A DNA stretch of 60,602 nt. Origin: a bacterium. Lineage in GTDB: Bacteria; Auribacterota; UBA3054. The notes under the pieces were generated by a model. That model saw nothing but the letters and a program-made list of their open reading frames with translations. It did no database searches and was not told the origin of the DNA. The translations under genes were made by a program, and so were the position numbers. Where the stretch lies: positions 91,049 through 151,650 of the forward strand of contig JAFYXV010000009.1 in assembly GCA_017557885.1 (NCBI GenBank), written 5' to 3'. Positions 1-60,602 of this stretch are shown in pieces. Numbering within the stretch: the first letter of the stretch is position 1; every line of letters starts with the position of its first letter.

Positions 1-189
1 CACCTGCTCCTCCCTGGCCTCGGCGGGTATCTCGTTCAAAGTTTTGATCTCCTTCACGGCCTCAGCCACCGCTTCCGGCTCCTTCACGCCGTTGTCGGGA
101 AGAGACGTGGCTGACTTCTCCTCCTCGCAGCCGCAGAGTATGAAAGAGCTGGCGAAGACAAAGAGCAATGTGGATTTAAAATTATGCAT
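1..189 (-). CDS. Lipoprotein, partial (C-terminus beyond window edge)
   Basis: The first 63 codons of a gene on the minus strand start with ATG at 189 and run off the left edge without a stop. The N-terminus is a short hydrophobic signal peptide ending in a lipobox-like Leu-Cys-Gly-Cys, so Cys21 is the likely lipidated residue. After it comes a Glu/Lys-rich, probably disordered stretch. The start overlaps the end of the methyltransferase gene by 8 bp, which suggests translational coupling at the end of the Tol/Exb operon. The visible part shows no recognisable domain. A Pal-like or TPR protein would fit the Tol context, but nothing seen proves it. Confidence 0.6.
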   Translation of the reverse strand, partial: MHNFKSTLLFVFASSFILCGCEEEKSATSLPDNGVKEPEAVAEAVKEIKTLNEIPAEAREEQV

Positions 190-904
190 CTTTTTCCTCC
201 TTATTTGGCCGCGTCCCCACCGCCATTATGCTCTGGGCAAAATCGCAGTGCAGGAATTTTAAAAGCGGCGCGAAAAACAAAAGTTGAATGCGTTTTTTCA
301 AAGTTAGTTTGGCCAGTCGGTGGATCTCGATCTCTTCCAGACCGAAGCGCGCCATCAGGCCAGCCAGGTCGAGATGGTGGATGGGAGCCACGTGGGAGAA
401 GTCCCGCCAGAAGACCGTGGGGTGCTCCGCGTTGGGCGTCGTCAGCATGACTTTTCCGCCGGGCTTCGTAAGGCTCGTCATCTCCCTCACCAGGTCTATT
501 TTCCCCCTGGTGTCGAGATGCTCTATGACTTCCAGGCAGACCACGATGTCGAATGTTTTCTTAATGTCCTTGATGTCGTAGTAATCCTGCTCGGTGCGGC
601 GGTCGATGTCGTAGCTCTCGTAGTCGATCTTGCCGATCACGGGGCTGAGTTTTTCCATAAGGAGCCTCGGGCCCGCGCCGAAATCCAGCACGGACAGTTT
701 CTTCGAAGCGCTTTTCTCCACTTCGTCTATGATCCATTGGGCGGCGGAGCTGGTGATAGGCAGCTTGTCGATGCGGCCCATGGACTTGCGGAATTTCTGC
801 CGCCACAGGAATATCTGGGACCAATCCTCCAGCCTCTCGTTGGAATCGGCGCCGTAATCCTTGACCTCCGGCAGTTCCTTCATGGATAATTTGTTCTCTG
901 ACAT
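182..904 (-). CDS. Class I SAM-dependent methyltransferase
   Basis: A 240-residue protein with a Rossmann methyltransferase core. Motif I is VLDFGAGP (SAM-binding glycine loop), and the motif IV region reads FDIVVCLEVIEHL followed by a PGG-type motif and TTPN, as in UbiG/Methyltransf_11/23 families. The substrate is unknown. The ATG at 904 is preferred over an upstream in-frame ATG at 931 because AAGGAG lies just before it and because 931 would overlap the tolA-like gene. It sits between the TolA-like gene and a lipoprotein in one operon. Methyl-group transfer is well supported. Small molecule, lipid or protein as target cannot be decided. Confidence 0.85.
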   Translation of the reverse strand: MSENKLSMKELPEVKDYGADSNERLEDWSQIFLWRQKFRKSMGRIDKLPITSSAAQWIIDEVEKSASKKLSVLDFGAGPRLLMEKLSPVIGKIDYESYDIDRRTEQDYYDIKDIKKTFDIVVCLEVIEHLDTRGKIDLVREMTSLTKPGGKVMLTTPNAEHPTVFWRDFSHVAPIHHLDLAGLMARFGLEEIEIHRLAKLTLKKRIQLLFFAPLLKFLHCDFAQSIMAVGTRPNKEEKDA

Positions 905-915
905 CTTGCCTCTCC

Positions 916-1857
916 TTACCTTATGTCGCACTCAAAGGGCACTTCGAATTCCAGCGTCGGTTTGGTTATGTCCGGCGGGAAGGGATTAAAGCGGGCGGAA
1001 CGCACCGCGGAAACAGCCGAGTCGTCCATGGCCTTGATGCCGCTGGACTGAACGATCCTGACGGCGGTGACTCTCCCGGCCTTTGTAAGCGTGAAGCGCA
1101 CCACGCAGACGGCCTTGTGCGGGACCTGGGAAGCCTGGGGAGTCTGCCAGGCCGATTGAATGGCGGACAAGATCTCGCCCTGGTAGTAATTGTTGATGGC
1201 CGTCGCCTGAGCGCCGGTCTCGCCTCCGGAATAAAACGACTGGGACTCCACCCTGGATGTGAGATTGCGGGCGGTCTGATCCAGCTCCCGGGAGATCTTT
1301 TCCAGATTGTCGGACTGGGTGACGGTGGTCACGCTCTCCAGGTTGTGGCCGACCGCGTCTATCGGCTTTGCGGTAGTTTCGGTCTTGGGTTTGCTGGGAG
1401 TCTCCTTGGAGGGCGTGCTTTTGCCGTCGTCCTTTTTGGCGGTCTTGGCCTGGGTGCGCCGCTTCTCCGCGCGTTCCTGCTGCTTTTTCTTGATGAAATC
1501 AGGCATTTCGGAAACGTTGGCGTCTTTTTTCTCGACCTTTTTTTCCGGTTTCTTCTCGGACTTTTTCTCCGGCGGTTTCTCCACTTTCTTCTCCGGCTTC
1601 TTTTCCGGGGGTTTCTCAACTTTCTTTTCCTGTTTCGGTTCAGGAGGAGTCTCCACCTTCTTCTCGACTTTCTTCTCCGGTGCGGGCGGCGCCGGAACGG
1701 CGCTCTTGGGGACCTCCGTCAGGGTGACCTTGGCCTGGATGCCCATCAGCTTCGGCTGCGGCTCGCTGAGAGACGCGGCGACGATGAGTCCAAGGAAGAC
1801 CAGAAGGTGGCCTACGAAGGAGCAGAAGAAATATGAGAAGGGCATTTTATTCCGCAT
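916..1857 (-). CDS. TolA/TonB-type periplasmic energy-transducing protein
   Basis: A 313-residue protein with one N-terminal membrane anchor (about residues 8-30), a long Pro/Glu/Lys linker (about 50-120, tandem PEKK-like units), a Gln/Thr-rich middle, and a C-terminal TonB/TolA-type domain (about 220-313) containing VVRFTLTKAGRVTAVRIVQSSG and a terminal FNPFPPD segment. This is the TolA/TonB layout: inner-membrane anchor, periplasm-spanning arm, and a C-terminal domain that contacts outer-membrane partners. It directly follows two ExbD/TolR genes and a TolQ gene, so it should be driven by that proton channel. TolA and TonB cannot be separated from sequence alone. Confidence 0.85.
   Translation of the reverse strand: MRNKMPFSYFFCSFVGHLLVFLGLIVAASLSEPQPKLMGIQAKVTLTEVPKSAVPAPPAPEKKVEKKVETPPEPKQEKKVEKPPEKKPEKKVEKPPEKKSEKKPEKKVEKKDANVSEMPDFIKKKQQERAEKRRTQAKTAKKDDGKSTPSKETPSKPKTETTAKPIDAVGHNLESVTTVTQSDNLEKISRELDQTARNLTSRVESQSFYSGGETGAQATAINNYYQGEILSAIQSAWQTPQASQVPHKAVCVVRFTLTKAGRVTAVRIVQSSGIKAMDDSAVSAVRSARFNPFPPDITKPTLEFEVPFECDIR
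1512..1680 (-). repeat. Low-complexity Pro-Glu-Lys repeat in the TolA/TonB-like gene
   Basis: Short tandem units encoding PEKKxEKK-type sequence, seen on the plus strand as repeated tttctt/ctccgg blocks. They encode the extended, charged periplasmic arm. Such repeats vary in copy number between strains in TonB/TolA proteins. Confidence 0.7.
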
Positions 1858-1858
1858 C

Positions 1859-2323
1859 TTATTTTTTCTCGCCCGCGGTTTCCGTTGCGAAATAGGAGGT
1901 GTCCACCCCTATTTCCCTAAGGTGGTTAACAAGTTCAAGAACGTTGCCGTAACGGAAGCGCCTGTCGACTCTGATGATCACTTCCAGTTTGTTGGTGGGA
2001 GTCTCCTTTTCCTTCAGGGACTGGATCTCTTTTTTCAGGGAGCCGAAGGGGTCCAGGCGGTCCATCTCCCTGTCGTTGCAGTAAAGGACGCCGTTGGTCA
2101 GGCCGCTGACTTCGTCCACGCTCTGCTGCATGCTGATGACGGCGGCGTAATCGGGCTGCTCGAAAGTCATGGGCGAGGCTTTTGGCAACGAAACGTCCAC
2201 GCCCTGCTCCATCAGCGGCACCAGCAGAATGAACATGATGAGGACCGTCATGGTGACGTCCACGAGGGAGGTCACGGTGATCCTGGCGTCCTCAGTTCCC
2301 CGGCGGTCGCGCAAGACGCTCAT
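1859..2323 (-). CDS. ExbD/TolR family proton-channel subunit (second copy)
   Basis: A 154-residue protein with an N-terminal cytoplasmic patch, one membrane segment containing the conserved Asp (TSLVDVTMTVLIMFILL) and a periplasmic domain with the IRVDRRFRYGNVLELVNHLREIG segment typical of ExbD/TolR. In this family the membrane Asp takes part in proton flow through the TolQ/ExbB ring. It overlaps the preceding exbD by 4 bp (2320-2323) and is followed at once by the TolA/TonB-like gene. The membrane helix is nearly identical to that of the neighbouring paralogue, while the periplasmic domains differ. Confidence 0.9.
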   Translation of the reverse strand: MSVLRDRRGTEDARITVTSLVDVTMTVLIMFILLVPLMEQGVDVSLPKASPMTFEQPDYAAVISMQQSVDEVSGLTNGVLYCNDREMDRLDPFGSLKKEIQSLKEKETPTNKLEVIIRVDRRFRYGNVLELVNHLREIGVDTSYFATETAGEKK

Positions 2324-2745
2324 TTGTCCCCCAACCCCACGGCTACGCCTGCGCTGTAGGCGGCGTCCATCAGCCGGATAACGTATTCATAGGGAAAGTC
2401 CGCGTCGGCCCTTATGATGACGGCAAGGTCTTTTTTCTGGGCTTTCATCTCGCAAAGAGTCTGGTAGAGCTTGTCGAAAGGTTTTTCCGGCCCCATGACG
2501 GTGTTGCCAAGCTTCACGACTCCGTAGCCGGTCTCCTTGGATTTCGTCAGGGAAACGATCAGCGGCTCCTCCGGATCAACCGAAGAGCTGACGGCGTCGG
2601 AGGACGGATGCTCTATCTTCAGCCCCTGCTCCAATACGGGGGCTATCAGGATGAACATGATCAGGACCGTCATGGTCACGTCCACCAACGACGTAACGTT
2701 AAGGTCGGCCTCTTCGTTGCCGCGTCTTTTCGCCAGAAGGCTCAC
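2320..2745 (-). CDS. ExbD/TolR family proton-channel subunit (first copy)
   Basis: A 141-residue protein with an N-terminal positive patch, a TSLVDVTMTVLIMFIL membrane helix with the key Asp, and a short periplasmic domain ending with IIRADADFPYEYVIRLMDAAYSAG, the hallmark ExbD/TolR tail. It lies 12 bp downstream of the TolQ/ExbB gene and overlaps the next exbD by 4 bp, so one polycistronic mRNA is expected. With its paralogue it probably forms a channel carrying two non-identical TolR-type subunits. Confidence 0.9.
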   Translation of the reverse strand: MSLLAKRRGNEEADLNVTSLVDVTMTVLIMFILIAPVLEQGLKIEHPSSDAVSSSVDPEEPLIVSLTKSKETGYGVVKLGNTVMGPEKPFDKLYQTLCEMKAQKKDLAVIIRADADFPYEYVIRLMDAAYSAGVAVGLGDK

Positions 2746-2757
2746 TTATTCACCTCT

Positions 2758-3444
2758 TCAGTTGTTTTCAGACTGCTGTTCTCTTTCCAGCGCGCGGCTG
2801 AGCCTGGCCGTCAGAAGCCTGGCGAACTCTTCCAAAAGAACGATCTGGGCGTTGACGCGTCCGCGCAGGTAATAGAACATGGCCGCGGAAGGAATGGCCA
2901 CCACAAGGCCGGCCACGGTGGTGATAAGAGCCACAGAGATGCCCGGGGCCACGGTGCTGATGGTGGTGTTGCCGCTGCCAACCATGCCGCGGAAGGAAAG
3001 CGTAAGGCCCCAGACGGTCCCGAAAAGACCCATCATGGGAGCCAGCATCGCCGTCACGGAAAAGAAGGTCAAGCCGCTTTCCATCTCGTTTATTTCCCTC
3101 GAGAGAGCCGCGTCCATTATTTGCCCGGCCTGCGCGATGTCAGAGTTGCTGGCCGGCCCCTCCGCGAAAAGGAACTCCATGGCCGCCCTGTACAGGCGGT
3201 AGACCGGAGTTTCCGTGGAAGAGGGAAGATCGCGGTACATCTGGGCGAAATCCCTGGTGAACTGCGCTCTGAAATCCCTGAGCCTTTTCGCCAGGCGGGC
3301 GTTGGCTTCCTCCAGTTTTCCGAAGCAGACGCATTTGAAAACAAAAAAGCACCAACAGTAGATCGACAAAAGGGCCAGGATGAGCATGTCGATCTTGCCG
3401 AAAGTGTCGAAATCTCTGTAAACGTTAACGATCTCTTGCCACAT
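2758..3444 (-). CDS. TolQ/ExbB family proton-channel protein
   Basis: A 228-residue inner-membrane protein with an N-terminal helix (about 17-38), a cytoplasmic region, and the MotA/TolQ/ExbB core. The core includes FFSVTAMLAPMMGLFGTVWGL and a last helix with APGISVALITTVAGLVVAIPS. These GxxGTVWG and ALxTTxxGLxVAIP motifs define the family, which forms the pentameric ring around the ExbD/TolR helices and harvests the proton gradient. It lies 6 bp after serS and starts the Tol-like gene block. No TolB or Pal gene is visible here. Confidence 0.92.
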   Translation of the reverse strand: MWQEIVNVYRDFDTFGKIDMLILALLSIYCWCFFVFKCVCFGKLEEANARLAKRLRDFRAQFTRDFAQMYRDLPSSTETPVYRLYRAAMEFLFAEGPASNSDIAQAGQIMDAALSREINEMESGLTFFSVTAMLAPMMGLFGTVWGLTLSFRGMVGSGNTTISTVAPGISVALITTVAGLVVAIPSAAMFYYLRGRVNAQIVLLEEFARLLTARLSRALEREQQSENN

Positions 3445-3450
3445 AGTTTT

Positions 3451-4758
3451 TTACTTTTCCGGTTCGATGATTTCTAAGCCGTCCATGTAGGGACGCAGTA
3501 CTTCGGGGATGACTACGCTGCCGTCTTTCTGCTGGTAATTTTCCAAAACAGCCACCCAGGTGCGGCCCACAGCCAGTCCGGAGCCGTTCAAGGTATGGGC
3601 GAACTGGGGCTTGGAACCGTCGGAGGGACGATAGCGGATGTTCGCTCTCCTGGCCTGGAAATCCCAGCAGTTGGAGCAGGAAGAGATCTCCCTGAAAGTG
3701 TTTTGTCCGGGCAGCCAGACTTCCACGTCGTAGGTCTTGCAGGCCGAGAAGCCCATGTCGGAAGTGCACAGCGCCACCACCCTGTGAGCGATGCCCAGCT
3801 TCTGCAGGATGCGGGAAGCGTTCTCCGTCATGATCTCCAAAGCTTCCATGGAAGTCTCCGGAGTCGTGATGTTGACCATCTCCACCTTGTAGAACTGGTG
3901 CACTCTGATGATGCCCCTGGTGTCCTTGCCGTAGGAGCCGGCCTCGGAGCGGAAGCAGGGCGTCAGGGAAGTGTAGCGCAGCGGAAGATCTTTCTCATCA
4001 AGCGTGTCGTTGCGGTGGAGGTTGACCAGCGGCACTTCGGAAGTCGGGATAAGGTACATGGGCTTTTCCCATTCCACGTGGAAAAGATCTTCCTGGAATT
4101 TCGGCAGCTGGCCGCTGCCGTACAAAGTCTCGTCGCTGACGATCAGGGGAACTTCAAATTCCGTGTAGCCTTCGTGCTTCGTGTGCTCGTCCAGCATGAA
4201 GTTCTCCAGGGCGCGCTCCAGCTTGGCGCCGGCGCCCTTCAAGACCGAGAAGCGGGCGCCGCTCAGCTTGGCGGCTCTCTCAAGATCCAGGATGCCGAGC
4301 TTTTCGCCGATCTCGAAATGCTGCTTGGGCTCGAAATCGAAACTGGGGATCTCCCCCACTCTCCTGACTTCCACATTGTCGTCCTCGGAATCGCCTATGG
4401 GCGTTGTGGCGTCGGGGATGTTGGGGATCCTGTCGATGAGATATTTGACTTTTTCCTCCGCATCCTCTTTGGTCTTTTCAGCCTGGTCAAGCTTTTCCTT
4501 TATCTCCTGGACCAAAGACCTCAGATCGTCGGCGTCCTCGCCCTTGGAGCGTTTCATGCCGATCTCCTTGGAGAGCTGGTTGCGGCTCTGCTGCAAGCCT
4601 TCCAGCGCCTTGATCTCGTCTCTCCTCAGCTTGTCGTTGACCATGAGCTGCTCGAGGGCGTCGTCCAGATTGTTGCGGTTCGTTCCCGCCGGGTAGCGCG
4701 TCAATAATTTGGCGCGGACTTCCTCGTAATTTTCCCTGATGAATTTGATGTCAAGCAT
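3451..4758 (-). CDS. serS: Seryl-tRNA synthetase
   Basis: A 435-residue class II aminoacyl-tRNA synthetase that charges tRNA-Ser. It starts with the classic MLDIKFIRENYEEV and a long antiparallel coiled coil (about 30-105) that reads the tRNA-Ser long arm. It then has class II motifs, including a motif-2 region PCFRSEAGSYGKDTRGIIRVHQFYKVE and a C-terminal motif-3 region LNGSGLAVGRTWVAVLENYQ. ATG 4758 is chosen over the longer frame because it matches the family N-terminus and has TGAGG upstream. It sits between ddl and tolQ in one operon. Confidence 0.97.
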   Translation of the reverse strand: MLDIKFIRENYEEVRAKLLTRYPAGTNRNNLDDALEQLMVNDKLRRDEIKALEGLQQSRNQLSKEIGMKRSKGEDADDLRSLVQEIKEKLDQAEKTKEDAEEKVKYLIDRIPNIPDATTPIGDSEDDNVEVRRVGEIPSFDFEPKQHFEIGEKLGILDLERAAKLSGARFSVLKGAGAKLERALENFMLDEHTKHEGYTEFEVPLIVSDETLYGSGQLPKFQEDLFHVEWEKPMYLIPTSEVPLVNLHRNDTLDEKDLPLRYTSLTPCFRSEAGSYGKDTRGIIRVHQFYKVEMVNITTPETSMEALEIMTENASRILQKLGIAHRVVALCTSDMGFSACKTYDVEVWLPGQNTFREISSCSNCWDFQARRANIRYRPSDGSKPQFAHTLNGSGLAVGRTWVAVLENYQQKDGSVVIPEVLRPYMDGLEIIEPEK

Positions 4759-4765
4759 AGTTTCC

Positions 4766-5788
4766 TCAACAGTTATTATTTGCGGATCTGATGGCCTCTT
4801 CGACCATTTCGTCCAATATTTGCGAAAAATCAATACCGACGTTCCTGGCGACGCCGGGAAGGATGGAAGCGGCGGACATGCCCGGGATCGTGTTGGTCTC
4901 CAAAGCGAAGACCTCCTCCTTGTCGTTGACCATGAAATCGGTCCTGGAAACTCCGGCGCATCTCAGGGCCTGGTGGCACTTGACCGCCGCCTCCCTTATT
5001 TTGTCGCTAAGTTCCCCGCTTATCCTGGCCGGAGTTATCTCTTCGGAACTGCCCTTGGTGTATTTGGCCTTGAAATCGAAAAGCACGCCCGTCCTGCTGA
5101 CGATCTCCGTCACAGGCATGGCGCAGGGGCATCCCTTCCTGGTTATGACCACGCAGGTGAACTCCCGTCCCTTTACGAATTCCTCCAAAAGGTAAAGGCT
5201 GCCGTTTTTCCAGAATTCCGGCGTCTTCTCCCGCAGCTCGTTTTCGTTTTGCAAAAGCCAGAGCCCGAAGCTGGAGCCCGAGGCCAGGGGCTTGGCGATC
5301 AAAGGATAACTTAAGGAAGCCTTCCTCACTTCTTCCGCCGGATCGTCCATAGCGCAAACAGTCACGCCCCTGGGGATCCTGACGCCGGCGGCGGCGTACA
5401 AAAGTTTCGCTATGTCCTTTTCCATGGCCACCGCGGAAGCGGTGACGCCGCTGTGAGTGAAGGGTATCCCGAGAGTTGACAGGAAACCCTGGAAAGCGCC
5501 GTCCTCGCCGCCCCGGCCGTGCAAAGCCAGAAGCGCGGCCTCGGCTCCCCAGGCCAAAACTTCGCTGAAGACCTCCGTGAGGTTTCTGTAAACGCTGTCC
5601 TTGAGATTCTCCTCGTCCGGGGAAACGCCCTCGGGCAGGAAGGCCGCCCGGCGGTCAGCGTTCAGCACCACCGCCCGTTTTGAATATTTGCCGGCCGGAA
5701 GCTCTTGGAAAGCGTTCAAGCCCGATCTCAGGGAGACCGGCGCCTCCGGGCTCCAGCCGCCCATGACCACTATGACTTTTCTTTTCAT
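4766..5788 (-). CDS. ddl: D-alanine--D-alanine ligase
   Basis: A 340-residue ATP-grasp ligase that makes D-Ala-D-Ala for peptidoglycan. Visible motifs are the N-terminal VVMGGWSPEAPVSLRSG (the family's GGxSxExxVSxxSG loop), HGRGGEDGAFQGFLSTLGIPFTHSGVTASAVAMEK, the ATP-grasp SGSSFGLWLL region, and the C-terminal SRTDFMVNDKEEVFALETNTIPGMS metal-binding segment. The start at 5788 lies 3 nt after the cvpA stop and has GGGGG upstream. An in-frame TTG at 5803 is less likely. Its presence implies a peptidoglycan cell wall. Confidence 0.95.
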   Translation of the reverse strand: MKRKVIVVMGGWSPEAPVSLRSGLNAFQELPAGKYSKRAVVLNADRRAAFLPEGVSPDEENLKDSVYRNLTEVFSEVLAWGAEAALLALHGRGGEDGAFQGFLSTLGIPFTHSGVTASAVAMEKDIAKLLYAAAGVRIPRGVTVCAMDDPAEEVRKASLSYPLIAKPLASGSSFGLWLLQNENELREKTPEFWKNGSLYLLEEFVKGREFTCVVITRKGCPCAMPVTEIVSRTGVLFDFKAKYTKGSSEEITPARISGELSDKIREAAVKCHQALRCAGVSRTDFMVNDKEEVFALETNTIPGMSAASILPGVARNVGIDFSQILDEMVEEAIRSANNNC

Positions 5789-5790
5789 GC

Positions 5791-6453
5791 TTAATGCCCC
5801 CAAATTCCCCTTTCGTCATCGAAAGCGCTGTCCTCCTGATCATCCTGAACATCCTGATCCTCCCGGACCTCCTCGTCAAAGGCGGAATGATTGCCGGCCA
5901 AGGGATGGCCTTCCGGCAGGATCACAGCGAATTTCGGAAACCGGCGGACCGTCCAGTCCGTTATGGCCATGGAAACGGAGTATCCCTGGCTGGACTGCAG
6001 GATGGCGTCGTACTTGGCCAGACCCTCGTCGTTGGCCTGGGAAGCGACGAGCGTCCTGGACCAGACGAGCCCGATGCAAAGCATGACGCAAAGGAAAACT
6101 CCCACCGCCGCGCCGCAGATCATTCCCAGGAAGCGGTCGCTGAAGCGCAGGTTCAATGCGTTCATAAGCTTGCGCTTCACAAACTCCGCCAGGGAGGTCA
6201 GGATGAAGTAGAGGATCAGGATCATCAGAAAACCCGCCACGAACTTCGAGGTGAGAAGGCTCACCAGAAAATTCCCTTTCCAGGGTTCTGTCAAAGCCTG
6301 AAACTCTTCCAGACAGGGCGAAAGGAAAAGCGCCACCAACCACACGGAAAGGAAAAGGGAGAAAAAGGTGATCAGAGGCGACAGTACGCCCCGCATGATC
6401 CCGATGGTCATGCAGAGCACCAATACCAAGAGTAAGATAATATCCAGATACAT
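5791..6453 (-). CDS. cvpA: CvpA family membrane protein
   Basis: A 220-residue protein with four predicted membrane helices in the first about 130 residues, starting with LDIILLLVLVLCMTIGIMRGVLSPLITFFSLFLS, the usual CvpA opening (D.......GxxRG). An acidic soluble tail (Asp/Glu-rich, about 180-220) follows. CvpA proteins are linked to colicin V production and envelope maintenance, and their precise role is unclear. This is the first gene of the minus-strand operon. A TATAAT lies only 8 nt before the ATG and no Shine-Dalgarno is seen, so the mRNA is probably leaderless. Confidence 0.85.
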   Translation of the reverse strand: MYLDIILLLVLVLCMTIGIMRGVLSPLITFFSLFLSVWLVALFLSPCLEEFQALTEPWKGNFLVSLLTSKFVAGFLMILILYFILTSLAEFVKRKLMNALNLRFSDRFLGMICGAAVGVFLCVMLCIGLVWSRTLVASQANDEGLAKYDAILQSSQGYSVSMAITDWTVRRFPKFAVILPEGHPLAGNHSAFDEEVREDQDVQDDQEDSAFDDERGIWGH

Positions 6454-6461
6454 ATCTTTAC

Positions 6462-6467
6462 ATTATA
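6462..6467 (-). promoter_or_regulatory. -10 box of the cvpA operon
   Basis: TATAAT on the minus strand, 8 nt before the cvpA ATG. A TTGCAT lies 16 nt further upstream as a fair -35. The predicted start of transcription is 0-2 nt before the ATG. Confidence 0.6.
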
Positions 6468-6559
6468 CTATAAATTTGACGGGATGCAAATTACCGGCCG
6501 GACGTTTGCTGAATCCCTTTTCCATACAAGGTTTTCCCCTTGGGGCGTCCCTCTTTTTG

Positions 6560-6576
6560 CCTGTGTTTGACACAGG
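6560..6576 (+). promoter_or_regulatory. Inverted repeat overlapping a Shine-Dalgarno sequence
   Basis: A 7-bp perfect inverted repeat, CCTGTGT-TTG-ACACAGG. Its right arm overlaps the start of the AGGAGG (6574-6579) that serves the small ORF at 6586. If it forms in the mRNA it would partly mask the ribosome site. Confidence 0.45.
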
Positions 6577-6585
6577 AGGAAAAAG

Positions 6586-6666
6586 ATGGGAAAATCAAGA
6601 CGATCAATCAAAACCGCGAGAACGTCATGCTTGTCAGAAAAACCTGCCTGGAAACTCCCCGCCTGA
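6586..6666 (+). CDS. Small upstream ORF (26 residues) ahead of the GNAT gene
   Basis: ATG at 6586 is preceded by the best Shine-Dalgarno in the region (AGGAGG, 6 nt spacing) and opens a 26-codon basic peptide (MGKSRRSIKTAR...) ending in TGA at 6664-6666. It is in a different frame from the acetyltransferase gene and overlaps its first 40 nt. It may be a leader peptide that couples translation of the GNAT gene, or it may show that a frameshift separates the true start from the body. No homology is recognised. Confidence 0.35.
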   Translation: MGKSRRSIKTARTSCLSEKPAWKLPA

Positions 6667-7151
6667 CCCTCAGGCCCTTTTTGGAAAGCGATTATCAAAA
6701 AGCCGTCGAACTTTTCAAAGACCCGAAAGTTTACGCCACCTACATGCTTCCGGACCTCAGGACTGAGGAGGAAAGCCGCAAATTGTTCAATTACTTTCAG
6801 AAGGCCTCCAACGACCTCAACGCCTTCGTTTACGCCGTAAGCTATCAGAACGCCTTCGCGGGTTTCATAAACCACGTGACGAAAGACGAGGAGTCCATCG
6901 AAGTGGGCTACTGCATCCATCCTGAGTACCAGAACCGGGGATTTGCCACCGAGGCACTGAAAGCCGCCCTGGAAGAGCTCTTCCGCATAGGCTACAAGGT
7001 CGTCAAAGCCGGCCACTTCAAAGAAAACTTGGCCAGCGGAAGGGTGATGCAAAAAGCCGGCATGAAAAAGGTGGAAAAGGTCGAGAAGATCGCCTACCGG
7101 GGAAGAGATCACGAAGTGGTCTGCTACGAGATCAGAAAAGATCAAAGATAA
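6627..7151 (+). CDS. GNAT family N-acetyltransferase (RimJ/RimL-like)
   Basis: A 174-residue acetyl-CoA-dependent acetyltransferase. It opens with the typical ETPRLTLRPFLESDY strand, and the acetyl-CoA loop is seen in VGYCIHPEYQNRGFATEALKAALEELF (about 90-120), followed by N.AS.RVMQKAGM, as in RimJ/RimL/SpeG-like enzymes. These acetylate protein N-termini or small amines, and the target here is unknown. ATG 6627 is the only ATG in frame but has a weak ribosome site. The strong site upstream serves the out-of-frame ATG at 6586. It ends at a bidirectional terminator. Confidence 0.85.
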   Translation: MLVRKTCLETPRLTLRPFLESDYQKAVELFKDPKVYATYMLPDLRTEEESRKLFNYFQKASNDLNAFVYAVSYQNAFAGFINHVTKDEESIEVGYCIHPEYQNRGFATEALKAALEELFRIGYKVVKAGHFKENLASGRVMQKAGMKKVEKVEKIAYRGRDHEVVCYEIRKDQR

Positions 7152-7183
7152 AAAAACGGCTTCCTTTTCGGGAAGCCGTTTTT
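7152..7183. terminator. Bidirectional rho-independent terminator
   Basis: A 13-bp stem aaaaacggcttcc / ggaagccgttttt with a 6-nt loop and T-tracts on both strands. It lies between the convergent GNAT and GH97 genes. Confidence 0.9.
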
Positions 7184-7204
7184 GCAGCGAAACATTTTCG
7201 AGAG

Positions 7205-9574
7205 TTATTTTTCTTCTTTCAGGATCGCCACGTAGCCGCCGTTGCGGACGGTCTTGATGGTCAGGACGGAATCCTTGTCCAATCCGTTGACTTTTTTGAT
7301 GTCGATCTGAGTGGCGTCGCTGATGCTTTCCTCCTTGTCCTGGAAGATCTGGGCCGTGTACTTCTTCCCTTCCGCCAGGAAGGTCAGAGGCACCGAATGT
7401 TTCTGGGCCATGTCGTCGCCGATCATGCCGACGTACCAGTCGTCGCCGCTTTTGCGGGCGCAGATGTAGAATTCGCCGATCTTGCCTTGCAAGGGCAGCG
7501 TCTCGTCCCAGGTCGCCTTCAGCTGATCAAGATATTCGAGGCCGGGCTGACCTTCGTAGTTCTTGGGATTGTCGCAAAGGCAAATAAGAGGCGTGGGCAG
7601 AACGAAGCACAAGGCCAGTTCGTGCGCCCTGGTGCCGATGACCTGGGTCGGGGAGGTGGGCTTGAAATTTTCCGGCTGCCTGTTCAAGAAGCCGCCGGGC
7701 GTCAGGTCGGCCGGGCCCTGGATGTAGCGGGTGAAGGGATACGACGCCAGATTCTTGGGATTGATGTCGCCGCCCCACTTGCTGGCTTCGTTGCCTTTGA
7801 CGCCCTCGGATGTGATCTGGTTCGGGAAAGTGCGGGCGAAGCCCGAGGGCTTGTAAGAGCCGTGGAAATTCACGATGAGATGATGCTTGGCCGCCGCTTT
7901 GACAGTCTTTTCATACCACTGGACCATCTCCTGGTCGTCCCTGTCCATGAAGTCGATCTTCATGCCGCCGATAGAGCCGAGTTTTTCATAATAAGCGAAG
8001 GCTTCCTCCATCATTCTTTCGATGTCGGCCCAGTGCATCCAGAGGATCAGCTTCACGCCTTTTTCCTTGGCGAAACGGGCGATCTCCTCCAGATCGACTT
8101 TGCCTTCCTGGCCTTTCATGACGTTGTTTCCAACTCTGCCCATCTGCGGGCTGTACCAGGGGTCGTCCACCGTGGAGTATTCCCAGCCGTGGCGGGAAGC
8201 GAAGTCTATTTCTTTCTTGATCGATTCCGTGCAGAGGTTTCTGTTCCAATCGGACCACCAGTTCCAGGTGCAGCGCCCGGCCTTGATCCAGCTCGTGTCA
8301 GTGAGTTCGCACTTCGAGGCGCAGTTCAGGATCATCTGGTTCGTCACAAGGGAAAGCTCGTTCTCCCCCATCAGGAAGAGACGCCAGGGAGAATGACGTT
8401 CGCCTTTCGTCAGGACCAGTCCCCTGCCGTCCAGCCTGGGAGCCAGCTCGGCGCTAAGATAGGGCTTTGATTCGTCTTTGGCGTCGCCATAGATGGCGAA
8501 ATTGGATCTTCCTTCGCCGTTCTTTTCCGCATCCACGCCGCAATAGCCCGTCAGCTTAGTGTATTTGCCGTCCAGTTTCAGGGTGATGTAACCGTTGGCG
8601 TGGCTGCCGAAACCGTCCTTGAAAGTCTTTTTGCCGATCTTCAGCCGATTGCCGTCCACGGATTCGTTCTCGCCCAATTCGCCCCAATCCTGCTTTGATT
8701 CGGAAACGAACTCCCTGGTCACGGGAACGGTCTTGCCATTTTTATCAGTGAGACGCAGTTCCGCCCAGTCGGCGTGGCAGTAGCTGATGTCTCCTTCCAC
8801 GCTGTGATAGAGCGTGACTTTTTTCTTGCCTTTAACGTCCGCCGTAAAATCCCTGGCTTCGTCTTTGCCGGTCAATTTTCCGAGGTCCAGAAGTTTTTCG
8901 CCCTCGAACATCACTCCGTTGCCGAAATAAAGGCCCGCCCAGTCTCTCAGGTCGGTCTCCGTGAGAGCCATGGCAAAGCTCTCGCCCTTTACCAAAAGCG
9001 GGCAGCCGCTGATGGTGCCCTTGGGGATGGTGCACAAGGTGGCCTTTACGGACTCGTGCTCCTGGGAGGTGCGGAAGCCGTAGGGGGCGTACCAGCATTC
9101 GTAATCCTTCGCAAAAAGATAGTCCGTCTTGTCTTTTACGACCACGTATTCGCTGTCGTCCTTAGGAAAGATCGTGTAGCGGATGGCGACGCCTTCGTCG
9201 TACATCCTGACGACAAGCCCGACATCCCTTTTGGGAAAATCGCCTTTCAGGCTTATCTCATACTCGTTGCAGCAGTCCCGGTATTCCTTCTGGATGCCGA
9301 CGGGCTGCGTCCATTTTTCGTCAATGGCCGTTTGTTTGCAGGATGCGATCTCGCATTTCTCGGGCCATTCTTGATCCTCGAAATCAAGCCCCAGCTCTCC
9401 TTTGACAACATTGTTCACGCCGAAACCGCTGATGGCGTAGCCGATCTTTCCGGAATCGGAAAGCTCAAGTTTAAGCGTTCCCTTGGGAGAAGAAAGCTCC
9501 AGGGGTTTGGAAAAGGCCGTGCAAGCCGCCAGAATGGCAAGCGCCGTCAGACTAAAAAAGGCTTGAATTTTCAT
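7205..9574 (-). CDS. GH97 family glycoside hydrolase with inserted NPCBM-like domain
   Basis: A 789-residue exported enzyme with a signal peptide and LAAC lipobox (Cys18), so probably a lipoprotein. The N-terminal GH97 beta-sandwich (about 25-220) is interrupted by about 125 residues (about 245-370) resembling NPCBM sugar-binding domains (GFGSHANGYITLKLDGKYTKLTGYCGVD). The GH97 barrel follows (WNWWSDWN at about 437-444; GGMKIDFMDRDDQEMVQWYE at about 536-555; NFHGSYKPSG; TSEGVKGNE), then a C-terminal beta domain. The DFMDRDDQ segment resembles the retaining alpha-galactosidase-type branch more than SusB-type inverting alpha-glucosidases, but that is inference. GH97 enzymes normally have about 650-700 residues, and the insert explains the extra length. 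Confidence 0.9.
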   Translation of the reverse strand: MKIQAFFSLTALAILAACTAFSKPLELSSPKGTLKLELSDSGKIGYAISGFGVNNVVKGELGLDFEDQEWPEKCEIASCKQTAIDEKWTQPVGIQKEYRDCCNEYEISLKGDFPKRDVGLVVRMYDEGVAIRYTIFPKDDSEYVVVKDKTDYLFAKDYECWYAPYGFRTSQEHESVKATLCTIPKGTISGCPLLVKGESFAMALTETDLRDWAGLYFGNGVMFEGEKLLDLGKLTGKDEARDFTADVKGKKKVTLYHSVEGDISYCHADWAELRLTDKNGKTVPVTREFVSESKQDWGELGENESVDGNRLKIGKKTFKDGFGSHANGYITLKLDGKYTKLTGYCGVDAEKNGEGRSNFAIYGDAKDESKPYLSAELAPRLDGRGLVLTKGERHSPWRLFLMGENELSLVTNQMILNCASKCELTDTSWIKAGRCTWNWWSDWNRNLCTESIKKEIDFASRHGWEYSTVDDPWYSPQMGRVGNNVMKGQEGKVDLEEIARFAKEKGVKLILWMHWADIERMMEEAFAYYEKLGSIGGMKIDFMDRDDQEMVQWYEKTVKAAAKHHLIVNFHGSYKPSGFARTFPNQITSEGVKGNEASKWGGDINPKNLASYPFTRYIQGPADLTPGGFLNRQPENFKPTSPTQVIGTRAHELALCFVLPTPLICLCDNPKNYEGQPGLEYLDQLKATWDETLPLQGKIGEFYICARKSGDDWYVGMIGDDMAQKHSVPLTFLAEGKKYTAQIFQDKEESISDATQIDIKKVNGLDKDSVLTIKTVRNGGYVAILKEEK

Positions 9575-9619
9575 AGTGTCCTTATTTGGGGATTATTCAA
9601 ATATTATCTTCTTGAAAAA

Positions 9620-9625
9620 ATTATA
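9620..9625 (-). promoter_or_regulatory. Extended -10 promoter of the GH97 gene
   Basis: TGTGCTATAAT on the minus strand (TG extension), about 45 nt before the ATG. The leader carries AAGGACACT before the start. No good -35 is seen. Confidence 0.6.
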
Positions 9626-9653
9626 GCACAAAAATGCGGCAAACCGCCATAAA

Positions 9654-10421
9654 TCAGATCCCCCTTTCTTTTCGGATCGCGTCCCAGGCCTCGTTCAGGA
9701 TCGACATCTGCTCGTTGGCTTTCTGCAAAAGTTCCTCCGACAATCCCTGGGATCTCAGGATGTCCGGGTGCAGTTTCTTGGCCTTCTCCCTGTAAGCCGC
9801 CTTCAGTTCCTCGTTGCTGGCGGACCTGTCTTTTCCCAAGACCGCGTAAGGATCCGCCTGCGTTTCTCCGTTTTTAAAGGAGCCGGAGGAGGAGCCGGAA
9901 TATCCGCCCCTTCTGCGGTATTCGAAATTAAAGCGGGCGGAGCTGATGCGAAGATAAGGGGGAAGCTCTTTCAATATCTTCAGTTCTTCCCGGGACAGGC
10001 TGCCGTCGGCGCAGGCCAGATCCCAGAGTATTCCGTAAAGCGTTTCCCTTATCTCCCTGTTGGGAGAATGGGCGGCAAAATCCGCGGCGTAATCGTAAAT
10101 GGAATGAACGTCATCCTTAGCCTTGCGGAAGATCCTGATGCAATATTCGTATTTTTCTCCGCTGAAGCCGGAATTAACGAAAAGGTTACGGACATAATTG
10201 ATCTCGCTTTGGCTGACTCTCCCGTCGGCTTTTGCCATTTTGGCGAGCATGGCGGAAAGCGCGCTCAAAAAATAAAGCTCTTCCCTGGAGGCGTCCGTTT
10301 TGCTTTTTCTGCCCCTGATCGCCTCTTCGGCAAAATTGCCGATCAGCCCGCCTATAAGGGAACCGCCGCCGCCGAACAGCGATCCCACGAGAGCTCCCGC
10401 TATCAGTCCGAACCAGCCCAT
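9654..10421 (-). CDS. djlA: DjlA-like TerB/J-domain membrane co-chaperone
   Basis: A 255-residue protein in three parts: an N-terminal glycine-rich membrane segment (about 1-30, GALVGSLFGGGGSLIGGLIG), a TerB-like helical domain (about 48-150, with the AKADGRVSQSEI and ACADGSLSREEL acidic motifs), and a C-terminal J-domain (about 185-250) with the invariant HPD (KKLHPDIL). This is the DjlA plan: an inner-membrane anchor with cytoplasmic J-domain that recruits DnaK. It starts 3 nt after the stop of the helicase gene, so the two are co-transcribed. Confidence 0.85.
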   Translation of the reverse strand: MGWFGLIAGALVGSLFGGGGSLIGGLIGNFAEEAIRGRKSKTDASREELYFLSALSAMLAKMAKADGRVSQSEINYVRNLFVNSGFSGEKYEYCIRIFRKAKDDVHSIYDYAADFAAHSPNREIRETLYGILWDLACADGSLSREELKILKELPPYLRISSARFNFEYRRRGGYSGSSSGSFKNGETQADPYAVLGKDRSASNEELKAAYREKAKKLHPDILRSQGLSEELLQKANEQMSILNEAWDAIRKERGI

Positions 10422-10424
10422 AAC

Positions 10425-13004
10425 TTATTTCAGGGAGGCGAGAAAATTATCCGCAAAGACGCAGACTTCTTCCAGGGTTCCCCTCCCCTGCGGGCAGTTC
10501 GGCAGAGACTCCAGGAAAGTTTTGCCGTACCTCATCCTCAGGATCCTGCTGTCCAGGATCGCGACTATGCCGTGGTCCTGCTTGCTTCTTATAAGCCGCC
10601 CGAAACCCTGGCGCAGCTTTATGACGGCCTGGGGAAGGGAATAATGCGGAAAAGCCGATATTTTCCTGGCCTCCAGCTCCTCGCACCTGGCTTCCTGCAC
10701 GGGATCCGTGGGCACGGCGAAGGGCAGCTTGGTGACAATGACGTTCCTCAGGCTTTCTCCCGCCACGTCCACACCGGCCCAGAAACTGTCGAGGCCGAAA
10801 AGCACGGCGTTTTTTGTCTTCTTGAATTTGGAAAGAAGCTCCGAGCGGGAAACGTTGTCCTGAAGCATGGGGATCATGCCTTTTTTCCTGAGTTCCGGCT
10901 CAAGATCGTTGAAGGAAAGCAGCATGGTCTTGGCGGAAGTGAAAAGCACGAAAGCGCCGCCCTCGGTCAGTTCGGCGATTTTCAGGATGCAGGGGTTCAG
11001 GTTGTTTTCAGAATAATCCTGGGAACTGTCTTTCTCGTTCCCGGGCAGGAGCAGCGCCGCCTGCTTGGTGTAATCGAAAGAGGAGGGGTAGATGTCGAAA
11101 GTCAGGCTGCGCTCGTTGGTCTCCTTTAATTCCTCCGCGTAAAGGTCTAGCCCCGTCCGGCTGCTGAAGAAATCCATCTTGTCCCTGATGGACAGCGTGG
11201 CGGAGGTCAGGACCACGGTCTTGAATCTCTTATAGACCAGCTCCTTGAGCTTCTCCCCCACCGTGACCGGCACGCTTTTTACGGTAAGCCATCTGATCTT
11301 TCTTTTTTTTGTCTCCCCGACGTCGATCCAGCTGACCATGCCGCTGTCTTCGTCATACTTTGTGCGGATCTCGGTCAGGGTGGCGGAGAAGGCGTCCAGA
11401 CGATCCACCTTGACCTTCAGGTCTTTCAGGAGCCCGGGAAGATCGTCGCGGCCCTCTTCGCTGGTCTTGTTTTCCAGCCAGGCGAAAATGTTTTTGAAAA
11501 GCAGCGCGCCGGCCGTAAGCGCGCCCTCCAGCCTTTTCATGTGATCGCTTATTTCCTCCCAGTCCAAGCCGTCCCGTCTTTCCCTTTTCAAGCGGTAAGG
11601 CAGAACGCTCTTGCCCTCCAGCCTCGCCTTGGCCTCGACCTTCATCACCGCTTCGTGGATGTCATCGCATTCCCCCAAGGCTTCCTCCGCCAGGGCGGGC
11701 AGTCCGTGCTCCAAGATCTTCTTGTAACTGTCATTGAGCTCCTCGTAAACGTCCAGGAACCTGTCCTTGTTGTCCTCTATGAATTTTCTCAGGACGAAAA
11801 GCGCGCCGGTCTCCTTGTGGCCTTTTTTCTGGTAAATGGCGTTGAGCGTCCTCAGGATGTCGAATTTCGACACTTCCATGCCGAAGTGATTGGTGGCGGA
11901 ATCCTCCAGGTTATGGGCCTCGTCTATGATTATCGCGGAGTAGTCCGGCAGAATGCCTACCGGATTTCCCGCCGCCCGGACGGCGATGTCGGAAAAAAGC
12001 AGAGCGTGGTTGGTTATGATGATCTGGGCGTTTTCCGCTCCCCGCCTGGCCTTTTTCACAAAACATTTGGCGGAATATTCGCAGGAGCCGCCCACGCAGG
12101 TCTCCCTGCTGGAGCAGATCTGCTCCCAAAGCTGGCTGGGAGGCCATTCGGCCGGCTCCTGACGGTCGCCGGTCTGAGAGCTCAAAGCCCATTGGACCAG
12201 GGCCTGCAGACCCGGGCGATCCTCGTCTTCGAAAAGTTCCGGCTCCCGGAAGATCATATTGGCTCTTCTCAGGCAGGCGAAATTGCTCCGGCCTTTTATC
12301 AGCACCGCCTCGGGGGTCGCTTTGAAAAGTTTGGCGGCCAGGGGAAAATCCTTATTGAAAAGCTGTTCCTGAAGGTTAATTGTGTGGGTGGCTATGACCA
12401 CCCGCTGCTTGTTTAAGAGCGCCCAGGCTATGGCCGGAATGAGATAGGCTATGGTCTTGCCGGTCCCCGTTCCCGCTTCCACCACGGAAAGGCTGCCTTC
12501 GTTGAAGGCTTTCGTCACCGTGCGAAGCATCTCCAGCTGTTCCGGCCTCGACTCGTAATTCTTGAAGATCCGGCTGAGGGGGCCGTCCGGCAGAAGAAGA
12601 TCCTCCACCGTCTTTTGAGGCACCGGGACGATCCTTTCCCCAAGGCTCGTCTCCACCAGAACGTAACTGTGCCTGACCTCGTTGTCCACGATCATGCTTC
12701 CCACCGCCTTCTGCCCCAGCTGGCTGGCAATGGAAACGTCGGCGTCGGAAGGCTTGATGTTGTCGAGGGTCGCAACGCCGGGGGTGGGCGGATGATTGTG
12801 GATGGCGTAGTCCCCGCTCCTGAGCCTTGGAAAAATAGCCGCCACACAATGCTCGTTGCCCCTGGCCAGCACTTCTATATCCGCTATAAGCCCGTCGTCG
12901 CCGAGAATTCCCCGGGCAAAAACTTCCTGGCCGCCGGCCTCTTCAATGGCCAGTTTCAGTTTTTCCGCCGCGGCGGGCGAGAAATGCGAATCATATACCT
13001 TCAT
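10425..13004 (-). CDS. DinG-type Fe-S DNA helicase with N-terminal JAMM/JAB domain
   Basis: An 859-residue protein. Residues about 1-130 resemble a JAB/MPN metalloprotease-fold domain, with a Glu near residue 27, H69-N-H71-P, then S86..D89 (JAMM-like H-x-H...S-x2-D with a long gap). Residues 150-859 form an XPD/DinG superfamily 2 helicase: Walker A EAGTGTGKT (about 176-184), DEAH (about 361-364), Fe-S cysteines C244, C303, C308, C314 (the C-x4-C-x5-C spacing of DinG) and a late motif VI QGFGRLIRSKQDHG. E. coli DinG lacks the JAMM domain and some Gram-positive DinG proteins carry an exonuclease there instead. The role is probably resolving R-loops or damaged DNA, and the JAMM function is unknown. 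Confidence 0.85.
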   Translation of the reverse strand: MKVYDSHFSPAAAEKLKLAIEEAGGQEVFARGILGDDGLIADIEVLARGNEHCVAAIFPRLRSGDYAIHNHPPTPGVATLDNIKPSDADVSIASQLGQKAVGSMIVDNEVRHSYVLVETSLGERIVPVPQKTVEDLLLPDGPLSRIFKNYESRPEQLEMLRTVTKAFNEGSLSVVEAGTGTGKTIAYLIPAIAWALLNKQRVVIATHTINLQEQLFNKDFPLAAKLFKATPEAVLIKGRSNFACLRRANMIFREPELFEDEDRPGLQALVQWALSSQTGDRQEPAEWPPSQLWEQICSSRETCVGGSCEYSAKCFVKKARRGAENAQIIITNHALLFSDIAVRAAGNPVGILPDYSAIIIDEAHNLEDSATNHFGMEVSKFDILRTLNAIYQKKGHKETGALFVLRKFIEDNKDRFLDVYEELNDSYKKILEHGLPALAEEALGECDDIHEAVMKVEAKARLEGKSVLPYRLKRERRDGLDWEEISDHMKRLEGALTAGALLFKNIFAWLENKTSEEGRDDLPGLLKDLKVKVDRLDAFSATLTEIRTKYDEDSGMVSWIDVGETKKRKIRWLTVKSVPVTVGEKLKELVYKRFKTVVLTSATLSIRDKMDFFSSRTGLDLYAEELKETNERSLTFDIYPSSFDYTKQAALLLPGNEKDSSQDYSENNLNPCILKIAELTEGGAFVLFTSAKTMLLSFNDLEPELRKKGMIPMLQDNVSRSELLSKFKKTKNAVLFGLDSFWAGVDVAGESLRNVIVTKLPFAVPTDPVQEARCEELEARKISAFPHYSLPQAVIKLRQGFGRLIRSKQDHGIVAILDSRILRMRYGKTFLESLPNCPQGRGTLEEVCVFADNFLASLK

Positions 13005-13012
13005 AATTTATA

Positions 13013-13018
13013 ATTATA
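13013..13018 (-). promoter_or_regulatory. Extended -10 promoter of the helicase-djlA operon
   Basis: TTTGCTATAAT on the minus strand, 8 nt before the ATG of the helicase gene. No Shine-Dalgarno follows, so the transcript is probably leaderless or nearly so. Confidence 0.6.
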
Positions 13019-13074
13019 GCAAATAAGAAGCCGGGCCTTTCCGGCCCCGGGCGGCAAATTTCGCGACATTTTCC

Positions 13075-13103
13075 TTGCTATTTTCCATCCTTATTGCTAG
13101 AAT
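13075..13103 (+). promoter_or_regulatory. Sigma-70-type promoter of the RRM protein gene
   Basis: TTGCTA (13075-13080), a 17-nt spacer and TAGAAT (13098-13103) with a TGC extension. The predicted start near 13110 gives a leader of about 80 nt before ATG 13191. Confidence 0.7.
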
Positions 13104-13190
13104 ATCATTCGTTTATTTTCTACTTAGCCTGAATTTGCGGAAACAGGTTCCCATAGGGCTGAGCGCAACTAAAAAAAGGTAATAAGAAAT

Positions 13191-13469
13191 ATGCCTACCA
13201 AAATCTTTGTGGGCAACATGCCCTACGCAATGACCAAGGAAGATCTCAAGAAGCTCTTTTCGGAAATCGGCCCCGTCGTTTCCGCTTCGGTCATTATTGA
13301 TCGTGAAACAAAACGCAGCCGCGGTTTCGGTTTCGTAGAAATGGAAACGGAAGAGGCGACGCAGAAAGCTCTGGAAACTTTGAACGAGTTCGAATGCGCC
13401 GGCAGAAAGCTCATCGTGAAAGAAGCGCATGAGAAAAAGCCCCTGCCTCCCAAAGAATCCGCTGAATAA
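13191..13469 (+). CDS. Single RRM-domain RNA-binding protein
   Basis: A 92-residue protein that is almost entirely one RNA recognition motif. RNP2 is KIFVGNMPY (residues 4-12) and RNP1 is RGFGFVEM (about 44-51), with the conserved aromatics that stack on RNA bases. A short basic/Pro tail follows. Such stand-alone RRM proteins occur in cyanobacteria and PVC bacteria and are thought to act as RNA chaperones, often in the cold, but the targets here are unknown. The gene is monocistronic with its own promoter, an AAAGG ribosome site and a strong terminator. Confidence 0.95.
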   Translation: MPTKIFVGNMPYAMTKEDLKKLFSEIGPVVSASVIIDRETKRSRGFGFVEMETEEATQKALETLNEFECAGRKLIVKEAHEKKPLPPKESAE

Positions 13470-13489
13470 TAGATCGTTTCAATCAGTTT

Positions 13490-13523
13490 AAAGCCCCGAA
13501 GATCCGCTCTTCGGGGCTTTTTT
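13490..13523. terminator. Rho-independent terminator
   Basis: A 13-bp stem aaagccccgaaga / tcttcggggcttt with a 5-nt loop and T-tract, after the RRM gene. It can also serve the convergent prolyl oligopeptidase gene. Confidence 0.9.
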
Positions 13524-13548
13524 ATTCTTAAAAAAAGGCGCGCCGTTC

Positions 13549-15696
13549 CTATTCCTTTTCCTTTATCTCCAGCCCCAGCTGGTCGTACATGAAGGCTCCT
13601 TCCCTGGCGTACTGCCTGACCCTGGAATCGAAGTCCACCGAGGAGCCGTGGCCGGCGTCGGAATAAATGACCGGGAAGACGACTCCGCCCCTGGAGCACT
13701 CCTGCAGCTTCGCGCCCATCTTTCTCACGTGCATGGGATCCACCCTGGCGTCATTCTCGCCGCCTGTGATGAGCATAGAGGGGTATTTCACCCCTTCTTT
13801 GATGTTCTGATATGGGGAATACTTCAAAAGGTACTCGAATTGCTCTTTATTGTCGGAAGTGCCGTACTCCTCGCTCCAGATGTTGGCGATCCTGAACTTG
13901 TGGTATTTGATCATGTCCAGAAGCGGCACGCCGCACCTGACGGCTTTGTAGAGATCCGGACGCTGCATGGCGCAGGCGCCCACCAGAAGTCCTCCGTTGC
14001 TGCCGCCGGAAATGCCCAGTTTCTCCTTCGAGGTGTAGCCTTCCCTGATGAGATACTCGGCCGCCGCGATAAAGTCGTCGAAGACGTTCTGCTTCAATTC
14101 GCGCATGCCCGCCTTGTGCCACTGTTCGCCGAATTCCCCGCCGCCCCTTAGGTTGGCGATGGCGAAAACGCCGCCCTGGTTTACCCAGAGGGAGTTGTAG
14201 CCGATGAAACCGGGCATCAGGGAAACGTTGAATCCGCCGTAGCCGTCCAGTATGCAGGGACAGGAGCCGTCCTTTTTAATGTCCTTGGGATAGATGATCG
14301 TCATGGGGATCATCGTCCCGTCCTTGGAGGGATAGAAGACCTGGGTGGCGCAGCAGTTCTCCAGATCGTACTTCACCGGAAATTCCTTAAGGACGGTCAG
14401 GGAGTCCTCGCTCAGATTGTAGCTGTAGGTGGTGTTGGGAATAAGGTAGCTGGAGCAGTTGACCCTGACGGGACCCTTGTGCCAGTAACCCGAAACGCCG
14501 GCGCTGCAGGGCTTGGCGGGCAGCGTCATGGTTTTCATAAAGGTGCCGTCCAGGTCGTAGATCTTTATTTCCGTATCGATGCCGTGGAGATATTCGGCGT
14601 AAATTTCGCCGTCGATAAAAGAGAGGCTGTCCAGCCTGTCTTCGCTTTCGGGGATGAAGACCCGCCAATTCTCAAAGCCCGGCTTCTCGATGTCGGTCAC
14701 ATAGACCATAAATTTCGGAGCGTCCAGGTTCGTCCTGATGAAAAGCTTGTCCTCCAGCATGGTCACGTCGAAGTTGGCCTCCTTTCCGATGACCACCGGC
14801 ACGAGCTCGGCGCCTTCCACGTTGCGTTTCACCCAGATGTCGGCGCTGCCGAAATTGCCGCGGTAATAAAGCATGTACTTCTCGTCGTCGGAAAGATCCA
14901 CGCCGTGCCATTTTTCTCTTTCGGTCTCGGAGTTGAAGATCAGCTGGTCTTCTTCCGCGCTCGTCCCGAGCTTGTGGAAATAGACGGCGTGCCAGTAGAA
15001 TTCCTCGCCATCCGGGACGGTGCCCTTCAAAGGCTTGCAGGTGTAGTAAAAGCCCGAGTTGTCCTTTTTCCAGCAACTCAAGCCCTGCTTCCAGCCCTTG
15101 ACTCTGTCGGGCAGCTCTATGTCGTTCTCCACGTCTTTTACGTGGATAACAGGATCCTCGTTGCCGGCGTGGCCTATGCCGTAGGCGACGTAGCGGCCGT
15201 CTCTGGATCGCATGACGCCGGAGAGATAGTCGTCCTTGTCCCACTTGTTGGGATCAAGCACCACCTTTTCCGGAGCGTTGGCGTTCTCCTTGGTCATGAG
15301 GATCCACTTGTCGTCATTTTCCCCTTTTCTGCTGAAATACAATCTTTTGCCGTCGTAAACTTCCACCGGGACAGTCCGGTCGGCGTAGCGCCACAGCCGC
15401 TTCAGCTCTTTTTTAAGATAAGCGGTGGCGGGAAGAGAATCCGCGTATTCGTAGAACCGCTCGTTCTGGGCCTTGGTCCAGGCTTTTGTCTCCTCCGAGG
15501 AGGCGTTTTCCAGCCAGGCGTAATCGTCCACCAAGGTCACGCCGTGGTAAACGTTGGTCTCGGGAATTTTTTTGGTTTCGGGAGGCGGAGGCACGGCGTC
15601 GTTTTTTTCAGCGCCGCCGATATTTTTGGGAAGATCTGATACGCAACCTGTCATAAAAAGTAAGGCAAAAAAAGCGGAAATGGTTTGAAAGCGCAT
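13549..15696 (-). CDS. Prolyl oligopeptidase (family S9A), lipoprotein
   Basis: A 715-residue serine peptidase that cuts short peptides after proline. It has a signal peptide with an FMTGC lipobox (Cys18), a substrate-gating beta-propeller (about 80-430) and a C-terminal alpha/beta-hydrolase domain. The catalytic Ser sits in GISGGSNGG, the Asp in ENDARVDPMHVRK and the His in DAGHGSS. The family normally has about 690-720 residues, so it is complete. It starts 5 nt after the auxiliary lipoprotein gene, in one operon with the MCE protein. The lipid anchor places it at the envelope rather than in the cytoplasm. Confidence 0.95.
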   Translation of the reverse strand: MRFQTISAFFALLFMTGCVSDLPKNIGGAEKNDAVPPPPETKKIPETNVYHGVTLVDDYAWLENASSEETKAWTKAQNERFYEYADSLPATAYLKKELKRLWRYADRTVPVEVYDGKRLYFSRKGENDDKWILMTKENANAPEKVVLDPNKWDKDDYLSGVMRSRDGRYVAYGIGHAGNEDPVIHVKDVENDIELPDRVKGWKQGLSCWKKDNSGFYYTCKPLKGTVPDGEEFYWHAVYFHKLGTSAEEDQLIFNSETEREKWHGVDLSDDEKYMLYYRGNFGSADIWVKRNVEGAELVPVVIGKEANFDVTMLEDKLFIRTNLDAPKFMVYVTDIEKPGFENWRVFIPESEDRLDSLSFIDGEIYAEYLHGIDTEIKIYDLDGTFMKTMTLPAKPCSAGVSGYWHKGPVRVNCSSYLIPNTTYSYNLSEDSLTVLKEFPVKYDLENCCATQVFYPSKDGTMIPMTIIYPKDIKKDGSCPCILDGYGGFNVSLMPGFIGYNSLWVNQGGVFAIANLRGGGEFGEQWHKAGMRELKQNVFDDFIAAAEYLIREGYTSKEKLGISGGSNGGLLVGACAMQRPDLYKAVRCGVPLLDMIKYHKFRIANIWSEEYGTSDNKEQFEYLLKYSPYQNIKEGVKYPSMLITGGENDARVDPMHVRKMGAKLQECSRGGVVFPVIYSDAGHGSSVDFDSRVRQYAREGAFMYDQLGLEIKEKE

Positions 15697-15701
15697 GTGT
15701 T

Positions 15702-16358
15702 TTACTCTTTTGTTTGTTCTTTAAGACGGGTTTCCTCTTCGGTGACCGCCGTTAAGATGTCTTTGTTCAGATTGGAAGATATTTCCCGAATGGAGGCGCA
15801 GACGCCCTGGACATAGGAATCGGCGTCGCCGCTTGCGCAGTCGCTGTCGGCCGTGTAGCGCTTCTGAAGGATGACTCTCGAAGCGTTGGCTCCGCGGTCA
15901 AGCCTCGTCAGAGTAAAAAGCATGACCGCGTGCGCCTTGGCCTTCGCGCCCAGGAGTTCCCTGTTCTCATAGACTTCGACCAGCGTTCCCTGGAGAGAAT
16001 AGTCCGGCAGGACTCCCGAAGTTCTGGAAGTCAGGTTCTTGAAAACGCCGCCGTCCTCGAGGTCCCTTTGCAGCATGGAGAAGATCAGTTCGTCCGGGGA
16101 GCTGAGCCATTCGTCATATTTGTACACGCCGCCGCTCTTGTCGCCGTTCATGTAGATCAGCGTGCTGCGGTCGTAGGCGGAATTCACCGTCAGCCTTCTG
16201 AAGGACAGGGCAAGGTCATATGGCTTGCTGCAAACTTTTTCGATCTCGGGATATTCGATCTGGTAATAATTCACGGTTATCGCTTCCCTTTTGAAGACGC
16301 CGCTGAGGCAGCCTGTCAAAACTAGAGCGGCCGCAAGCAAAATCAATGTTCTTTTCAT
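15702..16358 (-). CDS. ABC-type transport auxiliary lipoprotein (PqiC/MlaD-partner type)
   Basis: A 218-residue lipoprotein (signal peptide, VLTGC lipobox, Cys17) resembling the PqiC/YmbA-type ABC_trans_aux family that accompanies MCE proteins. It begins the mature part with YYQIEYPEIE and has SAYDRSTLIYMNGDKSGGVYKYDEW, a strongly family-like stretch. Its start overlaps the MCE gene stop by 4 bp. In this family the lipoprotein is thought to work at the outer membrane with the MCE ring in lipid movement. Confidence 0.8.
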   Translation of the reverse strand: MKRTLILLAAALVLTGCLSGVFKREAITVNYYQIEYPEIEKVCSKPYDLALSFRRLTVNSAYDRSTLIYMNGDKSGGVYKYDEWLSSPDELIFSMLQRDLEDGGVFKNLTSRTSGVLPDYSLQGTLVEVYENRELLGAKAKAHAVMLFTLTRLDRGANASRVILQKRYTADSDCASGDADSYVQGVCASIREISSNLNKDILTAVTEEETRLKEQTKE

Positions 16359-17356
16359 TTATCCTTCTCCTTGTCTATGCCGAAAAGCGTCTGTCCGGGC
16401 CTGGAGCGCAAAGCTTCCGTAAAGGCCCTGATGTTGACGGCCGACCTTTGCACTTCGTTCATGAGATCCTCCACTTCCTCGCTGGTCATGTTGACGAGCA
16501 TGTTGGCGTGCACTATGAGCTTTTGCAGCGAATCGGCGAAAGCCTTGATCTCCTCGGGCGAAATGACTTTCACCATTCTGTTGACGTCTTCCGTAGTGTC
16601 GGTGATGTTTTGCACGATGTTGGATATCGCCTCGTCGCTCAAATTGACCTGCAGCGTGTCGGAGACGTTCCTGAAATTCACGACCGCCTGATTCAGGTTC
16701 GTATAAAGAAGCGCCACATTGTCCCTGGTGACGGAAACTTTCAGGGAAGCTGAGATCTCCCTGATATTCTCCGACGTCACCGTTATGTTGGAGACTAAGG
16801 GCGCAAGATTGTTGTGTCCCAAAACCTTCTGGACGCCGTCCAGAATGTTCGTGATCGACGTGGAGATGGACTTGACGTTGAGGTCGTCCAGGAATTTGGT
16901 CAGCTGGTAGAAAATGTCCTCCGCGGAGACGGTGTGGTACGTGCCCACTACGGGATACTCCGGCTCGAAGGGGAATTTGGTGTTCGGCTTGGGCCTGTCC
17001 CCTATCATTTCGATCTCGAGATATTTTATGCCGGTCAGTAAGTTTCCCGCGATGTGGATGTACATGTTTTCCACTTCGACGCTGAAGCCGCTGTTGGGCG
17101 TGATCTCGAAAAAGATCTCCGCCAGCTCTCCGTCCGGGGCGATCCCGATGTGGGAGACCGATCCCACGGTTATGCCCCTGAACCTTACCGGCGAGCTCAC
17201 GGTGAGCCCCTGGACGCTCTCCCCGAAATAGCAGGAATAAGTCCTCGGGGAACCTCCCCAGGAGATGTGGCTCCAGATCAGGAGCGCCACGATGATGAGT
17301 GCGAATCCGGCGCAGACAAAAACGCCGACTCTGGTCTTGTGAAGTTCTGATGCCAT
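16355..17356 (-). CDS. MlaD/MCE family lipid-transport protein
   Basis: A 333-residue protein with one N-terminal membrane helix (about 8-30), an MCE domain (about 38-125, VQGLTVSSPVRFRGITVGSVSHIGI, the usual 'GL..G.pV.y.G..vG.V' signature) and a long helical tail with repeated hydrophobic heptads (about 150-325). MCE proteins form hexameric rings that carry phospholipids between membranes. Unlike usual mla clusters, no MlaE permease or MlaF ATPase gene is adjacent, so it must use partners encoded elsewhere. Two TATAAT boxes lie just upstream and no ribosome site is evident. Confidence 0.9.
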   Translation of the reverse strand: MASELHKTRVGVFVCAGFALIIVALLIWSHISWGGSPRTYSCYFGESVQGLTVSSPVRFRGITVGSVSHIGIAPDGELAEIFFEITPNSGFSVEVENMYIHIAGNLLTGIKYLEIEMIGDRPKPNTKFPFEPEYPVVGTYHTVSAEDIFYQLTKFLDDLNVKSISTSITNILDGVQKVLGHNNLAPLVSNITVTSENIREISASLKVSVTRDNVALLYTNLNQAVVNFRNVSDTLQVNLSDEAISNIVQNITDTTEDVNRMVKVISPEEIKAFADSLQKLIVHANMLVNMTSEEVEDLMNEVQRSAVNIRAFTEALRSRPGQTLFGIDKEKDK

Positions 17357-17374
17357 GGTAGTAGATTTTTACAG

Positions 17375-17390
17375 ATTATAAAAAATTATA
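17375..17390 (-). promoter_or_regulatory. Tandem -10 boxes upstream of the MCE operon
   Basis: Two TATAAT hexamers on the minus strand (17385-17390 and 17375-17380). Only the upstream one has the TTTG extension. They predict leaders of about 10-22 nt. Confidence 0.5.
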
Positions 17391-17419
17391 ACAAATCCTC
17401 CCATGGCCGGCAAGGCGTT

Positions 17420-18187
17420 TTATTCAAAAAGCGGCAGCTGGTTGTCCGGGCGGCGCTTCCTCGGCGCGCTGTAATTGATCCCGGCTTTCCTGGCCTGGGA
17501 ATGCTGGATCTTCCTCGGGACGCGGTACAATTTGCCGTCTTTTCTGAAGAGCGCTCCGGTCTGCATGAAATAAAAGGACGTGCCCGTCTCCAGGCACTGC
17601 CTTCTCAGATCCAAGACCCAGTCGTAGTCGCAGACCCTAGCCTCCGGCCCCGATTCCCCCGCCGCCGTAAGATGAGTCACGTCATCGGCAAGATATTTCT
17701 CAAGCTCGATCTTTTCCAAAAGCGGAGAGCACACTATCGATCTCGACCTCAGGGGCATCTTAAGATAAACGGGCAGCCTTTTGTCCGCCATGGCCTGGTT
17801 CTCCACGGTGCAGGCCACGCTGACGTTGGGATACCCAAAGTCTCCCCAATCGGATGGCAGGCATTTCTCCATCCTTTCTATTCTTTTGGTGATGAAGAAA
17901 AAGCCAAGGTCGCTCCTTATCTTCATCATCTCCCAGATCTCGGCCCGCCACTTGTCAGCCTCTTCCACGAAAAAGTCCGATGTGAAGCAGGTGTCCAGGA
18001 AAGAGCCCCCCGGGATCTTGTAGCTTCCGTCCCGCGATCTCCGCACCGGCAGATAAAAATCCTTGGTGCGGACGACCACCGAAGCGTCCTTCGATATGGA
18101 CTCGTCCCTGCGGTAAACGTAGCAGTGGGCGCAGCCGGCTGAAATCTTGTGGCAGCCGTGCCAGGGGTTCCAGGTAATGCTTTTCAT
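17420..18187 (-). CDS. DUF5131 (phage Gp37/Gp68) family protein
   Basis: A 255-residue protein beginning MKSITWNPWHGC. It has the DUF5131 signature: a three-cysteine motif C-x6-C-x2-C (HGCHKISAGCAHCY) near the N-terminus, a middle segment FFFITKRIERM, and a C-terminal ESGPEARVCDYDWV stretch. The Cys pattern resembles an Fe-S/radical-SAM-like site, but the family's reaction is not settled. ATG 18187 is chosen over the longer frame. A TATAAT lies exactly 6 nt before it, so a leaderless mRNA is likely. The three-Cys-motif partner often encoded beside such genes is absent. Confidence 0.8.
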   Translation of the reverse strand: MKSITWNPWHGCHKISAGCAHCYVYRRDESISKDASVVVRTKDFYLPVRRSRDGSYKIPGGSFLDTCFTSDFFVEEADKWRAEIWEMMKIRSDLGFFFITKRIERMEKCLPSDWGDFGYPNVSVACTVENQAMADKRLPVYLKMPLRSRSIVCSPLLEKIELEKYLADDVTHLTAAGESGPEARVCDYDWVLDLRRQCLETGTSFYFMQTGALFRKDGKLYRVPRKIQHSQARKAGINYSAPRKRRPDNQLPLFE

Positions 18188-18193
18188 ACCAAT

Positions 18194-18199
18194 ATTATA
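18194..18199 (-). promoter_or_regulatory. -10 box of the DUF5131 gene (leaderless arrangement)
   Basis: TTGGTATAAT on the minus strand, 6 nt before the ATG. This puts the expected first transcribed base on the A of the start codon. Confidence 0.6.
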
Positions 18200-18222
18200 C
18201 CAAGCCCCGCAAACTGTCCCGT

Positions 18223-18251
18223 TTGCCAAAAAAAAACGCTTCTGCTATAAT
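18223..18251 (+). promoter_or_regulatory. Sigma-70-type promoter of pyrRBC
   Basis: TTGCCA (18223-18228), a 17-nt spacer and TATAAT (18246-18251) with a TGC extension. It is the best promoter in the window and lies back-to-back with the DUF5131 promoter. Confidence 0.8.
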
Positions 18252-18276
18252 CAGAAAAATCCTAAGGAATTTGATT

Positions 18277-18795
18277 ATGCTGATCGCTGACAAAGAAAAA
18301 TTCGCCGCCACTCTGTCAAAAATGGCGGACGCTATTTCGACGCTCCCCCAGGAGGAAACGATCCTCGTCGGGATACAGCGCCGCGGCGTTTATCTTTCGA
18401 GAAGGCTCGCAAAGCTTATCGAAGAAAAGACCGGAAAGAAAATCGGCCTGGGCATCCTGGACATCACCTTCTACAGGGACGACCTTAGCAAGATCGCCTT
18501 GAGGCCGGTCGTCCGGAGCACCGATCTTCCGGAAGACATAAACGACAAGATCATCGTGCTGGTCGACGACGTCCTATACACGGGCCGCACCATCAGGGCC
18601 GCTCTCGACGCCCTGGCCGACAACGGCCGGGCGAAGATGATAAAGCTCGCCGTCATGGTGGACCGCGGCTTGAGGGAGCTCCCCATCCAGGCGGATTTCG
18701 TCGGCCTCTCGGTGGAAACGAAAAGCGAGGAGAAAATAAGCGTCAAAACGGAAGAACTTGACGGCGAAGACCTCGTTGAGGTCGTCAAAAAATGA
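18277..18795 (+). CDS. pyrR: Bifunctional pyr regulator / uracil phosphoribosyltransferase PyrR
   Basis: A 172-residue type I phosphoribosyltransferase. The PRPP loop is VLVDDVLYTGRTIRAAL (about 92-108), and the N-terminal segment has ILVGIQRRGVYLSRRLA, as in PyrR. The family binds pyr mRNA leaders with UMP and makes attenuation stronger, and it also has weak uracil phosphoribosyltransferase activity. It heads the pyrR-pyrB-pyrC unit. ATG 18277 has AAGGAA 7 nt upstream, and the ATG-less extension to 18223 is rejected because it overlaps the promoter. A terminator hairpin overlaps its stop codon. Confidence 0.93.
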   Translation: MLIADKEKFAATLSKMADAISTLPQEETILVGIQRRGVYLSRRLAKLIEEKTGKKIGLGILDITFYRDDLSKIALRPVVRSTDLPEDINDKIIVLVDDVLYTGRTIRAALDALADNGRAKMIKLAVMVDRGLRELPIQADFVGLSVETKSEEKISVKTEELDGEDLVEVVKK

Positions 18796-18823
18796 CTTGG
18801 CAAAAAGCCAGGTCATTTTTTTT
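18787..18823 (+). terminator. Intrinsic terminator/attenuator between pyrR and pyrB
   Basis: Stem tgacttggc / gccaggtca flanked by A and T runs, overlapping the pyrR TGA. Just upstream, 18769-18783 forms a perfect 6-bp hairpin GACCTC-GTT-GAGGTC. Its GACCT could instead pair with AGGTC (18810-18814) in the terminator arm, a possible alternative fold. Confidence 0.7.
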
Positions 18824-18850
18824 GCAGGAAAATAAAATTAAGGAGCATAT

Positions 18851-19792
18851 ATGCCATGGACTAAAAAAGATCTCCTGGGGCTTGAGAACCTGAGCGCCGA
18901 AGAGATCACCATCATCCTGGACACGGCCAAGGCCTTCTCCCAGATCGCCACCCGCTCGATCAAGAAAGTGCCGGCCCTTCAGGGCAAAACCGTAGTCAAC
19001 CTCTTCTTCGAACCCTCCACCAGGACCAGGGTGTCCTTCGAAGTGGCGGAAAAAAGGCTTTCCGCCGACATCGTCAACGTCAACATCGCCGCCTCCAGCG
19101 TCACCAAGGGCGAGACGCTTCTGGACACGGTGAAAAACCTCTGCGCCTACCGTATCGACGCCATCGTGGTGAGGCACTCCTGCGCCGGCGTCCCCCACTA
19201 CCTGGCGGAAAACATCGAGCCCAGTATCGTCAACGCCGGCGACGGCATGCACGAGCATCCCACGCAGGCCCTGCTTGACATCTACACCCTGAGGGAAAAA
19301 TTCGGCGACCTCAAAGGGCTGAAAGTCGCGATCGTTGGCGACATCAGCCACAGTAGAGTCGCCAGATCAAACATCTGGGGCTTGCAGAAGCTGGGCGCCA
19401 AGGTGACGGTGGTCGGGCCATCAACACTCATGCCCAGGGAAATTGAAAAGATGGGCGACGGCGTGGAAGTCTCCTACGACCTCCCGGCCACGCTCAAAAA
19501 AGTGGACGCCGTCAACATGCTGAGGATACAGCGGGAACGCGAACAGCAGGTGCAGTTCCCGAGCCTGAGGGAATACGCCCGCTACTTCGGGCTTAGCACC
19601 AAGCTGATAAACCAGACTCCGGAAAGCCTCATAGTCATGCACCCGGGGCCCATCAACCGCGGCGTGGAATTATCCGGCACCGTGGCGGACGGCCCGAGAA
19701 GCGTCATCCTTCAGCAGGTCACCAACGGATTGGCGGTCAGGATGGCCGTCCTCTTCCTGGTGACCGGCGGCACCCAGATCAGCGAGGAATAA
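18851..19792 (+). CDS. pyrB: Aspartate carbamoyltransferase catalytic subunit
   Basis: A 313-residue enzyme joining carbamoyl phosphate and aspartate, the first committed step of pyrimidine synthesis. The carbamoyl-phosphate motif FEPSTRTRVSFE (about 54-65) and HEHPTQALLDIYTL (about 134-147) are intact, as is the C-terminal HPGPINRGVE. Length fits the PyrB family. AAGGAG precedes the ATG. It lies 55 nt after pyrR across a terminator hairpin and 4 nt before pyrC. No regulatory subunit PyrI gene is adjacent. Confidence 0.97.
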   Translation: MPWTKKDLLGLENLSAEEITIILDTAKAFSQIATRSIKKVPALQGKTVVNLFFEPSTRTRVSFEVAEKRLSADIVNVNIAASSVTKGETLLDTVKNLCAYRIDAIVVRHSCAGVPHYLAENIEPSIVNAGDGMHEHPTQALLDIYTLREKFGDLKGLKVAIVGDISHSRVARSNIWGLQKLGAKVTVVGPSTLMPREIEKMGDGVEVSYDLPATLKKVDAVNMLRIQREREQQVQFPSLREYARYFGLSTKLINQTPESLIVMHPGPINRGVELSGTVADGPRSVILQQVTNGLAVRMAVLFLVTGGTQISEE

Positions 19793-19796
19793 AATT

Positions 19797-21077
19797 ATGA
19801 AAACTTTGATAATAAACGGAACTATAGTGGATCCCAGCCAGCAGCTTGAAGGCAAGGGCTGGCTTTTATTTGAAGACGACAAGATAAAGGAATGCGCTTT
19901 GGGCGAAGCGCCCAAAAAAGCTGAAGACGTCAATGTGATCGACGCCAAGGGCGCCTATGTGACGCCAGGCTTCATCGATCTGCACGTGCACTTGAGGGAA
20001 CCGGGCCAGGAGAGCAAGGAGACCATTGAATCCGGCAGCAACGCGGCCGTGGCCGGCGGCTTCTCAACAATTGTCTGCATGCCCAACACCATCCCGCCCA
20101 TCGACCACGTGTCGCTGGTAAAATTCATTCTTCTGGAAGGCAAGCGAGTGGGCAAAGCCAACGTTCTGCCCACCGGCACCATCTCCAAAGGAAGGTTGGG
20201 CGAAGAATTATCCGAGATCGGCGAGATGTACAAAGCCGGCATCGTGGCCATCACCGACGACGGCAGCCCGGTCATGAACTCCTTTCTGATGTCCCGCGCC
20301 TCGGAATACGCCAAGATGTTCGACCTTCTGGTCATGGACCACTGCGAGGACATCAACTTCAAGGGCTCCATGAACGAGGGCTTCTACTCCACCAAACTGG
20401 GATTAAGGGGCACGCCCTCCATTTCCGAAGAGATCATGCTGATGCGCGACATCATGGTCGCGGGCTACACCGGCGGCAGGATCCATCTGCAGCATGTCTC
20501 CACGGGGCTGGGCATCTACATGGTGAGAGACGCCAAGAAGCGCGGCGTAAAGGTTACCTGTGAAGTAACGCCGCACCACATGTCGCTGACCGACGCTGAT
20601 CTTCAAACTTACGATACCAACTTCAAGATGAGCCCTCCCTTGAGAACGGAAGAAGACCGCAAAAAACTCATTGAAGGCCTTATGGACGGAACGGTGGACT
20701 GCATCGCCACCGACCACGCCCCGCATACCTACACCAACAAGGACGTGGAGTTCGACAACGCCCCCAACGGCATCATAGGCATGGAAACGGCGCTTCCCGT
20801 CTCCTACACCACGTTGGTCAAGGAAAACAAAATGCCTGTGATGCGCCTAGTGGAGCTTATGTCCACCAACCCTGCAAAGATACTAAGGCTCCCATCGAAA
20901 GGCACCTTAAAAGCGGGCTCAGACGCCGACGTGACCGTCTGGAGCGCCGACACGGAATACAAGATCAACACCGCCACCTTCAAATCGAGAGCCCGCAACT
21001 GCCCCTTCCAGGGAAAGTCGGTCTTCGGCCGGGTGGAGATGACCATCGTGGGCGGCGACGTGAAATTCAAAAGATGA
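19797..21077 (+). CDS. pyrC: Dihydroorotase, type I
   Basis: A 426-residue amidohydrolase closing carbamoyl-aspartate to dihydroorotate. Metal-binding signatures are FIDLHVHLREPGQESKE (about 60-76), MDHCED, the HLQHVST histidine, TPHHMSLTD and the late Asp in CIATDHAPHT. The type I length (about 425) and the pairing with pyrB, 4 nt upstream, are typical of bacteria where both may form a complex. A strong terminator follows. Confidence 0.97.
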   Translation: MKTLIINGTIVDPSQQLEGKGWLLFEDDKIKECALGEAPKKAEDVNVIDAKGAYVTPGFIDLHVHLREPGQESKETIESGSNAAVAGGFSTIVCMPNTIPPIDHVSLVKFILLEGKRVGKANVLPTGTISKGRLGEELSEIGEMYKAGIVAITDDGSPVMNSFLMSRASEYAKMFDLLVMDHCEDINFKGSMNEGFYSTKLGLRGTPSISEEIMLMRDIMVAGYTGGRIHLQHVSTGLGIYMVRDAKKRGVKVTCEVTPHHMSLTDADLQTYDTNFKMSPPLRTEEDRKKLIEGLMDGTVDCIATDHAPHTYTNKDVEFDNAPNGIIGMETALPVSYTTLVKENKMPVMRLVELMSTNPAKILRLPSKGTLKAGSDADVTVWSADTEYKINTATFKSRARNCPFQGKSVFGRVEMTIVGGDVKFKR

Positions 21078-21103
21078 TCCGTCCAGCAAGCGTAAGAGCA
21101 AAC

Positions 21104-21138
21104 AAAAAGCGCGCCACCGAAAGAGGCGCGCTTTTTTT
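21104..21138. terminator. Bidirectional terminator (GCGCGCC palindrome)
   Basis: A 12-bp stem aaaaagcgcgcc / ggcgcgcttttt with a 9-nt loop and T-runs on both strands, between the convergent pyrC and peptidase genes. Confidence 0.9.
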
Positions 21139-21156
21139 CTGCCATTGTCGGAAATC

Positions 21157-21984
21157 TTAATCCGCAAGGATCGCCTTCAGCGCGGCGCAATATTTGGCCA
21201 GGGAATCCTTCCTGGCCAGAACGCCCGCGTTGCTGTGCATGCTCCCTTTCACCGGAAGGCAAAGGCTGAAGCAAGGCACGCCTGTTTCGTCATATTTCCA
21301 AGACTCGTCCTCATCCGCCTCTTCAGAGGCGACCAGCTCAGGAGGCACATAGGCCGGAACGTCATTGAGATCTTCCGGCACGAAACGCCACTTTGCGTTC
21401 AGCAGCTTAACTTTTTCAATTACGCGGCGTCCCTGGATTCCCTGCCAGAAATTGTTCTCCACCGTAAAGTCAGCGCCCTCATCCCAACCCGTGTACGTCA
21501 CGTCCAGGACAACAGCCATCTCAACGGTCAGCCCAATCAAGCGCAGGTATTCGACAGTTTCCAATGCGCCTTCAGAGTTCCGTTCCTCGTCGCCGGTGAA
21601 AGCAACAAGGACATTGTCCGGGAGCGAACCTTCCAGCATCAAGGAGAGGATCGCGGCGTTGGTGGCCGCGTTGTCAAAGGTGCCCTTGAGAAAGCCGTTG
21701 CCAATGTCCTCGCAGAAACACTTCGTAATGTTTGCTTCGCAGTCCGCGTGGGTTGAGACGAGAAGGACAGGCCCCTTGATCTCTTCAATGGGGTGCGCCG
21801 CATAGAGATGAAAAAGCCCATCCCTGTTGACCAGCCAATAAGGGCTGCCGGAAAGGACCTGCCGGATCTCGTCGAGCCGGTCGGTCACGGTGAATTTCTC
21901 ACCGTCGTCGCGGCACAGCCGCATAATTCTTTTCAACACGGACAAAACCCTCGGTTCCTGAAAATCGCTTGCGGTGTCTTTCAT
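21157..21984 (-). CDS. M20/M28/M42-like metallopeptidase-fold protein
   Basis: A 275-residue protein with the layout of co-catalytic zinc peptidases: VLLVSTHADCE (first His/Asp), GTFDNAATNAAI (bridging Asp, like the ALDN motif of M42), AFTGDEERNSEGA (Glu-Glu pair), VLDVT (Asp) and SMHSNAG (last His). It is smaller than most M42 enzymes (about 340) and lacks a clear dimerisation or PDZ insert. It is probably an aminopeptidase or deacylase and the substrate is unknown. No signal peptide is seen. It lies 54 nt downstream of a lipoprotein gene, with a hairpin at 22007-22024 between them. Confidence 0.7.
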   Translation of the reverse strand: MKDTASDFQEPRVLSVLKRIMRLCRDDGEKFTVTDRLDEIRQVLSGSPYWLVNRDGLFHLYAAHPIEEIKGPVLLVSTHADCEANITKCFCEDIGNGFLKGTFDNAATNAAILSLMLEGSLPDNVLVAFTGDEERNSEGALETVEYLRLIGLTVEMAVVLDVTYTGWDEGADFTVENNFWQGIQGRRVIEKVKLLNAKWRFVPEDLNDVPAYVPPELVASEEADEDESWKYDETGVPCFSLCLPVKGSMHSNAGVLARKDSLAKYCAALKAILAD

Positions 21985-22006
21985 AGAAAATTTTTGGTAT
22001 GTTGCG

Positions 22007-22024
22007 GAGCGCTAACTTGCGCTC
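22007..22024. other. Intergenic hairpin
   Basis: A perfect 6-bp stem GAGCGC / GCGCTC with a 6-nt loop, between the lipoprotein and peptidase genes. No T-run follows on the minus strand, so it is more likely an mRNA processing or stabilising element than a terminator. Confidence 0.4.
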
Positions 22025-22038
22025 AAATCAAAACTTCG

Positions 22039-22566
22039 TCAGTTGACCGGAACGGCGACCGGCGGGGCCGTGCGCCGCTTGAAGAAGGCCGCGCAGTAGC
22101 GGTACATGTTCACGAACTTCTGAACGTACCTGGTCTCGGTGGATTCTATGACCGTCTTGGTCTTTTTGCCGTTGGAATGATAGGTGGTGATCTTCTCCTC
22201 CCTGGGCACGTCCTCTTCGTAGCTCTGGTCCTCGGTGTGGGAATAAGCGGTCCAGTAAAGGGCTACGTCGGCGCAGACGTTGGTGGCCTGCGCCCTGACG
22301 TAGGCACAGCTGTCGCGCATATACTGATCGTTGTCGTAAAACTCCGAGCGGCCGATGAGCTCATAGCCGCTGGCCAGATACTGGCTGACCGAGGCCTGGG
22401 CCGCCTCCGGGGCGCAGCTTGTCACCACCGGATTGGGGTTCCTCTCAGAGGGGGAAACGAAAACATAGGACGTATAGCTGTCGGCGTAAGGATTCGCGCA
22501 GCCAATGAGGAGCAGCTGGCTTGCCGCCAAAACAAACGCGAAGATAAGAAATGATCCGAACTTCAT
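22039..22566 (-). CDS. Lipoprotein of unknown function
   Basis: A 175-residue protein with a hydrophobic signal peptide and a lipobox LLIGC (Cys23). The mature part is rich in Tyr, Ser and Cys. It contains ASVSQYLASGYELIGRSEFYDN and ends with a Tyr/Arg-rich AAFFKRRTAPPVAVPVN tail. A similar 'sqylasGYeliGrs.F' layout is known in uncharacterised lipoproteins, but no function can be given. It has its own promoter (TTTGTTATAAT) and AAGG before the ATG. Confidence 0.75.
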   Translation of the reverse strand: MKFGSFLIFAFVLAASQLLLIGCANPYADSYTSYVFVSPSERNPNPVVTSCAPEAAQASVSQYLASGYELIGRSEFYDNDQYMRDSCAYVRAQATNVCADVALYWTAYSHTEDQSYEEDVPREEKITTYHSNGKKTKTVIESTETRYVQKFVNMYRYCAAFFKRRTAPPVAVPVN

Positions 22567-22602
22567 AAGAGCCTTGCGGTAAGATCGTTGGTTAACGTTT
22601 CC

Positions 22603-22608
22603 ATTATA
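22603..22608 (-). promoter_or_regulatory. Extended -10 promoter of the lipoprotein gene
   Basis: TTTGTTATAAT on the minus strand, giving a leader of about 30 nt. Confidence 0.6.
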
Positions 22609-22612
22609 ACAA

Positions 22613-22643
22613 AAAAAGCGCGCCCTTTGGGGGCGCGCTTTTT
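22613..22643. terminator. Terminator (GCGCGCCC palindrome)
   Basis: A 13-bp stem aaaaagcgcgccc / gggcgcgcttttt with a 5-nt loop. It terminates the PEP-CTERM gene ending at 22661. Confidence 0.9.
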
Positions 22644-22660
22644 CATTTCGCTAACAAAGG

Positions 22661-25600
22661 TCAGCGTTCCTTGCGCAGCGCGCAGAGAAGCAGAGCCACA
22701 AGAGCCAATCCCACGAAGGGTTCGGGAATGAAAGCCCAGCCCACGTAGCGTTCGCCGTACTGCGTCTCGGGATCAGTCTTGAACCAGGTGTTGGCGACGA
22801 AATTCGGCACTTCGTTGGTGTAGTCCGTGAAATCGATCTGTTGCCATATGTCGTCCAGTTCATAGGTCACGCCGATATCATAGTACTCGGCGCCGCCGGG
22901 ACCGCCGATATCGTAGAACTGGTTGTACTGTGAGAGCACCGCGTAATCGTCGTGCCCGTTCAGGATAATCGCTTCGCCGGTAATGAAGGCGCAGGCCCAT
23001 TTCGGTTCATGCTCGAAATCCTGATCCGGGATCTCGGCGAAGATGTTCGAGGTGCAGACCTGAGCTGCGCCATACCAATTGTCGGAGAAGTTGGAGCTGA
23101 TGGCGGTGCAGTAGCCGCCGTCGCAGTGCTGCTTCGTGAAGGTATTGGCGGTGATATAGACGTAGTTGGTGTTCGCCTTGTTGTCACGTTCGGGATATCC
23201 GTTGTGATAGATGCCTCTGGTAAAGCCCTGGAACAGGTTGTTGTTGATGGTGAGGCAATCCTTGTCGATAAGGCCGTTGTAGGTGATGCCGCAGTACCAG
23301 AAATGCTCCCAGTTGGTGACCTGGTTGGTGGTCACGTCATAGCATTCGCCGTCGAACATGCCGTAGAAATAGTTGTTGTCGATCTGGACGCCATTGGCGC
23401 CGTTGATGCCGATCAGCTCAGTCATGTTGGGCAAACTGGCGCCCACGCCGGTGGTGACGATGTTGGTGTCGGGCTTGGAACCGTCAAGGATGAAGTTGCT
23501 GAAGCGGACATGGTCCACGTTCTCCATCTTGATGAAGGGCGTGTCGTCCCAGACGTCGCCGCCGGTGCCCTTGTGCCACTTTTTGTCGCCGGGAGTAAGG
23601 AGCGGACGGTCGATCTCATTAACGAACTGGTCGAAAATGGCTACCGGCTTGTCGGTAGTCTCGCCTTTCACCCACAGGTAGGACTTCTTGGAGAGATCCA
23701 AGGTCCAATCCGTGGCGCTCTGAGAGTCGCCGGAATAGACCGCCACAGCAACGGACAGCGTGATCGGGCCTTCCTCCGCGGAGCCGCTGGGCACAGCTTC
23801 AAAAGCGTAGGCCATGGTCTTCCAGGCAGTCTCGGGAGAAGTGCCTTCGTTGTCGTCGTTGCCTTCGGGGCTCACGTAGTAGGTGTTGGCGTAGTTGCTG
23901 ACCGTGAAGGTCTCGCTGCTGCCGTCGTAGGAATTGTAAGCCATCGTGTAAACGACCTTGCCGGGGCGCGGGCATTCCTCGCCGATGCTGTAGTAGAAAG
24001 TCGTCGTCGTGCCGGCAGAGATCTCGCCCTTGGCCGGGCTGATGGTGGCGCCTTCCGTGTCGCTGGTGAACTCATAGACCAGACTGACGCTGCCTTCGTT
24101 GGTCACGTCAAAGGATTTGGTCGTGGCCTTCAACGTTATGTCCTTCGTCTTGCTGAAGACCGCGATCGGCCTCGGCGAATCTGCGGAGACGTTGATGGCG
24201 ATGGACTGTTCGCCCCAGGAAAGGGTGACCTGGCCGCTGACCGGGCCCTGAACTTTCGTGCGGTCGATATTGAGCGTTTTCTTGATTTCGGCGTTGGACG
24301 GGACAGTCACAGTCTCGTCAATAGCAAGCCATTCTTCCGTGCACTTGACGCTGATTTCCAGGTCATGAGCGGAAACGTTGTAAAGGCTGACTTCCACGCT
24401 TTCCTCCGTCTGGCCGAAATCAACGGTGGAGGGGGAAACATAGAGGTCCTGGGTGGGCATCTCGCCGATCCAGAGACGGCTGCCGGCCACGTTCTTGCCG
24501 GTCACCGGGTCGTTGCTCATCATGGAGCCGCCGAACAAAAGTTTGCCGTCTTCGGTTACGGCGCAAGCCGCATGATAGGCGGCCACGGGCAGCTTGGTGG
24601 AATGGACCACGACAGATCTCAAAACGGTGTTGACGATCTGGAAGGTGTCCAAGGGAACCAGATTGCCGGCTTCATCTTTGGTGCGGCCGCCAATGGCGTA
24701 GATGACGCCGTTATAGCTGACAACAGCCGGATCGCGCACCGGGATCTGCAGTTCCAGATCGCTGTCAACGAGCTCATACTTGTTGGTGGCGGTCTCCATG
24801 ACACGGATCTTGGTGGAGACGGAACTGTCGCCCAAAATGTAGATCTTGGAGCCCCAGGTGGAGATGCCGAAATACATCAGGTTGTCGGGATAAACTTTTT
24901 CATAAGCACGCCATTCGTCAGACTTGGTGTTGTAGGTCTGCATGCACATACCGTTGTCGCCCCAGAATCCGCCGCCCAAAACATAGGCGATGCCGTCGAT
25001 GCAGACCGCGCCGCCGCCGTACTGGGCCACATAGCCGCCGTTGTCGAAACCGGTAGCGCCGGAAGAGCCGGTCCAGGCGCCGTAGGGGCTGTCTGGATCG
25101 TTGTTAGGCTTTCTGCTGGGATTGTAGATGCTGAAGGTGCCGTCCCAGGAGGGATAGCCGCCGTGCATGAAGAAACTGGGCGTTCCCGATTCGTCGAAGT
25201 CCCAAAGGAAAGCCTGGTTGGCGCCGCAATAGACGCCGTCGCCGGCAACCGCTTCCTGGACCACCCATTCGTCGTCGGAAATGCGGGCGCCGCATTTGCC
25301 GGCTTCCATATTGACGTAGGTCGGAGGTCCGCTGCCGTCCCATTTGGAGGAATCCCAGGTGTCAGATGCCACGTCGTAGATGCTGAATTGGACGCTGCGG
25401 TTGTAGGAGAAAGCCTCGCCGAAGGTGTTGCTGGGCCAGCTGTAGCCGGGGTCGTTAAGATCGCCGCTGCCTTTGGTGCCGTCTTTCTTGTAGTTAACCC
25501 AGTCTTTCATGTTGGAAAAATACAGACCGAGACCGGAGAGGCCGATGTTGCAGCACTGACCGGAAGCGATCATGTATTTGCCGTTAAGGTAAGCGCCGGC

Positions 25601-25918
25601 GCCCATGAAAGTCGGCCAGTAGCCTGTCACTTCCTTGAAGGGGTCGTCGGTGGCCACGAACTGGACGTTGGTGGTGACGAGCTCGGCCTTTCTCCAGGTC
25701 GACCTGTTGAAAAGTTCGACCGTTCTGTTGGTCGGGCAGGGCACGGCGGTGTCGTGATACCAATCAGATTTGTCTTCGCGGGCTGATGGCCGGCGGGCGT
25801 CGTAGTATCTGAAGGGCCACCAGGAGGGGTTCTGGGCTTTCTCTGTCCAGATGTTGTCGTCAGCCATCAGCTGACCGAGGCAGGCGAAAGCCAGAAGGAA
25901 AAGCATAAAGCGTTTCAT
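22661..25918 (-). CDS. Large secreted Kelch/beta-helix protein with PEP-CTERM signal (copy A)
   Basis: A 1085-residue protein. It has a signal peptide (about 1-19), then an N-terminal half with Kelch-like motifs (YLNGKYMIASGQ, YVLGGGFWGDNG, IYAIGGRTKD, LLFGGSMMS), which suggest a beta-propeller. Next come two Ig/BACON-like beta domains (about 500-680) and a right-handed beta-helix region beginning YYVSPEGNDDNEGTSPETAWKT (about 685), which resembles surface polysaccharide-active folds. The C-terminus is a PEP-CTERM sorting signal: PEP (about 1065-1067), a hydrophobic helix and RKER. It should be exported and processed by an exosortase, none of which is encoded here. A tandem paralogue lies upstream. 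No catalytic residues can be named. Confidence 0.85.
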   Translation of the reverse strand: MKRFMLFLLAFACLGQLMADDNIWTEKAQNPSWWPFRYYDARRPSAREDKSDWYHDTAVPCPTNRTVELFNRSTWRKAELVTTNVQFVATDDPFKEVTGYWPTFMGAGAYLNGKYMIASGQCCNIGLSGLGLYFSNMKDWVNYKKDGTKGSGDLNDPGYSWPSNTFGEAFSYNRSVQFSIYDVASDTWDSSKWDGSGPPTYVNMEAGKCGARISDDEWVVQEAVAGDGVYCGANQAFLWDFDESGTPSFFMHGGYPSWDGTFSIYNPSRKPNNDPDSPYGAWTGSSGATGFDNGGYVAQYGGGAVCIDGIAYVLGGGFWGDNGMCMQTYNTKSDEWRAYEKVYPDNLMYFGISTWGSKIYILGDSSVSTKIRVMETATNKYELVDSDLELQIPVRDPAVVSYNGVIYAIGGRTKDEAGNLVPLDTFQIVNTVLRSVVVHSTKLPVAAYHAACAVTEDGKLLFGGSMMSNDPVTGKNVAGSRLWIGEMPTQDLYVSPSTVDFGQTEESVEVSLYNVSAHDLEISVKCTEEWLAIDETVTVPSNAEIKKTLNIDRTKVQGPVSGQVTLSWGEQSIAINVSADSPRPIAVFSKTKDITLKATTKSFDVTNEGSVSLVYEFTSDTEGATISPAKGEISAGTTTTFYYSIGEECPRPGKVVYTMAYNSYDGSSETFTVSNYANTYYVSPEGNDDNEGTSPETAWKTMAYAFEAVPSGSAEEGPITLSVAVAVYSGDSQSATDWTLDLSKKSYLWVKGETTDKPVAIFDQFVNEIDRPLLTPGDKKWHKGTGGDVWDDTPFIKMENVDHVRFSNFILDGSKPDTNIVTTGVGASLPNMTELIGINGANGVQIDNNYFYGMFDGECYDVTTNQVTNWEHFWYCGITYNGLIDKDCLTINNNLFQGFTRGIYHNGYPERDNKANTNYVYITANTFTKQHCDGGYCTAISSNFSDNWYGAAQVCTSNIFAEIPDQDFEHEPKWACAFITGEAIILNGHDDYAVLSQYNQFYDIGGPGGAEYYDIGVTYELDDIWQQIDFTDYTNEVPNFVANTWFKTDPETQYGERYVGWAFIPEPFVGLALVALLLCALRKER
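23853..24125 (-). repeat. Near-identical segment shared with copy B (27253-27525)
   Basis: About 270 bp that differ from the paralogous gene at only around ten positions by eye, including synonymous sites, while flanking parts of the two genes are clearly more diverged. It encodes the junction between the second Ig-like domain and the beta-helix. Confidence 0.75.
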
Positions 25919-25997
25919 TTAGTGCATCCTTGATTGTTGGTTATATTGTTTTGAGCCTGCGAACGCAGGCGCGAATCATATTTCTAATCTACTGTAA

Positions 25998-26003
25998 ATT
26001 ATA
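25998..26003 (-). promoter_or_regulatory. Extended -10 promoter of PEP-CTERM copy A
   Basis: TTTTGGTATAAT on the minus strand, leader about 75 nt. Confidence 0.6.
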
Positions 26004-26022
26004 CCAAAACCGGCCGAAAATA

Positions 26023-26054
26023 AAATATGGCGCGCCTTGTGGCGCGCCATATTT
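26023..26054. terminator. Perfect 14-bp hairpin downstream of PEP-CTERM copy B
   Basis: Stem aaatatggcgcgcc / ggcgcgccatattt with loop ttgt. It lies just after the stop of copy B and before the promoter of copy A, so it probably acts as a terminator. Confidence 0.75.
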
Positions 26055-26075
26055 GCGATCCTCATCCGATCCGGT

Positions 26076-29000
26076 TTACTTTCTTCTGAGCATGGCGAGA
26101 GCCAGGGCGATTATCGCCAAGCCGAAGACCGGCTCGGGAATGAAGGCCCAGCCAACTTTCCGTTCGCCGTACTCGGTATCGGGATCCGTCTTGAACCATG
26201 TTCCCACAAAGTTCGGCACTTCGTTGGTGTAGTCCGTGAAGTCGATCTGGTAGAAGATATCCTCCAGCTCGTAGGTCACGCCGGCGGTGTAGTAGGCGTC
26301 TCCGCCGGGACCGCCGATATCGTAGTACTGGTTGTACTGGGACAGCACCGCATAGTCGTCATGACCGACTAGGATCGTCGCTTCGCCGGTGGCGTAGGCG
26401 CAGGTCCAACTCGGTTCATATTCGTAATCCTGATCAGGGATCTCGGCGAAGATGTTCGAGGTGCAGACCTGAGCGGCGCCGTACCAGGTGTCCTGGAAGT
26501 TGGAGCTGATGGCCACGCAGACGCCTCCGTTGCTGTGCTGCTTCGTGAAGGTGTTGGCGGTGATATAAGCGCAGTTCGTGTTGGATCTGTCGTCTCTCGC
26601 AGGATAGCCGTTGTGGTAGATGCCTCTGGTGAATCCCTGGAAGAGGTTGTTGTTGATGGTGATGTCGTCGGGACCTATAACGCCGTGATAAGTAAGGCCG
26701 ATGTAGTAGAAATGCTCCCAGTTGGTGACCTGGTTGGTGGTCACGTCATAGCATTCGCCGTCGAACATGCCGTAGAAGTAGTTGTTGTCGATCTGGACGC
26801 CGTCGGCGTTGTGAATGCCTATCAGTTCCGTGATGTTGGGCAGACTGGCGCCCACGCCGACCGTCACGATGTTGGTGTCGGGCTTGGAACCGTCAAGGAT
26901 GAAATTGCTGAAACGGACATGGTCCACGTTCTCCATCTTGATGGCAGGCACGTCGTCCCAAACGTCATCGCCGGTATTTTTGTGCCATTTCTTGTCGCCG
27001 GGAGTAAGGAGCGGACGGTCAATCTCAGGAACGATCTGGTCGGTAACAGACACCGGCTTGTCAGTCGTCTCGCCCTTCACCCAGAGGTAAGACTTCTTGG
27101 AGAGATCCAAGGTCCAGTCGGTGGCGTGCTGGGAGTCGCCGGCGTAAACGGCCGTGGCGACGGACAGCGTGATCGATCCTTCGTCCGCGGAGCCGTTGGG
27201 AACGTTTTCAAAAGCGTAAGCCAAAGTCTTCCAGGCGGTCTCGGGAGAAGTGCCGTCGTTGTCGTCGCTGCCTTCGGGGCTCACGTAGTAGGTGTTGGCG
27301 TAGTTGCTGACCGTAAAGGTCTCGCTGCTGCCGTCGTAGGAATTGTAAGCCATCGTGTAAACGACCTTGCCGGGGCGCGGGCATTCCTCGCCGATGCTGT
27401 AGTAGAAGGTCGCGGTGGTGCCGGCAGAGATCTCGCCCTTGGCCGGGCTGATGGTGGCTCCTTCCGTGTCGCTGGTGAACTCATAGACCAGACTGACGCT
27501 GCCTTCGTTGGTCACGTCAAAGGATTTTGTCGTGGGCTTCAGGGTGATGTCCTTGGTCTTAGAGAAGGCCGGGATCGGCCTGGGCATATCCGCCGACACG
27601 TTCAAGGTCATGGACTCTTCGCCCCAAGCCAGGGCCAGCAGCCCGCTGACCGGGCCCTGAACATTCGTGCGGTCGATGGTCACGGCTTCCTTGATCTCTT
27701 TGTTGGCCGGGATGGTTACGTGCTTATCCACCGTGAGCCAGGATTCCGAGCAGGTGACGTGAACGTCCAGTTCATGAGCCGAGACGTTGTAGAGACTGAT
27801 CTCGATGGAGTCTTCCGTTTGTCCGTAATCGAGGGTGGAGGGAGAAACATAGAGGTCCTGGGTGGGCATCTCGCCGATCCAGAGGCGGCTGCCGGCCACG
27901 TCTTTGCCGGTCACCGGGTCTCTGCTCAGCATGGAACCGCCGAACAAAAGTTTGCCGTCTTCCGTCACCGCGCAGGAAGCGTAGTAAGCGGCGATAGGCA
28001 GCTTGGTGGAATGGACCACCGCGGACTTCAGGACCGTGTTGACGATCTGGAAAGTATCCAAGGGCTTGATCACAGTGTTCGTCTGACCATCTTCAACTAC
28101 CTGTACTCTTCCCTGGCCGCCGATGGCATAGATGACGCCGTTGTAGCCCACCACGGCGGGCGCCCTCACAGGAATCTGCAGTTCAAGGTCGCTGTCAACG
28201 AACTTGTAAACGTTGGTGGCGGTCTCCATCACACGGATCTTGGAGGAAACGGAGCTGTCGCCCAAGAGATAGATCTTGCTGCCCCAGGTGGCGATGCCGA
28301 AATCCAGAAGGCTTTGGGGATAGATGTTCTCGTAAACGGTCCACTGGTCGGTCTTGGGATTGTAGATCTGCATGTGCATAGCGCCGTCGGGTCCCCAGAA
28401 GCCGCCGCCCAAGACATAGGCGATGCCGTCGATGCAGACCGCGCCGCCGCCGTACTGAGCCTTGTTGCCGCTGCTGAAATCGGTGCAAAGGGAAGATCCG
28501 CTCCAGGCGCCGTAGGGGCTGTCGGGATCGTTCATGGGCTTCCTGCTGGGATTGTAGATCTGGAAGTTGCCGCTCCAGTTGGGATATCCGGCGTGAATGA
28601 AGAAGGAGGGCGTGCCGGATTCGTCGAAGTCGTAAAGGAAAGCCTGGTTTGAGCCGCAGCGGGCGCCGTCGCGCATGACCGCTTCCTGCACTCCCCATTC
28701 GTCGTTGGCGATACGATAGTCGCATTTGCCGGCTTCCATATTGACGAAGGTCGGAGGTCCGGAGCCGTCGTATTTGGAAGATTCCCAGGTGTCAGAGGCC
28801 ACGTCGTAGATGTGGAACTGGACGCTGCGGTTGAAGGAGAAAGCCTCGTCCGCATGGGAGACGGAGTTGCTGGGCCAGTAGTAGCCGTAGTCCTTCAGAT
28901 CGCCGGTCTTGGTGCCGTCTCTCACGAACTTGCAGTAGTTGTCCATGCCCGGGAAGGTCAGTTTTGTTTCCGCCTGTCTTAAGGCATAGTTGCACATCTG

Positions 29001-29360
29001 CCCGGCGGCGATCATGTATTTGCCGTCAAGATAGGCCGCGGCGCCGTAGAAGGTCGGCCAGTAGCCGGTCACTTCCTTGAAGGGGTCGTCGGTGGCCACC
29101 AGCTGGATGTTGGTGGAAACAAGCACCGCCTTTCTCCAAACACTGCCGTAAAAAGCGTCGACCGTTCTGTTGGTGGGGCAGGGCGGCTCCAGGTCGGCGT
29201 ACCATTCGAGCAGATCAGGCCTGCCCGAGGGGCGTTTGGGGTCGTAATGACGGTACGGCCACCAGGAAGGGTTCTGGGCTTTTTCGGTCCAGATCTCGTC
29301 AGCCAGGATAAGCTGGGAGGTCAGGACGAGCGCCAAAAGCGCGAAGAGGATGCGTTTCAT
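26076..29360 (-). CDS. Large secreted Kelch/beta-helix protein with PEP-CTERM signal (copy B)
   Basis: A 1094-residue paralogue of the gene at 22661, with the same order: signal peptide, Kelch-like propeller (AAYLDGKYMIAAGQ, YVLGGGFWGPDG, IYAIGGQGRV), Ig/BACON-like domains, beta-helix beginning YYVSPEGSDDNDGTSPETAWKT, and a PEP-CTERM tail (PEP about 1075-1077, helix, RRK). It differs from copy A by small insertions, including one after IYAIGGQ, and by substitutions along the helix. Both are exported surface proteins. Tandem duplication followed by gene conversion is inferred from patchy DNA identity. Function is unknown; glycan binding is a guess from the folds. Confidence 0.85.
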   Translation of the reverse strand: MKRILFALLALVLTSQLILADEIWTEKAQNPSWWPYRHYDPKRPSGRPDLLEWYADLEPPCPTNRTVDAFYGSVWRKAVLVSTNIQLVATDDPFKEVTGYWPTFYGAAAYLDGKYMIAAGQMCNYALRQAETKLTFPGMDNYCKFVRDGTKTGDLKDYGYYWPSNSVSHADEAFSFNRSVQFHIYDVASDTWESSKYDGSGPPTFVNMEAGKCDYRIANDEWGVQEAVMRDGARCGSNQAFLYDFDESGTPSFFIHAGYPNWSGNFQIYNPSRKPMNDPDSPYGAWSGSSLCTDFSSGNKAQYGGGAVCIDGIAYVLGGGFWGPDGAMHMQIYNPKTDQWTVYENIYPQSLLDFGIATWGSKIYLLGDSSVSSKIRVMETATNVYKFVDSDLELQIPVRAPAVVGYNGVIYAIGGQGRVQVVEDGQTNTVIKPLDTFQIVNTVLKSAVVHSTKLPIAAYYASCAVTEDGKLLFGGSMLSRDPVTGKDVAGSRLWIGEMPTQDLYVSPSTLDYGQTEDSIEISLYNVSAHELDVHVTCSESWLTVDKHVTIPANKEIKEAVTIDRTNVQGPVSGLLALAWGEESMTLNVSADMPRPIPAFSKTKDITLKPTTKSFDVTNEGSVSLVYEFTSDTEGATISPAKGEISAGTTATFYYSIGEECPRPGKVVYTMAYNSYDGSSETFTVSNYANTYYVSPEGSDDNDGTSPETAWKTLAYAFENVPNGSADEGSITLSVATAVYAGDSQHATDWTLDLSKKSYLWVKGETTDKPVSVTDQIVPEIDRPLLTPGDKKWHKNTGDDVWDDVPAIKMENVDHVRFSNFILDGSKPDTNIVTVGVGASLPNITELIGIHNADGVQIDNNYFYGMFDGECYDVTTNQVTNWEHFYYIGLTYHGVIGPDDITINNNLFQGFTRGIYHNGYPARDDRSNTNCAYITANTFTKQHSNGGVCVAISSNFQDTWYGAAQVCTSNIFAEIPDQDYEYEPSWTCAYATGEATILVGHDDYAVLSQYNQYYDIGGPGGDAYYTAGVTYELEDIFYQIDFTDYTNEVPNFVGTWFKTDPDTEYGERKVGWAFIPEPVFGLAIIALALAMLRRK
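27253..27525 (-). repeat. Near-identical segment shared with copy A (23853-24125)
   Basis: The partner of the conserved DNA block in the paralogous gene. Confidence 0.75.
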
Positions 29361-29424
29361 ATTATCCTTATCTCGTTGGTTAAAAGTGTCGCGGAGGCAT
29401 AAATGTACCCCTTAACTAATGGAC

Positions 29425-29430
29425 ATTATA
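29425..29430 (-). promoter_or_regulatory. Extended -10 promoter of PEP-CTERM copy B
   Basis: TTTGCTATAAT on the minus strand, leader about 58 nt. Confidence 0.6.
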
Positions 29431-29483
29431 GCAAATTGCAAGTGAAAAATAAACCGGACTTCCGTGCAGATCGCGATTTTTGC

Positions 29484-29489
29484 TACAAT
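29484..29489 (+). promoter_or_regulatory. Extended -10 promoter of the membrane protein-folA unit (leaderless arrangement)
   Basis: TTTGCTACAAT on the plus strand, 6 nt before the ATG at 29496, with no ribosome site. Confidence 0.55.
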
Positions 29490-29495
29490 CAAAGC

Positions 29496-30317
29496 ATGAA
29501 TAAACTATCCCTTGTCCCCTGCTTCCAAGCCGCCCTGAAAAGCTTTTCCAAATGGTGGCTAGTCTTATGCCTGGTGGCGGCCGTCCCCTGCCTCTATTCC
29601 CTCTTTTTGGTCAAAGCCGACCTTAAGGCGAGCCTTGCCGAAACAAAAGAGGAGCTGCAGGCTTTTTCAGAAGTAATGAACGATGATTCCGTGGACGGTA
29701 TGGAGAAGATCGAAAAGCTGCAAAGCTTTTTGGAAAGCTACCAGGCGAAAAAAGCTGAAAACGTCAAAGGGAAAAAGAGCTTCGTTATCCTGGCCGGGCT
29801 AGTCATAATTACGATCGTCCTGCAGGTCGTTCTCATACTCTGCTCAAAGAGGGCGACGGCAAAGAATGACGAGGAAGGCAGAAAAGATCTGAACCGGGGG
29901 CTGGCCAGGTCCTTGCTTTTGTCGCTTTCCTACGTTGTTTTGGCCTTTGTGAAGCTGGCGCCTTTTGCGATCCTGTTCTTCCCTGCCGCCGTCATTGTAT
30001 TGATACTGGTTTTCGTCTCCCCTCTTCTTGCGCTGCTCATATTATTGCTCTGGTTTCTGGGAGGCTTGTGGTTCTACGCCCGCTGGTACTTCACGGACTA
30101 CATCATCACGGAGACTTCCGCGAATCCTTTTACGGCTTTGGGCGAGAGCTGGGAGCTCACCAGGGGCAACCAGTTCGCGGTCTGGGTGCTGGTCTTAACG
30201 GCCTTCATACTGCACATTCCCGCGCTTTTCACCCTGGGGCTCTCCACCATCCCCACCCGCTCCTTTGACTTCACGCTGCGCGCCACCGCCTACAGGCAGC
30301 TGAAGGGACAAATATGA
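29496..30317 (+). CDS. Integral membrane protein of unknown function
   Basis: A 273-residue protein with an N-terminal helix (about 20-40), a charged extramembrane loop with coiled-coil character (about 45-90) and at least four further hydrophobic helices. A C-terminal stretch FTALGESWELTRGNQFAVWVLVL resembles the 'al.eSw.ltkG' motif of several polytopic families of unknown role. ATG 29496 is preferred to the longer frame starting at 29403, which runs through the promoter. Its stop overlaps the folA start by 4 bp, so the two are translationally coupled. Confidence 0.75.
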   Translation: MNKLSLVPCFQAALKSFSKWWLVLCLVAAVPCLYSLFLVKADLKASLAETKEELQAFSEVMNDDSVDGMEKIEKLQSFLESYQAKKAENVKGKKSFVILAGLVIITIVLQVVLILCSKRATAKNDEEGRKDLNRGLARSLLLSLSYVVLAFVKLAPFAILFFPAAVIVLILVFVSPLLALLILLLWFLGGLWFYARWYFTDYIITETSANPFTALGESWELTRGNQFAVWVLVLTAFILHIPALFTLGLSTIPTRSFDFTLRATAYRQLKGQI

Positions 30318-30778
30318 CGCTTAACGCCATAGTCTGCGTTGCCGCCAACGGCTGCATCGGCCGCGGCGGCCGCCTGCCCTGGAACGTTCCCCAAGACATG
30401 GCGCGTTTCAAAGAAATGACCATGGGGCACGCCTTGATAGTCGGACGCAAGTCCTGCATGGGGCCTCTTCCTGGCCGCAAGCTCATTGTTTTGAGCCGTA
30501 AGGGCTTTTCGGCGCAGAAGGGTATAGAGACAGCCCATACGAAAGAAGAGGCCCTTAAAACCGCGTTTGCGCTCGATCCTGAACCCTTCGTCATCGGCGG
30601 AGCCGAAGTGTACAAACTCTTCGAGGATGAAATAAAGACTTTCCACATAACCAGGCTCAAAAAAGAATATTTGGGGGACGTCTTCTTCCCTCTCGAGATG
30701 CGCGAAGAAAAATGGCGTTTAAAAAGCCGGGAAGAATTTTCCGAAGGTTTCTTCGAGACCTGGGAAAAGAAACAGTAA
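30314..30778 (+). CDS. folA: Dihydrofolate reductase
   Basis: A 154-residue enzyme reducing dihydrofolate with NADPH. Motifs are AIVCVAANGCIGRGGRLPWNVPQDMARFKEMT with the active-site Asp in PQDMARF, IVGRKS, PLPGRKLIVLS and FVIGGAEVYK. Compared with the usual GRKTWESIGRPLPGR segment, about three residues are missing (GRKSCMGPLPGR), which shortens the helix bordering the folate pocket. It starts inside the end of the upstream membrane-protein gene. A hairpin follows the stop. Confidence 0.9.
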   Translation: MTLNAIVCVAANGCIGRGGRLPWNVPQDMARFKEMTMGHALIVGRKSCMGPLPGRKLIVLSRKGFSAQKGIETAHTKEEALKTAFALDPEPFVIGGAEVYKLFEDEIKTFHITRLKKEYLGDVFFPLEMREEKWRLKSREEFSEGFFETWEKKQ

Positions 30779-30788
30779 GCGATAAAAC

Positions 30789-30819
30789 AAGAAACGCGGC
30801 GCAATTCGCCGCGTTTCTT
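30789..30819. terminator. Hairpin terminator between folA and the LPS permease
   Basis: A 13-bp stem aagaaacgcggcg / cgccgcgtttctt with a 5-nt loop, between convergent genes. It has only a short T-tract. Confidence 0.7.
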
Positions 30820-30840
30820 GCGTTTTCCATATCCTGAAGT

Positions 30841-31938
30841 TCAGCGCATCCTGTGGACCAGATAGATGCCCACGCCGCAGAAAACGATGTTGGCCGTCCA
30901 GCAGGCTATTATGGCGTTCAGACTGCCCTCCTTGGCCAAATTTATGAGGAAATAGGCCACCACGAAATAACCCAGGCAAAGGATGATGCTGGTCAATACT
31001 CCCTTCATCATGCCGGCCCTGGTGTGGAAGATGCCGAAGGGGGCCGCCAGAAGGACAAAAACGAAGCAGGCGAAAGGCATGGCGTAGCGGCGGTGCAGGT
31101 CGGTGCGCAAAGAGAAATAACGGCTGGAATCCTTTTTGACGGTCCTGGCCGCGTGCTTCAGTTCGCTCAAAGTCATGTTCATCTCGTCGTCGATGGCGTG
31201 GCTGAAGATCATTTCCGGCGTCTCTTCGTAAATGGAATAGTTGCGCTTCTTGTGATCGTAAGTCTCCTTGGGCTTCTCGTCGGCGTCGTAAATGGTCTCC
31301 TTGACGTTGTAGAAATACCAGCCGTAGCCGTCAACGTATTCCGCCTTGTCAGCCTTGAGCTGCCTTATTATGCGGCGGCTGTTGGGCTTGTAATGCCTGA
31401 TGGAGATGTTGCGGAACTTGTTGGGCTCCGCGGTCCCCTCGATGTTCCAGATCCTGTTGGCCTTGGAATTCTCGAAGGTCACAAAGGTCGTGCTTTGTCC
31501 CTGGGAAATGCTCTGAGTCAGAGTTGAGGCCTTTTTGGGCATGATCTCCTCGGCTTTGCGCCTGGCAATGGGACCGCAGAATTCCGAGAGGGCGAAGGTG
31601 CCCAAGGCGATCAAAAGCGCGCAGCAAAGGTAGGGCCTGATGATCCTGGTCAGGGCGATGCCGCTGGCCCGCATGGCTATGATCTCGTTCGTCCTGCTAA
31701 GATTGCCCAGGCAGTAAAGAATAGCCAGAAGCACCGCGAAGGGCATAGTGATGGAAAGGATCTCCGGAAGCCGCATGACATAGAAGATCGTGATCTCGCG
31801 GACCGTCTTCTCCTCCTCCAAAAAGTCGGAAAGGTTGTTCGTCATGTCGTAGGCGAAAAAGAGTATCACGAAAGCCGTCAGGCAGTAAAACAGCGGCAGG
31901 AAAAAAGATTTTATGAGATAGCGGTCGATGAGTTTCAT
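30841..31938 (-). CDS. LptF/LptG family LPS-export permease
   Basis: A 365-residue inner-membrane protein: three N-terminal helices, a periplasmic beta-jellyroll region (about 130-260) and three C-terminal helices. The opening MKLIDRYLIKSFFLPL and the segment SRTNEIIAMRASGIALTRIIRP are typical of YjgP/YjgQ proteins, as is RRYAMPFACFVFVLLAAPFGI. These permeases, with LptB, pull LPS from the inner membrane. Only one such gene is here, although LptF and LptG are usually both needed. It starts 4 nt after the glycosyltransferase stop. Confidence 0.9.
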   Translation of the reverse strand: MKLIDRYLIKSFFLPLFYCLTAFVILFFAYDMTNNLSDFLEEEKTVREITIFYVMRLPEILSITMPFAVLLAILYCLGNLSRTNEIIAMRASGIALTRIIRPYLCCALLIALGTFALSEFCGPIARRKAEEIMPKKASTLTQSISQGQSTTFVTFENSKANRIWNIEGTAEPNKFRNISIRHYKPNSRRIIRQLKADKAEYVDGYGWYFYNVKETIYDADEKPKETYDHKKRNYSIYEETPEMIFSHAIDDEMNMTLSELKHAARTVKKDSSRYFSLRTDLHRRYAMPFACFVFVLLAAPFGIFHTRAGMMKGVLTSIILCLGYFVVAYFLINLAKEGSLNAIIACWTANIVFCGVGIYLVHRMR

Positions 31939-31942
31939 GCCG

Positions 31943-32734
31943 TCAGATCTCCTGTTTGGGAAGCAATTGGGGTTCGTAGAAAGACGTCTTGGCGGGCTTC
32001 TTTTGGAAGAGATGGGCGAACAAAAGCCTCCAGACCATGAAGACGGCTTCGTAAACGATCTTTTTGTTCATTTTGGAAGTGCCGTTGCTGCGTTCGTAGA
32101 AAATGATGGGCACTTCCCTTATCTTGAAACCCTTGAGCCAGGCGTAATAGGTCATCTCGATCTGGAAGGAATAGCCGTTGGAGCGGATCTTATCCATATC
32201 GATGGCTTCCAGAACTTTTCGCCTGAAGCATTTGAAGCCGCCCGTGGCGTCGTTGGCGGGAAGACCGGTGATTATCTTGACGTAAGTGGTGGCGAAAACC
32301 GAAAGCAGAACGCGGCGCAAAGGCCAGTTGATGACGCTGATGCCGGAGGTGTAGCGGGAGCCCAGGACCAGATCGGCATGAGTTATGACATGAAGGAAAT
32401 CCGCCACATATTTGGGGTCGTGGGAAAAATCGCAGTCCATCTCGAAGATATATTCGTAATCTCTTTCCAGGGCCCAGCGGAAGCCGGCAATGTAAGCCGT
32501 GCCCAATCCCAGCTTCCCCTCCCGGTGGATGGCGTGGGTAAGCCTGTCCCTCTCGCAAAGATCGTCGATGACAGCCCCCGTTCCGTCCGGGGAATTGTCG
32601 TCGATAAAAAGGATCCCGATGGAAGGATACGCCTCTCGGAGCGCGTCGTGCATCCGGACTACGTTGTCCCGCTCGTTGTAGGTGGGAATGATTATGAGGG
32701 CTAAGCCTTCGTTGTTTTTAGCTTCTTCAGTCAT
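31943..32734 (-). CDS. GT2 glycosyltransferase, dolichol-phosphate-mannose-synthase-like
   Basis: A 263-residue GT-A fold enzyme. It starts IIIPTYNERDNV, with LFIDDNSPDGT (sugar-nucleotide Asp), GLGTAYIAGFRWAL, the DxD-like FEMDCDFSHDP and VLGSRYTSG, all typical of Dpm1-type polyprenyl-phosphate glycosyltransferases. No C-terminal membrane helices are seen. It likely makes a polyprenyl-phosphate sugar for glycan or lipid modification. ATG 32734 is preferred over the extended frame. It forms an operon with the LPS permease, which suits envelope glycolipid work. Confidence 0.88.
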   Translation of the reverse strand: MTEEAKNNEGLALIIIPTYNERDNVVRMHDALREAYPSIGILFIDDNSPDGTGAVIDDLCERDRLTHAIHREGKLGLGTAYIAGFRWALERDYEYIFEMDCDFSHDPKYVADFLHVITHADLVLGSRYTSGISVINWPLRRVLLSVFATTYVKIITGLPANDATGGFKCFRRKVLEAIDMDKIRSNGYSFQIEMTYYAWLKGFKIREVPIIFYERSNGTSKMNKKIVYEAVFMVWRLLFAHLFQKKPAKTSFYEPQLLPKQEI

Positions 32735-32839
32735 AATTTCATCTTGTAAATAAAAAGGATAACAGAAAGAGGAAAACATGTCAACAAAAGCGACCCAATT
32801 CAACGGTCTCCCCTCCTTTACATTGAGACCTCCTTTTGC

Positions 32840-32845
32840 TAAAAT
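32840..32845 (+). promoter_or_regulatory. Extended -10 promoter of tRNA-Ala
   Basis: TTTTGCTAAAAT on the plus strand, about 25 nt before the tRNA. Confidence 0.6.
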
Positions 32846-32870
32846 GCTTGAACGATTTTGAAAAAACAAT

Positions 32871-32946
32871 GGGCCGGTAGCTCAGCTGGGAGAGCGCAGC
32901 GTTCGCAATGCTGAGGCCGAGAGTTCGATCCTCTTCCGGTCCACCA
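32871..32946 (+). tRNA. tRNA-Ala(CGC)
   Basis: A 76-nt cloverleaf. The acceptor stem GGGCCGG / CCGGTCC contains the G3-U70 pair that identifies alanine tRNAs. The anticodon loop is TTCGCAA (anticodon CGC, reading GCG), the T arm carries GTTCGATC, and the 3' CCA is encoded. A terminator follows. Confidence 0.95.
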
Positions 32947-32951
32947 ATATT

Positions 32952-32983
32952 AAAAGCCTTTCCGAAAGGGAAAGGCTTTTTCT
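32952..32983 (+). terminator. Terminator of tRNA-Ala
   Basis: A 12-bp stem aaaagcctttcc / ggaaaggctttt with a 5-nt loop and T-rich tail. Confidence 0.9.
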
Positions 32984-33003
32984 TTTTATTCTTTTTTGGC
33001 ATA

Positions 33004-33035
33004 AAAAAACGGCCCGCTTTCGCGAGCCGTTTTTT
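33004..33035. terminator. Terminator of the OmcB-like operon
   Basis: Stem aaaaaacggc / gccgtttttt with a 12-nt apical part, T-runs on both strands, 20 nt after the stop at 33057. Confidence 0.9.
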
Positions 33036-33056
33036 CCTTTACTTCAGTTGGAAGGA

Positions 33057-34514
33057 TTAATACACATGAGTGGATTCTTCTTCCACGACCGGGTTCTTGA
33101 GCAGGTCGGAATTCAGGAAGGCTTTGATACGAGCATCGCCAACAGCTTCGCCCTTGGCAGTGATCGTCCAAGTCACAGCCTGCTTCGGCGTGAGAACGGG
33201 CACGGTTTCGAAGGTGACTTCTTTGCCGCTGACAGTGCCGTTCGTGGCGCCGCCGCAAGCAACCGGGGTGACCTCAGCCGGGAAGACGACCTTCATGGTG
33301 ATGGAGGTGTCGTCAGCGGAGCCCTGGTTGGTGACGGTGATGGTGTAGGTAACCTGTTCAGCAGGTTCGGCGTCGAGCTGGATCGGGTCGGGGTTATCGA
33401 CCATTTCGATCAGCAGAGCAGCCTGGCCGTACCACTTGGTGTTGGCGCAAGCCTGTTTTTCAACACCGTTGATGTTGACGGTGGCGCAGTTGGTGGTCTC
33501 GCCGACAACCGGAGAGGTGGCCACAACGCTGAACTCGACCTGCTGGCCGGGATTCAGGGTCGGGATGGTCCAGCTGGGGGAGCTGAGCTGACCGTTGGAG
33601 CCGTTGGCGGCAAGGATGGTCAGGTTGGCGCCCGGAGCATCGGTCACGACCACGTTTTCGAAGGTGGTGTCGCCGGTGTTCTTAACGGTGATGACGTAGT
33701 TGGCTTTCTTGTTGACCAGCTGTTCAGGCGTGCCGGTCTTGTAGATCTCGAACTCGGGCTGGAGCACTTTCGTGCAAGCCTGAGCGTCGGCCTGGTTGGT
33801 GTTTTCACCCTTGGCGGTGACGTTGTTGCAGTAGGTGCCGCGCTGGGCAGCCACAGCGTCGAAGGTCGCGGTCTTCACGCAGCCGGGGATCATGTCGCCA
33901 GCGTTCATGGTGAAGGTGCGGGCGGAAGGATCGGAGACCAGGGAGATGCCTTCGGGGAGCGTGTCGGTGACGACGACGTTCTTAGCAAGACCGGAGCCGA
34001 CGTTCTTGACGGTCACGGTGTAGGGGAAGGGCTGGCCGACCAAAGCGGTCTCGGGGGCCGTCTTGGTGACTTCGATCCTGGGGTTGGTGGCTTTCACCAC
34101 GAAGCAGGTGCGAGGATAGGCAGAAACATAAGCGCACTGCTTGAAGGTGCCTTCCTGGTTGGCCTGCCAGGTGATCTCGAGAGTCTGGCACTGGAAAGCA
34201 TCCAGATCGCCGAGGTTCCAGGTCAGGGACGTGCCGTTGACCTGAGCGGCCGGAGTGGAGCTGACGTAGGTCAGGCCTTCCGGAACGGAGCTCTTGACCA
34301 CGACTTCCGCCACGTCCTGGTTCGGGGTGACGACCATCTTGCTCGTGAACTGTTCGTTCAAGCTGACTTCAGTGGTGCCGGCATACTGGATACCGACCAA
34401 ACTGGTGCAGGCAGCGGACCCATTCTGGGTGATAGGGGCGCAATCAGCGATAGCGGTGCCGGCGACTAAGCAGGCGACCAGGCTGATGGCCATGAGGTTT
34501 TTGAGAAGTTTCAC
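33057..34514 (-). CDS. OmcB-like cysteine-rich DUF11 envelope protein (copy 2)
   Basis: A 485-residue secreted protein with a signal peptide (about 1-23), then at least three DUF11/conserved-repeat beta domains. Recurring motifs are VTVKNVGSGLAKNVVVTDTLPEG, VITVKNTGDTTFENVVVTDAPG and TITVTNQGSADDTSI. About 11 cysteines remain in the mature part, many in pairs around repeat ends (TYCN...QACT, TNCA...QACA). This matches the pattern of chlamydial OmcB, a disulfide-linked periplasmic/outer-envelope protein. It starts with GTG at 34514, preceded by AAGGAG. The C-terminus ends EEESTHVY, nearly the same as its upstream neighbour. A structural envelope role is inferred. Confidence 0.85.
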   Translation of the reverse strand: MKLLKNLMAISLVACLVAGTAIADCAPITQNGSAACTSLVGIQYAGTTEVSLNEQFTSKMVVTPNQDVAEVVVKSSVPEGLTYVSSTPAAQVNGTSLTWNLGDLDAFQCQTLEITWQANQEGTFKQCAYVSAYPRTCFVVKATNPRIEVTKTAPETALVGQPFPYTVTVKNVGSGLAKNVVVTDTLPEGISLVSDPSARTFTMNAGDMIPGCVKTATFDAVAAQRGTYCNNVTAKGENTNQADAQACTKVLQPEFEIYKTGTPEQLVNKKANYVITVKNTGDTTFENVVVTDAPGANLTILAANGSNGQLSSPSWTIPTLNPGQQVEFSVVATSPVVGETTNCATVNINGVEKQACANTKWYGQAALLIEMVDNPDPIQLDAEPAEQVTYTITVTNQGSADDTSITMKVVFPAEVTPVACGGATNGTVSGKEVTFETVPVLTPKQAVTWTITAKGEAVGDARIKAFLNSDLLKNPVVEEESTHVY

Positions 34515-34529
34515 TTCTTTCTCCTTATT

Positions 34530-34543
34530 GTTAAACGTTTAAC
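34530..34543. promoter_or_regulatory. 14-bp perfect palindrome upstream of OmcB-like copy 2
   Basis: GTTAAACGTTTAAC, just upstream of the AAGGAG of the GTG-started gene. It could be an operator or a short mRNA hairpin, and no regulator is known for it. Confidence 0.35.
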
Positions 34544-34549
34544 TGTTAT

Positions 34550-34566
34550 GGCGGGCGCTACCCGCC
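34550..34566. other. Intercistronic hairpin in the OmcB-like operon
   Basis: A 6-bp stem GGCGGG / CCCGCC with a 5-nt loop between the two OmcB-like genes. On the minus strand it is not followed by a T-run, so it may stabilise or process the mRNA rather than stop transcription. Confidence 0.45.
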
Positions 34567-34590
34567 TTTTGCTTTGGTGAACTAAAAATA

Positions 34591-36075
34591 TCAGTACAGG
34601 TGCGTGGACTCTTCTTCCGCGACCGGGGTCTCGAGAAGGTTCGTCTTCACGTACACTTTGAGTCTGGCGTCATCCACGCTCAAAGCCTGCGCTTTTATCT
34701 TGTAAATTATTTCCTGTTTGGGTTCGATCACCGGGACCGGGGCGAAGATGACCTTCTGGCCCTGGATCTGGCTGCCGACGGCGCCGCTGACCGCCAGAGG
34801 CTTGAGGCTCGGCGGGAAGACAGCCGTGACTTCCACGTTGCCGTCCTGAGCGGTGCCCTGGTTCATGACCGAGATCGTATAGACAGTCTCGCCGCCGATC
34901 TCAACCGGGTCGGGATGATCCACGACTTCCAGTCTGACAGCCGGCATGCCGCGCCAGGTGGTCGGCGCTTCAGCCTGTCTGCGCAAGCCTTCGCGGCACT
35001 CGGCCGTGACGGTGTTGACATGCGTTCCAGGAGTATGGCAGGTCACGGTCACGTTGAAAGTCTGAGACTGGCCGGGGCCCAAAGTGTTGAGGCGCCATAT
35101 GACCTTGTTGTCCTGGACGGAACCGCCGCTGGAGGAAACATAAGTGGTGTAAGGCGGCAGAGTATCGACTACCACCACGTCGGTCAGACCGGCATCGCCG
35201 GGGTTCGTGACAACGATGTTGTAGTTGGCTTTGCGGCCCAGGAACTGGGTCTTGGTGCCGTCTTTGGTCAGCTGCAGCTGGCGTTCCTGGATGACCGTGC
35301 AGGCCTGGGATTCGGCCTGGCCGGCGTTGGCGGTGGTCACCACAGCGCGGTTGCAGAAGCGGCCGCGGCTGACAGCCTGGGCGGACAAAGTGAGCGTTCT
35401 GGATTCGCCGGGAGCCAAAGTTCCGATGTTCTGGCTCAGCTGGGCGGAGCCGCTGCTGTGGCGGAGACCTTCAGGCAGATAATCGTTCAGGACCACGTCC
35501 CTGGCGGTTCCGTCGCCCACGTTGCTGATCGTAATAGTATAGGGAACGTTTTCGCCCAGGACCGCGGTCTCAGGGCCGGTCTTCTCAATGGCGATGCGGG
35601 CTCTGACCGTCTTGGCGGCGGAGCAGGAGCAGCTCGTCGTCTGCAGGAAAGCGCAGAGTTTGAGATCCACGTCGTTCACGGAACGATACTGGACCTGGAA
35701 GGTCCTTTCCTCGCCTTTTTCCACGCTGCCCAAGTCCCAGACGATGTTGTTGCCGGAACGGGTGGCGGAAGGCTGGGTGCCGACGACTTCCAAGCCGTTG
35801 GCCATGGGATGGACCACGCTGCAGGTCTGGTAACGGTTTGCAGCCCTGAAACGGATGACGCAGACCTGGCTTTCGCCGACCTGCCATTCGCCGGGGGCCG
35901 TGACAACGATCTCGTCGGTGCCGCCGCAGGAGAAGGCTCTCGGGGCGTAGGTGCGGACCGGAGCGGGAGCGGGCTCGTCAGCGAAAGCATCGCCGTCGGC
36001 AACCGCGTTGCCGGCGAAAAGACATACCATGGCCGTCAAAGCGGCCAAACTGAAGATTTTTGCACGAATGTTCAT
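34591..36075 (-). CDS. OmcB-like cysteine-rich DUF11 envelope protein (copy 1)
   Basis: A 494-residue secreted protein with a signal peptide ending near AVADG, a Pro/Ala-rich segment, then DUF11-type beta repeats (YTITISNVGDGTARDVVLNDYLPEG, YNIVVTNPGDAGLTDVVVVDTLPP, YTISVMNQGTAQDGNV). About 10 mature cysteines occur in pairs, including a CSC and RFCN...QACT, as in OmcB. It ends with EEESTHLY, as in the downstream copy. ATG 36075 is preferred over a GTG 15 nt upstream. It is first of the pair and has its own promoter. Order and pairing suggest a disulfide-stabilised cell-envelope layer. Confidence 0.85.
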   Translation of the reverse strand: MNIRAKIFSLAALTAMVCLFAGNAVADGDAFADEPAPAPVRTYAPRAFSCGGTDEIVVTAPGEWQVGESQVCVIRFRAANRYQTCSVVHPMANGLEVVGTQPSATRSGNNIVWDLGSVEKGEERTFQVQYRSVNDVDLKLCAFLQTTSCSCSAAKTVRARIAIEKTGPETAVLGENVPYTITISNVGDGTARDVVLNDYLPEGLRHSSGSAQLSQNIGTLAPGESRTLTLSAQAVSRGRFCNRAVVTTANAGQAESQACTVIQERQLQLTKDGTKTQFLGRKANYNIVVTNPGDAGLTDVVVVDTLPPYTTYVSSSGGSVQDNKVIWRLNTLGPGQSQTFNVTVTCHTPGTHVNTVTAECREGLRRQAEAPTTWRGMPAVRLEVVDHPDPVEIGGETVYTISVMNQGTAQDGNVEVTAVFPPSLKPLAVSGAVGSQIQGQKVIFAPVPVIEPKQEIIYKIKAQALSVDDARLKVYVKTNLLETPVAEEESTHLY

Positions 36076-36113
36076 CACGGTCTCACACACTTGTTGGATT
36101 GTTAACTAGACAC

Positions 36114-36119
36114 ATTCTA
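36114..36119 (-). promoter_or_regulatory. Extended -10 promoter of the OmcB-like pair
   Basis: TTTGGTAGAAT on the minus strand, leader about 32 nt. Confidence 0.6.
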
Positions 36120-36160
36120 CCAAACCTCACTCCGATAAGTCAAGAAGGAGGCGGTATCGG

Positions 36161-38731
36161 TCACGGCTTTTTCAGCTCCGCCCCGTCCACGATAAGCGTC
36201 CAGTTGCCTCCGGGCACAAGCTGGGGCTTATTGCTGCCTTTCACAAACTTATATTCGGCCACGCAGCCGGTGTCGTTGTCTTTAAGAGTGAAGCTGTCCG
36301 TGCATCCGCCCGGGAAGAAGCGCCAGACTTCCTTGCCGTCAAGGAGATAGCATGATTCGTCGGTCTTGGCTAAGCCTACGCCGGCGGCCAGGAGCCTGCC
36401 TTCTCTGTCCTCGGGATCAAGAGAGGCCTGGCGGGCTTTCACGGCGTCCTTTGTCACATCCTCCCTCTGGGCTACCGCGGCGGAAATATTCAGCTTGCCT
36501 TCCGCGCCCTTGGGCAGATAAATTTTGACCGTGCGGGCAGCCGCAGAATAATCGGCCTTGACAGATTCACCGTTGAAAAGCGCCCCATCGAAGGAAGAGA
36601 CGTTGCGGAGGATCACGGTGTAACTCCTGTCTTTCACCTGCCCCTCAAAGCTCCCTCTCTGGTCGCCTATGAAAATGAAATGGCTGTTGAGCTGGCGGAT
36701 GTAGCGGAAATTGGTGAAAGCGTATTCGCCTTTCTTGTAATTCGGAGTGATGCCGTCGTCCTCATAGAGCGCGAACGATCCCTCGCCGTCACCGTCCGTC
36801 GGGAAGATCATTATGTCGATGGTCTTCGGCAGATCGGCCATCCTCTTCCCCATCCTGCCCAGAGGCAGAGGCGTTCCCTTCTTCACAAAGAGAGGCGTCT
36901 CCATTATGCCGCGCGAGACGAGCGCGTAGCCTTTGTCATAACTTTCGCCCGTGAAGTAGTCGGCCCAGCCGTCGCTTGGGAAATAGACGACCTGGGAAGC
37001 GAGCCAGTCTTTTCCCCTGCCGGGCTCCGTTATGGGAGCGGACAGCATATGATCGCCCAGCAAATACTCCTGGGGATTCACATAAGAATCATTGTCATTT
37101 GGATAATCGTAATACAAAGGCCTTATGAAAGGCAGGCATTCCTCGTAGAGCTTATGCGCGCCAGTATATATATAGGGAAGGAGCTGGGAGCGCAGAACGT
37201 AGCTTCTTTTCAGGGAAGGCTCGAATTCCCCCCAGAGCCAGGGGCGCCTGTCCAGGTTTACGTCGTAAGTGGAATGAAGCCTGAAAGAGGCGGTGGTGGC
37301 CCCGAACTGCAGCCAGCGGGCGTATAATTCGGGATCTCTCCTGCCGTAATGCCCGCCCATGTCGTGGGACCAGTAGCAGCAGCCGGCGTTGGCGGAGACT
37401 GTGTTCATGGCGATCTCAAAAGCCAGCATGGGCCAGCAGCAGCCGGTGTCGCCGGAGAATTCTATGGGGTACTTCTGGTCGCCCAGGCCGCCCCAGCGCG
37501 CAAAGGATAAGCCTCTCTGGTCGGGCTTGTCGGTGTGCTCGTAGTAGAGCTTGTTGAGCCAGGTCCAGTGCTTCAGGCCGGGGACGCCGGAAACATAGGG
37601 GTAAATATGATCCTGCTGCCAGTCCACCCACCAGACGTCCACGCCTTCCTTTTCCAAGGGTTCGTGGGCGTATTTGAAATAAGCGTCCATATATTTTTTA
37701 TTGCCGGCCTGGAAAGGTATGATGCGGCCGCCCTCGGTGCTTTCGCCCAAAGCTTTCATGAAGTCCTCATAGCACCATTCGTGATCCCTGATGCCGTCGG
37801 CGGGATGAACGTTAAGGGCAATGTGCAGGCCTTTCTCCCTCATTTCCTTCAAGAGTTCCTCGGCGTCCGGCAGAAGATCCCTGTTCCAGGTCCAGCCCGT
37901 CCAGCCGTAAGTTCCGGCGTGGCCAATGCCTTTGGTGGCTTTCCTGTCATGCCACTCCATGTCCCAGACCAAAACATCCAGGGGGTAGCCCTTTTCCTCA
38001 TATTCCTTGACCAAATTGCGGTAATCCTCCGAAGTGTAGGAGTACCAGCGGGAATACCAGGAGCCGAAGGTGAACCTGGGCGGCATGGGGATCTTTCCGG
38101 AGACGTCGCAGAGTTCCTGCAAGCCCTTCTGAAAATTTTTTCCGTAGCAGAAGAGATAGACGTCCATGTCCCCTTCTTTAACTTCCCTCACGACCGCCGA
38201 GCCGTCCTTAAGAAGCGGCTTTTCCGTGTCGTCGTAAATGAACCAGCCTTCCTTGGTCATAAGGCCGTCGTCGAGTTCGAAGGGGCCCCACTTGCCGTCG
38301 AGAGTTCCCGTGCTTCCGCCCAGGTTGTGCTGCTTGATCTTTCCGTAGGAGGGTCGCCATACGACTATGCCCGGCATGTGCACGCCGAAGTTATGGTCTT
38401 CCATCCTGCCCTCGGGATGGTTCCTGTCCACGAAGAAGATCATGCTCTTGGTCTTGACGAGGATCTGGTCGTCCTTGTCTTCGATCTCGAAGTCGGTAAA
38501 GTCCATCTCCCTTTTCTGGGCGAACATGGTCTGCTCGTCGTGGAAAGTTCCCCTTTCCACTCTCATGCAGCCCTCGTCGATGATGGAAAGCCTGAGGATG
38601 CCGTCGATGATCATAGGATTGACTTTGGGCGTCGGCGTCTTGGCAGTCGAGACTTCCGTGCCAACGACCGCGGCCGCGTTCATTGGCAGAACAAACAGCG
38701 CGCAAAGCGATAAAAGCAGAAAATAAGACAT
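36161..38731 (-). CDS. GH31 family glycoside hydrolase (copy 2), secreted
   Basis: An 856-residue exported enzyme with a signal peptide (about 1-20), an N-terminal beta-sandwich (about 25-210), a (beta/alpha)8 GH31 barrel (about 220-600) and C-terminal beta domains. The likely nucleophile is Asp370 in VWWVDWQQD and the acid/base is Asp428 in FSGDT. LDVLVWDMEWHD and WSHDMGGHYGRRD line the sugar pocket. The family acts on alpha-linked glucose or xylose and related sugars, and the exact substrate is not fixed by these motifs. AGGAGG precedes ATG 38731, and it starts 8 nt after the paralogous GH31 gene. Confidence 0.93.
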   Translation of the reverse strand: MSYFLLLSLCALFVLPMNAAAVVGTEVSTAKTPTPKVNPMIIDGILRLSIIDEGCMRVERGTFHDEQTMFAQKREMDFTDFEIEDKDDQILVKTKSMIFFVDRNHPEGRMEDHNFGVHMPGIVVWRPSYGKIKQHNLGGSTGTLDGKWGPFELDDGLMTKEGWFIYDDTEKPLLKDGSAVVREVKEGDMDVYLFCYGKNFQKGLQELCDVSGKIPMPPRFTFGSWYSRWYSYTSEDYRNLVKEYEEKGYPLDVLVWDMEWHDRKATKGIGHAGTYGWTGWTWNRDLLPDAEELLKEMREKGLHIALNVHPADGIRDHEWCYEDFMKALGESTEGGRIIPFQAGNKKYMDAYFKYAHEPLEKEGVDVWWVDWQQDHIYPYVSGVPGLKHWTWLNKLYYEHTDKPDQRGLSFARWGGLGDQKYPIEFSGDTGCCWPMLAFEIAMNTVSANAGCCYWSHDMGGHYGRRDPELYARWLQFGATTASFRLHSTYDVNLDRRPWLWGEFEPSLKRSYVLRSQLLPYIYTGAHKLYEECLPFIRPLYYDYPNDNDSYVNPQEYLLGDHMLSAPITEPGRGKDWLASQVVYFPSDGWADYFTGESYDKGYALVSRGIMETPLFVKKGTPLPLGRMGKRMADLPKTIDIMIFPTDGDGEGSFALYEDDGITPNYKKGEYAFTNFRYIRQLNSHFIFIGDQRGSFEGQVKDRSYTVILRNVSSFDGALFNGESVKADYSAAARTVKIYLPKGAEGKLNISAAVAQREDVTKDAVKARQASLDPEDREGRLLAAGVGLAKTDESCYLLDGKEVWRFFPGGCTDSFTLKDNDTGCVAEYKFVKGSNKPQLVPGGNWTLIVDGAELKKP

Positions 38732-38739
38732 GTTGCCTC

Positions 38740-41319
38740 CTAGTATTTTTCTTCCAGGCCAAGGAAACTCACGCGCTTTTCCTTCCCGCCGGAAGGAAGA
38801 AGAACGACAGGCTCCTTGCTTTTTGTTCCAAAATTCACTCTCACGACGTTGCCGCTTCCCTCTTCCGTAACGGTGGCCTCTTCGACCAAGCCTCCCGGGA
38901 AGAAGCGGTAAACGTAGCGGTTGTCGTAGCCGTAGGCGCTTTCGTCCGTCACGCCGAGGCCGCAGCCCGCCACCAGAAGTTTGCCGAGCTTATCCTCAGC
39001 CGGCAAAAGGGCGGAGCGCCTCGCAATTTCCGCCGCCGCGATAGCCTCGGGCGCCACCGTCTCAGCCTCGACTTCCAAAGTCCCGGGCAGCGTGTCCGCC
39101 AAAGGAATCGTCAGCGTGCGCTTTTCCGCGTCGAAGTCAGCCTGCACAGCCTGGCCCATGAACTTCGCCTCCTTATAGGAAGCGATGTTCCTCAGGACCA
39201 CAAAGGCGGGACGCTGCGCGATCCTGCCTTCGAAGCCGCCTTTTGTTTCTCCGAAAGTCACCTTGTGGACGTTCCCTTTCCTTTCATAGGAGAAAGGCGT
39301 GCGCGCGCCTACTCCTTCCTTGTAGGCGAGGCTCGTGCCGTCGTCCTCGTAAAGTTCGCTCTCCCCTTTGCCGTCCCCTTCCGTGGGAAAGACCATGACG
39401 GTCAGCGCATTGGGCAGGTCGGCCATCCTCTTCCCGGTCTGTCCCAGGACGAGAGGATAGCCCTTCTTCACAAAGAGCGGGAATTCGTAGAGGTCGGCGC
39501 TGACTAAAGCGTAGCCGCTATCGTAGCCTTCGCCGGTAAAATACTGGGCCCAGCCGTCAGTTGGGAAATAGACGACCTTGGTGGAAACGAAGGATTCTCC
39601 CCTGCCCTTCTCGGCGATGGGCGCGGCCAGCATGCCGTCGCCAAGCAAAAATTCCCTCGGATTGCGGAAAGCCGCCTCGTCCTCGGGATAATCGTAATAC
39701 AAAGGCCTGATGAAGGGCAGGCTCTCGGAATAAAGTTTTTCCGCCGCGGTGTAAATGTAGGGCATCAGCTTTGATCTCAAGTCGAAACTTCCCCTGGCGG
39801 ACTTTTGCGCATAGTCCTGCCAGAACCAGGGACGCTTGTCGATGTCGCCGCAGGAGTGCAGACGGAAAGCCGCGGAGATGGCGCCGAACTGCAGCCAGCG
39901 GGCATAGATCTCGCCGTCGCGGCCGCTGAAAAATCCGCCCAGATCGTGGGACCAGTAGCAGCAACCCGCGTTGGCGGAAACGGGCGTCATGCAGACTTCG
40001 AACTGCAGCATCTCCCAGGTGCCGCCGGTGTCGCCGGAAAATTCCAGAGGATGCTTCTGGTCGCCCAGGCCTCCCCAGCGCGCCAAGGACAAGCCTCTTC
40101 TCTCCGGCCTGTCGGTGTATTCGTAATAGAGCTTATTCAGCCAGGGCCAGTGCTTCAAACCCGGGACGCCTGAAACAAATGGATAGATGTAATCCTGCTG
40201 CCAGTCCACCCACCAGATGTCCACGCCTTCCTTTTCAAAGGGCTCGTGGGCGTACTTGAAATAGGCGTCCATATATTTCTTGCTGCCGGCCTGGAAAGGC
40301 ACGATGCGCTCCCCTTCCGTGCTCTCGCCAATGGCCTTCATGAAATCTTCGTAGCAGAAGTCGTGGTTCCTGACGCCGTCGGCGGGATGCACGTTAAGGG
40401 CGATGTGCAGTCCCTTTTCCCGCATCTCGCGCAGAAGATCCTCCGCGTCCGGCAGAAGCTCCCTGTTCCAGTTCCAGCCAGTCCAGCCCAGAGTGCCGCA
40501 GTGTCCCACGCCCTTATTGCCTTTCCTGTCATGCCACTCCATATCCCAGACGAGAACATCCAGAGGATACTTCTGCTCGTCGTATTCTTTCACGATATTG
40601 CGGTAATCCTCCGAAGTGTACATAGCGTGGCGGCTGTACCAGGAGCCGAAGGCGAACCTGGGCGGCAGCGGGATCTTCCCCGAGACGTCGCAGAGCGACT
40701 GCAGACATTTCTGATAATCTTTCCCGTAGCAGAAAATATACATGTCCTGGTCAAGCTCGTCGTATTCTCTCGCTACTGCCGAGCCATCCTTAAGCAAAGG
40801 CGTCCTGGTGTCGTCTATGATGCACCAGCCCTCTTTCTTCATGAGACCCTGATCAAGCTTGCACTCTCTCCACTTGCCGTCCAAGGTGGCGATGCTGCCG
40901 CCCAAATCAGTAAGGTCGGGCACGCCGTTGTCGCCGTGCCAAGTGCCGACGCCCGGCATGTCCACGCCGTAGTTCCAGCCGTCCATTCTGCCCATAAAGC
41001 GGTTTCTGTCCACGAAGAAGATCTGCGTCTTGGTCTTGACTAGGATCTGGTCGTCCTTGTCGATGACTTCGAAATCGAAGAAGTCCATTTTCCTTTTCTT
41101 CGCGAACATGGTCGGCTCGTCGTGAAAAGAGCCGAGTTCCACGCGCATGCAGTTTTCGTTCAGAATGGAGAGCCTGAGCTTCCCGTCAATTATCATGGGG
41201 TTCGCTTTCGGCGTGGGACGGACCGCGGTGGAGACTTCCGTGCCGGAAACCTGCGCTTCCGCCAAAGCGCAAAAGGCGGCGAAGATCGCCGTCAGAGCGA
41301 AGAAACTAAATTTAGACAT
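38740..41319 (-). CDS. GH31 family glycoside hydrolase (copy 1), secreted
   Basis: An 859-residue paralogue of the next gene with the same layout: signal peptide ending ALAEA, GH31 N-domain, barrel with IWWVDWQQD (nucleophile Asp) and FSGDT (acid/base Asp), WSHDLGGFFSGRD, and two C-terminal beta domains. The barrels are closely similar but the C-terminal thirds differ, so the two may have different substrates or act in turn on one glycan. It is transcribed from its own promoter (TTTGCTATAAT, SD AGAGG) and is co-transcribed with copy 2. Confidence 0.93.
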   Translation of the reverse strand: MSKFSFFALTAIFAAFCALAEAQVSGTEVSTAVRPTPKANPMIIDGKLRLSILNENCMRVELGSFHDEPTMFAKKRKMDFFDFEVIDKDDQILVKTKTQIFFVDRNRFMGRMDGWNYGVDMPGVGTWHGDNGVPDLTDLGGSIATLDGKWRECKLDQGLMKKEGWCIIDDTRTPLLKDGSAVAREYDELDQDMYIFCYGKDYQKCLQSLCDVSGKIPLPPRFAFGSWYSRHAMYTSEDYRNIVKEYDEQKYPLDVLVWDMEWHDRKGNKGVGHCGTLGWTGWNWNRELLPDAEDLLREMREKGLHIALNVHPADGVRNHDFCYEDFMKAIGESTEGERIVPFQAGSKKYMDAYFKYAHEPFEKEGVDIWWVDWQQDYIYPFVSGVPGLKHWPWLNKLYYEYTDRPERRGLSLARWGGLGDQKHPLEFSGDTGGTWEMLQFEVCMTPVSANAGCCYWSHDLGGFFSGRDGEIYARWLQFGAISAAFRLHSCGDIDKRPWFWQDYAQKSARGSFDLRSKLMPYIYTAAEKLYSESLPFIRPLYYDYPEDEAAFRNPREFLLGDGMLAAPIAEKGRGESFVSTKVVYFPTDGWAQYFTGEGYDSGYALVSADLYEFPLFVKKGYPLVLGQTGKRMADLPNALTVMVFPTEGDGKGESELYEDDGTSLAYKEGVGARTPFSYERKGNVHKVTFGETKGGFEGRIAQRPAFVVLRNIASYKEAKFMGQAVQADFDAEKRTLTIPLADTLPGTLEVEAETVAPEAIAAAEIARRSALLPAEDKLGKLLVAGCGLGVTDESAYGYDNRYVYRFFPGGLVEEATVTEEGSGNVVRVNFGTKSKEPVVLLPSGGKEKRVSFLGLEEKY

Positions 41320-41348
41320 ACAAGACCTCTTTTCTGTTATCTGAACAA

Positions 41349-41354
41349 ATTATA
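41349..41354 (-). promoter_or_regulatory. Extended -10 promoter of the GH31 pair
   Basis: TTTGCTATAAT on the minus strand, about 29 nt upstream of the ATG. The leader carries AGAGG. Confidence 0.65.
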
Positions 41355-41359
41355 GCAAA

Positions 41360-41610
41360 GAGGCCTTTTTTACGCCAGCAGAAAAGCGCGCTTTTTGTCA
41401 GTTCTTTCCCGCCGGCCTGACAGCGAAAGCGGACGCGCTCTTTCCCTTTTCATCCACAGGCCAAAGAAGCTTCCCGCGCTAAAATGGTCGCCGGAAACTT
41501 ACCTTGCGGTTTCCAAAAATCCGTTCATCGGCCAAAGCCCCAATCAAATTCGCACCTGATTTATGGTTGACCAGGAACGGTGCGCGCGGGAAATTTTTCC
41601 CGCGCGTTTT
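41360..41610. other. Gene-free stretch with palindromes; possible small RNA
   Basis: This spacer has no convincing ORF. It contains the perfect palindrome aaaagcgcgctttt (41382-41395), a TAAAAT at 41480-41485 on the plus strand without a TG extension, and a strong plus-strand terminator at 41583-41612. A short plus-strand RNA of about 115 nt would fit, but this is speculative. Confidence 0.25.
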
Positions 41611-41612
41611 TT
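41583..41612 (+). terminator. Strong terminator-like hairpin
   Basis: An 11-bp stem cgcgcgggaaa / tttcccgcgcg with a 2-nt loop and a T6 tract on the plus strand. On the minus strand it lies just after the metalloprotease stop but lacks a following T-run. Confidence 0.75.
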
Positions 41613-44385
41613 ATTCCGCTTCAATGGTGAATTCAAAAAGCTCGCTGGCCCTTATCCCGTCGATAACATAAAGGGCTTTCTTGATCTTTTCGCCCGGCTT
41701 GCCGGGCGCCTTGAACTCCTGCACCCTTCCGCTCTTGAAACCGGAGGCGTACCAGTTCCCCGCGTCGTGCCAGTAATACAAAAGAGGCTGGTGTTCCGGG
41801 TCGAAACTTTTCCCCGCGTCGAGCTTGATCGTCTGTCCGGCTTTCACTTTGAAATAGTTGGTCGAAAGCAGCGCCACCGGCGCCCTGTTGAACTTGCGGC
41901 ATTCTTCCGGGATAACCGTTTCCTTAAGCTTCGGGCGCGCGGTCTTGACTAGCTGCGTTCTGATCTCGTAAACGCCCCGCATCCTGTCGCCGGCAAAAAA
42001 TTGCTCGTTGAACTCGGACATGGGCAGCAGATGGAATTCCACGTCATCCGCCGTTTCGATCTTAATGAGCAATAACCCTTCCACATGCCACACGGAGGGC
42101 GTGCAGGGCGCGTCCTTGGTGGCGTTGCTTTCGTCGGTGGTCATGCCGAAAGGATTCCAGACGCTGGTCCTCCCGTCGAAGCGGTCGGTGTAAACGGAGT
42201 CCCAATCCTTGTCGGTGTCGGTGGGGATAAGGTATTTCCCCTCCTTGTCGGTGTAGCCTTTGAATTTGGGAACATCTGAAAAATATTTGTCCGCGAAGGA
42301 ATTTATCTTTCCGTGGGCAACGTGGTAGATATAGACCGCCGCGTCCTTAAGGGGCTCGTCGTTGACGTCGTAAAGTTTCAGTATGTTTTCCGAAATGGGA
42401 ATGAACCTTCCCTGCACGCCCCAGAACCTCGGCCCCCGGTATCCGCTGCAATAGACGATCTTCCCGGCGTTGGATTTGTTGATCCACATATGGCAGCCGC
42501 ACATGAGAGGCGTGTAGGCCGAGCCGCAGGGCACGTTCTCCGCGGAACTGTACATGATGTCGGAGCCGAACTTCGGCATCCTGCTTCCGCCCACATACGG
42601 TTTGCCCTCCTTGTCTTTCAGCAGCACGTTGTGCCATCTCACTGGATAACTGTAAACGTCCGGCAGCGCCAGGCAGGTGTGCCCCAGTTCATGCACCACG
42701 GAAGCGTTCAGCGACGAGAAGTGCGGCGCGCTGGCCTGATGCGAAGCGTGGTCGTTGGGATTGTCCGTGATGGGGAAACCGCCGTCCCTGAATTCTTCGC
42801 CCTTATCGAAAACGTTGTCCTTGCCTTTTTCCCAATAATGGTAAACAAGGTTGTCGATCCTGTATTTCTCCTTTATGCCCTCGGGGCAGATGTCGGGATA
42901 CTTGGTATTAAGAAGCAGCGTATCGAGTTTCAGCTTGTGCCCGGCCACCCAGTCGAACATTGAGAACGAGCCCACGCAGTTCATTTTCCTTTCCTTGAAA
43001 TAATTCGTGGTGACAATTGGCGAAAACGCGAACCACAAAGGCCTGGCGTCGCACCACTCCGAGACTTTGTTGTTGACAAGACAGAGGTCGTCCTCAAGCG
43101 CCACCTCCGCGTTCATCATTAAGCTTTCCTTGGGGAACGTCCAGACGAAAGAATACTTTCTTATCTGCTGGGGCAGGAAAGGTTCGAGTTCCACCACCTT
43201 TTTAGAGACAGGCGCCTTTTCATCCCCCACCCAGAACCTGAGCTTCAGTCCTCCGGGGGAAGTTACCGGACCGTAGTTGGCCACGTGCACCACGGAGGTC
43301 ACCTGGTCCCCGGGCGCGATCTTGTTTTTTAGATCCTTGTAGCTGTAGCGCGGCAAAAGCTCGATGAACTGCACCGTCATGTCCGGCTTTTCAGGAGAAA
43401 TCACAGAAGTCTTGAATTCCGCAGCTTTCCCGCGGTAACTCGCCTTGACCGTGACAGGACCTTCCGCGATTCCCTCTATGGCCGCCGACACTTTCGGATC
43501 GGGCTTTGCGTTACTGTTGTCCGTCGTCCACTCTATGAAAGGCTTGGCGTCGAAATAAGACCAGTTGCCGTAGGCGTTCATCTCGTCCGTCACCATTTCG
43601 AACTCGCCGTTCCTTTTCGCAAGCAAACCGAATTTTTTAGAGTACCCCTTCAAGATCCTCTTGTCCGCGTGTATCCCCCAGGGTTCAGCCGTGATCTTGA
43701 TATCCTCCGCCGGGAAAGTCCGGAAATAATCCGTATAGACGGTCCTTAACAAAGCGCCGTTGTCAAATGTAGATCTCTTCCCCAGTTTTTCGTTCCGGAA
43801 GACCGGATCCATTGTCAAGCCGTTGTCGTTATAAAACTCGATATTTCCCGGTATCTCGCCGGGATCGAAAAAGGCGTCCTTGCAGGGCACTTCCCCGGCA
43901 ATACACACTTTGTCGAAAAACAGCGGCAGCCCGCAGGGAACGCCCTCGTCGTTCACGAACCAGGAGAAAGCGATGTGATGCCACTCCCGCGCCTTGAAAT
44001 TAACCGTGCCTCTCGTGGCGGCCTTCTTCTCCTTGGATACGGAAGCGATCTTCAGAAAACCTTCCTTCGTCTTCGAAAGAACCATCCCGTTCTCAGGTTT
44101 GCCCACGACCATGATCAAATGCTCCTTGCCGTCGTCGGAAGCGAAATTGGGCTGGAACCAAAACGAGACGTAGCCGAATTTGGGCGAGATCTCCAGCCCC
44201 TCCGCATAGGTGACATTGTCGGCGCGCCTAAGATCCTTGTGCCCGTCAAGCCAGCTGTCCCCCGTCTGCACTTCCTGCGCTCCGCTAAGCGGCGCGGAAG
44301 AAAGCTGAGAAAAAGTATAGACCGCGGCAGAAACGTTCATCACCGCCAAAACAATAACGACAAACAAGATCCTCTTCATAAGCAT
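41611..44385 (-). CDS. Secreted modular metalloprotease (M6-like metzincin type)
   Basis: A 924-residue exported protein. It has a signal peptide (about 1-20), a concanavalin/LamG-like domain (about 60-200), a CARDB-like beta domain (about 340-440) and a catalytic region with HELGHTCLALPDVY (about 565-578) and a Met-turn-like SDIMYS (about 608-613). A 'HExxH...LPDxY' pattern resembles M6 (immune-inhibitor-A-like) peptidases. A CNA-B-like strand region (DAAVYIYHVAHG, about 681-692) and a C-terminal PKD-like domain (about 830-924) follow. The second zinc-side residue is Asp rather than His, as in M6-like enzymes. ATG 44385 is preceded by AAGGGA. It likely digests host or dietary protein outside the cell. 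Confidence 0.78.
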   Translation of the reverse strand: MLMKRILFVVIVLAVMNVSAAVYTFSQLSSAPLSGAQEVQTGDSWLDGHKDLRRADNVTYAEGLEISPKFGYVSFWFQPNFASDDGKEHLIMVVGKPENGMVLSKTKEGFLKIASVSKEKKAATRGTVNFKAREWHHIAFSWFVNDEGVPCGLPLFFDKVCIAGEVPCKDAFFDPGEIPGNIEFYNDNGLTMDPVFRNEKLGKRSTFDNGALLRTVYTDYFRTFPAEDIKITAEPWGIHADKRILKGYSKKFGLLAKRNGEFEMVTDEMNAYGNWSYFDAKPFIEWTTDNSNAKPDPKVSAAIEGIAEGPVTVKASYRGKAAEFKTSVISPEKPDMTVQFIELLPRYSYKDLKNKIAPGDQVTSVVHVANYGPVTSPGGLKLRFWVGDEKAPVSKKVVELEPFLPQQIRKYSFVWTFPKESLMMNAEVALEDDLCLVNNKVSEWCDARPLWFAFSPIVTTNYFKERKMNCVGSFSMFDWVAGHKLKLDTLLLNTKYPDICPEGIKEKYRIDNLVYHYWEKGKDNVFDKGEEFRDGGFPITDNPNDHASHQASAPHFSSLNASVVHELGHTCLALPDVYSYPVRWHNVLLKDKEGKPYVGGSRMPKFGSDIMYSSAENVPCGSAYTPLMCGCHMWINKSNAGKIVYCSGYRGPRFWGVQGRFIPISENILKLYDVNDEPLKDAAVYIYHVAHGKINSFADKYFSDVPKFKGYTDKEGKYLIPTDTDKDWDSVYTDRFDGRTSVWNPFGMTTDESNATKDAPCTPSVWHVEGLLLIKIETADDVEFHLLPMSEFNEQFFAGDRMRGVYEIRTQLVKTARPKLKETVIPEECRKFNRAPVALLSTNYFKVKAGQTIKLDAGKSFDPEHQPLLYYWHDAGNWYASGFKSGRVQEFKAPGKPGEKIKKALYVIDGIRASELFEFTIEAE

Positions 44386-44407
44386 GATTTCCCTTGGTTA
44401 CAACCTA

Positions 44408-44413
44408 ATTGTA
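44408..44413 (-). promoter_or_regulatory. -10 box of the metalloprotease gene
   Basis: TTTTGTTACAAT on the minus strand, leader about 16 nt. Confidence 0.5.
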
Positions 44414-44457
44414 ACAAAATAACGACAAATGCGCACATAAAAGACGATTGTCTTTGC

Positions 44458-44463
44458 TATAAT
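44458..44463 (+). promoter_or_regulatory. Extended -10 promoter of addBA (near-leaderless)
   Basis: TTTGCTATAAT on the plus strand, 7 nt before ATG 44471, with no ribosome site. Confidence 0.6.
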
Positions 44464-44470
44464 TGAAGCC

Positions 44471-47212
44471 ATGATAGAAGTCCTGAAAACCTTACCTGCC
44501 CGCCGCCAAGTCATAAGAGACCTGGCCCTTGAACTTTTGTCCAGGCACCGGACCGGAAGGCTTCTGGACTTATCAGCCTATACGCTTCTCATGCCCGGCA
44601 AGCGCGCCGGCAGAAGGCTTCTGGAAATACTTGCGGAACTCTGCGCCGCTGAAAAGATCCTTTTCCTTCCGCCCAAAACCGAGACCGACATCTCCTTTAT
44701 GCGCTATTTGTGCCGTGAATTCGCCGGCAGCAAAATGGCTACTCCCTTCGAGGCCGCCGACATTTGGAGAAAAGTCCTCACTGAAAACAGCGAACTCCTG
44801 CCAGACATCATTACGACCATAGAGGACAGCGGCATCATTCCTGACAACGTTTTCACAAGTCTGGGAGACAGTTTGTCGAAACTTAAAAAGGAACTCTTCC
44901 TCAACAGAGTCGCTTTAAGCGACATCATAGAAAAAGGCGAACTCCCCACCGACGAGGGTGTCAAGCGCTACGAAGCTATCGGAAAACTTTTCTCCGCTTT
45001 CGAAACAAAGCTTGACGTTTACGGTCTCGTGGATGAGACCAAAGCATTGAAAATAATCTTGGACGCTCCTTCCAAAGACCTCAACAAGATCTATCTCTTG
45101 GGCTGCCGCGACAACATACCCTTCCTTCAGAAACTATTCCAAAGAAACGACTACGAGGTCAAGATAATCTTGGTCGGCGAAAGCGAATGGTTCGACCAGA
45201 CCGGGCTTTTAAGAAAAGACGTGAAATTCCCGCCTACCAAAGCCCAGCGATCCCCCAACACCAAGATCTTCCCCACTCCCCTAGAGGAAGCGGAAGAAAT
45301 ATATCTCGCCCTGAAACAGGAAACCGAGGAGAAAACACTTCATCAGTGCGACGTGACGATCGCTTCCCAGGACAGCGGCATCTGCTCCTTCTTGAGAGTA
45401 TTCGCTAAAGAAGGTCTGACATTTCACGAAGCTGGCGGCAAATTGTGGCATGAGACCGAACCGGGCCTATTTTGCCAGTCGCTCGCTGAGTTTCTTCGAA
45501 ATCCCAACGCCAAGGCCTGCATAGAATTTTTGCGTCTTCCCTGCGTGGAACGCGCCGCCATAGCGGAAATAAAAACTTTCCATAACCTGGAAGAAGTGCT
45601 TCCTGATTTCACGAGAATACTGACGGAACGATTGGGTGAACATCCCAAGAGCTGGATGTTCGAAGCGAATCCAAATCAAGATTCCAAATTGCTCTTTGCC
45701 TTTTTAGAAGAGTTCGTAAAACCCTGGCGCCAAAAGTTAACAAAAAGCCAATGGCTTGATGTCTGGAAAAACACGCTGGCGAAACTCAAAACGAGCCAGT
45801 CTCCGGAAGACCAGTCTTCCTGGCAGCAAACCGATGCTCTCGCGGAAACGCTCGCCGCATCGCGCATTGATGAAGATGAGATAGGCGGAGACGTTTTCTT
45901 AAAGCGCCTCGAAGCTCAGGCTAAAAAAACGCACGTGACTATCCAGACCGAATCTGACGCCATCGACGTCACAGGCTGGCTGGAAGTCGTGCTTGACGAC
46001 TCAAGTGTCATTTTCCTCTGCGACATCAACGAGGGCATCCTGCCAAAAGTCAAAACTTCCGATATCTTCCTGCCTGACAAACTAAGAGCTAAACTCGGGA
46101 TGAGCTGCGGCGAGGACATCATAAGAAGAGACCGCTACTATCTGCGCCTGCTCCTCGATAAGGACGCCAAGACATACCTCTTCGCCTGCCGCCAGTCCTT
46201 GGACGGCACCTACAGGACCTTGAGCCGTCTGCTTTGCGACGAGAGCGAAGATCCCGTTGAACGCGCGAAATATGTCGAGGAATTCTACGCCAAACCGAAA
46301 AGCGGCGCCGCAAAGCTTTACGCTTCGCTTTTCCTACCAAGATCAAAAGGAGACGCGCTTCCCGCTTCTTTTATTCAAACGGTCAGAGACAGTCTTTCAT
46401 CCATCAGCGCCTCGAAGCTAAACTCTTTCAGGGAATGCCCTTTCAAATTCGCCCTGCAGCAGATCGGCGTGCAATCCTCCAATAAGGTCTTCCGCGAGCT
46501 GGCGCCCACCGTTTACGGAACCTTAGCCCACCAAATAATGCAGAAATTCGCCGAGGCCAAGATCAAAAATACACTTCCCTCCGAAGAAGAAAAAACCAAC
46601 GCCTTTTTTGACGAAACGATCCAATCCCTCTGCAATAAGTATTTCGGATCCTCCCTTCCTCCCCTGGCAAATTTCCAGATCATGCAGTTCAAAGAAAAAC
46701 TCGCCGTTTTCACGCATGAGCATCAGAACTGGGAAAAGGATGGCTGGGAAATAGTCATGGCGGAAAAAAAGTTTGAAAAAGAAATCAAGGGTGTGAAACT
46801 GACCGGCAAGTTAGACAGGCTCGACCGCAACACTACTTCAAAGAACGCAGTTTGCGTTATCGACTACAAGACCGGCGCCGCGGCCAAAAGTGAAAAGGAA
46901 ATGCAGGAAGACCTTCAGCTGCCGGCCTACCTGAAGCTTTTGGAGGACAGTTTTCCGCCTGACGTTGAACGCTGCTACGCTTTTGTGAATTTCAGCGCCG
47001 ACAAAAAGCAGGAAAGGATCTATGCTCCCGTTTCATTGAAAGAAGACAGCGAGACCATCATAGAAGAAACACTTGAAAACATTCTGCAAAGCGATTTTTC
47101 CAATATTTTTCCTAACAAAGGTTGCCAATACTGCCCCTACAGGACGGTCTGCGAATTATCTGACAAGGAAAGGATACCCAGGATAGAGGAGATGATAGGA
47201 TGCCGGAAATAA
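44471..47212 (+). CDS. addB: AddB-like nuclease/helicase-fold subunit
   Basis: A 913-residue protein paired with AddA. The N-terminal part is a UvrD-like fold without a clear Walker A motif, as in many AddB proteins. The C-terminal nuclease domain has ISASKLNSFRECPFKF, GTLAHQIM, GKLDRLD, IDYKTG and LQLPAYL, the PD-(D/E)XK motifs, ending in GCQYCPYRTVC. The single Cys of RECPF and the C-x2-C-x5-C tail match the 4Fe-4S 'iron staple' of AddB. It should help process double-strand breaks for recombination. It overlaps addA by 13 bp. Confidence 0.88.
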   Translation: MIEVLKTLPARRQVIRDLALELLSRHRTGRLLDLSAYTLLMPGKRAGRRLLEILAELCAAEKILFLPPKTETDISFMRYLCREFAGSKMATPFEAADIWRKVLTENSELLPDIITTIEDSGIIPDNVFTSLGDSLSKLKKELFLNRVALSDIIEKGELPTDEGVKRYEAIGKLFSAFETKLDVYGLVDETKALKIILDAPSKDLNKIYLLGCRDNIPFLQKLFQRNDYEVKIILVGESEWFDQTGLLRKDVKFPPTKAQRSPNTKIFPTPLEEAEEIYLALKQETEEKTLHQCDVTIASQDSGICSFLRVFAKEGLTFHEAGGKLWHETEPGLFCQSLAEFLRNPNAKACIEFLRLPCVERAAIAEIKTFHNLEEVLPDFTRILTERLGEHPKSWMFEANPNQDSKLLFAFLEEFVKPWRQKLTKSQWLDVWKNTLAKLKTSQSPEDQSSWQQTDALAETLAASRIDEDEIGGDVFLKRLEAQAKKTHVTIQTESDAIDVTGWLEVVLDDSSVIFLCDINEGILPKVKTSDIFLPDKLRAKLGMSCGEDIIRRDRYYLRLLLDKDAKTYLFACRQSLDGTYRTLSRLLCDESEDPVERAKYVEEFYAKPKSGAAKLYASLFLPRSKGDALPASFIQTVRDSLSSISASKLNSFRECPFKFALQQIGVQSSNKVFRELAPTVYGTLAHQIMQKFAEAKIKNTLPSEEEKTNAFFDETIQSLCNKYFGSSLPPLANFQIMQFKEKLAVFTHEHQNWEKDGWEIVMAEKKFEKEIKGVKLTGKLDRLDRNTTSKNAVCVIDYKTGAAAKSEKEMQEDLQLPAYLKLLEDSFPPDVERCYAFVNFSADKKQERIYAPVSLKEDSETIIEETLENILQSDFSNIFPNKGCQYCPYRTVCELSDKERIPRIEEMIGCRK

Positions 47213-50200
47213 TTAAAAACACCGCCATCATAGCCTCCGCCGGGACCGGCAAGACCTACCGCCTCGCCATGCGCTACATCAAGCTTTTGAGCCTGGGTGC
47301 CAAGCCCTGTGAGATCCTGACGCTCACTTTCACCAGAGAAGCCGCTGCCGAAATGCTGGAGAGGATCCTTAAGATTCTTTCCAAGGCGGCCCAAAGCGAC
47401 GAGGCCGCAAGTGTGCTGCAGACTGCCGCCGAATTGGACAAAGTCCCGTCGAAGGAAGACTGCGCGAAATGGCTGTTTTCAATGCTGGATGATCTTTCCA
47501 AACTGAAGGTCTCCACCTACGACAGTTTTTTCAACGACATCCTTCGCTGCTTCGCCTTCGACATGGGGCTGGACGCCAACATTAACATTCTGGAAGGCAG
47601 CGACGAAAAGCGCCTGAACGAAAAGGCTCTGGACGATCTTCTTCTGGATTATCAAGGGCATGGAAAAGGGAAGGAATTCTATGAAAACTTTTCCAATCTT
47701 AACGAAAGTAAGGAGCTGAGAAAAGTCGGGCGCAGCATACTGGAGATACTCAACGGCATCACGAAGGAAAGTTTTCTCATCCCGAAGGAAGCCGTAAACT
47801 CTCTCGCCTTCCGGAACGTAGAGAAGCCACCGGAACCAATCGAATTCAAAACCATTGACAACAAGCCCTTGAGCGTCCTGGAGACCTTGGCCAGGGACTT
47901 GGCCTTGGCTGCTGTATATAAAAAAGACCTTACCAGTAACTCTCAAATCGTAAATATTTTGAAATGCGACCCCGTCAGTTTTGAACCAATTGCGAAACTG
48001 AAACTGACGCCGGATAGCCTCGACTGTCTGAAAAGCTGGCTTTGCTATTTCGGCGCCAGGGAGATCAAGCAGAAAGCCGGCGAGACCAAATCAGCCTACC
48101 GGCTGGCGAAGGAATATGAAGGAAAACTTCTGACCCGCAAGTTCAGGGAAAACAGCTTCACCTTCGGCGACATCACCCAAACCGTGGGGAAGATCATGGC
48201 CAATCCCATTCTTAGCCTTGACATATATTTCCGCCTGGACGCGCGCATAAAGCACATCCTGATCGACGAATTTCAGGATACCAACTGGACGCAATGGGAA
48301 ATCATGAAACCTTTGGTCGAGGAGGTCATGTCCGACCCGGAGGGAAGAAGCCTCTTCGTCGTGGGCGACCCGAAGCAGGCCATTTACGGCTGGCGCGGCA
48401 GTTCTCCCGAGATCTTCAGCCGCTTCCTCAAGCATTACGCCGGGGCAATAGATACGCACCCACTTTTCAAAAGTTTTCGCTCCGCTCCGGAAGTTCTCGA
48501 ACTGGTCAACCGGATCTTCTCTTTTTCGTGCTATGAAAAATGGAGGGATAAAATTTCTTTCCAAAGGCATGTTTCCTCGGGAGGTGAAAACGTTCCCAAA
48601 GCCGGGTATAGCCGGCTGGAAATGGTCCGCAGCGAAAACATTCGCGAAAACCATCTTTTACCGGAGACCGTAAGGCTTTTGAAAGAGATCCAGCCGCACA
48701 AAAAAGGCTTGCTGACCGCCGTACTGTTCAGGAAAAACGATCAGGCGGAGAAACTGCTGTCTCTTCTCAACGACGAAAACATTCCCTGCACAAATTCCGC
48801 TAAGGTCAAGATAATAGATTTTCCCGAGACAAAAATCATTTTGGCATTCTTCCGGCTGATCGCCGATCCAGGCGACGCCGTCTCGCTCTTTTTGCTTAAT
48901 AATTCTCCTCTTAAGGAGCTTTTCAAGGAAAATAGCCTGGAGGAAGCTCTCGCTTTCTGGCGCCGCCAGATCATCCGCGACGGATACGCGCCTGTCACAG
49001 CGCGCCTGGCCAAAGCATGGAAAGAATTCCTCGGGAACGAAGAAGGAAAAGATGTCACGGCCAAAAGGCTGGCCGACGTCACCGTCGCCGCATCCTCCTA
49101 TCCGAGCCAATCGCTCTCCGATCTTGAAAGCTTCATTTCCTTCCTTGAGGAATACCAGCGTCCCAGGGAGAAATCCGATCCCGGCAAAGTTATCGTTTCC
49201 ACCATCCACACCGCCAAGGGCTTGACTTTCGACATGGTCATACTGCCGCTCTTCCAAAGCTCCCTTGACGACATTTCCAAAACGAAATTTATCAAGGAAG
49301 AGGAAGAAGAGGAGAATATCCTGTCCGCTCCCAAATGCACAGCCTTCATTAAAAAATGCAACAAGTTCGCCTACTTCGCCTCCCCCCAGTATGAAAACAT
49401 GGAAATAAAGACGAGGGAAAAGCAAAAAGTTGAGAACTCCAATCTGAACTACGTCGCTATGACCAGGGCGGCCAGGGCGTTGTATGTGCTTTTCCCCTAT
49501 GCCAAAGACCCAGGGGCCAATCAGCTGCGCTATTATCTCAAACAATATGTTGAAGGCGAAAAAAATTTCAGTGAAAATTTCGCGGGATACGGCATAACTT
49601 ATACGGAGCTCGGCAACGCCGCATGGTATGAAACAGACGGTGAGGGAAAGTCTGTAACTGAAGAAACGCTTCCCGTTTTGACTCCGCCCTCCTTTGACAA
49701 AAAGGTCTCCCGCAGAAGGCAGACAGTTTCCCCTTCCAAGCTGGGAGAAACAGAAAGGGAGGAAGAGATCAGCGATGATATCCCGTTCGTCACGAAGGAA
49801 AGAGAAGAAGCCATGCGGCGCGGCAGCGCCATCCACGCCTATTGCGAAAGCATCCTCTGGCTAGGCGATTCGAATTCAGCTCCCGCTGCTCCTGCCTCGG
49901 AGGAGGCCGTTGAAGCAAAGGCGGTGGTGGACGCTTACATCGCCAAACATCCGGAGAATGTTTTCGTAAAGCCTGAGGAAGCGTGCGAGGTTCGGCGCGA
50001 GATGCCATTCATGGCGCTGATAGAGGACAAGCTGGTGAAAGGCATCATGGACCGGGTGCACTTCTTCCCAAGCGCCCAGGCGCCGGAAAAGATCGTCGTT
50101 TACGATTTCAAGACCGGCAGCCCCCACGAGGAGAACCAAATTCAGATAGACCTGTACGCGAAGGTGCTCCGGGATATTTACGCCATAGAAGATGTTTCCG

Positions 50201-50226
50201 GAGAACTGATCTATCTTGAGCAATAA
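47200..50226 (+). CDS. addA: AddA-like ATP-dependent helicase-nuclease
   Basis: A 1008-residue UvrD-like SF1A helicase. Walker A is IIASAGTGKTYRLAMRYI (near the N-terminus), motif II is ILIDEFQDTNWTQWEI, motif III VVGDPKQAIYGWRGSSPEIF, and late motifs STIHTAKGLTFDMVILP and YVAMTRAARALYVL. The C-terminus is a PD-(D/E)XK nuclease with GIMDRVHF and VVYDFKTG followed by QIDLYAK. With AddB it forms the AddAB recombination enzyme that resects broken ends. It ends 28 bp before the convergent beta-helix gene. Confidence 0.93.
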   Translation: MPEIIKNTAIIASAGTGKTYRLAMRYIKLLSLGAKPCEILTLTFTREAAAEMLERILKILSKAAQSDEAASVLQTAAELDKVPSKEDCAKWLFSMLDDLSKLKVSTYDSFFNDILRCFAFDMGLDANINILEGSDEKRLNEKALDDLLLDYQGHGKGKEFYENFSNLNESKELRKVGRSILEILNGITKESFLIPKEAVNSLAFRNVEKPPEPIEFKTIDNKPLSVLETLARDLALAAVYKKDLTSNSQIVNILKCDPVSFEPIAKLKLTPDSLDCLKSWLCYFGAREIKQKAGETKSAYRLAKEYEGKLLTRKFRENSFTFGDITQTVGKIMANPILSLDIYFRLDARIKHILIDEFQDTNWTQWEIMKPLVEEVMSDPEGRSLFVVGDPKQAIYGWRGSSPEIFSRFLKHYAGAIDTHPLFKSFRSAPEVLELVNRIFSFSCYEKWRDKISFQRHVSSGGENVPKAGYSRLEMVRSENIRENHLLPETVRLLKEIQPHKKGLLTAVLFRKNDQAEKLLSLLNDENIPCTNSAKVKIIDFPETKIILAFFRLIADPGDAVSLFLLNNSPLKELFKENSLEEALAFWRRQIIRDGYAPVTARLAKAWKEFLGNEEGKDVTAKRLADVTVAASSYPSQSLSDLESFISFLEEYQRPREKSDPGKVIVSTIHTAKGLTFDMVILPLFQSSLDDISKTKFIKEEEEEENILSAPKCTAFIKKCNKFAYFASPQYENMEIKTREKQKVENSNLNYVAMTRAARALYVLFPYAKDPGANQLRYYLKQYVEGEKNFSENFAGYGITYTELGNAAWYETDGEGKSVTEETLPVLTPPSFDKKVSRRRQTVSPSKLGETEREEEISDDIPFVTKEREEAMRRGSAIHAYCESILWLGDSNSAPAAPASEEAVEAKAVVDAYIAKHPENVFVKPEEACEVRREMPFMALIEDKLVKGIMDRVHFFPSAQAPEKIVVYDFKTGSPHEENQIQIDLYAKVLRDIYAIEDVSGELIYLEQ

Positions 50227-50254
50227 GCTAAAAAACCTCCGCTATCTTTTTGCG

Positions 50255-52825
50255 TCATCTGCCTCTGTAGCTTGTGGAAGCCGTGGCAGATCCAAGAGAC
50301 GTCGAGCCGCAATAGACTGTGTAGCTGCTGCCGACGCTTAATTCCGGAAGCGAGATCAGAGCATTTGATCCTCTGCTGCCGCCGGGTCCGCCGCCTCCCG
50401 GCCAACCGCCGCCTCCGCCACTGTTGCCAGCATAATTGCTGGGAACGCTGAAAGTGTAAAGCTCGGTGCTGCCGCTTTTCACGGTGAGCGTTGAGCCGGC
50501 CGTCACGCTGCCGGAAACGTCGATGACCGCCTGAGAGCCCGTCGTCGCCGTGACGGAGTTGTTGCCGCCGCCAAGGCCTAGGACAGTCCCGCCCGTAATA
50601 TACAGGGCGTAACGTTCCGCGGCGTCGAGCCCGCATTCCGGGCTTCTGTAACCGCAGGCTATGACAATTCCTCCGCTGATATGCAGATCGCCGTTCGCAT
50701 CAACGCCGTCGTTGTTAGCCGACACGGTCGTTATGGTTCCGCCTTTTATGTACATGTCGCCGGCGGAATTCAAACAGTCGTCGTAAGTGCTGGCCGTTAC
50801 CGTTCCGCCCGATATGGTCATTATTTTTTTGCTCTCAATTCCCTCGCCGTTGTGGCCGGTGGTCGTTACGTTTATGGTTCCGCCCAGGATATCGACGTTC
50901 CCGTCCACTTTAATGCCTTTGGGCGAGGAGGTGTAAGCGTCGTCTATTCTTTCCGTGTCGCCGGTGTAGTTGGTGTTCTCGGTCGTACCGTTATTGTAAT
51001 AGAGTCCGCCCGTAGTGCTGATCGTCATATTGCAGTTAGTAACGACAAGATCACCGTCCACGTTGATGCCTTTGCCGCCTGAGCCGGTAGCCGCAAGCGT
51101 AAAGTCGCCGCCGTAGATCTTAAGGTCGCCGTCGCATTTTATGGCATCGCAGGCCGTGGCGGAAACATTGTTCGTGTCGCTTTCGTCCCACATGCCCTTG
51201 CCGGCCGTTGAGATCTCAAACGTTCCTCCGGAGATAGTCATGTCTCCGCCGCTTTTCATAGCCTTGGCGGCGGTGGCGGTGGAAGAGCATACGATCTTTA
51301 CGGTCGTATCGTTGCCCAAGTCATCGGATACCGTCATGGCGTCGTCGCACTTCAGGCCTTTGACGTCTATGGCCGTCACGTTCAAGGTTAGCTTCCCGCC
51401 TCTTAGGAACATTTGACCGTCGAATTCTTCGTCCTCCTCGTTCGCCTCGACCTGGATACAGTCGTCGCTGGCGGAAAGCACCGTAACGCTTCCGTTCTTC
51501 ATGTCGAAATACTGGCCGATGTGCAGCCCGTCCCCCAAGGCGTCGTTGACGATTATGCTTCCGGCGAAGGTCTTCTTAAGTTCCAAGTATTCCCCGCACT
51601 TCAGGGCGTGTTTGGTGTTGCCGGTCACATAGATCGTTCCGGAACCTTTCACCTCCGCATGCCCCTTTATTATGAAGCAGCCCTTCTGTTTGCCGTTGCT
51701 GCAATCAGTGAAAGTGTTAGTTCCGTTCACGGTAAGGTTGATCCTTTTTCCGTTGGCAATGTTAAACGCCGCGCCGGAAGGATTGTTCAGAGAAAGGTCC
51801 GTTATGGTGAAAGTCGATTTGAAAGAACCGGAGACCAGGAATTCCCCGTCCTCCGAAGAACCGGAGAGGAAGTAGGAGATCTCCCCGCAGGTGTTGGTGC
51901 CAACTTTTTCGCTTTGGGTAAGAGTCACATGAGCGCCGCTTATAGAAGCGCTGACGTAGTTCGTAATGTTGTCGGCGATCGAGACAGTCGCGGTGTCTCC
52001 CTCGTAAACGACATAGACCGTGTTGTCGTCCTGCCCGTTATCGAATTTCTCTTCCAAAGAGACCATCACTTTGAGATCTTCAAACTTTCCCTCAGGGAAA
52101 TCAGCTGACGCGTCCCAGATCGCGCGAAAAGCGCCGTTGCCAGTGATCGTCCCGTCTGCCCCCTCTCCGGACAAAGTCGTCAGCGCGAAAGCCTCGCCGT
52201 CCCCTTCCTTCCCATAGAAAGCGACCGCATATTCCTGAGCATCCTTTCCGCCTTCCACGACGTAGTCGATGTCAACTTTGCCTTCCCAGGGCGCGCGGGA
52301 TCTGATCTCCACGCTCTTCAAAACTTCCGCCCTGGCGCTCAAAGCAAAAACGGCGGCAAGCAAAGGAAGACAGATTTTTTTCCTTTTCCAAAAAAGGAAA
52401 GCGAACACCGCCAAGGCCAATAATCCCGCCATGGGTTCCGGCACAAGCGTGACCGTTATGGTCTTGGTGTCGAGCGTGTCGTTGCCGCTTTCGATCACGT
52501 GCGAAAGCGTATAGATCTCATCCAGGGAAAAATCATCGCTTTTGTCCGTCAAATAATCCCAGCAGAAATAGCCTTCCGCGCCGTCCTCGGACTCAGAGAA
52601 AATCGTCGCCTCGGCAAGGCTGGCGGACTGGGCTGTCACGCGGCAGGTTCTGTTTGAACCGTCAACCCACTTGGCGCTGTAGGGAAGCTCGTCGGAAACT
52701 TGCAGTTCGAAGGTCGCGCCGATTGACGCGCAATCAAGAACGATGCCCTCCGACCAAACTTCCTCTGCTTCCGCAAAACACAATGCGCAAAGCAATACGA
52801 AAAAAAGCCCAAAAATGTTTTTCAT
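50255..52825 (-). CDS. Two-product PEP-CTERM / beta-helix carbohydrate-binding polyprotein
   Basis: An 856-residue ORF with an odd order. Signal peptide (about 1-19), a small Ig-like domain (about 25-127) and a PEP-CTERM sorting signal inside the protein (PEP at 129-131, hydrophobic helix 132-146, KRKK 147-150). Directly after it comes a second signal-peptide-like helix (151-166, ending in Ala-Arg-Ala), then a second beta domain (about 167-270) and a long beta-helix of repeated short strands rich in Gly/Asp/Ser/Thr (about 270-780), like Cthe_2159-type carbohydrate-binding proteins. A Gly/Pro-rich linker (GGGGGWPGGGGPGG) and a terminal beta strand follow. The ATG at 52825 is preferred because the longer frame reads through the ABC gene. 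It starts 5 nt after the ABC exporter stop. Confidence 0.8.
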   Translation of the reverse strand: MKNIFGLFFVLLCALCFAEAEEVWSEGIVLDCASIGATFELQVSDELPYSAKWVDGSNRTCRVTAQSASLAEATIFSESEDGAEGYFCWDYLTDKSDDFSLDEIYTLSHVIESGNDTLDTKTITVTLVPEPMAGLLALAVFAFLFWKRKKICLPLLAAVFALSARAEVLKSVEIRSRAPWEGKVDIDYVVEGGKDAQEYAVAFYGKEGDGEAFALTTLSGEGADGTITGNGAFRAIWDASADFPEGKFEDLKVMVSLEEKFDNGQDDNTVYVVYEGDTATVSIADNITNYVSASISGAHVTLTQSEKVGTNTCGEISYFLSGSSEDGEFLVSGSFKSTFTITDLSLNNPSGAAFNIANGKRINLTVNGTNTFTDCSNGKQKGCFIIKGHAEVKGSGTIYVTGNTKHALKCGEYLELKKTFAGSIIVNDALGDGLHIGQYFDMKNGSVTVLSASDDCIQVEANEEDEEFDGQMFLRGGKLTLNVTAIDVKGLKCDDAMTVSDDLGNDTTVKIVCSSTATAAKAMKSGGDMTISGGTFEISTAGKGMWDESDTNNVSATACDAIKCDGDLKIYGGDFTLAATGSGGKGINVDGDLVVTNCNMTISTTGGLYYNNGTTENTNYTGDTERIDDAYTSSPKGIKVDGNVDILGGTINVTTTGHNGEGIESKKIMTISGGTVTASTYDDCLNSAGDMYIKGGTITTVSANNDGVDANGDLHISGGIVIACGYRSPECGLDAAERYALYITGGTVLGLGGGNNSVTATTGSQAVIDVSGSVTAGSTLTVKSGSTELYTFSVPSNYAGNSGGGGGWPGGGGPGGSRGSNALISLPELSVGSSYTVYCGSTSLGSATASTSYRGR

Positions 52826-52830
52826 GTTGC

Positions 52831-54900
52831 TTATATTCTTCTGCTGAACTGCAGGAGATAAAGGTCGTAGTAGGCGCCCTTCCTGGCCATCAGTTCGGCG
52901 TGGCTGCCTCTTTCTATGATCTTGCCGTCGTCCAGGACGAAGATCTCGTCCACCTTGTGGATGGTGGAGAGGCGGTGGGCCACGATCATGCTTGTTCTTC
53001 CGATCATCAGCTTGTCGATGGCGTCCTGGATAAGGTGCTCGGTGGCGGGATCCACGTTGCTGGTGGCTTCGTCGAGGATCAGGATCCTCGGGTCGTGGGC
53101 TAAGGCGCGGGCAAAACAAAGCAACTGCTTTTCGCCGGCGGACAAAGTGGCGCCGCGCTCGGCCATCACTTCGTCATAGCCGTGAGGAAGCTTCTCGATG
53201 AACTGGTTGGCGCAGACCGTCTCGGCGGCCTTGATAGCCTTATCCCTGGTGATGGAGGGGTCGCCAAGGGCGATGTTCTCATAGATGGAGCGGCTGAAGA
53301 CGAAAGTGCCCTGCAATACTATGGAGATGTGCTTGCGCAGTTCCTCGTTGGACCATTCCTTTACATCGACGCCGTCCAGAAGGACTCTGCCCTTGTTGGC
53401 GTCGTAGAAGCGGCAGACCAGGTTTATGAGCGAGGATTTGCCGGCGCCGGTGGGGCCGACGATAGCGATGCTCTTGCCCGGCTCGATCTTGAAGGAAACG
53501 TCTTTCAGGACCTGCTCGTTTTCTATGTAGGAGAAATCGACGTTTTGGAATTCCACTTCGCCTTTCGGTTCGGGAACGATCACGGGATCCTCCGGCTGGG
53601 CCACTTCGTTCTTGGTGTCCAATAGTGTGAAGATGCGCTCCGAAGCAGCCAGGCTGCTCTGCAGCTGCGTGATCTGGTTGCTGATCTGCATCAGGGGATT
53701 GCAGAGGTGGCCGAAATATGTGATGAAGGCCATCAAAGAACCGAGAGTAAGGTCACCGTTCAATACGCAGATGCCGCCGTAGAGAATGATGAGCGCCGTG
53801 CCGAAATGCCGGATAAGGTCGAGGATCGGGCCGAAGACGCCCATGTAGATGACATTTTTGAAACCGGCCTTGTAGTAGGAGGCGTTCACTTCCGCGAACT
53901 CTTCCCTTCTGCGCTTCTGCTGGTTGAAGCTTTGGATCATCTTGATGCCGGAGAATTCCTCCGTCAGGACGCCGTTGATCTTAGCCAGGATCCTTCTCAA
54001 TTCACGGTGAACTTTCCTGACCACGATGCGGAAAATTATCGTGATGACGACGCAGAAAGGCAATACCGTCATGGAGATCAGCGTCAGCTTCCAGTTGATG
54101 TACAGGACGATGATGAGGGAGCCGATGAACATGCCGGCGCTTGCAAGCATCTGGACCGCCACGGTGGAGAGCATGGAGTTGATGGCTTCGATATCGTTGG
54201 TCACCCTTGTCACGAGTTTGCCGATGGGAGTCCTGTTGTACAGGGAAACGGAAAGGCTCTGGAGATGTTTGAAGAGCGCCATTCTGAGAGCGTACATCGT
54301 GCGCTGGCTGGCTATTTCAAGCGTGAGGCGGTGGAAATAGTCGGCGACGGCATGAAGGGCAAGGACTATGAGGAAGAGGAAGAACATCCTCTTCAAGCCC
54401 GTTATGTCGGTGCCTCTGATCTTCGTCAGGAGCGTGGGATCGATGTCCGCGAATTCCTTGTCGGGAACGAACCAGTTGTCGCCGTAAACGAAGCCGTGGG
54501 TGCCGTCGTAGTTTTCCTTCCTGAAGATGTAGTGGTTCTCGCCTTTGTCTTTCAGGGAATCGCTGATGTCCTTGTTCTTCTCGAGGAAGCTCGTGGGCAC
54601 GGCGGCCGTGTCGTCGCCGGCGGGAATGGCAACTTCCTTGAGCTTGGGATATTTCTCCAAGGCTTCATGGTCCGAACTTATGAAAGTGTAGAGAGGAACA
54701 AGATAGTTGTCTATGCTCTTCCTGTAGATGTTCGGCGTGATGAGCTGAGTGGCGGAGCTGAGCGCCAGGAAAAAGAGCGCCAGGAAAATGAAAAGCTTCT
54801 GGGGCGCCGCGTAACCCAGGAAGCGCCTGATGTAGCTTATGTCAAAGCCGCTCTTATACTGATCTTCCGAATCGAAATCGTGATGGTGGCTGTGACTCAT
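52831..54900 (-). CDS. ABC exporter half-transporter, MdlB-like (consensus Walker B)
   Basis: A 689-residue half-transporter with six transmembrane helices and a C-terminal ATPase. It is long because about 100 soluble residues (about 65-165) are inserted between helices 1 and 2. ATPase motifs are IVGPTGAGKSS (Walker A), LSAGEKQ (signature, not the usual LSGGQ), ILILDEATS (Walker B with catalytic Glu) and MIVAHRLST (switch His). It overlaps its partner by 4 bp, so the two should form a heterodimer as in MdlAB/TmrAB. A His-rich natural N-terminus (MSHSHHHD) is present. Substrate unknown. Confidence 0.9.
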   Translation of the reverse strand: MSHSHHHDFDSEDQYKSGFDISYIRRFLGYAAPQKLFIFLALFFLALSSATQLITPNIYRKSIDNYLVPLYTFISSDHEALEKYPKLKEVAIPAGDDTAAVPTSFLEKNKDISDSLKDKGENHYIFRKENYDGTHGFVYGDNWFVPDKEFADIDPTLLTKIRGTDITGLKRMFFLFLIVLALHAVADYFHRLTLEIASQRTMYALRMALFKHLQSLSVSLYNRTPIGKLVTRVTNDIEAINSMLSTVAVQMLASAGMFIGSLIIVLYINWKLTLISMTVLPFCVVITIIFRIVVRKVHRELRRILAKINGVLTEEFSGIKMIQSFNQQKRRREEFAEVNASYYKAGFKNVIYMGVFGPILDLIRHFGTALIILYGGICVLNGDLTLGSLMAFITYFGHLCNPLMQISNQITQLQSSLAASERIFTLLDTKNEVAQPEDPVIVPEPKGEVEFQNVDFSYIENEQVLKDVSFKIEPGKSIAIVGPTGAGKSSLINLVCRFYDANKGRVLLDGVDVKEWSNEELRKHISIVLQGTFVFSRSIYENIALGDPSITRDKAIKAAETVCANQFIEKLPHGYDEVMAERGATLSAGEKQLLCFARALAHDPRILILDEATSNVDPATEHLIQDAIDKLMIGRTSMIVAHRLSTIHKVDEIFVLDDGKIIERGSHAELMARKGAYYDLYLLQFSRRI

Positions 54901-56675
54901 TTCTCTTCCTCTATTACGGCGCTCTGAAGCATGTAGAGCTCTTTATAATAAGGCGACCTGACTTTCAATTCCTCGTGCACGCCTATGTCTTCGATCTTCC
55001 CATGGTTCAATACGATGGTGCGGTCGGCGTTCTTGACGGCGGAAAGCCTGTGGGCGATGATGATGTTGGTAGCCTTGCCCCTTATTTCGCCGAGTTCCTT
55101 CAGGATCTCGCTTTCGGTTTCCGCATCTACTGCGGAGAGCGCGTCGTCAAGCACCAGGATCCTGGGGCGCAGTGAAAGCGCCCTGGCGATGGCGATCCTC
55201 TGTTTCTGGCCGCCGGAAAGCGTCACGCCCCTTTCCCCCACCCAGGTGTCGTAGCCGTCGTTGAAGCGCATGATGTCGTCGTGGATGAAGGCTTTCTTCG
55301 CCCAATAAACGACTTCCTCGTCGTCCATCTCCGGCCTGGCGAAACGGATGTTGTCCTTTATGGTCATGCTGAAAAGGAAGGGTTCCTGGGGCACGTAGCC
55401 GAAGACACCCCTCAGTTCGTCCAGCTTGTATTCGGCCACGTCCTTGCCGTTCAGGAAGACCGTGCCTGGAGGAGGGCTGTAGAGGCGCATGCAGAGATCG
55501 ACCAAAGTCGTCTTGCCGCAGCCGGTCCTTCCCACGATGCCCAAAGTCTCCCCTTCCGCCACATGGCAGGTGATGTTTTCCAGGGCGTTCTTTACGGCGC
55601 CGGGATATTTGTAAGTGAGATCTTTAATTTCCAGGAGCGTTTGGCCTTCCACGCGTTCCGAGCCGTCCTTTATGGCGCTTTCTTCCTCAAGGATCTTTTG
55701 AACGCGCTCGGCGCTTGCGCAGCCTCTCTCAAGGTGGTTGATGACTTCGCTTATGGCGATCATGGGCCAGGTCATGGTGCCCAGGTACATGTAGAATTTC
55801 GTAAAGGTGCCAAGTGGCATCTCGCCCATTATTATGCGCTTTCCGCCGAACCACAGGAGCAGAGCCATGCAAAGATTGGAGACCACCATGATAAGGGGAC
55901 CCATCATGGCCCATTTCCTGACCAGGGAAACGCTGTTGTCAACGTAGGCTTTGCTTTCTTTTCCAAAACTATTGAGGGACGCTTCCTCGTCGCCGTAGGC
56001 CTTGACCACCATGATGCCGGCGAAGATCTCCTGGGCCCTTTCGTTCATGCCGGAGAAAGATTCCTGGACTTTGCCGAAAAGTATCCTGATCTGGCGGCCT
56101 ATTACCCTCACGACGATCATGATGATCGGCGCGGGAATAAGCACAAGAAGCGCCAGCTTCCAGTTTTCCTGGAGCATTAAAACTATGATCATTCCTCCCA
56201 TGACCAGGGAGTCGGCGCCCGCCAGCATGCCGAAAGCCACGGAGTGCTCCACCGCCTGGACGTCGTTGGTCATGTGCGCGGTAAGGTCGCCCACTCTGTG
56301 CTTGTCGAAATACTCCGGCGGCATCAATTGCAGATGGTCGAAGATCTTCTGCCTGAGATCGCGGTTAATTTTCAAGCCCACGCCGGAAAAGCAGTAGCGC
56401 CAGAGGAAGCGGAAGAATATGCCGCAGGTCATGATGGCGATCATGGTCAGGCAGAGGTTTCTCAACAATTCCCTGGTGGCCGTGCCGTCGGAAAGCGCGT
56501 CGAACGCCAAAGAGATGAAGTGCGGCATCAAAAGGACCGCCAGGTCTATGCAGGCTAGTCCCAGAACGCCTATCAGGAAGCGGTAGCGGTACTGCCAAAC
56601 GTACCCCAGGAGGATCTTCATCCCCGCTTTGGTTATCCGGTCTCCCTGACTTCCGCCGTGAAAATGTGGAGGCAT
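54897..56675 (-). CDS. ABC exporter half-transporter, MdlA-like (degenerate catalytic site)
   Basis: About 592 residues with six helices and an ATPase domain. Walker A is IVGRTGCGKTT, the signature is LSGGQKQRIAIARAL (consensus), and Walker B reads ILVLDDALSAVD, where Asp replaces the usual catalytic Glu. This is the non-catalytic half of a heterodimeric exporter, and it complements the partner. The start is uncertain: ATG 56675 (preferred, just after the sulfotransferase stop) or ATG 56621. The gene overlaps the next half by 4 bp. It would use ATP to move a hydrophobic or peptide-like substrate across the inner membrane. Confidence 0.9.
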   Translation of the reverse strand: MPPHFHGGSQGDRITKAGMKILLGYVWQYRYRFLIGVLGLACIDLAVLLMPHFISLAFDALSDGTATRELLRNLCLTMIAIMTCGIFFRFLWRYCFSGVGLKINRDLRQKIFDHLQLMPPEYFDKHRVGDLTAHMTNDVQAVEHSVAFGMLAGADSLVMGGMIIVLMLQENWKLALLVLIPAPIIMIVVRVIGRQIRILFGKVQESFSGMNERAQEIFAGIMVVKAYGDEEASLNSFGKESKAYVDNSVSLVRKWAMMGPLIMVVSNLCMALLLWFGGKRIIMGEMPLGTFTKFYMYLGTMTWPMIAISEVINHLERGCASAERVQKILEEESAIKDGSERVEGQTLLEIKDLTYKYPGAVKNALENITCHVAEGETLGIVGRTGCGKTTLVDLCMRLYSPPPGTVFLNGKDVAEYKLDELRGVFGYVPQEPFLFSMTIKDNIRFARPEMDDEEVVYWAKKAFIHDDIMRFNDGYDTWVGERGVTLSGGQKQRIAIARALSLRPRILVLDDALSAVDAETESEILKELGEIRGKATNIIIAHRLSAVKNADRTIVLNHGKIEDIGVHEELKVRSPYYKELYMLQSAVIEEEK

Positions 56676-56679
56676 AGAT

Positions 56680-57282
56680 CTAGCGGCGGTTGCGGTAAAG
56701 CTTAGGATCGACAACGGCTTTCATCGCCTCGGTGTCCATCTCTTTCATTAGGAAAGCGGCGATCCTCGGGACCCAATCCCCGGGATTCCGCATAAGGTCG
56801 TTGTAATTGACGAAGAAAACGCTGAAGCACTTGTTGGCTTCCAGAAAAGCCAGCACTTCGGAGAGATGCCTGTGATAGGTCGTTATCATCTCCTCGTCGG
56901 AGATCTTGTCGGTCTTCTCCCCTCTTCTTATGAGCATTTGCTTTTGGGAGGCCAGTATCTCCTCTATGTCCCGGCGCATGAAGATCACGCGGTAGCGGTA
57001 GCCCTTGAGAGGCAGTTTCGTCAGCAGCAGGGCGATGATCTTGACCGCCTTGTTTTTCGCTTCGGGAAGCCAGGCCGTGTCCTTCGGGAGTTTTTTCACC
57101 CTCTCAAATTCGTAGTAGCCTTTGGGGTTGTCTTCATCCGCCGTTCTGATGTTGTCCTGCAGCGGCTGGATGCCCCCGGCCTCCAGCATTTTCATCATCA
57201 TGGAGGTCCCGGAGCGCGGCAGTCCAGAGACCACCGTGATCTCGGGAGTGAAAACATTTTTCAAAAAAGAGAGGAAAGCCAT
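56680..57282 (-). CDS. Sulfotransferase-like P-loop protein
   Basis: A 200-residue protein with the PAPS-binding loop at the N-terminus: ITVVSGLPRSGTSMMMKMLEAGG (5'-phosphosulfate loop). Later YRVIFMRRDIEEILASQKQML matches the 3'-phosphate site of sulfotransferases. It is shorter than most full enzymes (about 250-300), so it may be a compact member. It starts exactly after the stop of the solute-binding protein gene and lies 4 nt upstream of the ABC exporter. It may sulfate a product carried by that exporter (inference). Confidence 0.8.
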   Translation of the reverse strand: MAFLSFLKNVFTPEITVVSGLPRSGTSMMMKMLEAGGIQPLQDNIRTADEDNPKGYYEFERVKKLPKDTAWLPEAKNKAVKIIALLLTKLPLKGYRYRVIFMRRDIEEILASQKQMLIRRGEKTDKISDEEMITTYHRHLSEVLAFLEANKCFSVFFVNYNDLMRNPGDWVPRIAAFLMKEMDTEAMKAVVDPKLYRNRR

Positions 57283-58068
57283 TTATTTTTCCTTGCGGAC
57301 CATGACCGCCGCCGGACAGTCGATATATTCGTCGCTGAAAAGGACGGAGCTCTTCATGCCGTCCAAAACGTCCATGCTGGCCACCGCCAGATCCACGGTG
57401 CCAACCCCCGCGGCCTCGTAGAGAGCGGAGTAGTCCATCACCACGATCTCGGCCTTCACGTTGAGGTAAAGGGCCAGGCGTTTGATAAGCTCCACGTTGA
57501 AGCCCGTAAGCTCGCCCTTCTCGTTAAGGAAATTCATGGGCGTGTTCTGCGTTTCGGTGGCGAACTTCAGGGTCGCGACGGGATTCTTGGCCTCTTTTAT
57601 GGAGGGCATCTCAGAATGGGGCGTCTTGATCCAGCGCTCGTACATTTCCTTGTAAGTCCCGTCTTCCTTGTACTGTTTGATGAAGGCGTTCACTTCCCGC
57701 ATGAGCGACTTGTTCTTAAGGGAGGAGGCTATGGCCACGCGGCCTTCCGACAGATCCTCGGGCAGGACTACGAAGGAATCCTTGTAAAGCGCGGCGGCGT
57801 AGTCGAGAGTCGGCCTGTCGAAGACCGCGGCGTCGATCTTTTTCGTCTGCAGCGCGGGGAAAAGCTGCTCCACGGAAGCGAAGGGAACCATTTCCGCGTA
57901 TGTGAAACGCTTGGCGGCCAAGCGGTAGGATTCCGTCTGCTGACTCCCGCCGACTTTGTAAATGGGATTGTTCAGCTGGACGACCGTGGTGATCTGATAA
58001 GGATTGGAGGCGCAGCCCGCCAGCGCCAGGACCGTCAGTCCCAAAAAGAGTTCTTTCAGTTTTGACAT
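57283..58068 (-). CDS. Solute-binding lipoprotein (SBP_bac_3) with apparently permuted lobes
   Basis: A 261-residue lipoprotein (signal peptide, ALAGC lipobox, Cys19). Its segments look like an amino-acid-type periplasmic binding protein in the wrong order. The first part (about 25-145) resembles the second lobe and tail: a VGGSQQTESYRLA region, VEQLFPALQTKKIDAAVFDRP and VNAFIKQYKEDGTYKEMYERW. The last part (about 165-261) resembles the usual first lobe: LKFATETQNTPMNFLNEKGELTGFNVELIKRLA, VGTVDLAVASMDV and VLFSDEYIDCPAAV. A tandem-domain fragment is an alternative. It heads the five-gene operon and has SD AGAGG. Confidence 0.75.
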   Translation of the reverse strand: MSKLKELFLGLTVLALAGCASNPYQITTVVQLNNPIYKVGGSQQTESYRLAAKRFTYAEMVPFASVEQLFPALQTKKIDAAVFDRPTLDYAAALYKDSFVVLPEDLSEGRVAIASSLKNKSLMREVNAFIKQYKEDGTYKEMYERWIKTPHSEMPSIKEAKNPVATLKFATETQNTPMNFLNEKGELTGFNVELIKRLALYLNVKAEIVVMDYSALYEAAGVGTVDLAVASMDVLDGMKSSVLFSDEYIDCPAAVMVRKEK

Positions 58069-58096
58069 AATGATTCCTCTAAGGATAATTACAATG

Positions 58097-58102
58097 ATTT
58101 TA
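58097..58102 (-). promoter_or_regulatory. -10 box of the SBP-sulfotransferase-ABC-polyprotein operon
   Basis: ATGGTAAAAT on the minus strand, about 28 nt before the ATG. The surrounding 15 nt (58096-58110) are identical to those before the malic enzyme gene. Confidence 0.55.
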
Positions 58103-58133
58103 CCATATCGCAGGTAAAATCACGCCGCGGCGG

Positions 58134-59255
58134 TCAGCCCACTTTGATCAGCTTGTACTTTCTGGTGCCGATGCCGATCTTCTCCGCGTGGGAAAGCTGC
58201 TTTGTCCAGTCCGTCACCGGGGAGACGGCGCCGAAGTGATCCCGCCCTTTTTCCTTGCTCTCCCCCAGGCAGCTATTTTTTATGGGCGTCTGGGCCAGAA
58301 CGGCGTCGGCGCAGGCCTGGTCCACCGCCACCGGGTCGAAGGAGGCGAAGATGCCCACGTCCGGCACGATCGGCGCGTCGTTCTCAGGATGGCAGTCGCA
58401 GAAAGGCGAAACGTCGATGACGAAATTGACGTGGAAGTTGGGGCGCCCCTGGACCACCGCCAGGGCGTACTCCGCGGTCTTCAGGTCCAGAAGCCCCGCC
58501 TTGTCGCTCCATATTGGCGCGATGGCGTCCGTGGGGCAGACTCCTATGCAGCGGCCGCAGCCCACGCAGACTTTTTCCGATATGGCGCACTTTTTGTTCT
58601 TTATAACCGGGGCGCCGTGGGCGCAGGTCCTGGCGCAGGCTCCGCAGCCCACGCATTTCTCCTTGTCCACTTCCACGATGCTGTCGCAGTGCATTATTTT
58701 TTTGCCGGCTCTGGAGCCGCAGCCCATGCCGAGGTTTTTTATGGCGCCGCCCATGCCCATCATCTCGTGGCCCTTGAAGTGGTTCAGGGTGACGACCACA
58801 TCGGCGTCCATGATAGCCCGGCCGATCAAAGCCTCCTTCAGGATCTCGCCCTCTATGGGGACCGCAACTTCGTCCGTGCCCTTCAAACCGTCGCCTATGA
58901 TGACCGGACATCCGGCGACTTCGGGGACGAAGCCGTTCAGCATGGCTGTCTCAAGATGCTCTATGGCGTCTTTCCGGGAACCCACGTACAGAGTGTTGCA
59001 GTCCGTGAGAAACGGCTTGCCGCCCATCGCCTTTATCCTGTCAACCACCGTGCGGGCGAAATTTGGCCTCAAAAAAGAAAGATTCCCTCTTTCCCCGAAA
59101 TGGATCTTCACCGCCGCGTATTTCTTCTCCAGAGGAAGGTCTCCGAACCCGGCCTTGTCCAAAAGGCGGGAAAGCTTGTCCAGAAGGCTGGTGCCGAACT
59201 TGGTTCTGACTGAAGTGAAGTAAACTTCCGAGCATGTCTTTTTCGGGGCTTTCAT
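58134..59255 (-). CDS. DUF362 domain protein with two 4Fe-4S ferredoxin motifs
   Basis: A 373-residue protein. The first and last parts are DUF362 (VKIHFGERGNLSFLRPN, FLTDCNTLYVGSRK, VVTLNHFKGHEMMGMGGAIKNLGMGCGSRAGK and a late GIFASFDPVAVDQACADAV). A ferredoxin insert around 195-240 carries two C-x2-C-x2-C-x3-C sites (CVGCGACARTC and CVGCGRCIGVCP). Such proteins are thought to carry electrons in unknown redox reactions. Translation starts at 59255 with AAAGGAG upstream. No clear redox partner is adjacent. Confidence 0.9.
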   Translation of the reverse strand: MKAPKKTCSEVYFTSVRTKFGTSLLDKLSRLLDKAGFGDLPLEKKYAAVKIHFGERGNLSFLRPNFARTVVDRIKAMGGKPFLTDCNTLYVGSRKDAIEHLETAMLNGFVPEVAGCPVIIGDGLKGTDEVAVPIEGEILKEALIGRAIMDADVVVTLNHFKGHEMMGMGGAIKNLGMGCGSRAGKKIMHCDSIVEVDKEKCVGCGACARTCAHGAPVIKNKKCAISEKVCVGCGRCIGVCPTDAIAPIWSDKAGLLDLKTAEYALAVVQGRPNFHVNFVIDVSPFCDCHPENDAPIVPDVGIFASFDPVAVDQACADAVLAQTPIKNSCLGESKEKGRDHFGAVSPVTDWTKQLSHAEKIGIGTRKYKLIKVG

Positions 59256-59296
59256 TCTAAAACTCCTTTGGTTGAATTGTCAAAACTGTTTGTAAT

Positions 59297-59302
59297 ATTT
59301 TA
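59297..59302 (-). promoter_or_regulatory. -10 box of the DUF362 gene
   Basis: TTTTTGTTAAAAT on the minus strand, leader about 35 nt. Confidence 0.5.
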
Positions 59303-59361
59303 ACAAAAAGGCACGCTTGTCCGGCGGGCGGAGGGAAAGCCCCAAAGTTTGGACGATATGG

Positions 59362-59367
59362 TAAAAT
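59362..59367 (+). promoter_or_regulatory. -10 box of the malic enzyme gene
   Basis: ATATGGTAAAAT on the plus strand. With its flanks (59354-59368) it is a 15-nt match to the minus-strand promoter at 58096-58110. Confidence 0.5.
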
Positions 59368-59396
59368 CTCTTCATAACAAAAATAGGATGAATTTT

Positions 59397-60560
59397 ATGG
59401 ATTACTCCTCAGTGGCTCTTGAAAAGCATGCACAGTGGCGCGGAAAAATATCCGTGGAACCCGTTTGCCCCCTGGAAAACCGCGACGACCTCAGCACCGC
59501 CTACACCCCGGGCGTGGCCGCCCCCTGCCTGGAGATCAAAGACGATCCCGGCAAAGCCTACCTCTACACCAGAAAATGGAACAACGTGGCCGTCATAACG
59601 GACGGCTCCGCCGTCCTGGGATTGGGCAACATCGGGCCTCTGGCCGGGCTTCCCGTCATGGAAGGCAAAGCCGTCCTCTTCAAATCCTTCGCCAACGTCG
59701 ACGCTTTCCCCATCTGCGTCAACACCCAGAACGTGGAGGAGTTCATAGCCACGGTCAAGAATATCGCGCTGGTCTTCGGCGGCATCAACTTGGAGGACAT
59801 CTCCGCCCCCCGCTGCTTCGAGATCGAGGAGCGTTTGAAAAAGGAGCTGGACATCCCCGTTTTCCACGACGACCAGCACGGCACGGCGGTGGTCACTTTG
59901 GCGGCTCTTTACAACGCCGTCAAGATCGTGGATAAGGAAATGGAGGACCTGAAGGTGGTCATAAACGGCGTGGGCGCCGCCGGCACCGCTATCGCCAGGC
60001 TTCTCTATGCCAACGGCGTCCGGGATTTCACGTTATTGAACACCAAGGGCATTATCAGCAAAGAGCACATGACCCTCGACCCCATCAGGGCGGAGCTACT
60101 GGATTTCGCCGTGCGTGAGAAAGGGACCGGCGGATTGGCCGAGGCCGTCAAAGGCGCCGATCTTTTCATCGGCGTTTCCGCCCCCAACATACTGACCGCC
60201 GAGATGGTCAGGACCATGGCCAAGGATCCCATGATCTTCGCCTGCGCCAATCCCACTCCGGAAATAGACCCGGAACTGGCTAAGGAAGCCGGCGCGAAGG
60301 TAGTCTGCACCGGCCGCTCGGACTATCCCAACCAGGTCAACAACGTCCTGGCCTTCCCGGGCATTTTCCGGGGAGCGCTGGACGCCAGGGCGCCGCAGAT
60401 CACCGAGGAAATGAAGCTGGCCGCCGCCCAGGCCATCTCCTGCATGGTAAGTCCCGACGAACTCAAACCGGATTTCGTCATTCCCTCCGCTCTGGACAGG
60501 GAAGTCACCAGGGCCGTGGCCGAAGCCGTTTACTGCGCCGCCAAAGGCAACGCCATCTGA
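59397..60560 (+). CDS. NAD(P)-dependent malic enzyme
   Basis: A 387-residue short-form bacterial malic enzyme (malate to pyruvate and CO2). Motifs are the N-terminal STAYTPGVAAPC, ITDGSAVLGLGNIGPLAGLPVMEGKA, IPVFHDDQHGTAVVTLAALYNAV (metal-binding Asp pair), VVINGVGAAGTAIARLL (nucleotide Gly-rich loop) and FIGVSAPNILTAEMV. No C-terminal phosphotransacetylase domain is fused, unlike MaeB of E. coli. ATG 59397 is chosen because an AGGA lies 8 nt upstream, whereas ATG 59388 has no proper site. Cofactor choice cannot be read reliably. Confidence 0.95.
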   Translation: MDYSSVALEKHAQWRGKISVEPVCPLENRDDLSTAYTPGVAAPCLEIKDDPGKAYLYTRKWNNVAVITDGSAVLGLGNIGPLAGLPVMEGKAVLFKSFANVDAFPICVNTQNVEEFIATVKNIALVFGGINLEDISAPRCFEIEERLKKELDIPVFHDDQHGTAVVTLAALYNAVKIVDKEMEDLKVVINGVGAAGTAIARLLYANGVRDFTLLNTKGIISKEHMTLDPIRAELLDFAVREKGTGGLAEAVKGADLFIGVSAPNILTAEMVRTMAKDPMIFACANPTPEIDPELAKEAGAKVVCTGRSDYPNQVNNVLAFPGIFRGALDARAPQITEEMKLAAAQAISCMVSPDELKPDFVIPSALDREVTRAVAEAVYCAAKGNAI

Positions 60561-60602
60561 GGCGCCCGGGAAACCGAAAGAAAAACGCGCGGTCCTTCAG
60601 AA

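Follow-up and report, generated by a model that had tools for sequence, protein, structure and literature searches.

The window, a stretch of 60,602 nucleotides, encodes on its reverse strand an ORF in which a PEP-CTERM sorting signal and a predicted second signal peptide lie back to back in the interior of the protein (Table 1). The ORF starts five bases past an ABC exporter gene, and the same exporter is its neighbor in the orthologous loci of three other species. On translation, residues 129-150 read PEPMAGLLALAVFAFLFWKRKK, which confirms, with exact coordinates, the PEP motif, hydrophobic helix, and KRKK reported in the initial annotation. The signal-peptide-like segment described directly after KRKK is also borne out by the translation; its Ala-Arg-Ala occupies residues 164-166, and the predicted mature B runs from E167. 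The beta-helix protein proposed to lie behind this second signal is recognized by Pfam as a Cthe_2159 domain.

Table 1. Features of the fused precursor ORF and its upstream neighbor, in window coordinates
Feature	Position	Strand	Basis
Fused A-B precursor ORF, 856 aa, ATG start, no internal stop	50255..52825	(-)	Translation
First (N-terminal) signal peptide, residues 1-19, MKNIFGLFFVLLCALCFAE	52769..52825	(-)	Sequence; predicted, cut site approximate
Domain A, residues 23-127, Ig/FnIII-like beta sandwich	52445..52759	(-)	AlphaFold2 and fold comparison
PEP motif, residues 129-131	52433..52441	(-)	Invariant in aligned members and fused ORFs; dN/dS
PEP-CTERM hydrophobic helix, residues 132-146	52388..52432	(-)	Sequence; helix also in AlphaFold2 model
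KRKK, residues 147-150	52376..52387	(-)	PEP-CTERM basic tail, doubling as n-region of second signal peptide
Second signal peptide, residues 151-166, ICLPLLAAVFALSARA	52328..52375	(-)	Predicted signal peptidase I site between Ala-Arg-Ala and Glu
Domain B, residues 167-262, second Ig-like domain; start of predicted second product	52040..52327	(-)	Alignment, model
Cthe_2159 carbohydrate-binding beta-helix, residues 310-545	51191..51898	(-)	Pfam PF14262, E 2.5e-43
ABC exporter gene directly upstream	52831..54900	(-)	Same neighbor in orthologous loci L027-L029

The signal and the modeled fold

The window protein has the PEP motif, hydrophobic helix, and basic cluster that define a PEP-CTERM signal. 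The signal does not sit at the extreme C-terminus, however; 706 residues follow KRKK, and we therefore do not class the window protein as an ordinary PEP-CTERM protein. Known PEP-CTERM signals lie near the extreme C-terminus, and 87% of them are followed by fewer than ten further residues (PMC1569441). In a standard HMM search, neither TIGR02595 nor PF07589 reached its curated cut-off with the window protein, and the VPDSG-CTERM model scored 12.4-12.5 bits, below its cut-off; a terminal PEP-CTERM protein of the same genome reached 21.4 bits with TIGR02595. The signal in the window protein is thus recognizable by eye but not by these HMMs. The second helix, for its part, has the hallmarks of a signal peptide for signal peptidase I, namely a basic n-region, a short hydrophobic core, and small residues at -3 and -1.

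AlphaFold2 predicts a pair of Ig-like sandwiches connected by a helix (132-146) and a low-confidence second segment, with pLDDT in domain A mostly 90 or more. The best solved folds for domain A are FnIII and Ig domains, at a Z score of about 7 over about 80 residues, a match that assigns a fold class only. A fold search with the AlphaFold models placed them in the broad Ig/FnIII class and returned no specific relative of either A or B, which says nothing on the novelty of the fold. Both of our AlphaFold models have a pTM of 0.76-0.79, values with which packing of A against B would be consistent.

Each of the eight genomes of the genus that we examined, except G005, encodes one PF09721 exosortase. 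The window genome has a single copy (L143:7843-9918, minus strand; 691 aa; PF09721 E 9.8e-37), with an EpsI-like C-terminal part in the same ORF. Its motifs PCSGLQ, NNSLRI, and FHEYPG presumably mark the Cys, Arg, and His positions of the exosortase family. The closest NCBIfam types are XrtD and XrtW, all scoring below their own cut-offs.

Distribution and cargo of the module

The full module consists of a signal peptide, Ig-like domain A, the PEP-CTERM signal, a second signal peptide, and Ig-like domain B. Counting by HMM in fetched loci and in profile searches of related genomes, we find it on 93 unique fused ORFs in eight genomes of the same genus, with an exact PEP between A and B in every one (93/93). 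Besides these there are 27 split A/B pairs and 30 B domains that have no A next to them; of this last group, some are second B domains or are cut at contig ends. Both arrangements that the initial annotation had suggested looking for in related genomes, the same order and a division into two ORFs, are therefore present. All sequences are metagenome assemblies of uncultured bacteria, and the named records come from rumen, reticulum, and omasum. The N-terminal 260 residues, internal PEP-CTERM included, recur in many copies in each of the eight genomes, and the same query found no match outside the genus in a search of related genomes. A motif scan located 92 internal PEP-CTERM signals, nearly all of them 126-142 residues after the first ATG; in a few of the ORFs, the start is cut off or uncertain.

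In the window genome, full internal hairpins account for 13 of about 85 PEP-CTERM-like signals, the total being estimated from listed matches, and dozens of ordinary C-terminal PEP-CTERM proteins are also present. Two large neighboring proteins in the window itself (22664-25918 and 26079-29360, both on the minus strand) have such ordinary C-terminal signals together with BACON/Kelch-like matches. A further locus, L144:465-2811, holds three small PEP-CTERM genes in tandem with a similar layout.

The cargo that follows domain B is mostly FGE-sulfatase (SUMF1)-like, that is, sulfatase-modifying-factor-like, with GH127 or Cthe_2159 in single cases. These C-terminal domains resemble those of secreted FGE-sulfatase (SUMF1)-like and Cthe_2159 proteins. 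The Cthe_2159 beta-helix part (window 50255-52040, minus strand; L030-L086) has close relatives of up to 60% identity in rumen Bacteroidales, and this similarity suggests horizontal exchange in the rumen. The Bacteroidales proteins match the beta-helix part only, not the module of A and PEP-CTERM.

Beyond the genus, three other families of the order have unrelated fused pairs built in the same way (L311, L312, L299, L328, and L300). In L311 (G011), a short PEP-CTERM unit stands ahead of an FGE-sulfatase protein, and in L312 (G014) and L299 (G010), such a unit precedes a domain with the motif NYQG (NYQG...FKFA). In the fused gene L328 (G011), likewise outside the genus, VPEC replaces PEP. L300 (G013; 897-2661) combines an internal PEP-CTERM with a possible signal peptide ending in DVHA and a different second protein. 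L326 and L327 encode the NYQG domain as a free protein. Among the NYQG...FKFA proteins as a whole (L312, L299, L328, L326, L327, and L325), some families of the order have the domain fused after a PEP-CTERM unit and others have it free. The full A-B module had no match outside the order in the phylum's other genomes searched, and a 50-position hairpin profile, which divergent hairpins could escape, had no full-length match in 21 genomes from elsewhere in the phylum.

Selection on the hairpin and its natural variants

An ORF of this kind could be a recent accidental fusion or an assembly artefact without function. The orthologue in a second species' assembly (L002 of G007, 90% identity) is the same ORF, in the same length class and uninterrupted, and together with the 93 family members it leads us to reject an assembly error or frameshift. 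Sequence constraint points in the same direction. In an alignment of 52 members with a mean column identity of ~40%, P129, E130, and P131 are invariant and A166 (-1) is nearly so; A164 (-3) is nearly invariant among the 13 members of the window genome. Across 120 orthologue pairs, the PEP motif with its four upstream residues is the most constrained element (dN/dS 0.05), compared with 0.22 for the PEP helix, 0.18 for the loop, 0.20 for domain A, and 0.19 for domain B. The core of the second helix reaches 0.37, against 0.34 for the first signal peptide, and its -4 to -1 positions, the A-x-A region, fall to 0.18. With a variable core and a preserved cleavage region, the second helix thus evolves like a signal peptide. 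By these comparisons, both internal signals are under purifying selection.

An A-x-A lies in the expected cut window of 41 of 53 non-redundant members; 2000 shuffles gave a mean of 13.7 and a maximum of 24. Because of this enrichment and the PEP in 93/93 fused members, we take the internal signal to be beyond chance, with the proviso that family members are related and such counts are not independent events. A clean A-x-A is missing from some second signal peptides, as in L194, which has GGRIEP, and in beta-helix paralogues, which end in SLLA. Spacing is uniform across the 93 members, with 40.4 +/- 1.3 residues from PEP to mature B and a mean loop net charge of +3.7.

This very regular hairpin length, together with model values that agree with A-B packing, could also be explained by an uncut two-domain surface protein, in which the hairpin would be a permanent membrane anchor and A and B would both remain outside, held together. 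We consider this main rival explanation unlikely. A permanent anchor needs neither PEP nor A-x-A, yet selection keeps both, and the second core evolves as fast as that of an ordinary signal peptide. The same pair of domains is moreover encoded by separate genes at 27 loci, and B is free in two further loci described below.

A different possibility is that signal peptidase I alone acts, releasing B and leaving A anchored by a PEP helix that is no substrate for exosortase. Haft et al. (2006) proposed that copies of PEP-CTERM lying far from the C-terminus may lack function, since they are more variable (PMC1569441). The fused family shows the opposite, as its internal PEP does not vary, being present in 93/93 members under the strong constraint noted above. 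After a signal peptidase cut, moreover, the PEP helix would lie within about 37 residues of the new C-terminus. We accordingly give a single-protease scheme only a small chance of being correct.

The loci at which A and B are separate genes are informative as to origin. In many of these 27 loci, the stop of A and the start of B are a few bases apart or overlap as ATGA (L203, L152, and L176), and elsewhere B starts some 15-30 bases downstream. In L137 (2780-2810), the basic-tail codons include AGGAGG (AGGAGGAGA) and resemble a Shine-Dalgarno sequence for B. A tree of B domains needs seven changes between the fused and unfused states, of which at least five are forced by starred branches, and fusion or fission has therefore happened repeatedly. 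The fused form likely arose, as far as these sequences indicate, from two translationally coupled genes by loss of a stop codon. Stop-codon loss, which the initial annotation had offered as the simpler alternative to a two-product ORF, thus holds up as the likely evolutionary origin of each fusion but not as an accident: the 93 fused ORFs come from eight genomes assembled independently, the B tree has several clades of fused members, and both signals are under purifying selection. Accidental fusion is thereby refuted for the family, and we regard it as wholly improbable.

Split loci also raise the question of whether B could be translated separately from a start inside the hairpin, as a nested gene whose fusion to A would be merely apparent. 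The orthologue in G007 has an ATG after KRKI, and basic-tail codons can act as a Shine-Dalgarno sequence where the genes are split. In only 7/93 fused ORFs, however, does the hairpin contain an ATG with a Shine-Dalgarno-like sequence, and in 30/93 it contains no ATG, GTG, or TTG at all. On these counts an internal start for B is disfavored, and we judge it highly unlikely.

In two orthologous loci, L028 (G001) and L029 (G003), domain A is missing, the same ABC gene lies upstream, and the shared part is about 92% identical. The encoded proteins start with MKNIFLIFASLLSAVFVLSARA or MKKLFLLFGLLLAVIFALSGRA, each followed directly by EVLKS. Judged from sequence, the segment buried in the window protein is the C-terminal half of their N-terminal signal peptide, which seems to join the first half of signal peptide 1 to the second half of signal peptide 2. 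The hexamer TTGCTT is common to the first and second signal-peptide segments of the window gene and also lies at the joint in L028 (L028:300-420, L029:200-320), consistent with an in-frame deletion from one segment to the other. Loss of A is likelier here than gain, because A is present in sister paralogues. The B tree separates the G001 and G003 copies and would ask for two such losses; recombination is possible. Homologues whose second helix clearly was no signal peptide would have spoken against the two-product idea, and L028 and L029 go the other way, using it as part of an N-terminal signal peptide. In the split loci, too, this helix stands as the N-terminal signal peptide of the separate B gene.

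A candidate secretory polyprotein

Taken together, these observations make it probable that the ORF encodes a secretory polyprotein with a stop-transfer/signal hairpin that is cut by both exosortase and signal peptidase I, a scheme in which we infer the cleavages, their order, the topology, and the fates of A and B. The first signal peptide would export domain A, and the PEP-CTERM helix would then stop transfer, leaving the KRKK loop on the cytoplasmic side. Acting as a genuine signal peptide, the second helix would restart export and deliver domain B with the beta-helix. Signal peptidase I would cut after Ala-Arg-Ala and release the second protein, and the genome's single exosortase would cut at PEP and pass the Ig-like product A to a surface or polysaccharide anchor. 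A peptide of about 37 residues would be left in the membrane after both cuts. The arrangement would have come from fusion of two translationally coupled genes and is maintained in a large gene family. The earlier proposal of two products, with the KRKK loop facing the cytoplasm, thus stands as the best reading of the sequence evidence.

The predicted polyprotein shares features with several known systems. Like the PEP-CTERM/exosortase (EpsH) sorting systems (TIGR02595/PF07589), it has a PEP motif, a helix, a basic cluster, and an N-terminal signal peptide, in a genome with an exosortase-EpsI gene. Unlike in those systems, the signal occupies residues 129-150 of an 856-residue protein, and a second signal peptide and another protein come after it. 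The FbcH protein of Bradyrhizobium is a cytochrome b/c1 polyprotein in which one ORF encodes two exported functional units and an internal signal peptide is cut by signal peptidase. The present ORF is similar in placing an internal signal peptide between two exported units, as read here from sequence and model, with export predicted. FbcH differs in having no sorting signal and in being a single conserved gene; the present design has an exosortase-type signal at the end of its upstream unit and is repeated in many genes whose cargo varies. Some viral polyproteins also place a stop-transfer helix and a signal helix between two exported domains. The helix pair is the same; the difference is that the present one belongs to bacteria and would be cut by an exosortase on one of its sides. 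In the open-access literature searched, no paper came to light that describes an internal PEP-CTERM/signal-peptide hairpin as a conserved module. FbcH already provides an example of a bacterial polyprotein with an internal signal peptide, and the conserved PEP-CTERM/signal-peptide hairpin module would be the new part.

We see about an even chance that this arrangement represents a general strategy, in which a reusable hairpin of sorting signal and signal peptide would yield, in a 1:1 ratio, an Ig-like partner anchored at the surface and a free enzyme or binder, from more than ten genes per genome, and would have evolved several times in one order. The internal copies, numerous, PEP-invariant, and strongly selected, turn the assumption that an exosortase substrate helix is necessarily C-terminal into a testable question. 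If the two-cut model is true, the annotation as a single protein is wrong for about 13 genes in the window genome, and bacteria own a reusable secretory polyprotein design for stoichiometric co-export.
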